Positions 1 through 44,799 of a stretch of DNA of 44,799 bases are shown here, piece after piece. Made by a program: the position numbers and the translations under genes. Under the pieces are notes generated by a model. That model was not told the DNA's origin and searched no databases. It worked only from the letters and a program-made list of their open reading frames with translations. Each line of letters begins with the position of its first letter. Within the stretch, counting starts at the first letter, position 1. Origin of the DNA: Acidobacteriota bacterium (GTDB taxonomy: Bacteria; Acidobacteriota; Terriglobia; Acidiferrales; UBA7541); the NCBI GenBank assembly GCA_003224085.1, contig QHYK01000081.1, forward strand, positions 1 through 44,799, given 5' to 3'.

Positions 1-747
1 GCTTCGCGAAAATATCCATTCCTACTGAATCCGCACGGTGGCCCGACCGGGGCATCCTTGCTGACGTTCAACCCGACAGAGCAGATTCTGGCGGCCAACG
101 GCTATTTGGTGCTCGAACCGAATTTCCGTGGTTCGACGGGACGCGGAGAAAAATTCGCCGGCGCAAACCAGAACGATTGGGGCGACGGCGATTACAAAGA
201 TGACCTGAGCGGCGTGCAAGCGATGGTGGACAAAGGCTGGGCGGATGCCGAGCGGCTCGGAGCGTTTGGCTGGTCGTACGGCGGCTACATGACCATGTGG
301 ATGGACACGCAAACGGCTCGCTTCAAGGCCATCTCACCGGGGGCGGGATTGCCGGACCTCTATTCCATGTATTCGCAGACCGATATTCACCGCTACATGA
401 CCATGTTTTTCAACAACAAGGCGCCGTGGGACAATTTCCAGGAGTATTGGGACCACTCGCCGACGAAATATGTGGCGAATGTGAAGACGCCGACGATGAT
501 CCTGCACGGGCAATCGGATACGCGCGTGCCGATTCCGCAGGCGGAAGAATCTTATCGCGCGCTGTATGAACGGCACGTGCCCGTAGAATACGTGACCTAC
601 ACGAGGGAGAACCACGGTTTCGTCGAACCGAGGCATATTCAGGATCGCTGGCAACGTTACCTGGTGTTCTTTGGGAAATATCTGAACAATCCACCGAAGA
701 CCGAGCCAAAAGAGGTTGTGGAGCAATTGAGCAAGGATTTGCCTTAG
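1..747 (+). CDS. S9 family (prolyl oligopeptidase-type) peptidase, C-terminal part
   Basis: The frame is open from base 1, so the gene is cut at its 5' end and only the catalytic alpha/beta-hydrolase domain is present (about 248 residues). The start of the fragment carries the NPHGGPTG oxyanion-loop motif of S9 peptidases. The nucleophile serine lies in GWSYGG (codon 274-276), the acid in the HGQSDTRVP motif and the histidine in ENHGF, in the expected order and spacing. Members hydrolyse peptides after proline or other residues and are often exported in Acidobacteria. The missing part should encode a beta-propeller and perhaps a signal peptide. It converges on the next gene with 67 bp between the stops. 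Family assignment is secure; substrate preference cannot be told. Confidence 0.93.
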   Translation, partial: ASRKYPFLLNPHGGPTGASLLTFNPTEQILAANGYLVLEPNFRGSTGRGEKFAGANQNDWGDGDYKDDLSGVQAMVDKGWADAERLGAFGWSYGGYMTMWMDTQTARFKAISPGAGLPDLYSMYSQTDIHRYMTMFFNNKAPWDNFQEYWDHSPTKYVANVKTPTMILHGQSDTRVPIPQAEESYRALYERHVPVEYVTYTRENHGFVEPRHIQDRWQRYLVFFGKYLNNPPKTEPKEVVEQLSKDLP

Positions 748-814
748 CGTCGGCCTTAGCTTTTCGCCGCATCCCTTCTTCGTCGGTAGTTATCCTGCGT
801 CTCAGGCAATAGCA

Positions 815-1666
815 TTAATGCGGCTGTGCAGGACTCGCGGCAGCGGACGTTGGTCCGGACACGCTCTTCGCCGGCTGAAAAGAAGCGCGCTTCAGGTACA
901 TGTCACCGTCAATGTACGCGGTGATTTCTGTCCCCTGCGAAAAGACAACTTCCTTGCCGTGGGCAAGGGGCATGATCGTCCCCGCCGTGGAATTGTTTCC
1001 CGTGGCCTCCTGATAAGAACGCGCTGCGGCTCTTTCATTGTCGGCGAGACGAACGTATTTGACCTTAAGCCCCAGTTTCCCGCCCTTGCCCATGCGTCTC
1101 TTGGGCTCGGCTTCCGTCACTTCGGCGCCCGCGGGCGCGCCGCTGCGAATCAAGCACAGGCCATCGACCAGAACGTCTTCCACAACCACGAGGTCCACAG
1201 TGTCGCCGACATGGGCGGTCTCCGAAGAAACGGTCTTGCTGAGTTTCAGGCGGATGGGTGTGTTAATCGGCAGCGTGAGATCGAAACCGGCAGGAGCCGA
1301 GTTTGTTGGCGCAGGTGAGGCGGCCGGTTTGTCATAGGCCGTGCGAGGCCGCGTGGTTTGCGGCGTCGTGAGAAGCGGCGCCGTTGGACCGGGCTTGTCT
1401 TTCAGCAGGACCAAGGTCCCTTCCCCGACATATCCGGTTTCGCCGCTGGCCGTTCGCACCGCGAAAAAGCCTTGATAACGCCCGGTAACCTCGACTTGTT
1501 CGCCGCACTGCAGAGTCCGCATCACATCCATCGTGGTCATAGAGGTGTAGAGGTACGTGTAGCTGTCCTGGCGCGCGCACGCAATCTGACCGCGATGCTG
1601 GGCGCTTGCCAAAGCTGGAAAGAAAAGAACGAAGGCTGCTAGAAAAGACTTGGCGTTCCTTCTCAT
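815..1666 (-). CDS. Exported SH3-like domain protein with a C-terminal beta domain
   Basis: The 283-residue protein has a cleavable signal peptide (about 1-22, ending ALASAQ), a bacterial SH3-like region (about 28-90, with YVGEGTLVLL at its end), a Pro/Thr/Ala-rich linker (92-130) and a C-terminal domain (about 133-270). That last domain is related to the middle of the lipoprotein at 6318-7001: both carry the pattern T-x-SS-x-TAH-x-GD followed by a GA-x-A turn. I chose ATG at 1666 because GAGGTG sits seven bases upstream; a GTG at 1678 is in frame but lies inside that signal. The function is unknown. SH3b domains often bind cell-wall peptides, so an envelope role is an inference. Confidence 0.85.
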   Translation of the reverse strand: MRRNAKSFLAAFVLFFPALASAQHRGQIACARQDSYTYLYTSMTTMDVMRTLQCGEQVEVTGRYQGFFAVRTASGETGYVGEGTLVLLKDKPGPTAPLLTTPQTTRPRTAYDKPAASPAPTNSAPAGFDLTLPINTPIRLKLSKTVSSETAHVGDTVDLVVVEDVLVDGLCLIRSGAPAGAEVTEAEPKRRMGKGGKLGLKVKYVRLADNERAAARSYQEATGNNSTAGTIMPLAHGKEVVFSQGTEITAYIDGDMYLKRASFQPAKSVSGPTSAAASPAQPH

Positions 1667-2068
1667 GAAGCACCTCACCGGCCCACACCCAGAAACGTTG
1701 ACGTTACCCTTCTATTCCAGCGCACCCTCGTGTCCGTGAAAAGCACCAGGACGCGTCTCTTTGCACAAAAAGGTACGACCGCGCGGAAAGATTGCGCCTG
1801 CCAATCCGCGCATCAGGTTCCCTGTTCCAAAGCGAAACCACTAACCCGTGATGGCACAACCTTCCCAAGCCTCCTCTTTCTCGCCTCTTCTGCAAAAGCA
1901 CATCCTCTGACATTTCAATGCATTGCGAACAAAGCAACAGGACATGGCGTAGCGCGTGCAAGAACCAACAAGAAGGCTATAATTAGGTCGCGAAGTCTGT
2001 CTGTTTCAATCGGGAACAATGCTGTAGCCATTGAGTTTTGAAAGAACAACGACCGAAACAGGTAACCC
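1667..2068. other. Intergenic region between divergent genes
   Basis: About 400 bp separate two divergently oriented genes. The only signal I can point to is a perfect TATAAT at 1978-1983 on the plus strand, about 85 bases before the kinase start, without a good -35 at 16-18 bp. Short frames inside it have no recognisable features. It presumably holds both promoters. Confidence 0.5.
1978..1983 (+). promoter_or_regulatory. Candidate -10 element for the sensor kinase operon
   Basis: The hexamer matches TATAAT exactly and lies in an A/T-richer stretch upstream of the kinase gene. The hexamer 17 bp upstream (CGTGCA) matches TTGACA poorly, so the promoter would need an activator or an alternative -35. 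It is a weak call by itself. Confidence 0.3.
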
Positions 2069-4330
2069 TTGCAACTGCTCAACACAAAACCTGCGGGACA
2101 GCCTCGGGACGCGCAAGCAAAGAGGCTCCACGCTAGTTTCCACCGTATTGAGCGACGGGAATGGTGGCTCTGGGCCGCCGCCTTCTTGATTACCTTGCTT
2201 CTGACGGGCGCGCTGGCCTCCTTCTTGCTACCTGGCGCTTACCTTCACCAGGACTTCTACGCGCAGCACATGGTGTCGCAGGCCATGCGCGGCTTGGTGG
2301 GCCTCGTATTTCTCTTCGACCTCTACACCATCTATCAACATCTTTTGATTCATCGCATCCGCATGGAGCTGGTAAAGCGGGAAGAGCTGTTTCACCTGAT
2401 CAGCGAGAACGCCGCGGACATGATTGCAGTCGTGGACACGCAAGGGAAACGGCTCTTTAACAGCCTCTCTTATCAAAGAGTCCTAGGATATTCGCCCGAG
2501 GAGTTGCAAGCCTCCTCGGCCTTCGAGCAGATTCATCCCGAGGATCGCGAACGAATCAAGCGAGCGGCTGAAGAGGCCCGCCGCACGGGAATCGGCAAGA
2601 CCCTGGAATACCGCCTTCAACATAAAAATGGTTCCTGGCTGGTGCTGGAATCTACCTCCAGCGTGATTCTCGATGCCAAGGGGGAACCGGAAAAGCTGGT
2701 GATCGTGAATCGCGACGTCACCGAGCGCAAGAGAGCGGAGGAGGCCCTGCGGCGTTCCGAGGCGGATTTTCGTTCCTTGGTCGAGGATGCGCCCTACGGA
2801 ATCTACCGCGCCGGCGTCACGGGCCGGTTGCTGCAAGTCAATCCCGCGCTCCGCAAAATGCTGGGCTACGAGCAGGAGCAGGATCTCTTAAGAAAAGATC
2901 TGGCCACCGATGTTTTTCTTCACAGCGGCGAATATCAACGTCTCGTGGAACACCTCACAAACACGGAAGAGGTCAAAGACGTTGAAATGGAGTGGAAGAT
3001 GCAAGACGAAACGCCGATTACTGTGCGTTGCTCTGGCCGGCGCATCGATGATGAACGCGGCTTTCCCGCGTGCTTCGAAGTGTTCGCCGAGGACGTAACC
3101 GAAAGGCGCGTCCTGGAAAAGCAACTGCGCATGGCGCAAAAAATGGAAGCCATCGGGCGGCTCTCTGGCGGAATCGCTCACGATTTCAACAATCTTCTTG
3201 GCGTCATCATCGGGTACAGCCGCGTGTTGAAAAAATCCTTGGGCCCGGAAAACGAACTCTCCGAGCATGCCGCAGAAATCGAGAAGGCCGGCCAACGCGC
3301 GGCGGCGATGACGAAGCAGCTCCTGGCTTTCAGCCGCCAGCAAGTCATGACTCCCGAGATTCTCAGCCTCAACACGCTCGTGACGGACATGGAGAAAATG
3401 CTTCCCCGGCTGCTGGGTGAAGACATTGAAGTCTCCCCGTCGTTGGATCCCAACCTTGGCAGCGTGAAGGCAGACCAAAGCCAAATCGAGCAGGTCATCA
3501 TGAACCTAGCGGTCAATGCGCGCGATGCCATGCCTAACGGCGGCAAATTGAAGATCCACACCGCCAACGCACAGCTGGACCAGGCTTATACGCGTACTCA
3601 TCCAGGCTCCCGCATTGGAGATTACGTCTGCCTTTCGGTTATTGACACGGGCACAGGAATGCCCCCGGGAGTCCTGACGCACATTTTCGAGCCTTTCTTT
3701 ACCACGAAAGAGCGTGGCAAGGGCACGGGCCTGGGCCTGGCAACCGTTTACGGCATCGTGAAACAGAGTAACGGGTACATCTGGGTGGACAGCGCCCCCG
3801 GCAAGGGCGCCTCCTTTCAAATTTATCTTCCCCTTCATGTCGGCACGATATCGGTCGAGCAAAAGCATTCTCTCGCAGAAAAACTGCAAGGTTCCGAAAA
3901 AATTCTTCTCGTGGAGGATTCCGAACCGTTGAAAAAGCTGGCGCAGAAATTTCTGGAGGCAGCGGGATTCCGCGTGTTATCAGCGGGCAGCGGCGAAGAA
4001 GCCCTGGAAGTTGCGGCCAACCATGGCGGAACATTTCATCTGCTCCTGACCGACGTCGTTATGCCGGGAATAAACGGGCGCGCCCTAGCCGAGCAATTGT
4101 TGCCGCGGCAGCCGGGAATGCGCGTCCTTTACATGTCCGGATATACCGACAGCTTCATCGCAGGACACGGCGTCCTCGAGCCAGGCACGCAGCTGCTCCA
4201 TAAGCCCTTCACCGATGAAGTGCTCGTCCGCAAAGTCCGTGAAGTGCTCGACGCCGGCAAAAAATCGGGCGACGGGGCCGCTCGCCCCGCGGAGTCTGAA
4301 CTCACCGGAAGCGGCCTGCGGTCCGACTAA
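2069..4330 (+). CDS. Membrane PAS-PAS hybrid sensor histidine kinase with C-terminal receiver
   Basis: The 753-residue protein senses a signal and relays phosphate. It has two membrane segments (about 33-55 and 72-93), PAS domains at about 107-220 and 228-345, a HisKA domain with phosphoacceptor His371 in GGIAHDFNN, an HATPase domain (N box NARDAM near 483, DTGTGM near 526, GTGLGLATV near 552) and a receiver (about 610-728) with phosphoacceptor Asp662 and Lys712. This is the layout of PAS hybrid kinases that hand phosphate to separate response regulators. Translation appears to begin at a TTG with a weak AGGTAA upstream, because the next in-frame ATG (codon 68) would delete the first membrane segment. 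Two receiver-output genes follow at 19-21 bp spacing, so the three are probably one operon. The ligand is unknown. Confidence 0.9.
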
Positions 4331-4349
4331 AAAAGGAGAAGACGGGAAT

Positions 4350-5015
4350 ATGGAAAAGCTGTTGATTGTCGACGACGATGCCGCGCTGCGGCGGCTGATG
4401 CGCCTGGAACTGAGCGACACGTACGAAGTCATCGATTCCGGCGAACCGGAACAAGGTTTGGCTCTTGCCCTGGAATCCAAACCCAAAGCCATCCTGCTCG
4501 ACTTGCGCATGCCGAAATATTCCGGTTACGAACTGCTGCAAACCTTCACTTCCTTCAGCCACACACAAAAAATTCCCGTCATCATCGTGAGCGGCGAGGC
4601 CGGCGGCCAGACCAAAGAACATTGCAAACAGCTTGGTGCCGCCGGGTATTTCGAGAAGCCCATTGACTTTGACGCGCTGCGGGTCTGTCTTCGCCAGATT
4701 GCCAAAGACCGCGTCGATACTCCCCGCCGCGAGGTGCGCGTGCGCTTGCGCGTAGCCTTGAAGCTGATGGGCCTCAACGATCGTGGCGAACATTCGGAAG
4801 AGCCGGCCACCACTGAAAATGTGAGCTTGAGCGGATTCCTTTGCGTCTGCGCCGCTCCTTTCGCTGTGAATTCGGTTCTGTCCGTCTATCTCACCAGCCC
4901 TGACGAGAAGTACGCGGGTAAAGTCAGAGTTGTCCATACGGATTCCCAGGGAGGCAAACTCCACCGCTACGGATGCGTATTCACCGAGAAGGCCGGTCCC
5001 TGGGTGTTGCAGTAG
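4350..5015 (+). CDS. Response regulator with receiver and PilZ (c-di-GMP binding) domains
   Basis: The 221-residue protein joins a receiver (1-120; acidic pair Asp8/Asp9, phosphoacceptor Asp51, Lys103) to a PilZ domain (about 124-220). The two c-di-GMP-binding PilZ motifs are visible: R-x-x-x-R at 126-130 and N-x-S-x-x-G at 157-162. It should bind c-di-GMP and change behaviour when phosphorylated, probably by the kinase encoded 19 bp upstream. ATG at 4350 is preferred over longer in-frame starts because AGGAG at 4334-4338 is well placed and the receiver begins right after it. The next gene encodes an HD-GYP protein, so c-di-GMP sensing and breakdown are co-encoded. The downstream partner is not in the window. 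Confidence 0.9.
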   Translation: MEKLLIVDDDAALRRLMRLELSDTYEVIDSGEPEQGLALALESKPKAILLDLRMPKYSGYELLQTFTSFSHTQKIPVIIVSGEAGGQTKEHCKQLGAAGYFEKPIDFDALRVCLRQIAKDRVDTPRREVRVRLRVALKLMGLNDRGEHSEEPATTENVSLSGFLCVCAAPFAVNSVLSVYLTSPDEKYAGKVRVVHTDSQGGKLHRYGCVFTEKAGPWVLQ

Positions 5016-5036
5016 CGGCCCGAACGGAATTCTTCG

Positions 5037-6224
5037 ATGCAAGAAGCGAATAAAGTTCATCAGCCGCGAAAAGAAATTCAGCCTGACAAGAATTCCTCCA
5101 ACGGCTCCCCTGCCACGCGGGTCCTTGCCGTCGACGACGAGCCCGCTGCCGCTAAACTCCTCTCCCTCATCCTGGCGCCCCCAGCCTTCCGCTGCACCAC
5201 GGCTTGTACCGCGGAAGAAGCCCTCGTGGCCTTGCAGCGCGAGCCCTTCGACGCGGTCATTTCCGACCTGCAGATGCCGGGGCTCAGCGGCATGGAACTT
5301 CTGATGGAAGTCCGCCACAAACACCCTTACATGGCGTTTTTGGTGACCACCGGTGTAGACGACGTGGATATTGGTGTCAAAGCCATGCGTTCTGGCGCCG
5401 ACGATTACCTCGTCAAGCCTCTTCGCGAAAGCGCCGTCGTGGCCAGCCTCGAAAACGCCCTCCATAAACGGCACCTTGAGCAGGAACTCGAGCATTACCG
5501 CAAGCATCTCGAAGAAATGGTGGCCGCGCGCACCGACCAACTGCAGGCCGCCCTGAAGCAGATCGAACAGAGCTACGAAGATACGCTGGAAGCCCTTGGC
5601 GCGGCCATCGACCTTCGTGACAACGAGACCGGCGGACACTCCCAGCGCGTCTGCCGCTATTCGCTCGAAATTGCCCGTGCCATGGGCTGGCAAGGCAAGG
5701 ATCTGGGACGTCTGGCGCGAGGCGCCTACCTGCACGACATTGGAAAGCTTGGCGTGCCGGACGGCATCCTTCTCAAACCAGGCCCCCTCACCGCCGAAGA
5801 ACGCAAACTCATGCAGCGCCACTCTCAGATCGGGTTCGAGTTGATCAAGGACATTCCCTTTCTCGCCGACGCGGCCGAAGTCGTCCTTATGCATCACGAG
5901 CGCTTCGACGGCAGCGGCTATCCGCAGGGTCTTAAAAGAGAACAAATCCCTTTAAGCGCAAGGATTTTCGCCATTGCCGACACGCTTGACGCAGTCACCT
6001 CCGACCGGGCCTATCAGCGCGCCTCGTCTTTCGAATCCGCGCGGGAGATCATTCGCCGCCTTTCCGGCACTGCCTTTGACCCACAAGTCGTAGCGGTGTT
6101 CCTAAACATTCGTGAAGATGTATGGCCGACCATCGCGAAACATCAGCGCCAGATTGCGGGACTCTCGCCCGAGATGCGTAGAAATCCGGCCATGGTTCTT
6201 CCCGGGCTTGGTCTGATTCGCTGA
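5037..6224 (+). CDS. Response regulator with receiver and HD-GYP c-di-GMP phosphodiesterase domain
   Basis: The protein has 395 residues: a receiver (about 27-140; Asp33/Asp34, phosphoacceptor Asp77, Lys127), a helical linker likely to form a coiled coil (about 140-185), and an HD-GYP domain (about 186-370). The metal-binding HD pair is His233-Asp234, followed by His201, His286/His287 and Asp315 as further ligands; the signature GYP is at 294-296. HD-GYP proteins hydrolyse c-di-GMP to pGpG and GMP. Together with the upstream hybrid kinase and PilZ protein it forms a compact c-di-GMP control cassette. The Shine-Dalgarno sequence is weak, and coupling across the 21-bp gap is likely. All catalytic residues appear intact. 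Confidence 0.93.
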   Translation: MQEANKVHQPRKEIQPDKNSSNGSPATRVLAVDDEPAAAKLLSLILAPPAFRCTTACTAEEALVALQREPFDAVISDLQMPGLSGMELLMEVRHKHPYMAFLVTTGVDDVDIGVKAMRSGADDYLVKPLRESAVVASLENALHKRHLEQELEHYRKHLEEMVAARTDQLQAALKQIEQSYEDTLEALGAAIDLRDNETGGHSQRVCRYSLEIARAMGWQGKDLGRLARGAYLHDIGKLGVPDGILLKPGPLTAEERKLMQRHSQIGFELIKDIPFLADAAEVVLMHHERFDGSGYPQGLKREQIPLSARIFAIADTLDAVTSDRAYQRASSFESAREIIRRLSGTAFDPQVVAVFLNIREDVWPTIAKHQRQIAGLSPEMRRNPAMVLPGLGLIR

Positions 6225-6317
6225 ATCCGCACGCAATTTTCCGGAGCGCCTTTGACATCATCGCTTTTCGGAGTATGTTGGAAGAAGTAAGCGCATCCAG
6301 CCCAAGTGGAGGAATTG

Positions 6318-7001
6318 ATGATTCGTTCGTTTCTTGTGGGTTCCCTTTTTCTCGGCCTGCTTTTTGCCGGCTGCCAGGGGCAGAAATCCGCGGACCAGCA
6401 ACCAGGTGGCCCGGATGCAACTGCGAGCTCGTCGCCTTCCGCCGCGGAATCCGCCAAGAACGCTGTAAAAAGAGCTCTTGAACCGAAACCTCTCGTCGTT
6501 CCCGCGGACACCGTAATCGCGGTCGTACTCGACCAGACCATTAGCTCCAAGACCGCTCATTCCGGCGACAAGTTTTCTGCCACCATCGAATCGCCTGTAG
6601 ACATCCTAGGCAAAGTGGCCATCCCCAGGGGTGCGCGCGCCGAAGGCGTTGTAAGCGAGGCCAAGGCTGCAGGCCGCTTCAAAGGCGGCGCCGCTCTTGC
6701 CCTGGAACTCACCAGCATCACGGTCGCTGGCCGCGATTATGAGGTCCGGACGTCCAGCGCCGCCATGTCCAGCAAGGGCAAAGGCAAGCGCACGGCGGCG
6801 ATGGTGGGGGGCGGTGCGGCTGGAGGTGCGGCAATTGGTGGAATTGCCGGAGGTGGCAAGGGCGCGGCCATTGGCGCTCTCATCGGAGCTGCCGCAGGCA
6901 CGAGCGGTGCCGGATTAACCGGCAACCGCGACATCACTCTGAGCGCGGAAACGCCGCTCGACTTCAAGCTCCTCGAGCCCGTAAAGATTCGCGAAAAGTA
7001 A
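6318..7001 (+). CDS. Lipoprotein with beta domain and glycine-zipper segment
   Basis: The 227-residue protein carries a lipoprotein signal with lipobox LFAGC (lipidated Cys19), a low-complexity Ser/Ala region, a beta domain (about 61-145) and a glycine zipper (about 162-200, repeated GGAAIGGIAGG-type turns), then a short C-terminal beta segment. Glycine zippers of this kind insert into or span membranes in outer-membrane lipoproteins. The beta domain is homologous to the C-terminal domain of the exported protein at 815-1666. ATG at 6318 has GGAGG at 6308-6312, so the GTG at 6306 is less likely. A strong intrinsic terminator follows, so the gene ends its own transcript. Function unknown; an envelope role is inferred. 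Confidence 0.85.
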   Translation: MIRSFLVGSLFLGLLFAGCQGQKSADQQPGGPDATASSSPSAAESAKNAVKRALEPKPLVVPADTVIAVVLDQTISSKTAHSGDKFSATIESPVDILGKVAIPRGARAEGVVSEAKAAGRFKGGAALALELTSITVAGRDYEVRTSSAAMSSKGKGKRTAAMVGGGAAGGAAIGGIAGGGKGAAIGALIGAAAGTSGAGLTGNRDITLSAETPLDFKLLEPVKIREK

Positions 7002-7030
7002 CTTCGGCAAACAGCACTTTGCTTCTGACG

Positions 7031-7069
7031 CTCCGCGGTTAAGTCCTCTTTCCGCGGAGCACTTTTTTT
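7031..7069 (+). terminator. Rho-independent terminator after the lipoprotein gene
   Basis: An eight-base perfect stem CTCCGCGG (7031-7038) pairs with CCGCGGAG (7052-7059) across a 13-base loop and is followed by CAC and seven T residues (7063-7069). It lies 29 bases past the lipoprotein stop codon. Confidence 0.9.
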
Positions 7070-7118
7070 CACCTCGTCGGAACTCTCTTTCGTCCTCCCT
7101 CTAACCTTAGCCCTCATT

Positions 7119-7190
7119 TGTCATTTCGACCGGAGGGACTGCATCGTTATGCCGTCCGGCAGCGGAGAAATCCCTCTGCGAATTTCGATT
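7119..7190. repeat. Dispersed intergenic repeat, copy 1 (TTTCGACCG family)
   Basis: This stretch shares a common scaffold with 19694-19775: TCATTTCGACCG near the start, a variable G/C-rich middle, then a GGAGAAATC-C/T-CTCT block and a tail of TTTCGA-type words. The copies differ by substitutions and short indels, so they are old relatives. The tail passes into a run of TTTC/TTTCGA words up to about 7285. Such elements occur many times in acidobacterial genomes. Confidence 0.65.
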
Positions 7191-7291
7191 TTCGTATTTC
7201 CTATTTCGAGTCTCGAGTTTCCATTTTCAAATCTGCGTTTTCCAATTTCCTATTTCGGCCTTCGCCTTTCGATTTATTCCCGCAGAAGCGT

Positions 7292-7297
7292 TAGAAT
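7292..7297 (+). promoter_or_regulatory. Candidate -10 element for pcaF
   Basis: TAGAAT matches five of six consensus bases and ends 15 bases before the pcaF ATG. No convincing -35 is present in the T/C-rich tract upstream. It would give a very short leader that still contains the AAGGA ribosome-binding site at 7303-7307. Confidence 0.35.
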
Positions 7298-7312
7298 CCT
7301 CCAAGGACGCCT

Positions 7313-8518
7313 ATGGAATCAGCCTACCTCTGCGACGCCATTCGAACGCCCTTCGGCCGCTACGGCGGAACTCTCGCCACCATTCGCACCGACGACCTCG
7401 CCGCCATTCCCATCAAAGCACTCGTTGCGCGCAATTCCAGCGTCGACTGGAACGCCCTCGCCGACGTCGTCTACGGCTGCGCCAATCAAGCCGGCGAAGA
7501 CAATCGCAACGTCGCCCGCATGGCCCTTTTACTCGCGGGTCTGCCCCAGGAAGTTCCCGGCGACACCGTAAACCGCCTCTGCGGTTCCAGCATGGATGCT
7601 GTAGCTATCGCCTCGCGCGCCATCAAGTCCGGCGAAGCCGACCTTGTCATCGCAGGAGGCGTCGAAAGCATGTCCCGCGCACCGTTCGTCCTTGGCAAAG
7701 CCGACAGCGCTTTCTCCCGCTCCGCGAAACTCGAGGACACCACCATCGGCTGGCGCTTCGTCAATCCGCTCATGAAAGCGAAGTACGGCACCGACTCCAT
7801 GCCCGAAACCGGCGAAATCGTGGCCGAGGAATTCCACGTCAGCCGCAAGGATCAGGATCTCTTCGCTCTCTGCAGCCAGCAGCGCGCCGCCGGCGCCATT
7901 CGCTCCTGCCGCATGAGCCAGGAAATTGTACCCGTCCCCATTCCGCAGAAGAAGGGCGACCCCGTGCTCTTTTCCGAAGACGAACATCCTCGCCCCGACA
8001 CGACTCTCGAAGCTCTCTCAAAATTGAAGCCCATCGTCAAGCCCGACGGCACCATCACTGCGGGCAACGCTTCTGGCGTCAACGACGGCGCGTGCGCATT
8101 GCTCCTTGCTTCCGAAGCCGCTGCAAAACGCCATGGCCTCACGCCGAGAGCTCGCGTCGTCACCGGAGCAGTTGCAGGCGTCGCGCCGCGCATCATGGGC
8201 ATAGGCCCAGCTCCGGCCACACGCAAGGTCCTCGCAAAAGCAGGTCTCGAGCTCTCGCAAATGGACGTCATCGAGCTCAACGAAGCTTTCGCTTCGCAAG
8301 CGCTCGCCGTCCTCCGCGACTTGGGAATTCCGGACGACGCCCCTCACGTCAATCCCAACGGAGGCGCAATCGCCATCGGCCATCCGCTCGGCGCCAGCGG
8401 CGCGCGCCTGGTCACCACCGCGCTCTATCAACTCCTGCGCACCAAAGGCCGCTACGCTCTCTGCACCATGTGCATCGGCGTCGGCCAAGGCATCGCCCTC
8501 ATCCTCGAACGCGTTTGA
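7313..8518 (+). CDS. pcaF: 3-oxoadipyl-CoA thiolase (beta-ketoadipyl-CoA thiolase)
   Basis: This 401-residue thiolase catalyses the last step of the beta-ketoadipate pathway, cleaving 3-oxoadipyl-CoA with CoA to succinyl-CoA and acetyl-CoA. The nucleophile Cys90 lies in NRLCGSSMDA, the base His357 in GHPLGASGAR and the second cysteine Cys387 in CTMCIGVGQG. Length and the N-terminal words GCANQAGEDNRNVARM and SMPET are those of PcaF/PaaJ-type enzymes rather than of acetoacetyl-CoA thiolases. AAGGA at 7303-7307 supports this ATG. A pcaD-like gene lies about 1.9 kb downstream on the same strand, supporting an aromatic-acid role. A role in another acyl-CoA degradation route cannot be excluded. 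Confidence 0.9.
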   Translation: MESAYLCDAIRTPFGRYGGTLATIRTDDLAAIPIKALVARNSSVDWNALADVVYGCANQAGEDNRNVARMALLLAGLPQEVPGDTVNRLCGSSMDAVAIASRAIKSGEADLVIAGGVESMSRAPFVLGKADSAFSRSAKLEDTTIGWRFVNPLMKAKYGTDSMPETGEIVAEEFHVSRKDQDLFALCSQQRAAGAIRSCRMSQEIVPVPIPQKKGDPVLFSEDEHPRPDTTLEALSKLKPIVKPDGTITAGNASGVNDGACALLLASEAAAKRHGLTPRARVVTGAVAGVAPRIMGIGPAPATRKVLAKAGLELSQMDVIELNEAFASQALAVLRDLGIPDDAPHVNPNGGAIAIGHPLGASGARLVTTALYQLLRTKGRYALCTMCIGVGQGIALILERV

Positions 8519-8731
8519 AGGCACCGGTTCAGCCCGCCAGCCAAATACATCTTCCTTCTCGTCCCCATCGCACAGAATGGACCTCCCTACCCGCCCCCAA
8601 TACGGGGTTTGTAGCCAGCAAAGAGTTACAATAATGCTTGTCCAGTCTCTCCCCCCACTAACCCCTCCCAGCCCGGTCGACCCCTGTAACCGAGCCAACG
8701 CTTTTCACTCTTTCTTTCTCGGAGGGCCGTC

Positions 8732-9166
8732 ATGAAAGAGTTCGATCCTCATCTGAACGCCGCTTGGTGGGCGCTCCGCATTGCCCTGGGAGTCGGTCCC
8801 ATCCTCGCCGGCGTTGACAAGTACTTCAACAAACTCGCCGACTGGACCATGTACCTCAGCCCCCTTGCCACCAAGATGATCCCTGTGAAAGACACCACCT
8901 TCATGCACATCGTGGGCGTTGTCGAAATCATTGCGGGGATTATCGTTCTCACGCGCTGGACCAAGATCGGCAGTTACATCGTCGGCCTGTGGCTGTTGGC
9001 CGTTGCGGCCAACTTGCTCACTACAGGAATGTTTTATGACTTGACGATGCGCGACGTGGAAATCGCCGTTGCCGCGTTCGCGCTTTCTCAACTTAGCGTA
9101 GTCCGCGAGAGTTCCTTGCTGGCGTCCGCATCGAAGCAAGGAACGCCGCAGGCAACGTCACCGTGA
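8732..9166 (+). CDS. DoxX-like small integral membrane protein
   Basis: The 144-residue protein has about four hydrophobic segments (near 11-30, 58-78, 81-103 and 108-125) and the general pattern of the DoxX/DoxD-like superfamily, whose members are small quinone-linked or thiosulfate-related membrane proteins, many of unknown function. A good GGAGG ribosome-binding site (8721-8725) precedes the ATG. A TACAAT at 8627-8632 may be the -10 of a promoter in the 213-bp gap after pcaF. It sits in the same direction as pcaF and the next small exported-protein gene. No catalytic residues can be named. Confidence 0.75.
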   Translation: MKEFDPHLNAAWWALRIALGVGPILAGVDKYFNKLADWTMYLSPLATKMIPVKDTTFMHIVGVVEIIAGIIVLTRWTKIGSYIVGLWLLAVAANLLTTGMFYDLTMRDVEIAVAAFALSQLSVVRESSLLASASKQGTPQATSP

Positions 9167-9253
9167 TCGTCGCTCGAATTCCCAGTGCAAATCCATAAGC
9201 CCGGCTCTTTCCCGGATTGTTGACAGGAATACAAAACTCAAACGGAGGAGATC

Positions 9254-9592
9254 ATGAAAAAACTCACTTATCTTGTAGTCTTGGGGATGTTCGCGCTTCC
9301 CGCAGTCGCTGCGACGGAGACTTACACGGGCGTTCCCGTCGTGGACTCGAACTGTTCTAAGAAAGTCGCTGACAATCCCGACAGCCATACGCGCGCTTGC
9401 GCTCTCAAGTGTGAGGCCAGCGGCTATGGCATCATCACCAGCGATAAGAAGTTTTTGAAATTCGATGCCGAAGGCAACAAGGAAGTCGTCGCGGCGCTCA
9501 AAGCTTCCGACAAAAAGGACCACCTCCGCGCCGATGTTACTGGTGACGTTGAGGGGGACACCTTGAAGGTTACCTCCGTCAAGTTGCGGTAA
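9254..9592 (+). CDS. Small exported protein of unknown function
   Basis: The 112-residue product starts with a clear signal peptide (cleavage after ALPAVAA, about residue 20). The mature part is about 92 residues with three cysteines (in DSNCSKK and ACALKCEASG) and an alternating beta pattern that ends TLKVTSVKLR. The overall look is of an OB-fold-like periplasmic protein, but this is only a shape judgement. GGAGGAG at 9243-9249 precedes the ATG. No partner can be inferred from the neighbours, which are a DoxX-like gene and a DUF2721 gene. Confidence 0.75.
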   Translation: MKKLTYLVVLGMFALPAVAATETYTGVPVVDSNCSKKVADNPDSHTRACALKCEASGYGIITSDKKFLKFDAEGNKEVVAALKASDKKDHLRADVTGDVEGDTLKVTSVKLR

Positions 9593-9865
9593 GAAGCGCA
9601 AAAACGCTGCCGCCGCTCCGCAGGTAATCCCTGTTCTTGACGGTCTCGCCTGCTAGGAGACTCGCCAGGGGCGGTGTGTGAGCGCACATGCCGTTCATCT
9701 CCTGTGAACCTCCCAACTGCCCTTTAGAAAGGCCCGCCCGGCAGTCGGCAATAAGCACTTGCCTGTATATCGAGGACGGCCTAATCTGCTCCCGCACGTT
9801 TGCGGCTCGAACGCAAGCTCGTAGCGCGCAATTTCCCCGGCATTCGCAGTCAGGAAGGCTCAGCC

Positions 9866-10375
9866 GTGCAATACAACGCCGTCGCGGGCAATCCTTTCGC
9901 CGTCCTCACCGCCATCGTGGCTCCCGCCATTCTCACCAACGCTTCTTCCGTTCTCGCTCTCGGCACCAGCAACCGCCTCGCTCGCGTGGTGGACCGTACT
10001 CGCCTCGTTGCTGCAAAGCTCGCGGACCTGGATTCGGGAACGGCCGACTACCAGGCGTGGGCCGCCCAGTTACCGCCTCTGCAGCTGCGCACGCAGCTCC
10101 TGGTCAAGGCGCTTCGCCTCTTCTATGCCGGACTCGGCTTGTTCGCTGCCTCCGCCCTTGTCTCTGTGGGCGGTTCCCTGGTGGCTTACTACGGCCAAGC
10201 CGCTCTCTTCCGCGCCGCCGCAGCTCTTGCGGTGCTTACTGGTGGGTCAGCGGTCTTCGGTCTGTGCGCGGGATGTGTGCTGATGGTTCGCGAAACCCAG
10301 CTCGCCGTAAAATACCTCGAGGAGGAAGCGAAAACGCAGGCGGCTGTGCACAATCCGTCGCAGCGGCCCCACTAG
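9866..10375 (+). CDS. DUF2721 family membrane protein
   Basis: The 169-residue protein begins with the hallmark of DUF2721, a hydrophobic segment followed by TNASSVLALGTSNRLARVVDR. It then has a soluble helical stretch and two more membrane segments (about 96-118 and 122-145). Family function is unknown. I place the start at GTG 9866, where AGGAAGG (9852-9858) lies seven bases upstream; a TTG at 9800 would add 22 residues without hydrophobic or conserved character. The pcaD-like gene follows 34 bp later in the same direction, so the two may be cotranscribed. Confidence 0.8.
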   Translation: MQYNAVAGNPFAVLTAIVAPAILTNASSVLALGTSNRLARVVDRTRLVAAKLADLDSGTADYQAWAAQLPPLQLRTQLLVKALRLFYAGLGLFAASALVSVGGSLVAYYGQAALFRAAAALAVLTGGSAVFGLCAGCVLMVRETQLAVKYLEEEAKTQAAVHNPSQRPH

Positions 10376-10409
10376 AGAGAAGATTCGTAGAGGAGAAACC
10401 GCGCCCTTC

Positions 10410-11189
10410 ATGCCCCTCGTTAAATCAGCTGACACACACATCCATTATGCTCTCGAAGGTCCGCCCGACAAGCCGGCGCTCGTGCTCTCGAATTCTCTTG
10501 GCACCGATTCTTCCATGTGGGATACGCAAATCCCCGAATTCACCAAATCTTTTCGCGTCCTGCGCTACGACACGCGCGGCCACGGAAAATCCTCGGTCAC
10601 GCCCGGCCCTTATTCCGCCGAGCTGCTTGCTAACGACGTTATTACCCTCGCTGACGCTCTGAAACTCGATCGCTTCCACTTCTGCGGGCTCTCCATGGGC
10701 GGCATGACCGGCATGGTGCTTGCCGTCACCGCGCCACAGCGTCTCCAGAAACTCGTCATTTGCAGCGCCGCCGCGAAATTCGGCAGTCCGGAAATGTGGA
10801 ACACGCGCATGGACGCCGTTCGAAAGAACGGCATGAAACCCGTCGCCGCCGCCACCATGGAGCGCTGGTTTACTCCCGCTTTTCGTGCGAAGAATCCTTC
10901 CGTCGTCGCAGACATTCAAAAGATGGTGGAATCGGTCAATCTGGAAGGCTACATCTCCAACTGCGCCGCCGTTCGCGACTTCGATTTTCGCGAAAAGCTC
11001 GGCAAGATTCGAACTCCGACTCTGGTCATTTCCGGAACGTACGACCCCGCCACCACTCCCGCCGACGGTCGTTTTCTCGCCGGCCACATCCCCGGCGCGC
11101 GCTACCTCGAACTCCATGCCGCGCATCTTTGCAACGTCGAAGACGCGGATCGCTTCACCCGCGAAATCCTTGGCTTCCTCAATTCCTGA
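10410..11189 (+). CDS. pcaD: 3-oxoadipate enol-lactonase (alpha/beta hydrolase)
   Basis: The 259-residue alpha/beta hydrolase resembles PcaD, which opens 3-oxoadipate enol-lactone to 3-oxoadipate in the protocatechuate branch. Family words are present: SNSLGTDSSMWD near the N-terminus, YDTRGHGKS, the nucleophile Ser95 in GLSMGG, Asp212 in GTYDPATTP and His239 in AAHLCNVE. A ribosome-binding sequence AGAGGAGA is present but somewhat far from the ATG. With pcaF upstream it covers two of the last three steps of the pathway; the CoA transferase (pcaIJ) between them is not in this window. General esterase activity is the main alternative. Confidence 0.85.
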   Translation: MPLVKSADTHIHYALEGPPDKPALVLSNSLGTDSSMWDTQIPEFTKSFRVLRYDTRGHGKSSVTPGPYSAELLANDVITLADALKLDRFHFCGLSMGGMTGMVLAVTAPQRLQKLVICSAAAKFGSPEMWNTRMDAVRKNGMKPVAAATMERWFTPAFRAKNPSVVADIQKMVESVNLEGYISNCAAVRDFDFREKLGKIRTPTLVISGTYDPATTPADGRFLAGHIPGARYLELHAAHLCNVEDADRFTREILGFLNS

Positions 11190-11205
11190 GGTCCCTTTCG
11201 GTCCC

Positions 11206-12924
11206 CTAGCTCCACCCCTCTTTCCCTTCCACAATCGTGATATACCGGTTGATCGGAAGGCCGGTGAAGCGCTGTGTCGTGCCACTCGGCAACGGCCATT
11301 TGACTTCCAGCCAATCCGCCTTCTCGCGCTTTCCTATTCCAAGCACCATCCGCGGATCGTGGGCAGAGAGATAGCTCCCGCCCCCCACTTTCATACGGCT
11401 CCTCTTCAAATCCCCCGCTTGATAGGACAGCCGCGCGCCCACCGCATCCGGATTGGATTTCTTGCCGACCAGCTTAACGCCTAGCCAATTGTTCCGCCTG
11501 CCCGCATTGTTGCGAAGCAGCACCGGAGTGCCATTATTGATGGCGACCAGCACGTCCACTGCGCCGTCGTTATCGAAATCTCCGATCGCCATTCCGCGGC
11601 CAGCCATTGGCCGCGAGAAAATGGCGCCGCCTTGCTCGCTAACATTTTTCATCCCCTTTCCCGTATTGCGATAGAGCAACATCGGCTCGAGGTATTTCAC
11701 GCCATCCACGCGGCCGTCAATCTTGTCGTCAGGATGGCCGTTGCAAAGCAAGAGATCAAAATCCCCGTCATTGTCATAGTCAAAGAACTTCAACCCCCAG
11801 CCGCTCATCAGCTTGGTGGCCGAGCCAATCCCCGTCGGTACGGCAGCGTCACTAAATGTCTCGTTTTTGTTGTTGTGATACAGCGAAAACATTTCCTGGT
11901 CTACGTTGGCGACGAACAAGTCAGTCCATCCGTCCTGATCATAATCGGCGGCGTCTACACCCATGCCCGAGCGTGCACGGCCGTAAGCGCTATACCCGAC
12001 GCCGGCCAACACACCGTTTTCCTCAAACTTCCCCTTGTGATTAACAAAAAGGAAATTTGGAACCGTGTCGCTGGCTACGAAGAGGTCCATCCAGCCGTCA
12101 TTGTTGATGTCGCAGGCAACCACACCCCACGCTTTCGCCAAAGATTCCGCAATGCCTGACTCCTTGCTGACGTCAGTGAAGGTGCCGTTGCCATTGTTAT
12201 GGAACAACCAGCACGGCATAGGTTCATATACACGAGGAATACAATACGAACGCTCGTTGGTTAAGCGATTACCACACCATTTGTTTTTCGCCTTGCTGAA
12301 GTCGACAAATCGGCAGACGAACAGATCGAGCTGTCCGTCGTTGTCGTAGTCGAACCACACCGCACTAGTCGCCCAGCCCGGTGCCGCGATGCCGGCCCTT
12401 TCCGTGACATCCGTGAACGTGCCGTCTCCATTGTTGTGGTAAAGGACGCTTCGACCATACTGCGTCAAGTAGATGTCGGGGAAACCATCGCCGTCATAAT
12501 CACCAACAGCAATGCCCTGCCCGTACCCGCTCCCGGTAACGCCTGCTTTCTCCCCGACATCTGTAAACGTGCCATCTCGATTATTGTGGTACAGCGCATT
12601 GCGCAGCCGCGACGGCGGAGTGTAGAAATCGCACGGTCCGCTGTTGACCAAATAAATGTCCATCCAGCCGTCGTTGTCGTAATCAAGAAAGCCGCAGCCC
12701 GCACCCGTGGTCTCCGGCAGATACATGTCTGCCGAGCGGCCATTAACGTGCGCCCAGGTAATGCCGCTTATCGATGGCGGGATCTCTGAGAAAAAGGGGC
12801 CTTGCTCGTCGGCCGGGAACGCAAGTCGTGGGATTCCGTAGGTGGCAGCAGCGCCCGTCAGCGCTTGCAGGAACGCTCTGCGCGAGAAAGCATTCGGAAG
12901 CTGCTGATCTTCAGGCCCATTCAA
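11206..12924 (-). CDS. FG-GAP repeat protein with C-terminal ASPIC/UnbV domain (CRTAC1-like)
   Basis: The 572-residue protein starts with a twin-arginine-type signal (SRRAFLQAL at 14-22). It continues with many FG-GAP/VCBS-type beta-propeller repeats that carry calcium-loop words such as [18 protein letters not shown] and DYDNDGQLD, and paired [11 protein letters not shown] units. The C-terminal part (about 480-565) is the ASPIC/UnbV domain ending [15 protein letters not shown]. Such proteins are exported and abundant in Acidobacteria and Planctomycetes; their function is uncertain, with carbohydrate or surface adhesion proposed. The only in-frame start before the signal is a TTG, so the exact start is uncertain. 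The stop lies 16 bp from the convergent pcaD stop. It is followed upstream by TPR and TonB-receptor genes in the same orientation. Confidence 0.9.
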
Positions 12925-13027
12925 GGTTGTTAATCTCGCTTCGTGGTTCTTGTGCTGAACAAATCAAATGCGAAAAAACCGGGCTAAAGATGTCCAGGCC
13001 ACGCGGTTTGCGAGGTTTGCGACCAGC

Positions 13028-13978
13028 CTATTGCGGAACTTCCGAGGCCTTCTGCCTGGCTTGCTCGATCTTCTCCTCAGCTTCTTTCTGCAGCCTTACT
13101 TCCAGCTTGGCGTCTTCCTTTCGACCGACGCCATTGTAGGCGACCGCCAGCTGGTAGTGCCCGGTGGGGTTTTCCGGTTGGAGTTTTACGCCCCTTTGCA
13201 AGGGTGGGATGGCTTCTGCGTACCGGCTCACGGAATTCAGAGCAAAACCAAGGCCAAGAAAAGCGTCTGCGAAGCTTGCGTCTAGGCTCGCGGCCCGGGA
13301 GAAATGCTCGATGGCATCTTCCCACTGTTGGGCTTGGCGAGAAAGCTCACCTAACACGTACTCCGCTCCTGCGTTGTGAGGATTGATTCTCAGCTCTGCC
13401 TGAAACTCGCTTCGCGCCTCGTCCGCCGTTGTGGGCGTCGCCGGCTTGGATAGAATAATGCGGCCCAGCCGGTAATGGATGCCCTGCACGTCCGGTTGCT
13501 GTTTGAGGATGAGGTTGTATTGGGCCGCAGCTTCGTCCCATTTTCCCTGCGACTCCAGAGATTCTGCGTTTAGCTCTCTCGCCTGTGTGGAAAGAGGCGC
13601 ACTGGTTGCCAGTTGTAAAGCTGCACGCGTGGAAAGGTCGGAGAAGGCATGCGTAGTGACATATAAAACGTCAGGATCAGTCGGAAATTCACGATTCAGC
13701 CACAGCAAGGCGTTGACGGCGGCTTCCGTCTGATTCGACTGAAGCCCGCAGCGGACCATCGCCAGGCCCGCCTTGATTTTCAATTGCTTATCCGACGTTA
13801 AAGGGGTGGCCTTCTTCAAGACCGGCAAGGCTTCCTGGCAGCGGCCCTCATCAACCAGCCCGATCCCCCTTTGCGCAGCAGAGGAGCCATCTGTGGCAGC
13901 GGCCCTTGTGCCTGACTGCGCCCGACCGGATCCCGCCAGGATCCCGAGAGTCAAAGCAAGAAGCAAAAATCTGTTCAT
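13028..13978 (-). CDS. Exported TPR-repeat protein
   Basis: The 316-residue protein has a signal peptide (MNRFLLLALTLGILAGSGRAQ, cleaved near 20-21) and about seven or eight TPR-like helical pairs, clearest near the C-terminus (AEYVLGELSRQAQQWEDAI, DAFLGLGFALNSVSRYAEAI and the following PTGHYQLAVAYNGVGRKEDA). TPR arrays bind protein partners. I chose ATG 13978, with AAGG just upstream, over the in-frame ATG at 13990, which directly abuts the T tract of a strong terminator hairpin and has no ribosome-binding site. It lies between the TonB receptor and the ASPIC/UnbV gene, a grouping frequent in acidobacterial polymer-utilisation loci. Confidence 0.85.
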   Translation of the reverse strand: MNRFLLLALTLGILAGSGRAQSGTRAAATDGSSAAQRGIGLVDEGRCQEALPVLKKATPLTSDKQLKIKAGLAMVRCGLQSNQTEAAVNALLWLNREFPTDPDVLYVTTHAFSDLSTRAALQLATSAPLSTQARELNAESLESQGKWDEAAAQYNLILKQQPDVQGIHYRLGRIILSKPATPTTADEARSEFQAELRINPHNAGAEYVLGELSRQAQQWEDAIEHFSRAASLDASFADAFLGLGFALNSVSRYAEAIPPLQRGVKLQPENPTGHYQLAVAYNGVGRKEDAKLEVRLQKEAEEKIEQARQKASEVPQ

Positions 13979-13990
13979 GAACCTTGACAT

Positions 13991-14025
13991 AAAAATGAGG
14001 CAGGCGAGGGTACTCGCCTGCCTCA
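13991..14025 (-). terminator. Rho-independent terminator after the TonB receptor gene
   Basis: On the minus strand a perfect 13-bp stem (TGAGGCAGGCGAG pairing with its complement, 13996-14008 and 14013-14025) with a four-base loop is followed by five T residues (13995-13991). It begins 18 bases past the receptor stop codon at 14043 and ends at the base next to the ATG at 13990, so it also sits in the leader of the TPR gene. Confidence 0.9.
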
Positions 14026-14042
14026 TTATACGTCGTCCGTGG

Positions 14043-17000
14043 TTAATAGTAGAGCTTCAGCGCGAGCTGGACGTTTCTGGGAGGCTGGGCGCTGGTGATT
14101 TGTCCCATCGTAGAACCCAGATCCATATTAGGTGCGTTGTACTGCACGTGGTTAAAGACGTTGATGAAGTCGCTGCGGAACTGCAGCCTGAAGCGTTCTG
14201 TCATCTGGAAGTCTTTATGGAGGCTCCAGTCCAGGTCGGTGTAATGCGGCCCTCGCAGTCCGCCGAGTTGCGGAGCGCAATTGCCAAATGTACCGGCGGC
14301 CGGGTTGGTAAAGTTGCCGTTATTGGTGAACCACTGGATCCCGCCCACTCCGCCGCCGATTGGTGTATTTATAATGCTGGGAAGCGAATTACAGTTGGCG
14401 CGGGCACCCCGACCGAACGTCCCGGATTCATCTTGCGCCCCATAGACCGGCATAGGCCAACCGGTGCGGAAAGTAAAAATGGGGCTAACTTCCCAACCGC
14501 TGACAAGCGCGTTCACAGCTTTGTTAGCGTCTTTTGCCAGGAGTTTGCCCCGGCCAACTGGCAACTCATACACGGCATAAGCCGTGAGGACATGGGTGGC
14601 ATCGTAGTAGCAAGGCGCCCATTCCGCTTTGGCGTCGTAAACGTTCTGCCAGTATGCTGAGGCGCTAAGCGCGTTATTCCACGCCCCATAGTAACCGGTG
14701 CTGTTAGACATGCACTTGGAGAAGGTGTACGACATCTGATACTGCAACCCGTGAGTCATCTGCTTCTGGAGCACAGCTTGCAGCGAGTTGTAGCCCATTG
14801 TGCCGTTGGACTGGGTGCCTGAGACCGTAGCGTCGGCTACTGGAGGGGTGGCCGAAGGGTGGCCCAGGACAGCATAAAGCGTCGGGTTCTTGGCAAAGAA
14901 CGGGCTCGGACCCGTACACGGCGGAGTCCCGCATGCTGAATTCGGGAGCAGTACTCTCTGCGCGTAGTCGAATGGCACCATTAAATGCCATCCCCTCTGT
15001 GCCACATATCCAATCTGGAAGGTCGTACCGCCCCAAAATTGGTGTTGAACGGTCAAGTTCCACTCGTCGGCAATCGCTGGCTGCACGTTGGGATCCCAAA
15101 CGCGGAGGAAGGCACCTGCGTAGCACGCATAGGCCGGAGGTGCGCAGGACACCGCGCTGGCTGTTCCCGGGATACCGTCTGAGGTGCTCGTCCCCGGCAG
15201 TGCAGTGCTGTTATAGATGGCATTGACTTCGGCCGGAGTAAAGGGCGCGTTCAAGGTCAAACGCAGGTTCGTACCTGTACCTTCGAGATACGAGGAAATG
15301 GTAAATGCTCCCCGGATGACCGTGCGATTCCCCAGCATCTCGGGAGTCCACGCGAAGCCCATGCGGGGCTGGAAGTCCCTGCCGCCATAGAATCCTCTGT
15401 AGAGGGCCCTGCTGGCTCCGTTCTGCCCGGCCAGGTCAATATTACCGGTGGTGAAATTGTAGTTAGCCTGCTGGTTGTTGGTCTCGACCCAGGGAGTGTG
15501 CGCGTCGTAGCGCAAACCAAGGTTCAAGGTAAGGCGTTCTGTGAGTTTCCATGTGTCTTGCGCATAGATGCCGATAACATTGCCCGCCTGCTCCCAGGTC
15601 TTTCCGGTGCTTACGCCGCGACCAATTTGAAAGGGCAGTCCAAGAACGAAGTCCGCTCCGCCATCGCCTGTGTTGGTCACCGGAGAGGTTGCCGACGCGT
15701 TGGTGAACCTGCCGTCAAAGTCCATCAGGCCAAGTTCGCCATTGTTGCCGGCATAGAAAGTCTTGATGACATTACGCCAGTATTGGCCGCCAAATTTCAG
15801 CGTGTGCCGGCCGCGCGTCCAGCTAACCGCATCTTCGAACTGCCAGACTTGATCATCGAAGCTCGTCGTGCTCTCCTGGGTCCCCAGGTTCGACAGGGCT
15901 GAGTTGGAAAAGTTGAGGCTTAGCAGTCCATCGAGGCCCGACGGGTTGCCGTTGCCAATGCCTATCGTATTGCCGAACTGCCCCACGCCGGAAGCCCAGT
16001 TAGTACCGCTGCCGAACGTAACGTGGTTCCAGCCCATACGGAAATCATTCACAAGAGTGTTGCTAATGGTTCGGGTCCAATCGCCTACGGTGTTGTAAAT
16101 CGGCGTCGTTCCATAGCCGTTACCCAACAGCACGACCGAGTTCGTCGATGGATTGTTTTGGTAGGCCCGGCTAAAACGACCCGAAATGCTGTCCTTGCTC
16201 GTGGGTTTGTAATCGATTTTGAGATCGCCTTGGTCCACATTTTTGGCGTTACCGATGGTATTAACGGCGTTTTGTTGCAGGCCGGAACCAGGGATCACTG
16301 CCGGATACAGCGAGGAGCCAAATAGCGCCTGCGCTACCGGGCTGATCATCGTTTGCGGAATTCTGTCGGACGGGAATATTGCGCGAGTCGCCGCTGCACC
16401 GGAAGATGGAGTGCACAGTGCGCTAGAAGATACGCACGGGTTGTAAAGCTGGTGTGCCGGCACACATCCGTTGGAATTACTACCCACTGCACATACTGTG
16501 CCGCTGGGGCTAGTAGGGCCGGGGGTCCTATCCAAACAGGTGCCGCCCGCATCGAATGTTGCCGTGCAAAGCGCGCCGAAATCTCCCCCACGCTCAGCAG
16601 TCGTAAAGACATTGATCGTACCGGAAGAGGTTGGGATGTCGAAACGCTGACCCTGGTAGTCGGCAAAGAAAAATAGCTTGTTTTTGAAGATCGGGCCGCC
16701 GAAGGTGCCGCCAAACATATTCCAGCGAATTTTGTCCTTAGGAAGATTGTTGAAATTGTTCGACCAGCTTTTCGCGTTCAACACATCGTTTCGGAAAAAC
16801 TCCCATACATCTCCGTGAAAGGTGTTTGTCCCCGACTTGATCGTTGCGCTGACGATGCCGCCCTCAAAGTTGCCAAACTCGGCCGAAGCATTATTCGTGA
16901 TCAGATTGAACTCTTCGATAGCGTCTGGCGCCGGCGTGTAACCCAAGAGGTTGTCCGATACTTGGTTGTTATCCATGCCGTCGAGCAAGAAATTGTTAGC

Positions 17001-17591
17001 TTGCTCGCGGTTGCCGTTGATCAGCGGCCGGCCGCTATAAAAATCAGTGTTGTTGCCGCTGGTGAAGCTGGCCGGATCGGTCGACACCGCTCCGGGGGCA
17101 AGCAGGGTTAACTGGACGTAGTTGCGCGAAGCGAGGGGCAAGTTGTCGTTCGTGGCCGCGTTGACGATCGTGTCGACTTGGGTCGCTTCGGTCTTGAGCA
17201 CTGGCGCGGCCCCGGTCACTTCGACCGTCTGGCTCACCTGGCCTACTGTCAGTTGAACGTCGATACGCGCGACTTGGTTTAGAACCAGTACCAGCGCGGG
17301 ATATAGGGAACTCTGAAAGCCTTGGTTTTCGACCTTCAGGTCGTAATCTCCCACTGGCAATTCAGAAATCCGATAAATGCCGGACTCATTGCTCGTCGCA
17401 GTGTAGGTGATTCCGCGTTGCACAGATTTCGCCGTCACCGTTGCTCCCGCGATCGCCGCCCCGCTCGGATCAGTTACCGTGCCGGTGATCGTCGCGGTCA
17501 CTTCCTGAGCCCAAGCAAGATTTGTGCTGAACAACAGCCCCACCACACCCATACACACCAGCACCCACCCCATGGACTGTATCTTTCTCAT
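14043..17591 (-). CDS. TonB-dependent receptor, Oar-like, with carboxypeptidase-type N-terminal domain
   Basis: This 1182-residue outer-membrane receptor has a signal peptide (cleaved after LAWAQ, about residue 29), a carboxypeptidase regulatory-like beta-sandwich (about 30-115, TGTVTDPSGAAIAGATVTA), a plug domain (about 120-250, with ANNFLLDGMDNNQ and EFNLITNNASAEFG) and a long beta-barrel ending in aromatic residues. Oar-like receptors take up large substrates, often sugars or peptides, using TonB energy. ATG 17591 is preceded by GGAGGAG, so the longer frame from 17642 is rejected. It is transcribed from a promoter at 17706-17734 that shares its -35 region with the promoter of the divergent GntR gene. 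That and the adjacent nagB suggest, but do not prove, an amino-sugar substrate. Confidence 0.92.
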   Translation of the reverse strand: MRKIQSMGWVLVCMGVVGLLFSTNLAWAQEVTATITGTVTDPSGAAIAGATVTAKSVQRGITYTATSNESGIYRISELPVGDYDLKVENQGFQSSLYPALVLVLNQVARIDVQLTVGQVSQTVEVTGAAPVLKTEATQVDTIVNAATNDNLPLASRNYVQLTLLAPGAVSTDPASFTSGNNTDFYSGRPLINGNREQANNFLLDGMDNNQVSDNLLGYTPAPDAIEEFNLITNNASAEFGNFEGGIVSATIKSGTNTFHGDVWEFFRNDVLNAKSWSNNFNNLPKDKIRWNMFGGTFGGPIFKNKLFFFADYQGQRFDIPTSSGTINVFTTAERGGDFGALCTATFDAGGTCLDRTPGPTSPSGTVCAVGSNSNGCVPAHQLYNPCVSSSALCTPSSGAAATRAIFPSDRIPQTMISPVAQALFGSSLYPAVIPGSGLQQNAVNTIGNAKNVDQGDLKIDYKPTSKDSISGRFSRAYQNNPSTNSVVLLGNGYGTTPIYNTVGDWTRTISNTLVNDFRMGWNHVTFGSGTNWASGVGQFGNTIGIGNGNPSGLDGLLSLNFSNSALSNLGTQESTTSFDDQVWQFEDAVSWTRGRHTLKFGGQYWRNVIKTFYAGNNGELGLMDFDGRFTNASATSPVTNTGDGGADFVLGLPFQIGRGVSTGKTWEQAGNVIGIYAQDTWKLTERLTLNLGLRYDAHTPWVETNNQQANYNFTTGNIDLAGQNGASRALYRGFYGGRDFQPRMGFAWTPEMLGNRTVIRGAFTISSYLEGTGTNLRLTLNAPFTPAEVNAIYNSTALPGTSTSDGIPGTASAVSCAPPAYACYAGAFLRVWDPNVQPAIADEWNLTVQHQFWGGTTFQIGYVAQRGWHLMVPFDYAQRVLLPNSACGTPPCTGPSPFFAKNPTLYAVLGHPSATPPVADATVSGTQSNGTMGYNSLQAVLQKQMTHGLQYQMSYTFSKCMSNSTGYYGAWNNALSASAYWQNVYDAKAEWAPCYYDATHVLTAYAVYELPVGRGKLLAKDANKAVNALVSGWEVSPIFTFRTGWPMPVYGAQDESGTFGRGARANCNSLPSIINTPIGGGVGGIQWFTNNGNFTNPAAGTFGNCAPQLGGLRGPHYTDLDWSLHKDFQMTERFRLQFRSDFINVFNHVQYNAPNMDLGSTMGQITSAQPPRNVQLALKLYY

Positions 17592-17705
17592 GTGAGCTCC
17601 TCCGATTCGAAGACGCTGGCACCTCAGCGGCTTCTCCTCCATGACTCAATTTCTCGACAAAGCAACCGTGCACCCCTGGCCAGCGGGCTGGCCGAATGGC
17701 CCATA

Positions 17706-17734
17706 GCTATATAGCACGCTTTTTTGCTTGTCAA
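17706..17734 (-). promoter_or_regulatory. Sigma70-type promoter of the TonB receptor gene
   Basis: On the minus strand a perfect TTGACA (plus-strand 17729-17734) is followed after 17 bp by TATAGC (17711-17706), or after 15 bp by TATATA (17713-17708). The predicted transcript would have a leader of about 110 bases before the ATG at 17591. The -10 lies in the ten-base palindrome GCTATATAGC (17706-17715). Confidence 0.65.
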
Positions 17735-17742
17735 GCAAAAAA
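17720..17742. promoter_or_regulatory. Palindromic candidate operator overlapping both -35 elements
   Basis: Ten-base arms TTTTTTGCTT and AAGCAAAAAA flank a three-base spacer GTC. The palindrome contains the -35 of the TonB-receptor promoter on one strand and the -35 of the GntR promoter on the other, so a dimeric protein bound here would cover both promoters. The divergently encoded GntR/UTRA regulator is the natural candidate; this is inference. Confidence 0.6.
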
Positions 17743-17756
17743 TCATGCTTTATAAA
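17728..17756 (+). promoter_or_regulatory. Sigma70-type promoter of the gntR-nagB genes
   Basis: TTGTCA (17728-17733) and TATAAA (17751-17756) each match five of six consensus bases and are separated by exactly 17 bp. Transcription would start near 17763, giving a leader of about 150 bases that includes the two direct repeats at 17792-17826. Confidence 0.65.
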
Positions 17757-17791
17757 GATTCCTAGTAATCCAGACTATAGCAGTGGCACGA

Positions 17792-17826
17792 GTCGCCCTA
17801 TAGCGGATCGTGGGTCGCCCTATAGC
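17792..17826. repeat. Direct repeat pair GTCGCCCTATAGC, 22 bp apart
   Basis: The 13-base word occurs perfectly at 17792-17804 and 17814-17826. The 22-bp offset is about two helical turns, so both copies face the same side of the DNA. A shorter relative, CTATAGC, occurs at 17775-17781. They lie in the predicted leader of the GntR gene and may be a second regulator site. Confidence 0.7.
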
Positions 17827-17914
17827 ACCAGATGGGCTCGCAGAACGCCAGAAAAAACCATCCCTCTGGCTTTCTTTCGAAAGAAACCTCGTTACGGTTG
17901 AAAAGGTGCAACCG

Positions 17915-18676
17915 ATGGCTTCGAACAAAAAGTCTCTGGCCCCCCTCGAGCGCTTCACCGCCCGCGTCTCAAGCGCTGTGCCTGCTTATCAGCGCATTCA
18001 AAGCGTCATTCGCAAGCGCATCGATTCCGGCCAGTTGCAACCCGGCGACGCCGTTCCCTCGGAGCGTGACCTCGCGCGTACGCATCACGTCAGCCTCATG
18101 ACCGCGCGCCACGCGCTCATCTTCCTTGAACGCGAGGGCCTCGTCGAACGCCGCCGCGGCATCGGCACGTTCGTCGCGCCTCCGAAAATTCACTTCAACA
18201 AGCTCATGAGCTACACCGAGCAGATGGCCGCGCGCACGCTCACTGCCGCCGCGAAAGTGCTCCTTGCCAAAATCGTTAACGACGAAAGCGAAGCCGCTGC
18301 GCGCCTTTCGCTTCCGCCCAACAGCAGCATCATCAAACTCGAACGCCTCCGCCACGCTTCCGGAGAGCCGTTCGCGCTCGAGACCTGTTACCTCGACGCC
18401 GCCGAATTTCCCGGCTTGCTCGACGAGGCCATCGACCGCGAATCGCTTTTCGGCATTCTCGAGCGTGATTACAAAGTCGAACTCGGCTACGCCGACGAAG
18501 AAATTGACGCTACCGCCGCCGATCCGCGCATCGCCGAACTGCTGGCCATTCCGCGCCGCGAACCGCTTCTGCGCATTCGCCAGGTCATTTATTCAGCGAA
18601 GGGCAAGGCCGTCATGTACGTGCTGGGTTTTTACCGCTCCGACCGACACAATCTGGTGATTCGCCGGTTCCGCTAA
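17915..18676 (+). CDS. GntR family (HutC/NagR-like) transcriptional regulator with UTRA domain
   Basis: The 253-residue regulator has an N-terminal winged helix (about 22-90, with YQRIQSVIRKRIDSGQLQPG, PSERDLA and GLVERRRGIGTFV) and a C-terminal UTRA ligand domain (about 108-248, ending RSDRHNLVIRR). HutC-type GntR proteins bind small molecules such as N-acetylglucosamine-6-phosphate, glucosamine-6-phosphate or histidine-pathway intermediates. Because nagB follows 95 bp downstream, amino-sugar phosphates are the most likely effectors. ATG 17915 is chosen because AAAAGG (17901-17906) lies eight bases upstream; longer in-frame starts would translate the leader repeats. It probably controls itself, nagB and the divergent TonB receptor. 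Confidence 0.9.
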   Translation: MASNKKSLAPLERFTARVSSAVPAYQRIQSVIRKRIDSGQLQPGDAVPSERDLARTHHVSLMTARHALIFLEREGLVERRRGIGTFVAPPKIHFNKLMSYTEQMAARTLTAAAKVLLAKIVNDESEAAARLSLPPNSSIIKLERLRHASGEPFALETCYLDAAEFPGLLDEAIDRESLFGILERDYKVELGYADEEIDATAADPRIAELLAIPRREPLLRIRQVIYSAKGKAVMYVLGFYRSDRHNLVIRRFR

Positions 18677-18771
18677 GTCAGCTAAAGGGCGACGATTGGC
18701 GCTTCGGCGCATTTCTGTCGGCCCGAATTTTCCCCGGTTTCCAAAATTTCCTAATCTCGAGAGGCCTTCGC

Positions 18772-19566
18772 ATGCTGGTGATCCTGAAGCGCGACAATGA
18801 AGAAGTGAACGAACAGGCCGCGCATCTCATCGCCGGCGCCATCAAGAAAAAACCGTCACTTGTTCTCGGCCTCGCCACCGGCAACACCATGGTCGGCCTC
18901 TACAAACATCTCGTGCGCCTCTACCGGGCAGGCTCGCTCGATTTCTCGCAGGTCACGACCTTCAACCTCGACGAATATCTCGGCCTGCCTGCCTCACATC
19001 CGCAAAGCTTTCATCATTTCATGCAGGAAAATTTCTTTCGCCATGTCAACGTGCCGCCGCGCAATATTCATATTCCCGACGGCAGCGTTCGCGGCGACTA
19101 CGACGCCTACTGCGTCTCTTACGAGCACTCGATTCGCTTCGCCGGCGGCATTGACCTACAACTTCTGGGCATCGGCCGCAACGGGCACATCGGCTTCAAC
19201 GAGCCCACTTCCAGCCTGGCTTCGCGCACGCGGCTTAAAGTCTTGAGCCGCGAAACGCTTGACGACAACTCTAAATTCTTCGGCCCCGGCGAAGAGAGCC
19301 CGCGCTGTGCCATCACCATGGGCATCGGCACGATTCTCGAGGCGCGCAAAATTCTTTTGCTCGCCACTGGCGACTCCAAAGCCGCGGCCGTCGCTAAGTC
19401 CATCGAAGGCCCCATTACCTGCGCCGTGTCCGCTTCAGCGTTGCAACTTCATCCGGATGTGACTTTTCTTCTCGACGAGCTCGCCGGCGCGCAGCTCACG
19501 CAGCGCGATTATTACCATCGCGTCCTCGAAATGACCGCCCTCCTCACACCCAACCGCCTCTCCTGA
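18772..19566 (+). CDS. nagB: Glucosamine-6-phosphate deaminase
   Basis: The 264-residue enzyme converts glucosamine-6-phosphate to fructose-6-phosphate and ammonia. It shows the sugar-isomerase fold motifs GLATGNT (phosphate loop, about 33-39), FNLDEYLGL (Asp67, matching the general base of the E. coli enzyme) and GIGRNGHIGFNEP (His139, Glu144). Asn137 stands where E. coli has aspartate, which is also the case in Bacillus-type NagB, so activity is expected. A GAGAGG sequence precedes the ATG. No nagA or transporter gene lies in the window. It is probably cotranscribed with the upstream GntR gene. Confidence 0.93.
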   Translation: MLVILKRDNEEVNEQAAHLIAGAIKKKPSLVLGLATGNTMVGLYKHLVRLYRAGSLDFSQVTTFNLDEYLGLPASHPQSFHHFMQENFFRHVNVPPRNIHIPDGSVRGDYDAYCVSYEHSIRFAGGIDLQLLGIGRNGHIGFNEPTSSLASRTRLKVLSRETLDDNSKFFGPGEESPRCAITMGIGTILEARKILLLATGDSKAAAVAKSIEGPITCAVSASALQLHPDVTFLLDELAGAQLTQRDYYHRVLEMTALLTPNRLS

Positions 19567-19693
19567 GAATCGAAACACGAAATTCGAAAATGGAAATCCA
19601 AAAATGAAAGTCGAAAATCGAAACTCGAAAATCAACCACGATTCTCTCACTTTTCGAACTTGAGTTTCGCTATTTCACTCGCTAGCCACAACG

Positions 19694-19775
19694 TGTCATT
19701 TCATTTCGACCGCAGCGACGGCGTATTGTGCCGTTCCGGAGTGGAGAAATCTCTCTTCGAATTCCGAATTTCGCG
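19694..19775. repeat. Dispersed intergenic repeat, copy 2 (TTTCGACCG family)
   Basis: This is the diverged partner of 7119-7190, sharing TCATTTCGACCG, a GCCGT-x-CCGG centre, GTGGAGAAATCTCTC and the following TCGAATTCCGAATTTCG tail. Both copies sit between genes and are flanked by TTTCGA-type simple tracts. Confidence 0.65.
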
Positions 19776-19856
19776 TTGCGAGTCTCGAACCGCCATCTCG
19801 CTGCTCCATTTTTACCGCGAGTCTTCATTTTCAATTTTCCCGTTTCCCTTTTCCGC

Positions 19857-19862
19857 TAAAAT
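19857..19862 (+). promoter_or_regulatory. -10 element next to the start of the siroheme gene
   Basis: TAAAAT matches five of six consensus bases and ends six bases before the GTG at 19869, the expected distance from a -10 to the first transcribed base. The mRNA may thus begin at the start codon. No good -35 is seen. Confidence 0.4.
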
Positions 19863-19868
19863 AGGGTC

Positions 19869-20507
19869 GTGCAACCTGCTCCCCAAAAGGCCCCTGCCCC
19901 GAGCCTTTTCCCCATGTTCCTCAAGCTCGAGGGCCGGCGCTGCCTTGTCGTCGGCGCAGGCGAAGTCGCCGAATCCAAAATCGCCGGCCTGCTCGACGCC
20001 GCGGCCAGAGTCCGCGTCGTCGCGCCCGAAGCCACCCCGCAAATCGAATCCTGGGCCAAAAGCGGCCAGATCGAATGGCTCGCGCGGTCCTGCGAGCCTT
20101 CCGACCTCGACGGCATGTTTCTCGTCGTCGCCGCGACGAGCTCGCACGAACTGCACGAGAACATTCACGGCGAAGCCCACCGCCGCGGCGTCCTGTGCAA
20201 CGTCGTGGACGTGCCCGAGCTTTGCGATTTCTATTACCCCGCCGTAGCGAAGCGCGGCGCGCTGCAAATCGCCCTCTCCACCTCCGGCCAGAGCCCAGCG
20301 CTGGCTCAGCGCCTCCGCAAAGAACTCGAAGAGCAGTTCGGCCCGGAATACGAAGCCTGGCTCCAGCAACTCGGCGAGGAGCGTGAGAAACTGTTCGCCG
20401 CCAACATGCATCCTGAGGAGCGCAAGCGCCTCCTGCACGATCTCGCCAGCGCCGACTCCTTCAAATCCTTCCTCCGCAAGCGCAAACCCAAGCGCGCCAA
20501 GAAGTGA
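19869..20507 (+). CDS. Precorrin-2 dehydrogenase/sirohydrochlorin ferrochelatase domain protein (siroheme synthase N-terminal type)
   Basis: The 212-residue protein resembles Met8p and the N-terminal half of CysG, which oxidise precorrin-2 with NAD and insert iron to make siroheme. Visible motifs are the NAD-binding loop GAGEVAESK (about 29-37), VAATSSHELHENI, the NVVDVPELCDFYYPA block that contains the catalytic-region aspartate, and LSTSGQSPALAQRLR. The uroporphyrinogen methyltransferase half is absent, so a separate cobA/hem gene is expected elsewhere. GTG 19869 is taken as start because a TAAAAT lies six bases before it; ATG at 19914 (MFLKLEG) is the alternative and would keep the whole fold. 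Confidence 0.88.
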   Translation: MQPAPQKAPAPSLFPMFLKLEGRRCLVVGAGEVAESKIAGLLDAAARVRVVAPEATPQIESWAKSGQIEWLARSCEPSDLDGMFLVVAATSSHELHENIHGEAHRRGVLCNVVDVPELCDFYYPAVAKRGALQIALSTSGQSPALAQRLRKELEEQFGPEYEAWLQQLGEEREKLFAANMHPEERKRLLHDLASADSFKSFLRKRKPKRAKK

Positions 20508-20784
20508 TGCAACGTGCAACGCCGGTGCCATTCCCTGGTAGGGGCGCGTTTGCGCAAAAGGTCACCAAACAACGCTGCCTCCAAGCTCCTTTTTTGAATT
20601 TGGGCAGAAAACGGTGCGGTGGCCGCACTTTCGGGAAACTCGGTTCGCATTACAGGCAGATCTAGACCTCTTAAATCCATTGCAGAAAGGAGCAAAGCCT
20701 TACAACAGTACTATTGCTCCTTGCGACGGCGAGGCGTTACACTGAGCCCCATTCACCAGCCCAAAAAACCCATGAGGTAAAGTT
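20508..20784. other. Intergenic region with an inverted repeat
   Basis: No gene is supported. The region contains the nine-base inverted repeat AAGGAGCAA (20687-20695) and TTGCTCCTT (20714-20722) around an 18-base loop, about 60 bases before the next gene. It has no T tract, so it is not an ordinary terminator. Confidence 0.45.
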
Positions 20785-21234
20785 ATGTCCTGGACAGGGC
20801 TGGTTTATATCTTTGCTGGTCTGTTCGGCTTTTTTTACGTGCTGCCGAAGGCTTTCTGGTTGATAGCGGATGCGGTTCATCGGTACATCCATTCTGGTGC
20901 TCCCGGTCCGATGCCGACCGAGGAGCAACATCTCCACAAAACGCAAAAGGCCGTCGTAGCGTTTGAGGCCGCGGCGACGTTTAAAGCAGATGCAAAGCCG
21001 AGGCAAAGGGAGCGCGGCGGTGCAGTGCCAGAACAGAAACGAAACACTTCTGCAAGTTCTTACAGAAGCGAGGCAAAAGGGCAGCGGGGCAAAGCAACAA
21101 GCGCTAACCGCCAATACGTCTCCGAGATGAAACGTATAGCGGAAAAGATGCCCGAGCTAATACCCAGGATACTCTCTGGGGAAGTAAACATGTTGCGAGC
21201 CCTGAAAAAGCCGCGCTTCAAGCAAGCCGGATAG
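20785..21234 (+). CDS. Small membrane-anchored hypothetical protein
   Basis: The 149-residue product has a hydrophobic N-terminus (about 5-30) that can form one or two membrane segments, then a highly charged, probably disordered middle rich in Lys, Arg, Ser and Gln (about 50-115) and a helical C-terminus (YVSEMKRIAEKMPELIPRIL). GAGGTAAAG precedes the ATG at a good distance. I recognise no family. The basic tail would face the cytoplasm if the first segment is an uncleaved anchor. Codon use is similar to its neighbours. Confidence 0.6.
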   Translation: MSWTGLVYIFAGLFGFFYVLPKAFWLIADAVHRYIHSGAPGPMPTEEQHLHKTQKAVVAFEAAATFKADAKPRQRERGGAVPEQKRNTSASSYRSEAKGQRGKATSANRQYVSEMKRIAEKMPELIPRILSGEVNMLRALKKPRFKQAG

Positions 21235-21534
21235 CGGCACGTGGCCTCCCCGATGTCGCGTCTATTAACGGGACGTCGGCTATTTTGTTCGAAAACGAAA
21301 TACCCGCGATGCGCTCGAGCGAATGGGTGCCCATGCGCCGATTTTTCGTGTGGGCTTTTGACTCTTCCCTTGCGCGCCGCTAACCCGTAGGCCTTCTGCC
21401 TTGGCGTTCCCTGTTCTCCAACCGTGCGGACAGCCGGACGGAAACTGCCCTTCAGAACAGGTGGCAGGTGTGTTTCAAGGCGGTACGCTGCGAATCACAG
21501 CCCTGTTATTAGGGTTAAGGTTTTGGGAGGCGTG
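21235..21534. other. Intergenic region without recognised features
   Basis: About 300 bp hold no plausible gene. A short in-frame extension of the downstream gene to 21424 exists, but it lacks a ribosome-binding site and adds a non-hydrophobic basic stretch before a good signal peptide. Confidence 0.4.
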
Positions 21535-22156
21535 ATGCGCAGCCCCAAGGTTTTGCATGTCTCAACATTTCGCGCTCGGCCGGACTTGGCAGTATCTGCG
21601 TTACCTACATTGGCCCTGCTTGCACTGCTTGCTCTGATGCTTTTGGCTTGGCCGCTGACGGCAAACGCGCAAGCGCACTCCGGAAGAGGAAGAAGCGGCA
21701 AAGCAAAAAGGCGCGGAGCTGCTGAAGAATTCGCCGTACAAAGACAATTTCCGCAGCACGCAACTCTTCCTGCAGGCGGTCAGGGACCGGTCGAAGGAAA
21801 TTCCGAACTTGATTAGCCCGCACCTGGGCGACCGCGTTTCGGCAAGCTTGACAGTGGCGTCGGCGGTCGGCGCGACTGCCGCGCTGCCGCTTGGTGGACG
21901 CAGCAAAGTCGACGCGTGGAACGATCAGCTGCGCCTGCTCAAGTCCAAGCCCGTGGGGATCGTGGGCGAGGCAGAGAATACGCCGTTCCAAATTACGCCG
22001 TTCATGTTTTACCTGACGCGCGTGGCGGACAGCTCATCTGCGGGGCCGATGCTTACGGCCGGCGCGGATCCCGAAAAGATGGATAATCCGCCAAAACCGC
22101 AAATGAGTCAGGAGCCGCTGCCGGGCCTGCCCGGGCCGGATCCACAAAAGCCGTAA
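21535..22156 (+). pseudogene. Secreted protein gene interrupted by a frameshift
   Basis: An ATG with GGGAGG at 21525-21530 starts a signal peptide (hydrophobic core LALLALLALMLLAWP, cleavage near ANA, codons to about 21669). After that point the first frame becomes Gly/Arg-rich and stops near 21816. A second frame, open from 21659 to 22156, reads as a normal charged, helical protein (TPEEEEAAKQKGAELL, then FRSTQLFLQAVRDRSKEIPN, and a Pro-rich end PLPGLPGPDPQKP). Joining them needs one frame change within about 21661-21690. The joined product would be about 205 residues. It may be a true mutation, a sequencing or assembly error, or recoding; the family is not recognised. Confidence 0.65.
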
Positions 22157-22352
22157 CGGTCTAAATCCTTGCGAGCCTTTGTACTTTGGAACCCTGGGAC
22201 CTCGGGAACTTGGAGAGGAAGACCGAAAATTGCGAATCGGATGTGAAGAGCGCGCCGATAGGGACTTCATCCTTTGCAAGTCAGGTTCGCTGGATTTATG
22301 GTGAAACCGACCTTCGGTAACGCCTGGGGATGCAGAAAGGTTCGATGACCGA

Positions 22353-22730
22353 TTAGTAGGCCATGGGGCCGACTTCTTTTTCCACTTCCGTGGTGTCAAC
22401 CATAACGATGGCGTCCCAGGGGCAGCCATCGAGGAAGCAGCCGTCAGGACCCTTGCTGAGGCACTTCTTGCAGCCGATACAGAGAATCGGGTCGATTTGA
22501 ATGCGGCCGAACGGAGGGTGGTCCTCGTCGGGAACCCAGAACATGCAGTCTTCGACCGGACAGTACTCGACGCAGGCGGGCGAGCCGGCGCAACCCGTGC
22601 AGCATTCAGTGATGACGGCAAGTTCTTTGGGCTTTTTTTTGCGCGCCGTGGTGATGCCTTTCGAACGGGGTTCGTGCTTCAGTTCGTCAGAGACCATCCC
22701 CGGCGCTTTCACTTCCGTAGGAGGGGCCAT
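22353..22730 (-). CDS. Ferredoxin-like protein with two 4Fe-4S cluster motifs
   Basis: The 125-residue protein has a 40-residue basic N-terminal extension and then a bacterial dicluster ferredoxin region. Cysteines 44, 47, 53 and 57 (the last followed by Pro) and Cys84, 87, 90 and 103 (the last followed by Pro) can bind the clusters, with extra Cys43, 62 and 98. The spacing in the second motif is longer than the classical one. Such proteins carry low-potential electrons; the partner is not evident. ATG 22730 is chosen since a perfect TATAAT lies seven bases before it and longer frames run back into the kdpD gene. It is in the same direction as the kdpD N-terminal gene upstream. Confidence 0.85.
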   Translation of the reverse strand: MAPPTEVKAPGMVSDELKHEPRSKGITTARKKKPKELAVITECCTGCAGSPACVEYCPVEDCMFWVPDEDHPPFGRIQIDPILCIGCKKCLSKGPDGCFLDGCPWDAIVMVDTTEVEKEVGPMAY

Positions 22731-22737
22731 AAGGCCG

Positions 22738-22743
22738 ATTATA
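22738..22743 (-). promoter_or_regulatory. -10 element next to the start of the ferredoxin gene
   Basis: On the minus strand a perfect TATAAT ends seven bases before the ATG at 22730, and there is no Shine-Dalgarno sequence. This suggests a leaderless mRNA. The -35 is not conserved. Confidence 0.45.
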
Positions 22744-22857
22744 CATTGATTTGAGGAATAGGAAAGCGGCGGGCGGGAGACCATTTCGACCAGAGCAATG
22801 TGGCGGTGGTAGTTGTGGGGGCGAGCATTCGAATGCCCGCACAAGAGCTGCCTGCCG

Positions 22858-23991
22858 TCAGTCTTCGGTCTCCTGGGTAACGATGTGCACGTCGACGGCA
22901 GGAGACTCGCGCAGGAAGCGGTGCACGGCAGACAGATAGAGGTATTTCCGCCAATCGCGAACAGGTGCGCGGCCAAAGATGACCTGGGTAATGTGTTTCG
23001 AACGCACAAAATCGGCCACTGCGTCGGCGACACTCTTCCCTTTCAGGCGAACGACCTCTGCGCCCAAGCTTTCTGCGAAGCGCAAGTTGGCCGCAAGTCC
23101 AGTCGGGTTGTCCTCCCGGTGGATAGGGCCGAATTCGCGGTCGACATGAACGACGTACAGCTCTGCATCCATGCGGCGCGCCATTCTGGCGCCGCGAGCG
23201 ATGAGGTATTGTCCAGCAGGATTCGCGGAGATGCACACGGCCATGCGCTCGCGCACTCCCCAATTCTTTCGAATGTCCTGCGCCTCCATGTAAGATTCGA
23301 GGCTGCGGTCCACCTGCTCGGCGACTTGGCGCAACGCGAGCTCGCGGAGAGCGATTAAGTTGCCGCGACGAAAAAAATTTTTCAGCGAGCGCTCGACTTT
23401 TTCCGTGCTGTAGACGTCGCCACGCTTCATGCGCGCGTACAGAGCCTCCGGGGTGAGGTCAACCATGACGGTTTCCGAGGCGGTGAGCGGTAACCAGTCA
23501 GGAACGGTTTCGCGCACGGTGATTCCTGTAATGGAGCGCACCACTGGCGCGAGGCTCTCGATGTGCTGGATGTTCAGCGTGGAGAGTACGTCGATATTGG
23601 CGGCTAGAATTTCTTGAACGTCTTCGTAGCGCTTGCGGTGTTTGCTGCCGGGGATGTTGGTGTGGGCGAGTTCGTCGACTAACACGACACCGGGGTGGCG
23701 CGCGAGAATCGCGTCAACGTCCATTTCCTCGAAAATCGTGCCTTTGTATTCGATTTTCTTGCGCGGGACGATTTCCAATTGTTGCGCAAGCTCTTCGATG
23801 CCCTGGCGGCCATGCGATTCCACCACGCCGATGACCACGTCTTCGCCGCGGCTGCGGCGGCGTAAGGCTTCGCTGAGCATGCTGAAGGTTTTTCCGACGC
23901 CGGGAGCGTAGCCGAGGAAAAGCTTGAAGACGCCGCGCGTTTTTTGCGGCGGGGAGACAACCTCGAGCCATTCTTCAGGTTTTTTTTGCAA
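22858..23991 (-). CDS. kdpD: KdpD N-terminal sensor protein (KdpD and USP domains only)
   Basis: The 377-residue protein matches the cytoplasmic N-terminal half of the potassium sensor KdpD: a P-loop domain (Walker A GYAPGVGKT at 27-35, Walker B LVDELAH at 104-110, followed by TNIPGSKHRKRYEDV) and a universal-stress-protein domain (about 250-372). It ends exactly where KdpD would enter its four membrane segments. The remaining half is encoded by the divergent gene starting at 24036; 377 plus 492 residues make 869, close to a complete KdpD. It starts at TTG 23991 with GGTAGGT upstream. Stand-alone KdpD N-domains are known from cyanobacteria and Deinococcus. It probably senses nucleotide or potassium state and acts on the kinase in trans. 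Confidence 0.92.
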   Translation of the reverse strand: MQKKPEEWLEVVSPPQKTRGVFKLFLGYAPGVGKTFSMLSEALRRRSRGEDVVIGVVESHGRQGIEELAQQLEIVPRKKIEYKGTIFEEMDVDAILARHPGVVLVDELAHTNIPGSKHRKRYEDVQEILAANIDVLSTLNIQHIESLAPVVRSITGITVRETVPDWLPLTASETVMVDLTPEALYARMKRGDVYSTEKVERSLKNFFRRGNLIALRELALRQVAEQVDRSLESYMEAQDIRKNWGVRERMAVCISANPAGQYLIARGARMARRMDAELYVVHVDREFGPIHREDNPTGLAANLRFAESLGAEVVRLKGKSVADAVADFVRSKHITQVIFGRAPVRDWRKYLYLSAVHRFLRESPAVDVHIVTQETED

Positions 23992-24023
23992 GGCTATTTA
24001 CCTACCCGATTGGCGGCCTGGGC

Positions 24024-24029
24024 TAGAAT
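24024..24029 (+). promoter_or_regulatory. -10 element next to the start of the kdp histidine kinase gene
   Basis: TAGAAT (five of six consensus bases) ends six bases before the ATG at 24036. The two divergent kdpD halves are only 44 bp apart, and no Shine-Dalgarno sequence precedes this ATG, so a leaderless transcript is plausible. Confidence 0.45.
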
Positions 24030-24035
24030 GTACCC

Positions 24036-25514
24036 ATGCAGAGATTTCTCGGCGGACGCGTCATGGGAGTGGCGGTGTCCCTGGTCGTGGTCGCGGGCAT
24101 TGTTCTTCTTTATCGTCACGTTTTAAAAGTAAACCAAACCACGGTCGCATTGTCGTTTCTCCTGGCCATTTTAGCAGTTTCGGCAGTGTGGGGAATCGTG
24201 GTTTCGGCTTTCATGTCTGTGGCGGCCATGCTGGCGTTCAACTATTACTTTCTTCCTCCGGTGGGCACGTTGACCATTGCGGATCCGCAAAATTGGGTGG
24301 CGTTGTTCGCGTTTCTGGTCACTTCGATTACCGGGAGCCAGCTTTCTTCGCGCATTCGAAAAGAGGCTGACGAAGCGCACCAGCGACGGCGCGAAGTGGA
24401 GCGTTTGTACAGCTTCAGCAGGCAATTATTGGGAGAAGGCAACGTCATTCAATTGATGAACGCGATTCCCGACTATATCGTGGAGAGCTTCGAGGCAGGC
24501 GCAGCTGAGCTTTTTCTTCCGCAGAAAGACAAGTTTTATCGCTCTGGATTCGGCGCCGCGCATCTCGATGAGAAGAAGATGAAATTGGCCTACGTGAACG
24601 ACGAGCAAACGATAGACGCGAAGCATGCCGAGTATTTCATTCCAGTGCGGCTGGGAGTGCGTCCGATAGCGAGCTTGGGAATTTCCGGAGCACAGCTTTC
24701 ACGACAGACCGTGGAAGCGCTGGGCAGGCTCGTGGCGATTGCCATCGAAAGAGCGCGGGCCGTGGAACAACTCGGGCAAACCGAGGCGGAGAGACAAGGC
24801 GAGCGGCTGAAATCCGCGCTGCTCGATTCCATCACGCATGACTTTCGAACGCCATTGACTTCGATGAAAGCAGCAGTCACCGGCCTTCTAACGTCATCGA
24901 ACTTGGGTTCCGCGCAGGCGCGTGAGCTTCTAACCATCATCAATGAAGAGTGCGACCGGCTGAATCATCTCGTCGAGGAGGCGGGAGAAATGGCCAAGCT
25001 GGAGGCAGGTGAGGTGCAGTTGGACCTGGTTCCAGCGCCGGTCGAGGAGATCATTGATGCCGCCCTGGGGCATTGCAAGAGCGCGCTGGCCGGGCGGCGC
25101 GTGAACGTGCGAGTCGCTGATGGACTGCCGCCGGTGCGAGCTGATTTGGAACGTGCAAAAGAGGCGCTTGTGCAGCTGATCGAGAATGCGAATCTTTATT
25201 CGCCCAAAGAGGAGCCCATTACGATTACTGCGGAACTTACTGGCGAGGCCGTGACCATCAGCGTCGCGGACCGCGGCCCGGGGATTGACGATTTTGAACA
25301 GACAATGATTTTTGACAAATTCTACCGGGGAAAGGATCAGCGGTATCTTGTTCGCGGCACCGGAATGGGCTTGCCAATCGCTAAGGCGATTATTGAAGCG
25401 CAGAAGGGCAGCATTAGCGTCACAAGCCAGTTGGGGCATGGCTCGGTGTTTTCGTTTACGCTGCCTGTGGAGCATCTTCAACCCGTGGACTATGCCAGGA
25501 AAGATGCTCCATGA
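24036..25514 (+). CDS. KdpD-type sensor histidine kinase lacking the N-terminal sensor domains
   Basis: The 492-residue kinase equals the C-terminal half of KdpD. It has DUF4118 membrane segments (about 11-26, 36-58, 58-75 and 86-102), a basic stretch after the last segment (SSRIRKE), a GAF-like domain (about 120-245), a HisKA domain with His268 in SITHDFRTP and an HATPase domain (N box LIENANLYSP, DRGPGID, GTGMGLPIAK). It should phosphorylate KdpE, whose gene overlaps its stop by four bases. Because the P-loop/USP half is encoded separately and divergently, signal input must come in trans or be lost. Length of the membrane and kinase part matches other KdpD proteins. Confidence 0.92.
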   Translation: MQRFLGGRVMGVAVSLVVVAGIVLLYRHVLKVNQTTVALSFLLAILAVSAVWGIVVSAFMSVAAMLAFNYYFLPPVGTLTIADPQNWVALFAFLVTSITGSQLSSRIRKEADEAHQRRREVERLYSFSRQLLGEGNVIQLMNAIPDYIVESFEAGAAELFLPQKDKFYRSGFGAAHLDEKKMKLAYVNDEQTIDAKHAEYFIPVRLGVRPIASLGISGAQLSRQTVEALGRLVAIAIERARAVEQLGQTEAERQGERLKSALLDSITHDFRTPLTSMKAAVTGLLTSSNLGSAQARELLTIINEECDRLNHLVEEAGEMAKLEAGEVQLDLVPAPVEEIIDAALGHCKSALAGRRVNVRVADGLPPVRADLERAKEALVQLIENANLYSPKEEPITITAELTGEAVTISVADRGPGIDDFEQTMIFDKFYRGKDQRYLVRGTGMGLPIAKAIIEAQKGSISVTSQLGHGSVFSFTLPVEHLQPVDYARKDAP

Positions 25515-26230
25515 GCGCAGCCAACATTCTCGTGGTTGACGACGAGCCGCAAATCCGCCGCGTGCTGCGCTCCACGCTTTCCACACAAGGCTACGTCATT
25601 ATGGAGGCCAAGACCGGCGAAGAGGCCCTCGAATGGATGCGCAAGGAACGGCCGGACCTAGTGCTTCTCGACATCCACATGCCGGGGATGGGAGGCATCG
25701 AGGCCTGCCGCGAGATTCGCCGCGCCTCGGACATGCCGATTATCATGCTTACGGTGCGCAACGCGGAGCGCGACAAAGTGGCCGCTCTCGACGCGGGCGC
25801 CGACGATTACGTCGTCAAGCCTTTTGGCATTGAAGAACTTCTTGCCCGCATTCGCGCAGCGCTGCGCCGCTATTCCCCGGGCGACGCGCTTCCACCGTTT
25901 GTATCGAAACACTTGAACATTGATTTCGAAGCGCGCCGGGTGACCGTGCGTGACCGAGACGTGCATTTGACTCCGAAAGAGTACGACGTCCTCAAACATC
26001 TGGTGGCCAACCAGGGCAAACCGTTGACGCACCGCCGACTCTTGCAAGCGGCGTGGGGACCGGATTACGGCGAGGAAACCGAAAGCTTGCGCGTAGTGAT
26101 CAACCAATTGCGGAAAAAGCTGGAGACGGATTCGGCGCACCCGAAGTACATTGTCACCGAGCCGTGGGTGGGATACCGCTTTCAGCCGCCACGCACAGGA
26201 AACTCTAAACCTACGGCGCGAAAAGGATGA
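25511..26230 (+). CDS. kdpE: KdpE response regulator (OmpR family)
   Basis: The 239-residue regulator has a receiver (Asp10/Asp11, phosphoacceptor Asp54 in LLDIHMPG, Lys103) and an OmpR/PhoB-type winged helix (about 130-228, with HLTPKEYDVLKHLVANQGK and KYIVTEPWVGYRF). It activates kdp transcription under potassium limitation. The ATG overlaps the kinase stop codon (ATGA), so the two are translationally coupled. Its stop lies only eight bases from the convergent kdpC stop, so read-through would make antisense RNA to the kdp operon. Confidence 0.95.
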   Translation: MSAANILVVDDEPQIRRVLRSTLSTQGYVIMEAKTGEEALEWMRKERPDLVLLDIHMPGMGGIEACREIRRASDMPIIMLTVRNAERDKVAALDAGADDYVVKPFGIEELLARIRAALRRYSPGDALPPFVSKHLNIDFEARRVTVRDRDVHLTPKEYDVLKHLVANQGKPLTHRRLLQAAWGPDYGEETESLRVVINQLRKKLETDSAHPKYIVTEPWVGYRFQPPRTGNSKPTARKG

Positions 26231-26238
26231 GCTGACCG

Positions 26239-26811
26239 TTATTTGCGCGGATGCGTGGCGTCCAAATCCAGATTCAGTTCCAGAACGCGGACGCGGGGCT
26301 CCCCCAGGAAACCAAATTGCCTGCCCAAAGCGTGTTTCTGCACCAGTGCGCGAACTTCGGCCTCATTAATTCCCCGCTCTTTTGCGACGCGAGGGACCTG
26401 GAACTCCGCCGCTGCCGGAGAAATCTCTGGATCGAGCCCCGAACCTGAAGCGGTAACCAAATCTACAGGAATCGGAGCGCCTGGGCTTTCCGCGTGGAGT
26501 TTTTCCCCGTCACTCTTCACGCGGTCGAGCAATTGACGATTCGTTGGCCCCAGGTTGGAACCGGAGGATTGCGACGCGTCATAGCCCGTGCCTGCGGACG
26601 ACGGGCGCGAATGGAAATATCCGGGCGAGGAGAAGGACTGGCCGATGAGTTTTGAGCCGATGACGCGACCCTCTTTCATGAGCAGGCTGCCATTCGATTG
26701 CGAGGGGAACAGAAGCTGGGCGAGACCCGTTACACCGAGCGGGTAGGCCAGCCCGAAAAACGCGGTAGTTACCAGGGTGAAGAGAATTGCAATTCGAAAG
26801 TTGTTTTTCAT
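26239..26811 (-). CDS. kdpC: Potassium-transporting ATPase subunit KdpC
   Basis: The 190-residue subunit has one N-terminal membrane segment (about 8-28, ending YPLGVTGLAQLLFP) and the family's periplasmic domain, including the SxxIGQ-like SKLIGQSFSSPGYFHSRPS motif, SNLGPTN, LVTASGSGLDPEISPAAA and a conserved C-terminal stretch (VRALVQKHALGRQFGFLGEPRVRVLELN). KdpC stabilises the KdpFABC complex and assists KdpB. The gene is nine bases behind kdpB. Length is typical for the family. Confidence 0.96.
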   Translation of the reverse strand: MKNNFRIAILFTLVTTAFFGLAYPLGVTGLAQLLFPSQSNGSLLMKEGRVIGSKLIGQSFSSPGYFHSRPSSAGTGYDASQSSGSNLGPTNRQLLDRVKSDGEKLHAESPGAPIPVDLVTASGSGLDPEISPAAAEFQVPRVAKERGINEAEVRALVQKHALGRQFGFLGEPRVRVLELNLDLDATHPRK

Positions 26812-26820
26812 AGACGCGTC

Positions 26821-28869
26821 TCACGCAAAATGAAGATAGCTGATGAGCATGTCGATCAGCTTGATGCCGACAAATGGGGCAATCACGCCACCGAGTCCAT
26901 AAATGAACAGATTTCGACGAAGCAGAGCGGCAGCGCCGACCGGGCGATACGTGACGCCGCGAAGCGCCAAGGGAATCAGGGCGATGATGATGAGCGCGTT
27001 GAAAATGACGGCGGAGAGAATCGCGGATTGGGGCGTTGCCAAACGCATTAGGTTCAGCACATTCAACTGAGGGAATGCGCCGGCGAACATGGCCGGAATA
27101 ATCGCGAAATACTTGGCCACATCGTTGGCCACGGAAAAAGTCGTAAGCGCGCCGCGGGTGATGAGCAATTGCTTGCCAATTTCGACGATCTCAATCAGCT
27201 TGGTCGGATTCGAATCGAGATCGACCATGTTTCCGGCTTCTTTTGCAGCTTGCGTGCCGGTGTTCATGGCAACGCCCACGTCGGCTTGTGCCAGCGCAGG
27301 CGCATCGTTGGTTCCATCTCCGGTCATGGCCACGAGTTTGCCTTTTGCCTGTTCGCGCTTGATCAGCGCCATTTTGTCTTCGGGGCGCGCCTCGGCCAGA
27401 AAATCATCCACGCCAGCCTGCCGCGCAATAGCCGCTGCGGTGAGCGGGTTGTCGCCGGTAATCATCATGGTGCGAATGCCCATGGCGCGGAGGTGATTGA
27501 AGCGCTCGAGCATTCCACCCTTGACGATGTCGGTCAACGCGATCACGCCCAGCACCCGCCCGTTCTCGGCAACCAAAAGAGGAGTGCCGCCCCCATTGGA
27601 GATGTCTGCAACGCACTGTTGAGTTTCTTTGGGGACTTGTTGGCCGCGTTCGGCAATGTATTTGGCGATTGCATCGGGCGCGCCTTTGCGGATTTGCCTT
27701 CCGTCGAGGTCGACTCCCGACATCCGCGTTTGCGCGGAAAAAGGAATGAACACCGGATTGTGCTGAGCAAAATCGCGTCCGCGCAATCCGTATTTTTCTT
27801 TTGCCAGCACAACAATCGAGCGGCCTTCGGGGGTTTCGTCGGCGAGGGACGCAAGCTGGGCGGCGTTAGCGAGGTCTGTTTCGTCCACATTGGGGCACGG
27901 GAGAAACATCGTGGCTTCGCGATTGCCCAACGTGATGGTGCCGGTTTTGTCCAGCAGAAGCACGTCTACGTCCCCGGATGCTTCCACAGCGCGGCCGGAC
28001 ATGGCGATAACATTTCGTTGAATCATGCGGTCCATGCCGGCGATTCCGATGGCGGATAGCAAGCCGCCAATGGTGGTCGGGATGAGGCATACGAGAAGAG
28101 AAACGAGCACGAAAATGTTTTGCGGCGCGCCGGAATAGATGGCGTAAGGCTGCAGCGTGACGACCGCGAGCAGAAAAATAATGGTCAATCCCGCCAAAAG
28201 GATGTTCAGCGCAATCTCATTGGGAGTTCTTTGCCGGGAAGCGCCTTCCACGAGCCTAATCATGCGGTCGAGAAAGGTTTCGCCGGGATTCGAAGTGATT
28301 TTTACTTTGATCTCGTCGGAGAGCACGCGCGTCCCGCCAGTTACGGCGGATCGGTCGCCACCGGATTCGCGAATCACGGGAGCAGACTCGCCGGTGATCG
28401 CGGATTCGTCCACGGAGGCGACACCTTCGATGACTTCGCCATCGCCGGGGATGAATTCTCCGGCTTTTACACGGACCACGTCACCCGAACGCAGCTTCGA
28501 GCTGGGGACAACTTCCGCTGATCCATCCGAGCGCAAGCGATGGGCCTGCGTTTCGGCGCGCGCTTTCCGCAGCGTATCGGCCTGTGCTTTCCCGCGCCCT
28601 TCCGCCATGGCCTCCGCAAAATTGGCAAACAGGACCGTGAACCACAGCCACGCAGTAATTTGCAGGCCAAAAGCAAACCTGCCTACGTGGTGCAACGTGT
28701 CGCGAACCAATTGCAGCGTCGTCAGCGCCGAGCCCACTTCCACCACGAACATGACGGGGTTCTTCACCATGGTGCGCGGATCGAGTTTTGAGACCGAGTC
28801 CCCGATGGCTCGGAGGACAATTTTTTTGTCCCCAACCGGCTTGGCTTTTGCTTGTCCCGGTGTGTTCAT
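26821..28869 (-). CDS. kdpB: Potassium-transporting P-type ATPase subunit KdpB
   Basis: The 682-residue ATPase powers high-affinity potassium uptake. It has the phosphorylated aspartate Asp307 in [12 protein letters not shown], the actuator motif TGES (159-162, including the regulatory serine equivalent to E. coli Ser162), the nucleotide-domain motif KGAPDAI, the TGDN motif and the hinge motif [21 protein letters not shown]. Hydrophobic segments sit at both ends of the cytosolic domains. It begins six bases after the kdpA stop, with GAGGATTT as ribosome-binding sequence inside the gap. All catalytic residues are present. Confidence 0.97.
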
Positions 28870-28875
28870 AAATCC

Positions 28876-30651
28876 TCAAAAGGACTTTCCGGCCATCATC
28901 AGCAAATGCTCGAGGATGGGCCCGAGGCTCAAAGCAGGAAAGAAGGTAAGGGCGCCAACGATGAGAATCGTAGAAACCAAAAGAGTGCTGAAAAGCGCGC
29001 CCGTCACAGGGAAACTTCCGGCCGATTCGGGCACGGTTTTTTTTCTGGCCAGGCTGCCGGCGATGGCCATAATCGGGATGATCATGAAGAAGCGGCCGAG
29101 GAGCTGCGCGACGGCGGTGCTGGTGTTGTACCACATGGTGTTGGCGTTGATGCCGGCGAACGCGGAACCGTTATTTCCCGCGGACGAAACGTAAGCGTAG
29201 AGGATTTGGGACAGCCCGTGAGGACCCGGATTCGTAATGCCAGCTGTCCCAAAAGGCTCGACCACGGCGAAAGCGGAGAACCCCAGAATGGTGAACGTTA
29301 AAATGAGCACGGCGAGCATAGCCATCTTGACGTCATACGATTCGATTTTCTTGCCCAGATATTCCGGCGTGCGTCCCACCATCAATCCCGCGATGAATAC
29401 GGAAAGGACAATGAACACAAACATGCCGTAAAGGCCTGCGCCCACGCCGCCAAAGACCGCTTCTCCCAACATGATGTTGATGAGGGGCACCATGCCGCCC
29501 AGCGGAGTGAAGGAATCGTGCATACCGTTCACGGCGCCACAGCTCGCATCGGTGGTTACGGTGGCGAAGAGGGCGGAGCTTGCAGTCCCGAAGCGAACTT
29601 CCTTCCCTTCCAGGTTGCCCCCGGACTGCATGGCGCTGGCGTGCTGATCGACATAGTCTTGAAATTGCGGATTTCCCCGCGATTCGGCCCAATACGCCGC
29701 CGAGACTGCGGCCAGAAACAAGAACGCCATGGCGCCCCAAACGGCCCAGCCATGGCGCGGCGAGCCGGTCACGCGGCCGAGCGTGTACGTCAGGCCGGAA
29801 GGAATCGCGAAGATCAGAACCAACTCGAAAAAGTTTGAGAAAGGAGTGGGATTCTCAAAAGGATGCGAGCTGTTGGCGTTGAAAAATCCGCCGCCGTTGG
29901 TACCGAATTCCTTGATGACTTCCTGGGAAGCGACCGGCCCTTGGGCGATGACCTGCTGCGTGACGGTCCGCGTGGTGGTTTTGCCGTCCGCGCCGGTTAC
30001 CTGGACGGTTTGCGGATCGAGGAGCTGCGCCGCCGTGTACGGCTTAAAATTCTGGACCACGCCCTGGGAGACAAAAATCAGCGAGCCGACCAGGCACATC
30101 GGCAGAAGCACCCACAGGAGGCAACGCGTCGTGTCCACCCAGAAGTTGCCGAGCTTTTCTGTTTCTCTGCGCGCGATGCCGCGAGTCACAACGATGGCCA
30201 ACACAATGCCGACGGCGGCCGAGACGAAGTTGTGATAGGCCAGCCCCATCATCTGCGTGAGGTAGCTCATCGTGGTTTCCGGGACGTAGGACTGCCAGTT
30301 CGTATTGGTAGTGAAAGAAGCTGCCGTGCCAAAGGCCAGCCCGGGCTCGACATTCGGAAGCTTCTGAGGGTTAAAGGGGAGCCACTTCTGCAGGCGCTCG
30401 ATCAGGTAAAGAAGCGTCATCGAGACGCCACTGAACAGGAGCATGGCGGTGGTATATTCCGTCCAGCACATCTCGTGCTGCTCGTCTACGGCGGTCACGC
30501 GGTACACAAGCTTTTCCACGGGCCGCAGAAACGGATCCAGGAAGGTCTTCTCACGGTTGAATACGCGCGCCATGAAGACGCCCAAAGGCTTGGTGACGAG
30601 GAAAATCACAAGAAGAAAAAAGAGAATCTGAAACCACCCATTAGCGGTCAT
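28876..30651 (-). CDS. kdpA: Potassium-transporting ATPase potassium-binding subunit KdpA
   Basis: The 591-residue membrane protein is the channel-like subunit that selects potassium. About ten membrane segments and the four pore-loop regions are visible, including TNTNWQSY, FGTNGGGFFNANSSHPFENP, the SCGAVNGMHDSFTPLGG region and SSAGNNGSAFAGI. Its length is within the family range. It follows kdpF by three bases and precedes kdpB by six, so the whole set is one operon. Confidence 0.97.
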   Translation of the reverse strand: MTANGWFQILFFLLVIFLVTKPLGVFMARVFNREKTFLDPFLRPVEKLVYRVTAVDEQHEMCWTEYTTAMLLFSGVSMTLLYLIERLQKWLPFNPQKLPNVEPGLAFGTAASFTTNTNWQSYVPETTMSYLTQMMGLAYHNFVSAAVGIVLAIVVTRGIARRETEKLGNFWVDTTRCLLWVLLPMCLVGSLIFVSQGVVQNFKPYTAAQLLDPQTVQVTGADGKTTTRTVTQQVIAQGPVASQEVIKEFGTNGGGFFNANSSHPFENPTPFSNFFELVLIFAIPSGLTYTLGRVTGSPRHGWAVWGAMAFLFLAAVSAAYWAESRGNPQFQDYVDQHASAMQSGGNLEGKEVRFGTASSALFATVTTDASCGAVNGMHDSFTPLGGMVPLINIMLGEAVFGGVGAGLYGMFVFIVLSVFIAGLMVGRTPEYLGKKIESYDVKMAMLAVLILTFTILGFSAFAVVEPFGTAGITNPGPHGLSQILYAYVSSAGNNGSAFAGINANTMWYNTSTAVAQLLGRFFMIIPIMAIAGSLARKKTVPESAGSFPVTGALFSTLLVSTILIVGALTFFPALSLGPILEHLLMMAGKSF

Positions 30652-30654
30652 GCT

Positions 30655-30744
30655 TTAGAAGTCCTCGGCTTTGAGAAGCGCATAAAGCAGGTACGCCAGC
30701 AGCAGGCCGCAAAGAGTCAGGAGGGCGGCATTTGCAAAGCTCAT
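30655..30744 (-). CDS. kdpF: KdpF small subunit of the potassium ATPase
   Basis: A 29-residue protein consists of one membrane helix and the typical C-terminal end YALLKAEDF, like the YALINAEAF of known KdpF proteins. KdpF is a lipid-like stabiliser of the KdpABC complex. It lies directly before kdpA and its ATG overlaps the stop of another micro-ORF by four bases (ATGA). The position, length and end motif make the assignment firm despite its size. Confidence 0.9.
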   Translation of the reverse strand: MSFANAALLTLCGLLLAYLLYALLKAEDF

Positions 30745-30839
30745 GATTTCGTCCCTCTCAGCTTTTCGCAGCCGTGAACGTACAGAATCCCGGCGATGAC
30801 AAATATCGCCGTCGCAGCGATGAAAATGAAATCCAGCAT
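30741..30839 (-). CDS. Micro-ORF leading the kdp operon (single-helix membrane peptide)
   Basis: The 32-residue product (MLDFIFIAATAIFVIAGILY, then VHGCEKLRGTKS) is one membrane helix with a short basic tail containing a cysteine. AGGACAGG lies ahead of the ATG, and its stop overlaps the kdpF start by four bases, the sign of translational coupling. Similar short proteins sit before kdpF or kdpA in several bacterial groups. It may be a second small subunit of the Kdp complex or an expression-control leader. No experimental role can be cited. Confidence 0.75.
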   Translation of the reverse strand: MLDFIFIAATAIFVIAGILYVHGCEKLRGTKS

Positions 30840-31108
30840 GAGGACCTGTCCTTCCTAATTCACGGTCAAGCGATAACGGCGCTCAAACGATCTTCACGAT
30901 GGGCTGGACTTATGGGCCCGCGAGAGTTTTTCAGCATGAAACAAAAAGCATAAAGAAGTTGTAAGAGGAAGGTCAGGATTTCATCGAGGCCGAGTCGTCA
31001 GGCAGACGGCAGTGATGGGCGGGGGGCGAGCCGGTATCCTTCGCGGAAAAATGAGATACTTGGAGTACGCGGAACTTGGGCTGGCGTTCGACGGGCACGC
31101 AAACAAAC
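30840..31108. other. Divergent intergenic region between kdp operon and PP2C gene
   Basis: The region of about 270 bp should hold the kdp promoter on the minus strand and the promoter of the phosphatase gene on the plus strand. The A/T-rich block 30925-30960 with a direct repeat is the only distinctive element. No clear consensus promoter was found. Confidence 0.5.
30933..30954 (-). promoter_or_regulatory. Candidate KdpE-binding direct repeat
   Basis: On the minus strand TTTATGCT (30954-30947) and TTCATGCT (30940-30933) are direct repeats 14 bp apart in a T-rich stretch. OmpR-family regulators bind direct repeats, and the E. coli kdp operator is also a T-rich TTTATACT-like sequence. It lies about 95 bases before the kdp micro-ORF start. 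Low confidence without footprint or conservation data. Confidence 0.35.
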
Positions 31109-31921
31109 ATGAAATTCAAGAAGATCGAACCCCAGGAATTGGAATGTTCACCGACGGCCATGCGGCCGTTCGGCTGCATGGAATTGTGGGCCGGCAATGA
31201 GCGTGCGCACCGCTCTCTGGAACTCGCCGGGCTCGAGAGCGATGTGATCGCGGTGCCCGCCGGGGGCGCCAAGGGCGGCGACTTGTCGGCTGTTTTTTCT
31301 TGCAGCGACAACATTGCGCGGGTGGTTTTGGCGGATTGCGTGGGGCACGGCTACACAGCGAGCGGCGTGGCGCGGCATGTGCATCACTTATTGCACGAGT
31401 TCCAAGACATCCGGGACACGGCGGGCTTGCTCGCGGCGCTCAACGATGCGTTCACGCTTTCGAACGACAATTCAGGCGAGTCCCTGCGTCTGACCACCGT
31501 CGTGACCGGTACGTTCGACGGAACTACCGGCGAATTCAATTTTGCTTATGCCGCGCATCCGCGGTTGCTGCTCCGGCGCGCGCAACAGACGCGATTTTTC
31601 GAGCTGGGAGAAGGTTTGGAAGGATTTCCCCTCGGGTTCATCACCGGCGAAACCTATAACCAGCAGAGCGTGCGGCTAAACCAGGGAGACATGATCCTGG
31701 CGTTCTCGGACGGGGCGACTGAAGTTCGCTCGCCGTCGGGGGAGCAACTCACGTTCCAAGGATTCTTGCAACTAGCCGACAAAACGTTAAACGCGCTGCC
31801 GAAGCCCTTCTCTCTGCATGATTTTTCTGAGGCATTACTCCAGGGCGTTCACCATTTTCGAGGCGCTGAGGGAGAGTTGGAAGACGATGTCACGTTGTTG
31901 ACGCTGCGGCGGATTTCATGA
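31109..31921 (+). CDS. PP2C-type serine phosphatase of the SpoIIE/RsbU family
   Basis: The 270-residue protein is a bare SpoIIE-type phosphatase domain without a sensor domain. Metal-binding and catalytic signatures are VVLADCVGHGYTASGVA (in place of the usual GDVSGHG), LAFSDGATEVR and LEDDVTLLTL at the C-terminus. Such enzymes dephosphorylate phospho-serine on STAS proteins of partner-switching systems. Its gene converges on an operon encoding just such a STAS protein and its kinase, so a functional link is likely. ATG 31109 is taken as start; a TTG at 31076 is in frame. The lack of a sensor domain means activity is set by expression or by partners. Confidence 0.85.
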   Translation: MKFKKIEPQELECSPTAMRPFGCMELWAGNERAHRSLELAGLESDVIAVPAGGAKGGDLSAVFSCSDNIARVVLADCVGHGYTASGVARHVHHLLHEFQDIRDTAGLLAALNDAFTLSNDNSGESLRLTTVVTGTFDGTTGEFNFAYAAHPRLLLRRAQQTRFFELGEGLEGFPLGFITGETYNQQSVRLNQGDMILAFSDGATEVRSPSGEQLTFQGFLQLADKTLNALPKPFSLHDFSEALLQGVHHFRGAEGELEDDVTLLTLRRIS

Positions 31922-31970
31922 AGCTTTCGTGTTCGAGCACGGCTACGCGAGGCCAGCACAACTTCGCGTG

Positions 31971-32660
31971 TCACTTGAAAGGATGCTCCGCAAAATATTG
32001 CTCGAGACTCGCGAGCATCTCTTCTGAGGCCAATTGAACATTGCGGTTCAGAGCGGCAACGATAGCGGGCACATCTTTTCCAGCCACGGACTCGTCATGC
32101 GAGTAATAGCGCGTCCAGACGGTCACACCCGATTTTAGGTCGCGCATTTCCAGTTCAAAAGTCAGTCTCGCGACCATCGTGCTTGCTGAAACCTCTTTGA
32201 AGTCATAGAGGTGGCCGCGGATCAGGAAGTCACCGCTGGCATTGCTGCGCTCCGCGTAAACCGACTTGTAGTGGCCCGAGGATCGCAGGCGTCGCAACAA
32301 AACCATTTGAATCATCTCCGTCGGAGGTTCCGCCCAACGCTGATATTCGTATGTTCCCATCTGCTCGCCGCCGCCGCTGTAAACGATGCGGTCTTCACGA
32401 TACAGATGCGAAGCGGATAGCGGACCGAAGAGAAGCGTGGCAGCCACCGGGTCCGCCCCTGGTGCCGCGGGTCGTTCACCAGGAACAGTCAACTGGTAAT
32501 ACTTGCTGGGGCGAGCGGCCCCACAGCCAGAGAGGGTTGTGGCGAGCATAAAACTCATTATCCAGGCAGGCCAACAAGCCTTCTCGGAACTACTTGAGCC
32601 GCGCCTCCGCTTCCCTTTCGTGTCTGTCAATCCCTCCAAGGTTTCTTCCTCGCGGGTCAT
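31971..32660 (-). CDS. ABC-type transport auxiliary lipoprotein (PqiC-like) of the Mla/MCE operon
   Basis: The 229-residue lipoprotein has a lipobox LSGC with Cys46 after a hydrophobic stretch. A long charged n-region of about 30 residues suggests that initiation may also occur at Met35 (32558). The mature part fits ABC-type transport auxiliary proteins (PqiC/YmbA-like): YYQLTVPG at the start, RIVYSGGGEQMGTYEYQRWAEPP, and alternating beta strands. In MCE systems these lipoproteins sit at the outer membrane and help lipid transfer. Its ATG overlaps the mlaD-like stop by four bases. It is the last gene of the operon. Confidence 0.85.
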   Translation of the reverse strand: MTREEETLEGLTDTKGKRRRGSSSSEKACWPAWIMSFMLATTLSGCGAARPSKYYQLTVPGERPAAPGADPVAATLLFGPLSASHLYREDRIVYSGGGEQMGTYEYQRWAEPPTEMIQMVLLRRLRSSGHYKSVYAERSNASGDFLIRGHLYDFKEVSASTMVARLTFELEMRDLKSGVTVWTRYYSHDESVAGKDVPAIVAALNRNVQLASEEMLASLEQYFAEHPFK

Positions 32661-33625
32661 TTGTACTCTCCGGGTTTGTGCTCCGGCGGGCTACTAGACC
32701 GAATCAGAGTGTAAGGCCGGCGCTTGATAACGTCTGTGAATTCCCTCAAGTTCTCCGAGACGTGGCGAAAGTTTTCCAGCAGTTCATCAATGTTCTCGGC
32801 ATTCACGTCCAGTGTCTGGTCGAGCTTTCCCGTCAATTCCGTTAAGCCCCCGAGAGAGCGACGCAGCTCAAGGACCGCCTTGCGCAAGTCTTCACGGTTT
32901 TCTCCGATCAGGGAATCCACGTGATTCAGCGCCTCATTTGCCTCCGCTGAAGTCTTTCTCAAATCCTCAATCAAGGGAGCGAATTTCTGGCTGGCGGTGT
33001 TCAGGTTCTGGACCGCGGATTTTACGTTCGCGCGGTTTTCCGAAATCATTCCGTGGGCGCCTGATAGGGTTTCGGCGAGGTTGGCGCGGTTGCGGTCATT
33101 CATCAAGTCGTTCATGCGGTTCACCGTCAGCTTCAAGTCGTTTGCGCGATCATTGAGAGTTTTCAGAAGCTCCTGCGCCTGCGGGGCGATTTCATTGATT
33201 TTTGCGGTGAGCGCGTTGAAGTCAATGTAAGGTTCGGAGGGCAGAGTCGCGCCGGGACCTGCCAACTTGGCTTTGTCGCTTCCTGGAATAATTTCCAAAT
33301 GATTGTCCCCCAGCGGACTCAGACTCATGATTTTCACGCGGCTGTCGGTCTTCACGGGGAGATCGGCCTGCACGCTGAAAGTAATCTCGATGCGCGATGG
33401 ATCCTTTGAATCGAGTTGCAGTTTCTCGACGCGTCCGACCTTGGGACCGCCCGCATAGCGCACGGTCGAGCCCGGCTCCAAGCCGCCCGCAAATGGAAAA
33501 TATGCGCGGAAGGTCGAGGCGGAGCCACCGAAAGCGCCGCTCAACGTAAATACCGTCGTAACCAAAATTCCTGCGGCTGCTAGCACAAACGCGCCCACGA
33601 TAGCCTGCTCTTTCTTCGATTGCAT
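32657..33625 (-). CDS. mlaD: MCE/MlaD domain substrate-binding protein
   Basis: The 322-residue protein has an N-terminal membrane anchor (about 10-32), one MCE domain (about 38-118, including YAGGPKVGRVEKLQL and PLGDNHLEIIPG) and a long helical C-terminal region (about 140-300, heptad-rich, with many N and L residues), then a short tail. MlaD forms hexameric rings that bind and hand over phospholipids between the inner-membrane complex and the periplasm. The long helical tail, much longer than in E. coli MlaD, resembles MCE proteins that build a needle or tunnel across the periplasm. The start overlaps the mlaF stop by one base (TGATG). Confidence 0.92.
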   Translation of the reverse strand: MQSKKEQAIVGAFVLAAAGILVTTVFTLSGAFGGSASTFRAYFPFAGGLEPGSTVRYAGGPKVGRVEKLQLDSKDPSRIEITFSVQADLPVKTDSRVKIMSLSPLGDNHLEIIPGSDKAKLAGPGATLPSEPYIDFNALTAKINEIAPQAQELLKTLNDRANDLKLTVNRMNDLMNDRNRANLAETLSGAHGMISENRANVKSAVQNLNTASQKFAPLIEDLRKTSAEANEALNHVDSLIGENREDLRKAVLELRRSLGGLTELTGKLDQTLDVNAENIDELLENFRHVSENLREFTDVIKRRPYTLIRSSSPPEHKPGEYK

Positions 33626-34476
33626 CAGACACCTCCCCTTTGGGTCATCGAACGGCCAGCCGCACGATGATCTTCGGTAAGCATTTGCAGGTAATCTGCT
33701 TCCTGCAAAACTTCCGGCTCCGCGATGCGGTCAAGAAATTGCCTTACACGCGGATGCGCGCTCGACCGCATTTCTTCCCTCGAACCACTGGCAACAATAT
33801 TTCCTTTTTCAATCAGCACCATACGGTCGGCGATCAAGAAGGCGCTCGCCAACTCGTGGGTCACCACGACGATGGTCATGTGGAAGGCTTTCTTCAGCTC
33901 AAGGATCAATTCATCGACGCCAGCGGCGATAATGGGGTCGAGCCCGGCGGAAGGTTCATCAAAAAAGAGGATTTCCGGATCCATGGCCATAGCACGAGCC
34001 ACCGCCGCGCGCTTCTTCATCCCGCCGCTCAGTTGCGATGGCAGGTAGTTTTCAAAACCCGCCAGACCCACCTGATCCAGCTTCAACCGCACGATAATCT
34101 CAATCGTCGGTTCCTCGAGCCTGGTATGCTCGCGGAGCGGAAGCGCCACATTCTCTCCGACGGTCATCGACCCGAACAACGCACCACCCTGAAAGGACAT
34201 TCCGATTCGTTTGCGGATTGCATTCATTTCTGCGTCGGAGATTACAGCTAGATTCTTGCCTTTGAGCCAGATTTCTCCCGAACTGGGCCGCTCCAGACCT
34301 ACCAAGGTGCGCAATAGCGTGCTCTTTCCTGAACCGGAGCCTCCCAAGATCACGAGCGTTTCGCCGCGCATCACTTCGAAGGTGAGCCCATGGAGAATCT
34401 CCCGCTCACCGTAATTCACGCGGAGATCGCGCAGCGAAATCATCGCTTCCAGTTTTGAATCGTCCCTCGGTTCCAT
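33625..34476 (-). CDS. mlaF: Mla-type lipid ABC transporter ATPase
   Basis: The 283-residue ATPase has Walker A GGSGSGKS (45-52), Q loop Gln96, signature LSGGMKKR (149-156), Walker B LFFDEPSAGLD (Asp173, Glu174) and the switch histidine in VVVTHE. The GGM-K/Q-KR signature and GLDP after Walker B are typical of MlaF/Ttg2A. In E. coli MlaF is bound and stabilised by the STAS protein MlaB; here an RsbV-like STAS gene lies two genes upstream. The start is 14 bases after the mlaE stop. Confidence 0.95.
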   Translation of the reverse strand: MEPRDDSKLEAMISLRDLRVNYGEREILHGLTFEVMRGETLVILGGSGSGKSTLLRTLVGLERPSSGEIWLKGKNLAVISDAEMNAIRKRIGMSFQGGALFGSMTVGENVALPLREHTRLEEPTIEIIVRLKLDQVGLAGFENYLPSQLSGGMKKRAAVARAMAMDPEILFFDEPSAGLDPIIAAGVDELILELKKAFHMTIVVVTHELASAFLIADRMVLIEKGNIVASGSREEMRSSAHPRVRQFLDRIAEPEVLQEADYLQMLTEDHRAAGRSMTQRGGV

Positions 34477-34490
34477 CGGTTTGCTTCTTC

Positions 34491-35324
34491 CTAGCGCTGG
34501 CCCAAGAAAAAGAATAATGTCGTAAAGACCAGGTCGACCAAAATCACCAGAAATATGGAGACAACCACCGCTCGCGTAGTGGAGCGCCCAACTTCCTCGG
34601 CCCCTACGCCAGTCGTTAGACCTTCATGACATCCCACGGCGGTAATGGCAATCCCAAAAACGACGCTCTTGATTAATCCCGTCACGATGTCTCGCAGGAA
34701 AAGCGTATCGAGCGAAGCGCGAATGTAGCGGCCGAAGAAAAAACCTGCCTGCGTCACGCCAAAGAGCGCTCCGCCCAGAATTCCCATGGAGTTCGCCCAG
34801 ATGGTCAGGCAGGGGAGCATGATGGTCATGGCCAAGAACTTTGGCGCGACCAGAAAATCGACCGGATGAATCGCCATCGTCTCCAGCGCGTCAATTTCCT
34901 CGGTGACCCTCATGGTGCCGATTTCCGCGGCGAAGGCGGAGCCTGAGCGCCCGATGACCACAATCGCGGTAATCAACGGCCCGAGTTCGCGTGTCATGGA
35001 AATGGCAACGGCGTTTGCGACAAAAGTGATGGCGCCAAATTTGCGTAATTCGTATGCGCTTTGCAGCGCCAGAATCAATCCGATAAAAAAAGTGATCAGC
35101 GAAAGGATGGGCAGAGCCCGCACACCAACTTGCATCGCCTGAGAAATTGTTTGTTGCAAGCGGATCGGCTTTCCCTTGAACGGCGCGATAAATGTGTAAT
35201 AAGCGGCGCGCGCGCCCAGCGAGGTCAGCGATCCAAGATAAGCGAGGCCGTCGGTGACCGATCCACCAATTTGTGCCGCAAATTCCACGTTGCCCCTCGA
35301 GGAGACTGGGCGCCTAAAGACCAT
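34491..35324 (-). CDS. mlaE: Mla-type lipid ABC transporter permease
   Basis: The 277-residue permease has the MlaE family layout: an amphipathic N-terminus, then about five membrane segments and the strongly conserved block VAISMTRELGPLITAIVVIGRSG followed by ALETMAIHPVDFLVAPK and GCHEGL. It binds MlaF and forms the inner-membrane core of the lipid transporter. The ATG lies three bases after the stop of the STAS gene, so both should be made in fixed ratio. Confidence 0.95.
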   Translation of the reverse strand: MVFRRPVSSRGNVEFAAQIGGSVTDGLAYLGSLTSLGARAAYYTFIAPFKGKPIRLQQTISQAMQVGVRALPILSLITFFIGLILALQSAYELRKFGAITFVANAVAISMTRELGPLITAIVVIGRSGSAFAAEIGTMRVTEEIDALETMAIHPVDFLVAPKFLAMTIMLPCLTIWANSMGILGGALFGVTQAGFFFGRYIRASLDTLFLRDIVTGLIKSVVFGIAITAVGCHEGLTTGVGAEEVGRSTTRAVVVSIFLVILVDLVFTTLFFFLGQR

Positions 35325-35327
35325 GCC

Positions 35328-35660
35328 TCAGGGCGATACGGCTTGCTCCTCATTCTCGTAAATTTCGAAAATCTTCACCAGCTTGGAAAGCTGGAGAACT
35401 TCCCTAACCGTCGTGTTCAAACCATACAGAATCAGCCGGGCTTTCAGGTCCCGCGATACTTTCAGCCCCTCCACAAGAGACGCAACGCCCGAACTATCCA
35501 TGTAGCGAACGCCTTTCAAGTTCAGGATCACCCGGGGCACGCGCGCCTCGCGCAGTTCGTGCAAAAGGGCTTTTCGTAGTTCCGGTGACGAAGCGAGATC
35601 CACGTCTCCACGGACATCAAAAATGGTCATATTGTCCAGGCGACGCGCGGAAATTTCCAC
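35328..35660 (-). CDS. STAS domain protein (RsbV/SpoIIAA-like, possible MlaB counterpart)
   Basis: The 110-residue single-domain STAS protein has the full anti-anti-sigma pattern: DVRGDVDLASSPELR near the N-terminus and the phosphorylation loop YMDSSGVASL, where Ser56 matches SpoIIAA Ser58. A GTG start follows GGAG eight bases upstream. The gene sits between an RsbW-like kinase gene (12 bp) and mlaE (3 bp). In E. coli the STAS protein MlaB is a subunit of the MlaFEDB transporter, so this protein may serve the transporter, a sigma-factor switch, or both. A phosphorylatable serine and a kinase neighbour make phospho-control of the transporter a testable idea. Confidence 0.9.
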   Translation of the reverse strand: MEISARRLDNMTIFDVRGDVDLASSPELRKALLHELREARVPRVILNLKGVRYMDSSGVASLVEGLKVSRDLKARLILYGLNTTVREVLQLSKLVKIFEIYENEEQAVSP

Positions 35661-35672
35661 TATTCTTTCTCC

Positions 35673-36134
35673 TCAGACACCCTTCTCGGGCTTCGGTACA
35701 TCAAGAAGTTTTATCAGGCGCAGGTGGTTCTTTCCGAATTTGCGGCGGAATTCTACCGCGTCCATGCATTCGTTGATGAAATGCAATCCCAAGCCGCCCG
35801 GCCGGACTTCTTCGAGGGGGCGTCCACACCATTTCGCATGGTCAATCTTCTTGCCGCGGTCTTCGAGCACAATTTCCAGAGCTTTTCTTTGATTACCGTC
35901 TCGCGGAACCTCAATCCGGCGGAACAATGCGCGGATCGGGTGTCCCTGTTCTCCGCCATAGGCGTGTTTGATGATGTTGGTGAGAGCCTCATCGACCGCC
36001 AACACCACTGCCCGGCATTCCGCGCTGGAAAACCCCAACGTCTCGGCGAGCTGGCCCAAGGCATGGCGCACCACACAGAGCATTTCGGGATTGCTCTGCA
36101 ATTCCAAGTTCAGCAAAGGGCTGCTTCGGCTCAT
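35673..36134 (-). CDS. RsbW/SpoIIAB-like serine kinase (anti-sigma factor family)
   Basis: The 153-residue protein is a GHKL ATPase of the RsbW type: N box AVDEALTNIIKHAYG (Glu49, Asn53, His57), G1 box LEDRGKKID and G2 box GGLGLHFINECMDAVEF. RsbW proteins bind a sigma factor or phosphorylate a STAS partner. No sigma-factor gene is present in the window, whereas the STAS gene follows after 12 bp and the Mla genes after that. The target is therefore more likely the STAS protein at 35328-35660. It is the first gene of the six-gene operon. Confidence 0.88.
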   Translation of the reverse strand: MSRSSPLLNLELQSNPEMLCVVRHALGQLAETLGFSSAECRAVVLAVDEALTNIIKHAYGGEQGHPIRALFRRIEVPRDGNQRKALEIVLEDRGKKIDHAKWCGRPLEEVRPGGLGLHFINECMDAVEFRRKFGKNHLRLIKLLDVPKPEKGV

Positions 36135-36529
36135 TGGAGGCTCTCGATTGACACCAGGTTTATAGTTCCCTGGACACGCAGTTTGCAGCAGCTTCCGGGA
36201 CAGTCAGTACCAACGATGATACACGGAATCTCGGCGCACGCTGGCTCAAAAAGGTAAACCCAGATGCTTGCTTATAAGATGCCGGAGCAGTCATAGCGAG
36301 TGCAACACTCGGTCATGTCAAGGTCCCGAATCTTACGTTCTCCAGCGCCGCACATGATAGACTTGCCTGACCATTTCACCATCGGCAAGGCATGCGGTAT
36401 CTGCACTAATGTGCGCGGCTGACGAATTTCCCGAATTGCTTCCGACTTTCACTGTGATTGGAGGCCGCCCGTTACAAGATCCGGACGGCTGACTAGCTTA
36501 AGCGACAGAATCCAACGGCGGAATGGAAA
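36135..36529. other. Intergenic region between divergent rsbW-mla operon and DUF202 gene
   Basis: About 395 bp without a gene. The minus strand carries TTGACA next to a 15-base palindrome (described separately), which is probably the operon promoter. The remainder, 36330-36520, has no distinctive signal. Confidence 0.45.
36290..36321 (-). promoter_or_regulatory. Candidate promoter and operator of the rsbW-mla operon
   Basis: On the minus strand a perfect TTGACA (36321-36316) is followed by the palindrome CGAGTG-TTG-CACTCG (36311-36297). The -10 is poor: CGCTAT at 17 bp or TATGAC at 20 bp. A dyad between -35 and -10 is the usual site for a MerR-type activator or a repressor, so regulation here is likely. 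The leader would be about 150 bases. Confidence 0.4.
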
Positions 36530-37369
36530 ATGGATACGTCGGCGGAAAAGAAGCAGAGAGTGGAGCTTGGCGACTATTTGGCCGCCGAGCGAACGTTTCT
36601 TGCGTGGGTTCGCACCGGGCTGGCGCTGATGGGATTTGGTTTCGTGGTTGCGCGGTTCGGTCTCTTCCTGCAGCAGCTCCGGCTTGCCGACCAAGTTCCC
36701 TCAAACCTGTCTTATGGGATCTCGTTGTGGTTCGGGACGACACTCATCGGTGTGGGAGTTGCCGTGAATCTCTGCGCCGCTTTGCGCCACGTGCGTTTGG
36801 TTCGTCAACTCGACGCGGGCGAACCTGAGCTTTTGGGTTCTTTGACCTTCCCTGTCGCCACCGCGTTGTTTCTGGTTTTCGTTGGATTGGCGATGGCGAT
36901 TTATCTCGTATCTGTGCGCGGTTCGGCAAATCCTCCGACGGGAAGCACCATGGAGACAACCATGACACCTGGAATGATGCCCGCAAGCAACAAGGGAATC
37001 ATCGACAAACGGAGCAATCACTCGGTCGAGGCCACCGTGGAAAAGCTCAAGAACATTCTGCAATCTAAGGGCGTCACCTTATTTGCGCTGGTCGACCACA
37101 GTGGAGAGGCCGAAAAAGTGGGAATGAAAATGCCGCCGACCAAGCTGCTCATCTTCGGCAGCCCCAAAGCGGGAACGCCACTTATGTTGGCCGCCCCCAG
37201 CGTTGCCATTGATCTGCCTCTGAAAATCCTAGTTTCGGAAGATGACCAGGGAGAAGTCTGGGTTTCCTACAATAGTCCCGACTACTTGAAGGGGCGACAT
37301 GGTCTGCCTCCAGAATTGCTGGCTAACATTGCCGTCGTAGACACCTTGGCGTCCATGGCTTCCGAGTAG
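36530..37369 (+). CDS. DUF202-DUF302 fusion membrane protein
   Basis: The 279-residue protein joins a YidH/DUF202 membrane domain (about 12-130; LGDYLAAERTFLAWVRTGLA, then segments near 30-50, 64-84 and 107-128) to a cytoplasmic or periplasmic DUF302 domain (about 156-279; NHSVEATVEKLKNILQSKGVTLFA, GSPKAGTPLM, DLPLKILVSEDDQGEVWVSY). The two are normally separate proteins of unknown function. DUF302 proteins often occur near redox or metal genes. The Gly/Thr/Met-rich linker (about 131-155) joins them. ATG 36530 is chosen because the DUF202 motif starts soon after it. Function not known. Confidence 0.85.
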   Translation: MDTSAEKKQRVELGDYLAAERTFLAWVRTGLALMGFGFVVARFGLFLQQLRLADQVPSNLSYGISLWFGTTLIGVGVAVNLCAALRHVRLVRQLDAGEPELLGSLTFPVATALFLVFVGLAMAIYLVSVRGSANPPTGSTMETTMTPGMMPASNKGIIDKRSNHSVEATVEKLKNILQSKGVTLFALVDHSGEAEKVGMKMPPTKLLIFGSPKAGTPLMLAAPSVAIDLPLKILVSEDDQGEVWVSYNSPDYLKGRHGLPPELLANIAVVDTLASMASE

Positions 37370-38021
37370 CCTCGCTAATCGAGGAGCGCGTGCGTGGAGC
37401 ATCCAAATCACCACGCCTTCAACCGTTGCAAGAAAAGTTCCACGTTAGAGGCATTGGGTTTCCCAGGGCTTGAACAAACTCTAGGTTCCCGAAGCCGGCG
37501 GAGGCACGGTCCAGCCAACAACCATTGTATAATCAATAGGATAGCGGCGGACAGGACTCCTGGCAGATTGAATGTGGGACGGAAATGGCTGGTAAATACC
37601 AGAGAAAAAGCGGTCCCAAAGCGAAGTACGATTCCAGACCGCGGGGTAGGATCCACGTGGGCCGCGCCCCGCGAGTCGTACTCCCCCAAAACTGGTTAGC
37701 GGCCGGGCCTGGTCATCGGAGCGAATCCTGTGGAGCCCTTTACCCAATCTTTTGCCTTCATTTGGGAATACGCATTCTGCCGTATTCGCCGTGGACGCCT
37801 GTCACGCCCGTCAGCGCATCATTTATTGGAATGCAGGAGCGCGTAGCCTATTCGGTTATTCAGAGGTCAAGTTCTGAAGCAGCCCTGCTGGCGCGTGCTT
37901 GGCGACCGAGGAAGGCAACGGCCATGGAGCGGGCCAAATTGCCGGCGTCCAACGTTGCCTATCGTGTGGAAACTTTCCGCCGCACTGTTATTTTGATGAT
38001 CGGCTTCGTGGGCCGTACTTC
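37370..38021. other. Long intergenic region without a supported gene
   Basis: About 650 bp between the DUF202-DUF302 gene and the convergent end of the subtilase gene. Several frames are open for 60-185 codons on either strand, but none has a ribosome-binding site, a recognisable motif or normal composition; the longest runs into the subtilase antisense strand. A TATAAT occurs at 37526-37531 without a -35. Degraded sequence is likely. Confidence 0.45.
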
Positions 38022-39386
38022 TCACGGGGCCATTGACCCAAGCGCCTGGACTAAGTCCAACCTGCCGTTGCCCATGGGTTTTTCGGGGGTGAAGGGCGCT
38101 AGGGGCGCTGCATTAGCCACGGCGCCGGCGGCCCGAGACTGATTTGTGCTCGCTTGCATATCTAGCAGCAGAGAGGATGCACCGGAAACGAACGGCGCAC
38201 TGAAAGAAGTTCCCCATCCGGCGGCGTAGGTGTTGAAGGGATAGGTTGTGACGATGGCTTCTCCGGGAGCGGCGACCCATACGATGGCATCGCCATAGTT
38301 GGAAAATGAAGACGGCGTATCTGCGTCGCTCGTGGAGGCCACTCCCATCACATAGTCTTGCCACTCCGCAGGGTAAACATTCAGCGGAGGAGCCGATTGG
38401 CCATCGTTGCCAGCCGACGCGATACAAATGATGTTGTTCTGGTTGGCATAGCTCAACGCCATCTGCAGTTCCGGTGAGTTTGTCTGCGTGTCAAAGCTCA
38501 TGTTGATTACGTTGGCGTTATTCTGCACTGCATAATAAACGGCCCGCACAATGTCGGAGAGGAAGCCTGTACCGTCCGATTTGAAGGTTTTCAAAGGCAA
38601 GAGTCGCGCCGTCGGAGCAACCAGGTGGATCACACCCATGACCATAGTGCCGTGACCGAACGCGACGTACTGACACGGCGTTTGCTGGTTGCAATCAAGG
38701 ACGGCCGCCGTAGACTGGTCCAGTACCGCAGCAGTGGATTGATTGACTTGAGCTGCGGAGCAACTCGGGCAGGGTGGAGGCGGGCATGAAGTGCGGAGGC
38801 ACGAAGAAGATATATCTGTTAGTTCTGAACCACCCGGCTGATTCCGTGCAAAGTCGTAACCCCGCAATAGAACCCTTCTTAGCGCGGGATGCGTGGGATC
38901 CACGCCTGTGTCAATATCCGCGACAATTCCGCTGCCAGTGACTGCAAACTGGCTCTGCGCTTCCGCGACGCCGACGATATGTGCGGCGGGTTGGTTTGCA
39001 TAGCTATTCCATACGGTTCCCCTTGTGTCGGGATAGTGTACCGGAGTTCTGTCCGACAGCAGGTTCTTCAGGTCTGTTGTCGGAGGCATTGTATTTAGTG
39101 ACCCGATCGGAAATAAGTTGAGCAACTGATCCGCTTCGGCATCCACAATTCCCAGAGGGAGAGCCAGCAGTTCGTCCAAGTCAAGCGGACTGGTGATCAG
39201 GAAAAGTTGGCCGCCGGGATCCCCCAGTCCACGCACCACTGTGCAGGGCAATAGGGGAAGATTGCACACCGTTTGAAGCGTTTCGAGATCGAGCGTGGTG
39301 CGGACGATAAATCGGTTGTCGGCAGAGGCTTTGGCTGGCCAGAGTCCGCAGAGGAGCACGAGCACAAATACAGATTTGAACCTCAT
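38022..39386 (-). CDS. Exported subtilisin-like serine protease (S8 family)
   Basis: The 454-residue protein has a signal peptide (cleaved near AKASA, about residue 21), a pro-region (about 23-130) and a subtilase domain with catalytic Asp159 (ADIDTGVD), His245 (FGHGTMVMG), Ser394 (GTSFSAPFVSG) and oxyanion Asn327 (SAGND). An unusual insert between Asp and His (about 183-238) holds CPPPPCPSC and two tandem copies of QSTAAVLD. The G-rich sequence AGGGGGGGG lies before the ATG. It is a secreted endopeptidase; its substrate is unknown. No partners are visible. Confidence 0.92.
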   Translation of the reverse strand: MRFKSVFVLVLLCGLWPAKASADNRFIVRTTLDLETLQTVCNLPLLPCTVVRGLGDPGGQLFLITSPLDLDELLALPLGIVDAEADQLLNLFPIGSLNTMPPTTDLKNLLSDRTPVHYPDTRGTVWNSYANQPAAHIVGVAEAQSQFAVTGSGIVADIDTGVDPTHPALRRVLLRGYDFARNQPGGSELTDISSSCLRTSCPPPPCPSCSAAQVNQSTAAVLDQSTAAVLDCNQQTPCQYVAFGHGTMVMGVIHLVAPTARLLPLKTFKSDGTGFLSDIVRAVYYAVQNNANVINMSFDTQTNSPELQMALSYANQNNIICIASAGNDGQSAPPLNVYPAEWQDYVMGVASTSDADTPSSFSNYGDAIVWVAAPGEAIVTTYPFNTYAAGWGTSFSAPFVSGASSLLLDMQASTNQSRAAGAVANAAPLAPFTPEKPMGNGRLDLVQALGSMAP

Positions 39387-39458
39387 GGCCTACCCCCCCC
39401 TTAGAATAAAAGTATTGCTGTGTCGACAAATCCGCAGAAATCTCGGGATTTGCGATTC

Positions 39459-40262
39459 TTATGTCCAACTTATGACGCGCTGCAAATCGGGCAAGCCGAA
39501 ATCGGGCAAACCGGCCGATACCCAGAAGTTTTCTCGGGCTTTTATTTCTAACGTGATGCCTGGCTCTGGCTCGAATTCAAAGTGAAACTCGCCCCACTCA
39601 TTCGTCCTCGCTATTCCAATCAACCCTGAATGGCCCTGGACAACGATTGGAACGCCGCCCAGATAAGGCTTCCCTTTGGCCGCGTCCAAGACCTGACCAA
39701 TCAGAGTGATGTGTTGCGAGCCGCTCTGCCCTTCGAGGGAAAGGTCCGCTACGAGCGTGTCGGATTCATAACGGAGTTGGCGATACATGGGCTGGGAGGA
39801 TCTGATACCAGCGAACGACGGTTGCAGAAGGCTATCAAAGACCAGCGGCGCGCCACGCGTGACTTGGCGGGGAACAGTACCCCGGCGGAGCAGGGAGTCC
39901 AAGTTGGGCCACAGCTCTTGGAAAAGGGTATCCAGCCGAACTACCGGAACAGAATAAGCATCCAGCACCTGGAGCAATTCCGGGTCGCTTTGTTCCCTTA
40001 TGAGAACCATCAGGCGGCCTCGTAGGTCAGGAACCCGCTTGTGGAACAAGGCCACCACGCGGGCTGGAGGTGAATCTGCTAGCTGCGGGTCAAGGATAGC
40101 GGCATCAGGTCTTTCCCGCCCAAACAGCTCCACGGCCGTCTTCAAAGCTGAAGCGACAAGGCACTGGTACCCCATGCTCCGGAGCAGCACCCGCACGTTG
40201 TCACGCACGAGAGGGTTGGCTCCGAGCATTAGTACCTTGAGCTGGGTGCGCGCGGTTTCCAA
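39459..40262 (-). CDS. Degenerate receiver domain fused to a C-terminal carboxypeptidase-like beta domain
   Basis: The 267-residue protein has an N-terminal receiver-like region (about 8-125) in which Asp58 (AAILDPQL) stands at the phosphoacceptor site, but the acidic pair is replaced (GAN at 14-16) and the lysine is missing, so ordinary phosphorylation is doubtful. A linker rich in Arg and Ser follows, then a beta-sandwich (about 183-250: GQVLDAAKGKPYLGGVPIVV, GIARTNEWGEFHFEFE) like the carboxypeptidase regulatory domain. No signal peptide precedes it, so it is cytoplasmic. It starts with TTG after a GTAGGG sequence. The combination is unfamiliar to me; function unknown. Confidence 0.7.
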   Translation of the reverse strand: METARTQLKVLMLGANPLVRDNVRVLLRSMGYQCLVASALKTAVELFGRERPDAAILDPQLADSPPARVVALFHKRVPDLRGRLMVLIREQSDPELLQVLDAYSVPVVRLDTLFQELWPNLDSLLRRGTVPRQVTRGAPLVFDSLLQPSFAGIRSSQPMYRQLRYESDTLVADLSLEGQSGSQHITLIGQVLDAAKGKPYLGGVPIVVQGHSGLIGIARTNEWGEFHFEFEPEPGITLEIKARENFWVSAGLPDFGLPDLQRVISWT

Positions 40263-40561
40263 CGGTCCCTACTTGTAAGTAACCCGTTTTAGGGTCGGCT
40301 AACTAGCAGATAAAGCATGTAAGGATGGCAGTCAATTTAGGGAAACCCTCAAAACTCTATAGGGATTACTATGGAAAATCGGAAAAGCGGACAGCCAACA
40401 AAGTATTGATACCGGCACGCTTGTCCAAATTAGGCTTTGAGACTCTTAGGCAAAAAGGCCGAGTATCGGCCTACGAACGTTTCGTGAGCCGAACGCGTTG
40501 GGGCCTAGTTAGCCACCTGCACCCACGCACGCCGACATAACCATCGACGGCCTGATAGATA

Positions 40562-40589
40562 TGGCGGAAGCGTGTGGGAGTCGAACCCA
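40562..40589 (-). other. tRNA-Sec-like 3' fragment (possible attachment site)
   Basis: Read on the minus strand, 28 bases look like the end of a tRNA: the T arm TGGG-TTCGACT-CCCA, an eight-base acceptor strand ACGCTTCC, discriminator G and CCA. Eight acceptor bases after the T stem are the feature of selenocysteine tRNA. The 5' acceptor partner GGAAGCGT, the D arm and the anticodon are missing. Such 3' fragments are left when integrative elements recombine with a tRNA gene; selC is a known target. Confidence 0.5.
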
Positions 40590-40639
40590 AACATTCGACT
40601 CCCAAGTCCCGGCGAATGATGACGTTGCGGTTTCCGCCA
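40562..40639. repeat. Nested inverted repeats around the tRNA-like fragment
   Basis: The outer arms TGGCGGAA (40562-40569) and TTCCGCCA (40632-40639) enclose inner arms TGGGAGTCGAA (40575-40585) and TTCGACTCCCA (40594-40604). The 78-base block can fold into two stacked stems on either strand. Confidence 0.6.
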
Positions 40640-41060
40640 AGTCCCATTGGAGTCAATTGGAGTCCAAGAGTCTTAGGTTTTCTTTTTCCGTCCAGCTTCT
40701 TCCCTTCTCCCGCTCCCGTTACGCGCGTTTGCCCTGGCCCCATCCCGAAAATCAGGAATCAATTAGGGCCGCGGAGCGTTCTAAACCGCGGCCTGGAACA
40801 TTACGCCCTCGGCCTGAATGCCAGCAAGGTTCACGCACGAGTTGGCCCGATTGAAACATCACTCCTTGACGAAGATCCTCCCGCTGCGAGAAGTCAAATG
40901 CAAACCGTTTCCGATGGGAGCTGCCAAACTGGGATAGATCCGCCATCTGCCCGTCCGTTTGCGGGTTACGACGGGCTATCCAGCTATTGGGTCATGAGGG
41001 TTCAGGACCATCCGACAACGTATTACGTCGCTGCAACCACAGTAATGGCATGGAGGATCG

Positions 41061-41495
41061 TCAAATACTTTTCGGACCCGCGCCAGCCGCCGGCGGCCGC
41101 GAGGAAACGTTCTTGTCAGCTTCCTTTTTTGCGCTCCTGTCGATTTCGATCGAACCTTTGAAGTCCGCGCCGTCCTCGATCATGATTTGTGCCGTAGTCA
41201 AATTCCCGATTATCGAACCGTCCTTCCTAATCTCGATCCGTCCCTTCGCGCGCACATTTCCCTTCACGTAACCGTACACCACCACGTCGCGGGCGTTGAT
41301 GTCAGCCGTTAGCTTCGCCGTCGCTCCGACCGTCAGCTTCCGCTCATCAAGCTGGATCAGTCCTTCGACCGAGCCTTCGATTAGCAGATCCTCAGTGCCG
41401 GAGATGTCGCCTTTCACATGCAGGCTCGACCCTAGGCACCCCGTCGTGCCCGGGGCCGCAGCTTGCGGCGTATCCGGTTTTTTCTTATCCCAGAT
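41061..41495 (-). CDS. Bactofilin (polymer-forming cytoskeletal protein), apparent ATC start
   Basis: The 144-residue protein contains the bactofilin beta-helix core (about 26-125): HVKGDISGTEDLLIEGSVEG, LTVGATAKLTADINARDVVV, GNVRAKGRIEIRKDGSIIG and MIEDGADFKGSIEI. Bactofilins form filaments at the membrane and help shape and envelope organisation. A GTG at 41417 would begin inside the first beta repeat. Upstream the frame stays open to a TAG at 41507 and reads RPIWDKKKPDTPQAAAPGTT, like the usual bactofilin start MWDKKK. An AGGAG lies six bases before the ATC codon at 41495-41493, exactly where ATG is expected. I therefore place the start at ATC, either a rare start codon or a point mutation. 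Confidence 0.75.
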   Translation of the reverse strand: MWDKKKPDTPQAAAPGTTGCLGSSLHVKGDISGTEDLLIEGSVEGLIQLDERKLTVGATAKLTADINARDVVVYGYVKGNVRAKGRIEIRKDGSIIGNLTTAQIMIEDGADFKGSIEIDRSAKKEADKNVSSRPPAAGAGPKSI

Positions 41496-41923
41496 CGGAC
41501 GCTCCTAAGAGACAGCACACCCCACGCAAATTTCCCGCCGGGCGTGCATCAAACTCGATCCCCCGCTCCAGCTCACAGAAATTCCTTGCGAGATTCAGCG
41601 TTGCCCAGAATCCTACTCCTGCGAGGGGGGCGCATCAAGGCGCGGCGTGCTGGGCCGCGTTCGGAAAACAACTCCTTTTGGGCATCCAAAACAGGGAATT
41701 CAGTGCGAACAGAATCAATCACTTGCGACCTGCGTAGAAGTAGGGTTTCTGGGCAACCTCGGCCTATTGGTGGACTCTAAGCCTTAGCTGAGGAATCTCA
41801 ACTTCTGGATTGCCGTCACTCGGCAACAATCCTGATGATGATCAGGCTGAGAGGGGCTACAATGCCCCGAGGCGTTGGGGATTCTATATCCCGCTGTACT
41901 CGTCGCCGCGCGACTGTCGCAAT
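41496..41923. other. Intergenic region with two small hairpins
   Basis: About 430 bp without a supported gene. Two short perfect hairpins, CCTGAT/ATCAGG (41831-41846) and GGGGC/GCCCC (41853-41868), lie 55-95 bases past the stop of the TonB receptor gene on the minus strand. They lack T tracts. The rest shows nothing I can interpret. Confidence 0.4.
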
Positions 41924-44641
41924 CTAGAAAGTCAACTTCAATCCAAACTGGATTTGCCGCGAGGTGGTCACCGTGCTCAGAATAGCGCCGGCGCTGGGAT
42001 TCACCGCGCCTGTGGGCAGTAGGGCAGTCCGGTTCGCCGAATTGGGCACGCCGAAGTTCGGATGATTGAAGATGTCGAACATCTCGGCGCGGAAGTGCAG
42101 CGCCTTGCCTTCTGCCAGTACAAATTGTTTGAACAGAGAGAAATCCCAGTTTACCAGCTTGGGGCCAATGAGCGTGTTCCGGCCGAGATTCCCGATCGTG
42201 TTGACGGGCTGCAGCACAAAGGCGTTCGCGTCGAACCAGTGTTTAGGGTCGCCGGTGACCGGATTGTTAGAAAAACCCGGGCGGACATCCGGACGCTCAT
42301 GAATCGAGAAGTCGATGGTATTCAGGTTTCCTGATTGGTTGTGGCCGAGTCGCACTTCAAAGGGCGTCCCGGATTGCGCCGTCACGATACTATTGAGTTG
42401 CCAGCCTTTCACAAGCACACCGGCAAAGCCTGTCCGGCTGCTTCCAAACGGCAATTCGTAGCTCCAGTTCGCCACTAAGACATGCTCCACCGAAAAGCTG
42501 GAAAGGCCGCGGTCCGCTTTGCGATCATAAAAATTAATCGAATATTGAGTACTGTTGTCGAAATCCTGCGAGTTAATTCCGCTCGACTCGTCAATGGAGC
42601 GCGAAAATGTGTACGACACTTGCGCGCGCAGACCGTGCGACAGCCGTTTGGAAACGCCCGCCTGCAGTGCGTTGTAGAACGATTGCGCGTCTGTCTCTCG
42701 CTGCGTCACCCCGCCGAAGCTGGTGTTGCGGCGGCAACAGGTGTTTATCGTTTTCGGAGTGTTGTTAGTGCCATCACCTATGAACTCTGTTCGTCCGTCA
42801 GCATTAATGACATAAGGAGCCAGATTGGCATCCGCTACTCGAATCAGATGGAGCCCGCGAGAGCCTGCATATCCCAGGGTCACATTCCAATTGCCGGGCA
42901 GCGCCCGCTGCAGGCTCAGGTTGTACTGCATGATGTAAGACGGCTGTAGGTCGAAATTCACGGTCTGAAGATTCGCTTTGATGCAAGAAGGAGTTGCGGG
43001 ACAAATGGGTGTGGTGATAGGGCCCTGCACGGCGTTCGGAAATGCGGGATTTGCTCTGCTGGTGCGCGTCGTGAACGGTGGGTTGAGGCTCCCGGAAAAC
43101 ACGTAATACTTGGGCAGAAGCTGGTCGTAGAAAATCCCAAACCCGGCGCGCACGGAAGTCGTTCCGTTCTTGAATGGATCCCACGCCAGACCAATTCGCG
43201 GCGCAAAATCTTTCAGTGCCGGGTTGGCGTACCACGGATTGCCAACGATGATCGCGGGATCCGCTATGCTTCGCAGATTCGAGATTTTCCCGTTCGCTTC
43301 TGTGGGAACTGTGGCGAACTCGTATCGCAGGCCCAAATTGAAGGTCAAATTTGGTTTCCAACGATAGTCGTCCTGCAGGAAAAACGCATAGAACGATTGC
43401 CGGAAGCCGCGATTCGGATCAATTCTTCCCGGAATAGCGAAGTTGATCTGCGCAGGCGCGCCCATTAAGAAATTCTCCAGACTTGTGAACGTTTCGATGC
43501 CGCCCAACTGGCTCGTCGTCTGCTGATTGAATTGCATGCGCTGCCCCTCAAATCCGAACCGAAAACCATGCGCACCCTTCGTCCAAAAGAACGTGTCATG
43601 CCACTGGTAGTTATTCAGATGGTCATTACGCGGGAGGCGGTAATCGCCCACCATCTCCGTCACCAGTCCCTGAATAGTGAGAAATCCAAATTGCACGCCG
43701 CCCGCCGAGGGAGGGATCCACCAAAGGTTGGACGGCACATCCACGAGACGCTGGTTATCGACCTCTGCAGTGGAACGAGCGAAGCTCACTCGCAGCGTAT
43801 TGATCAGCGCCTGCGAAAACGAATGCACGTGTTCGAGCGTAAGGTACTGATTGCGCGAGCGCTCCTTAGTGAACACGTCCGGCGGCTTGTCTCTGACCTG
43901 CCGTTGCACGTTTCCGTTGTCGAATGTGTAGCGGCCAAACAAGATGTCTTTCCCGGAAAGACGATGATCGATTCGGCCCTGCGCGAAGTACTCATCGGTA
44001 GGTTGCAGGCGTGTGAAAGAATACCCAGCCGTTCCGGTAGGTTTCTGATTCTTATCAAGTACCTCGGGCCCATTCGCGCGCGGGAAAAGAACCTGCAATA
44101 GGGAACTCACAGCCGCGGAGGTGCTGGGTACAGCAACGTTCTTCAGGCCGTTCGCCATGCAGCTTGGGTCGCTTGGCGTGCAGGGCAAAAGAAAATTGCG
44201 CGCGTTATCGTCCGGAACAAAGGTTGCGCCCGTTACGCCGAGGCGCTCCTTAATCGCCTCGAAAGCCCCAAAGAAGAATGTCTTGTCGTGGCGAATCGGC
44301 CCGCCTAGCGTTCCCCCGAACTGATTGCGCTTAAAAGACGGAATGGGGTTTGTCGCTGGATCAAAATAATTCTTCGCGTCCAGCGCCGAGTTGCGCAGAT
44401 ACTCAAACAAGTTTCCATGGAGCTTGTTGGTTCCCGACCGCGTAATAGCGTTGATGATGCCGCCGGAGGACCTGCCAAACTCCGCGGAATAAGAATTCGT
44501 CAGAACCTGAAATTCCTGCACTGTCTCCACGCCCAGCAGCACGCCGCCCACGGACCCCGGCGTCTTGTTGTACACGTTGTTGATGTCCGAGCCGTCCAGA
44601 AGAAAGCTGTTCTGCTCCGGGTGTACCGGCCCGCACTGCAT
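41924..44641 (-). CDS. TonB-dependent receptor, Oar-like, N-terminus missing
   Basis: The 905 residues hold the later part of the plug (HPEQNSFLLDGSDINNVYNK, then EFQVLTNSYSAEFGRSSGG) and the complete barrel, ending RQIQFGLKLTF. Signal peptide, carboxypeptidase-type domain and early plug are absent. The frame stays open to base 44799, but the next 50 codons are Gly/Arg/Pro/Ser-rich and contain a G/C hairpin, unlike a plug. So either the gene is disrupted near 44615-44640 or the contig enters a repeat there. Its substrate is unknown. It is distinct in sequence from the receptor at 14043-17591. Confidence 0.88.
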   Translation of the reverse strand: MQCGPVHPEQNSFLLDGSDINNVYNKTPGSVGGVLLGVETVQEFQVLTNSYSAEFGRSSGGIINAITRSGTNKLHGNLFEYLRNSALDAKNYFDPATNPIPSFKRNQFGGTLGGPIRHDKTFFFGAFEAIKERLGVTGATFVPDDNARNFLLPCTPSDPSCMANGLKNVAVPSTSAAVSSLLQVLFPRANGPEVLDKNQKPTGTAGYSFTRLQPTDEYFAQGRIDHRLSGKDILFGRYTFDNGNVQRQVRDKPPDVFTKERSRNQYLTLEHVHSFSQALINTLRVSFARSTAEVDNQRLVDVPSNLWWIPPSAGGVQFGFLTIQGLVTEMVGDYRLPRNDHLNNYQWHDTFFWTKGAHGFRFGFEGQRMQFNQQTTSQLGGIETFTSLENFLMGAPAQINFAIPGRIDPNRGFRQSFYAFFLQDDYRWKPNLTFNLGLRYEFATVPTEANGKISNLRSIADPAIIVGNPWYANPALKDFAPRIGLAWDPFKNGTTSVRAGFGIFYDQLLPKYYVFSGSLNPPFTTRTSRANPAFPNAVQGPITTPICPATPSCIKANLQTVNFDLQPSYIMQYNLSLQRALPGNWNVTLGYAGSRGLHLIRVADANLAPYVINADGRTEFIGDGTNNTPKTINTCCRRNTSFGGVTQRETDAQSFYNALQAGVSKRLSHGLRAQVSYTFSRSIDESSGINSQDFDNSTQYSINFYDRKADRGLSSFSVEHVLVANWSYELPFGSSRTGFAGVLVKGWQLNSIVTAQSGTPFEVRLGHNQSGNLNTIDFSIHERPDVRPGFSNNPVTGDPKHWFDANAFVLQPVNTIGNLGRNTLIGPKLVNWDFSLFKQFVLAEGKALHFRAEMFDIFNHPNFGVPNSANRTALLPTGAVNPSAGAILSTVTTSRQIQFGLKLTF

Positions 44642-44689
44642 TGAGGGGATCGTCGCGGTTTGATGTCGTGAGCTGAGCGAGCACGCACC

Positions 44690-44716
44690 GGGGGGCTCTG
44701 CCCCCCGAACCCCCCG
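44690..44716. repeat. G/C-rich hairpin at the window end
   Basis: GGGGGG (44690-44695), CTCTG, CCCCCC (44701-44706), then GAAC and a further CCCCC run (44711-44715). The structure lies just past the point where homology of the TonB receptor ends. It resembles dispersed G/C-rich repeat elements and may be why the assembled sequence stops nearby. Confidence 0.55.
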
Positions 44717-44799
44717 GCATTTACTTCCCCGCCCGGATGCCCGCGACGCTTGGAGACCGGCAGGAGGTATCCGGTATGGGTCGCGGGACGCTTGCCAGC

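Follow-up and report, generated by a model that had tools for sequence, protein, structure and literature searches.

The locus described here places the genes of a partner-switching kinase and a STAS protein in one operon with those of a lipid transporter, which raises the question of whether the switch acts on the transporter itself or on something else. We examined it within a window of 44,799 nucleotides (contig QHYK01000081.1, from an Acidobacteriota bacterium). A preliminary description of the sequence had proposed that the STAS protein takes the role of MlaB, and that the kinase and a neighbouring phosphatase control the transporter through it.

Genes of the operon and their products

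We observed seven genes at the positions assigned in the preliminary description (using open reading frame coordinates and Pfam matches). Six of them form a single tight operon on the minus strand, in the order kinase, STAS protein, MlaE, MlaF, MlaD and PqiC-like lipoprotein, with gaps of 12, 3, 14, -1 and -4 bases, while the seventh, a phosphatase gene, lies outside the operon and is convergent to it. All coordinates and all five gap values agreed with the earlier account. The intergenic region 5' of the operon (36135..36529, up to a divergent gene at 36530) is probably the promoter region.

The first gene (35673..36134, minus strand) encodes an RsbW/SpoIIAB-like protein of 153 aa (Pfam HATPase_c_2, PF13581, 2.9e-22). 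It keeps E49, N53, D92/G94 and PGGLG (112-116), and is, as judged from these residues, a predicted serine kinase of the GHKL type whose motifs for catalysis and ATP binding are intact. When 59 chosen rows were aligned, E49, N53 and PGGLG were invariant and D92 was nearly so (alignments A3 and A4 consist of the window protein and 58 chosen from the 80 loci described below). The structure model of the kinase resembled RsbW/SpoIIAB, and the profile of a further alignment (A1, with 20 of the 21 family kinases) matched RsbW (6m36_A) at 2.9e-15. The kinase omitted from A1, L017, has a disturbed N-box region.

The second gene (35328..35660, minus strand, with a GTG start) encodes a STAS protein of 110 aa (Pfam PF01740, 6.5e-21) in the place of MlaB. 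Its predicted phosphorylation site, Ser56 (codon 35493..35495, minus strand), lies in D55-S56-S57-G58 within YMDSSGV and is intact, as had been claimed. The NCBIfam matches at E 0.001 were TIGR00377, TIGR02886 and TIGR00815, with no MlaB model among them (the library may have none).

The genes that follow, all on the minus strand, encode an MlaE-family permease (34491..35324; Pfam PF02405, 1e-78), an MlaF-like ATPase with the C-terminal extension ADYLQMLTE (33625..34476; Pfam ABC_tran, 5.6e-32), an MlaD/MCE protein of the long form, with 322 aa (32657..33625; Pfam PF02470, 4.7e-16), and a PqiC-like lipoprotein (31971..32660; ABC_trans_aux, Pfam PF03886, 1.4e-16), whose lipobox, LSGC, was recognized by eye in the translation. 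The ATPase scored 239.7 bits to PRK11831.1 MlaF, below the cut-off of 441 bits, and matches a hand-entered sequence of E. coli MlaF at 44% identity across 242 aa. The MlaD protein scored 97.5 bits (7.7e-28) to TIGR00996 of the MCE family, below the cut-off of 140.5, and 61.3 bits to TIGR04430 (OM_asym_MlaD), below the cut-off of 135. The transporter is of the MCE type (MlaEFD with ABC_trans_aux); having an MlaE permease as well as an MlaF-like ATPase and a protein with an MCE domain, it qualifies as an Mla/MCE lipid ABC transporter. It had been called a complete Mla system; the MlaE, MlaF and MlaD genes are indeed present, but "complete" is too strong, since no match to MlaC (PF05494) was found at E 0.001 in the genome and both scores of the MlaD protein fall short of the cut-offs.

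The convergent gene (31109..31921, plus strand) encodes a SpoIIE-type PP2C phosphatase (Pfam PF07228, 4.1e-32). No Pfam sensor domain was found on this protein, as had been noted earlier, and it is a candidate enzyme for dephosphorylating the STAS protein.

Recurrence of the arrangement in other genomes

We read the best 80 loci of 503 relatives from a search of the genome collection; these came from Acidobacteriota, Planctomycetota, Nitrospirota and Pseudomonadota. The STAS gene lay directly 3' of the kinase gene in 79 of these 80, and the order kinase-STAS-MlaE was present in 74. Four loci (L120, L123 and L128 of the 80, together with L252) had no MlaE or other Mla gene 3' of the kinase in the sequence examined. 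Among 61 genomes of the family, a set that overlaps with the 80 loci, the kinase was present in 21, and in all 21 it adjoined STAS-MlaE. Matches were present in 94 of 246 genomes of Planctomycetota, from which 30 loci were read. The genes flanking the module were searched with seven profiles, all of the module's own parts. The preliminary description had treated a gene order unique to this genome as evidence against its reading; we could reject such uniqueness, as the 21 family genomes, 74 of the 80 best loci and the 18 Nitrospirota loci share the kinase-STAS-MlaE order.

A SpoIIE-family PP2C phosphatase is linked to the kinase and the STAS protein, but only in 26 of the best 80 loci of the 503 relatives was one nearby, none of them planctomycete; the other 54, all planctomycete loci among them, had no phosphatase nearby. 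In 13 of the 80 an orthologue was present in the same convergent position, and a phosphatase of at least 64% identity was found in 8 of the 61 family genomes (the kinase being present in all 8). All 18 matching loci of Nitrospirota showed the order phosphatase-kinase-STAS-MlaE, and 11 of 13 alphaproteobacterial loci had phosphatase-kinase-STAS with MlaE or MlaF. In some proteobacteria, GAF-SpoIIE-HATPase is a single polypeptide adjoining STAS, while some planctomycetes have the opposite domain order, HATPase-GAF-SpoIIE. Two planctomycete genomes have a reordered operon, MlaE-MlaD-lipoprotein-MlaF-STAS, which ends in the HATPase-GAF-SpoIIE fusion.

An arrangement that recurs over several phyla goes far beyond chance. 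Genes that share an operon can at times be unrelated, and 40 of the 61 family genomes had no kinase match, as might be seen with a chance or hitchhiking neighbourhood that has no functional link. Such a reading is contradicted, however, by conservation over four phyla, by the fusions and by the reordered operons with the same content, and we regard it as extremely unlikely.

The STAS protein and the possible target of the switch

If the kinase acts through the STAS protein, it matters whether this protein belongs to the transporter. We observed that STAS lies directly before MlaE in all 15 of the testable relatives that have no kinase. As these kinase-less relatives keep STAS-MlaEFD, the STAS protein is the core subunit of the transporter, and it belongs with mlaE and the transporter as MlaB does. 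Counting from the motif Asp, the fifth residue on is Ala in E. coli MlaB, and most kinase-linked STAS rows share it (65 of 75 in one set, 57 of 58 in the other). Among STAS proteins near kinases for which the short stretch of locus examined had no Mla gene, this position was Gly in all 29. In trees of chosen STAS rows with E. coli MlaB, the end branch of MlaB was 7.47.

The C-terminal extension of MlaF is kept in relatives. We had taken it as possible proof of STAS binding, but the accessible part of a paper on Veillonella describes a model with a shorter MlaF extension and no MlaB, so the feature is weakened as evidence and is not diagnostic. The second MlaE of the same genome (contig 131) had no STAS match within the 16 kb examined, and an MlaF-like match near it, which is only a candidate ATPase for that MlaE, had no extension.

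The AlphaFold2 model of the STAS protein (pLDDT 95.7) resembled SpoIIAA (Z 18.9) more closely than it did MlaB of P. aeruginosa (Z 13.0), with a strand (99-101) and a helix (104-108) at the C-terminus. E. coli MlaB is described, in the accessible part of the source, as a minimal version of the STAS fold in which the final strand and helix are missing (PMC7367683), whereas the window protein is predicted to have both. A SpoIIAA-like fold would suit a switch whose output lies elsewhere (in a sigma factor, RpoD-like or ECF, or in another regulator), with the Mla genes merely co-expressed, and sigma factors are the classical targets of RsbW/RsbV. The genome itself (97% complete) encodes three Sigma70_r3 proteins, all above the RpoD cut-off and below the SigBFG cut-off. 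None of 10 other genomes passed the SigBFG cut-off in this survey of SigB/F-type factors; all 10 gave weaker matches, from other sigma factors, some of them in short reading frames. No sigma-factor target of the SigB/F type was found over the cut-off in these genomes, and in this respect the locus differs from a SigB/SigF regulatory operon, which has a cognate SigB/F-family sigma factor. The preliminary description had named the finding of a cognate sigma factor as a point that would go against it, and for factors of the SigB/F type its proposal stood. Together with the kinase-less relatives, in which STAS stays with MlaE and so belongs to the transporter first, and with the same gene content despite changed order, this makes an output elsewhere unlikely.

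We also evaluated Ser56. This position is Ser or Thr in all 75 rows with Mla genes and kinase and in all 58 further kinase-linked rows (the two sets share at least four genomes), and so it is in all 15 rows that have no kinase. As kinase-less relatives keep the residue, its conservation is no proof of phosphorylation, and we rejected it as such. The Ser57 position is Ala in 13 of the 15 kinase-less rows, which essentially belong to a single clade; the test on independent pairs could use 3 of them, too few to reach significance (in the underlying tree L173 was labelled kinase-less though its contig starts inside STAS, and L176 was omitted, its MlaE being in two pieces).

In E. coli MlaB, the accessible parts of the published work place Thr52 close to the middle of the surface that contacts MlaF, and the T52E change substantially lowers MlaF binding (PMC7367683), while T52A assembles yet loses ATPase activity (PMC7367683, PMC5016091). 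Since T52A assembles but is inactive, the residue at this position has another role. A catalytic or structural role of this kind, the persistence of Ser56 without a kinase and the many loci without a nearby phosphatase would all fit a kinase that works on the STAS protein as an anti-STAS factor, by sequestration alone, or whose substrate is a different Mla protein, with Ser56 unregulated. Against this, the N-box residues Glu and Asn, like the glycine-rich motif, show no variation over the 59 rows, and several groups have a phosphatase either joined to the kinase or next to it; we consider this reading very improbable.

Proposed switch and comparison with known systems

We consider it probable that this operon couples a lipid ABC transporter of the MCE type to a dedicated partner switch, which acts on the MlaB-equivalent STAS subunit and sets the binding or activity of MlaF. 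The unphosphorylated STAS protein would bind the helical side of MlaF, stabilizing it on MlaE and permitting ATPase activity. The RsbW-like kinase would bind the same face of STAS and phosphorylate Ser56, which would break the STAS-MlaF contact and lower transport, and the SpoIIE-type phosphatase would remove the phosphate and restore it. The presence of the kinase, and often of the phosphatase, beside STAS within the transporter operon in several phyla suggests such a phosphorylation switch, turning the transporter on and off; phosphorylation of Ser56 by the kinase, STAS-MlaF binding and the sign of control are what we infer. The proposal of the preliminary description is supported by recurrent gene order, by the absence of a SigB/F-type sigma factor over the cut-off and by fusions in two domain orders. 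That the STAS gene is constant while the kinase beside it is optional, and that gene content persists when order changes, also argue for it, while Ser56 kept without a kinase, a fold nearer to SpoIIAA and the 54 of the best 80 loci without a nearby phosphatase argue against it. That such a switch exerts direct control over an envelope lipid ABC transporter, by way of the STAS subunit, across the four phyla seems to us fairly likely.

Many of the related phosphatases bear GAF, PAS or FHA domains. These bear on a reading with the same parts and the same mutually exclusive binding, in which sensing falls to the transporter: the hold of MlaF on STAS during transport would determine how much STAS is left free for the kinase, which might have more partners, and lipid flux would be reported to another pathway. 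The domains on the phosphatases, however, indicate that signals point towards STAS, and a transporter acting as sensor is improbable.

We found no kinase- or phosphatase-controlled Mla-type transporter in the literature. To this extent the earlier statement of knowing no such described case holds, but phosphorylation of MlaB had already been published as a hypothesis, and only as such, in 2016 and 2020 (PMC5016091, PMC7367683). The accessible parts of both papers leave the phosphorylation control of E. coli MlaB open and name no kinase. What is new here is a candidate kinase and phosphatase for MlaB-type subunits. The module is also present in Magnetospirillum, which has cultivated members. 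As the operons supply dedicated candidate enzymes, in Magnetospirillum too, the question of MlaB phosphorylation becomes directly testable. If our reading is true, partner switching would control a membrane transporter post-translationally, giving bacteria a quick means of adjusting envelope lipid transport.

With E. coli MlaFEDB, the locus shares MlaE, MlaF and MlaD homologues with one adjoining STAS gene, the Ser/Thr at the Thr52 position of MlaB, the Ala at position +5 from the motif Asp and the MlaF C-terminal extension; it differs in its PqiC-like lipoprotein, in having no MlaC that we could find and in the SpoIIAA-like C-terminal helix predicted for STAS. With RsbW/RsbV/RsbU and SpoIIAB/SpoIIAA/SpoIIE, it shares a HATPase_c_2 kinase, a STAS protein with DSSG, a SpoIIE-type phosphatase and the folds, but here the conserved neighbours are transporter genes, in the order kinase-STAS-MlaE, and no SigB/F factor passed the cut-off. 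Partner switches with outputs other than a sigma factor are SypE/SypA and SiaA/SiaB/SiaC, and to our knowledge the output of neither is an ABC transporter. Judging from the accessible parts of their descriptions, both the former (Vibrio fischeri) and the latter (Pseudomonas aeruginosa; SiaB-SiaC, PDB 6kko) have a serine kinase whose target is a STAS or STAS-like protein. Mycobacterial Rv1364c, as far as its accessible description goes, joins RsbU and RsbW domains in one polypeptide (PDB 3ke6), whereas the fusions found here adjoin STAS and Mla genes.

Rv1364c itself is linked to SigF. We know of no earlier partner switch whose output is an ABC transporter, and the system described here, if true, would be the first.

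The operon and its distribution

The preliminary description had placed seven genes here, and all seven stand at those positions and were assigned by Pfam. Six are on the reverse strand, in the order RsbW-like kinase (35673-36134), STAS protein (35328-35660), MlaE (34491-35324), MlaF (33625-34476), MlaD (32657-33625) and an ABC_trans_aux lipoprotein of the PqiC kind (31971-32660), with gaps of 12, 3, 14, -1 and -4 bases. The SpoIIE-type phosphatase gene (31109-31921, forward strand) is convergent with the operon end, 49 bases away. In translation it retains GGD, ADCVGHG, SDG and DDVT, which we take to be metal-site motifs, and the Pfam search found no sensor domain in it. The transporter had been called a complete Mla system; MlaE, MlaF and MlaD are indeed present, but the wording was too strong, as the genome search gave no match for MlaC in this assembly and the lipoprotein is PqiC-like. 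Elsewhere in the window, Pfam recognized a KdpD split into two divergent genes (22858-25514): a sensor part with KdpD and Usp domains (22858-23991, reverse strand) and a DUF4118-HisKA-HATPase kinase (24036-25514, forward strand). They lie near kdp-type genes (neighbours named by eye).

Searching the genome collection with 20 kinase queries returned 503 relatives, and the best 80 were analysed; this set overlaps our sample of 61 genomes from the source organism's family (several genomes are in both, e.g. L004/L054). Using iterated profiles, we observed STAS directly 3' of the kinase in 79 of these best 80 loci (the exception being L123) and MlaE also in 74. Of the other six, three lie on contigs that stop short of that position (L058, L091, L093) and three lack MlaE (L120, L123, L128). 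The carriers among the best 80 belong to Acidobacteriota, Planctomycetota (mostly Phycisphaerae), Nitrospirota, Rhodospirillaceae including Magnetospirillum, and Halorhodospira. In the MlaE tree, L071 (titled Betaproteobacteria) groups with Acidobacteriota and L127 (titled Leptolyngbya) with Planctomycetota; these records are probably misbinned or misnamed, and their phyla were not counted.

The fused phosphatase-kinase protein is matched in 13 of 289 alphaproteobacterial genomes (one being the query centre itself), and 11 of these 13 loci read phosphatase-kinase-STAS, ten of them with MlaE and the eleventh with MlaF alone. Matches occur in 18 of 148 Nitrospirota genomes (two already known), and all 18 loci are phosphatase-kinase-STAS-MlaE. 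For Planctomycetota, 94 of 246 genomes match; the 30 loci read comprise 26 with kinase-STAS (25 with MlaE), three in which a kinase-phosphatase fusion comes after STAS, and one truncated locus. Acidobacteriota gave hits in 117 of 297 genomes, and the 30 loci read were the window, one MlaE-linked locus (L025, genome G122) and 28 with no MlaE within about 1.5 kb. Most kinase-like acidobacteriotal matches read outside the family are other RsbW-type kinases.

Within the family (61 genomes; kinase threshold E 1e-10 or better) 21 carry the kinase, and each of these 21 has STAS and then MlaE downstream of it on that strand. Counting fragments, 39 of the 61 have an MlaE of the window type (at least 62% identity), including all 21 kinase genomes. 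The loci of the other 18 of these 39 were examined individually. In L163 the contig end truncates the kinase, and in L173 and L177 the contig ends too early to judge it; the remaining 15 have STAS directly 5' of MlaE (partial in L162), with no kinase match in 0.9 to 2 kb upstream. Since these 15 kinase-less loci keep STAS directly before MlaE, STAS is the constant gene and the kinase an optional one. A tree of 89 MlaE proteins requires three changes of kinase status; one of its clades comprises 13 kinase-less rows, among them L173, whose kinase absence is unproven. In L017 (genome G057) the kinase reading frame is disturbed in the N-box region, which may reflect decay or an assembly error; the adjoining STAS and MlaE look normal. 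An additional STAS gene lies immediately 3' of the lipoprotein gene in two relatives that lack the kinase (L169, 4-276; L170, 304-603).

The STAS protein

The candidate phosphorylation site is Ser56 in DSSG (codon 35493-35495, reverse strand). In the 75 rows linked to both kinase and Mla genes (74 from the best 80 loci, plus L179) this residue is always Ser (70) or Thr (5), and the same holds for 58 of 58 additional rows linked to a kinase; at least four genomes are common to both sets. Ser is also found in all 15 kinase-less rows, which argues that it has another role too, in line with E. coli MlaB T52A, which assembles with loss of ATPase activity (excerpts of PMC5016091). In five planctomycete-type loci with the kinase (L095, L118, L125, L127, L129), ATPG or ATAG stands in place of DSSG, Thr being kept at the site. 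Five residues after the Asp, the Mla-type rows have Ala in 65 of 75, 57 of 58 and 15 of 15 cases, as does E. coli MlaB, whereas SpoIIAA, TM1442 and all 29 STAS proteins encoded near a kinase but no Mla genes have Gly; this contrast is a hint only, because many of the 29 are closely related.

The AlphaFold2 models (pLDDT 95.7 for STAS, 87.3 for the kinase) give a STAS fold that matches SpoIIAA (Z 18.9) and RsbV, with P. aeruginosa MlaB a weaker match (Z 13.0), and a kinase resembling RsbW/SpoIIAB. By gene place the STAS protein is the MlaB equivalent. It is not filed in the MlaB family, because its model has a C-terminal helix that MlaB is described as lacking (excerpts of PMC7367683). In a tree of chosen kinase rows, a single, weakly supported branch (76) separates 67 module kinases from 17 others. 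A separate kinase-STAS pair lies on contig 23 of the assembly that holds the window (L181, 5526-6335), with no Mla match in the surrounding 12 kb.

REARRANGEMENTS and fusions of the phosphatase

A single reading frame encodes both phosphatase and kinase in L092 and L122 (Rhodospirillaceae; GAF-SpoIIE-HATPase in Pfam) and in L110 (Halorhodospira, cut at the contig start; SpoIIE-HATPase). Six further alphaproteobacterial loci are fused, two of them confirmed in Pfam (L253, L254). The reverse order, HATPase-GAF-SpoIIE, was seen by Pfam in three planctomycete loci: L250 and L251, where the operon is MlaE-MlaD-lipoprotein-MlaF-STAS-[HATPase-GAF-SpoIIE], and L252, with no Mla gene in the surrounding 10 kb.

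A phosphatase lies near the module in 26 of the best 80 loci of 503, none of them planctomycete, and in one of 26 further planctomycete kinase-STAS loci (1.5 kb flanks). The window type is convergent downstream in 13 of the 80 and upstream in one; other types are PAS-SpoIIE (L074, about 1.1 kb upstream), GAF-SpoIIE and FHA-GAF-SpoIIE. In the family, window-type phosphatase (64% identity or more) occurs in eight of 61 genomes, all within the 21 kinase genomes (one-sided Fisher 7e-5, relatedness uncorrected); of the eight, G057 and G024 carry it on a different contig from the kinase. On contig 142 of the assembly that holds the window, another RsbW-type kinase is followed by a phosphatase paralogous to that of the window (55% identity; L180, 6736-7970).

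A possible switch and its known counterparts

No protein exceeds the SigBFG cut-off for SigB/F-type sigma factors in this assembly (97% complete) or in 10 other module-bearing genomes. The three sigma-70 region 3 proteins of this assembly are all above the RpoD cut-off and far under that of SigBFG; these RpoD-like factors (L134, L135, L136) have reading frames of 576 to 592 residues. All 10 other genomes have weaker SigBFG matches, some in frames 266 to 300 residues long; these genomes thus contain other alternative sigma factors.

Excerpts of PMC7367683 place E. coli MlaB Thr52 near the centre of the MlaF interface, with T52E substantially reducing MlaF binding, and state that the complex purified without MlaB lacks the ATPase MlaF and that kinases of SpoIIAA-type switches phosphorylate the equivalent residue. 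By analogy, since the residue phosphorylated in those switches lies in the MlaF interface, one STAS face would serve kinase and MlaF in turn. Unphosphorylated STAS would keep MlaF on MlaE, with transport on; the kinase would phosphorylate Ser56 and release MlaF, turning transport off; and the phosphatase would reset the switch, responding to a signal through its GAF, PAS or FHA domain if it has one. The direction of control could be reversed. At loci without a nearby phosphatase gene, either a phosphatase would act from elsewhere or the kinase would work by binding alone.

The open-licence PMC papers searched held no account of a partner switch tied to Mla or another ABC transporter. By word search, 'kinase' and 'phosphatase' are absent from an MCE operon survey (PMC5561183), 'kinase' and 'phosphoryl' from a phylogenomic Mla study (PMC10665443), 'Mla' and 'ABC transporter' from a review of STAS-only proteins (PMC8256260), and 'Mla' and 'transporter' from a PPM phosphatase specificity study (PMC11418112). 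Phosphorylation of MlaB was already proposed, the kinase not being named, in the excerpted text of PMC5016091 (2016) and PMC7367683 (2020). Set beside these systems, the module would join already-known parts to a new output.
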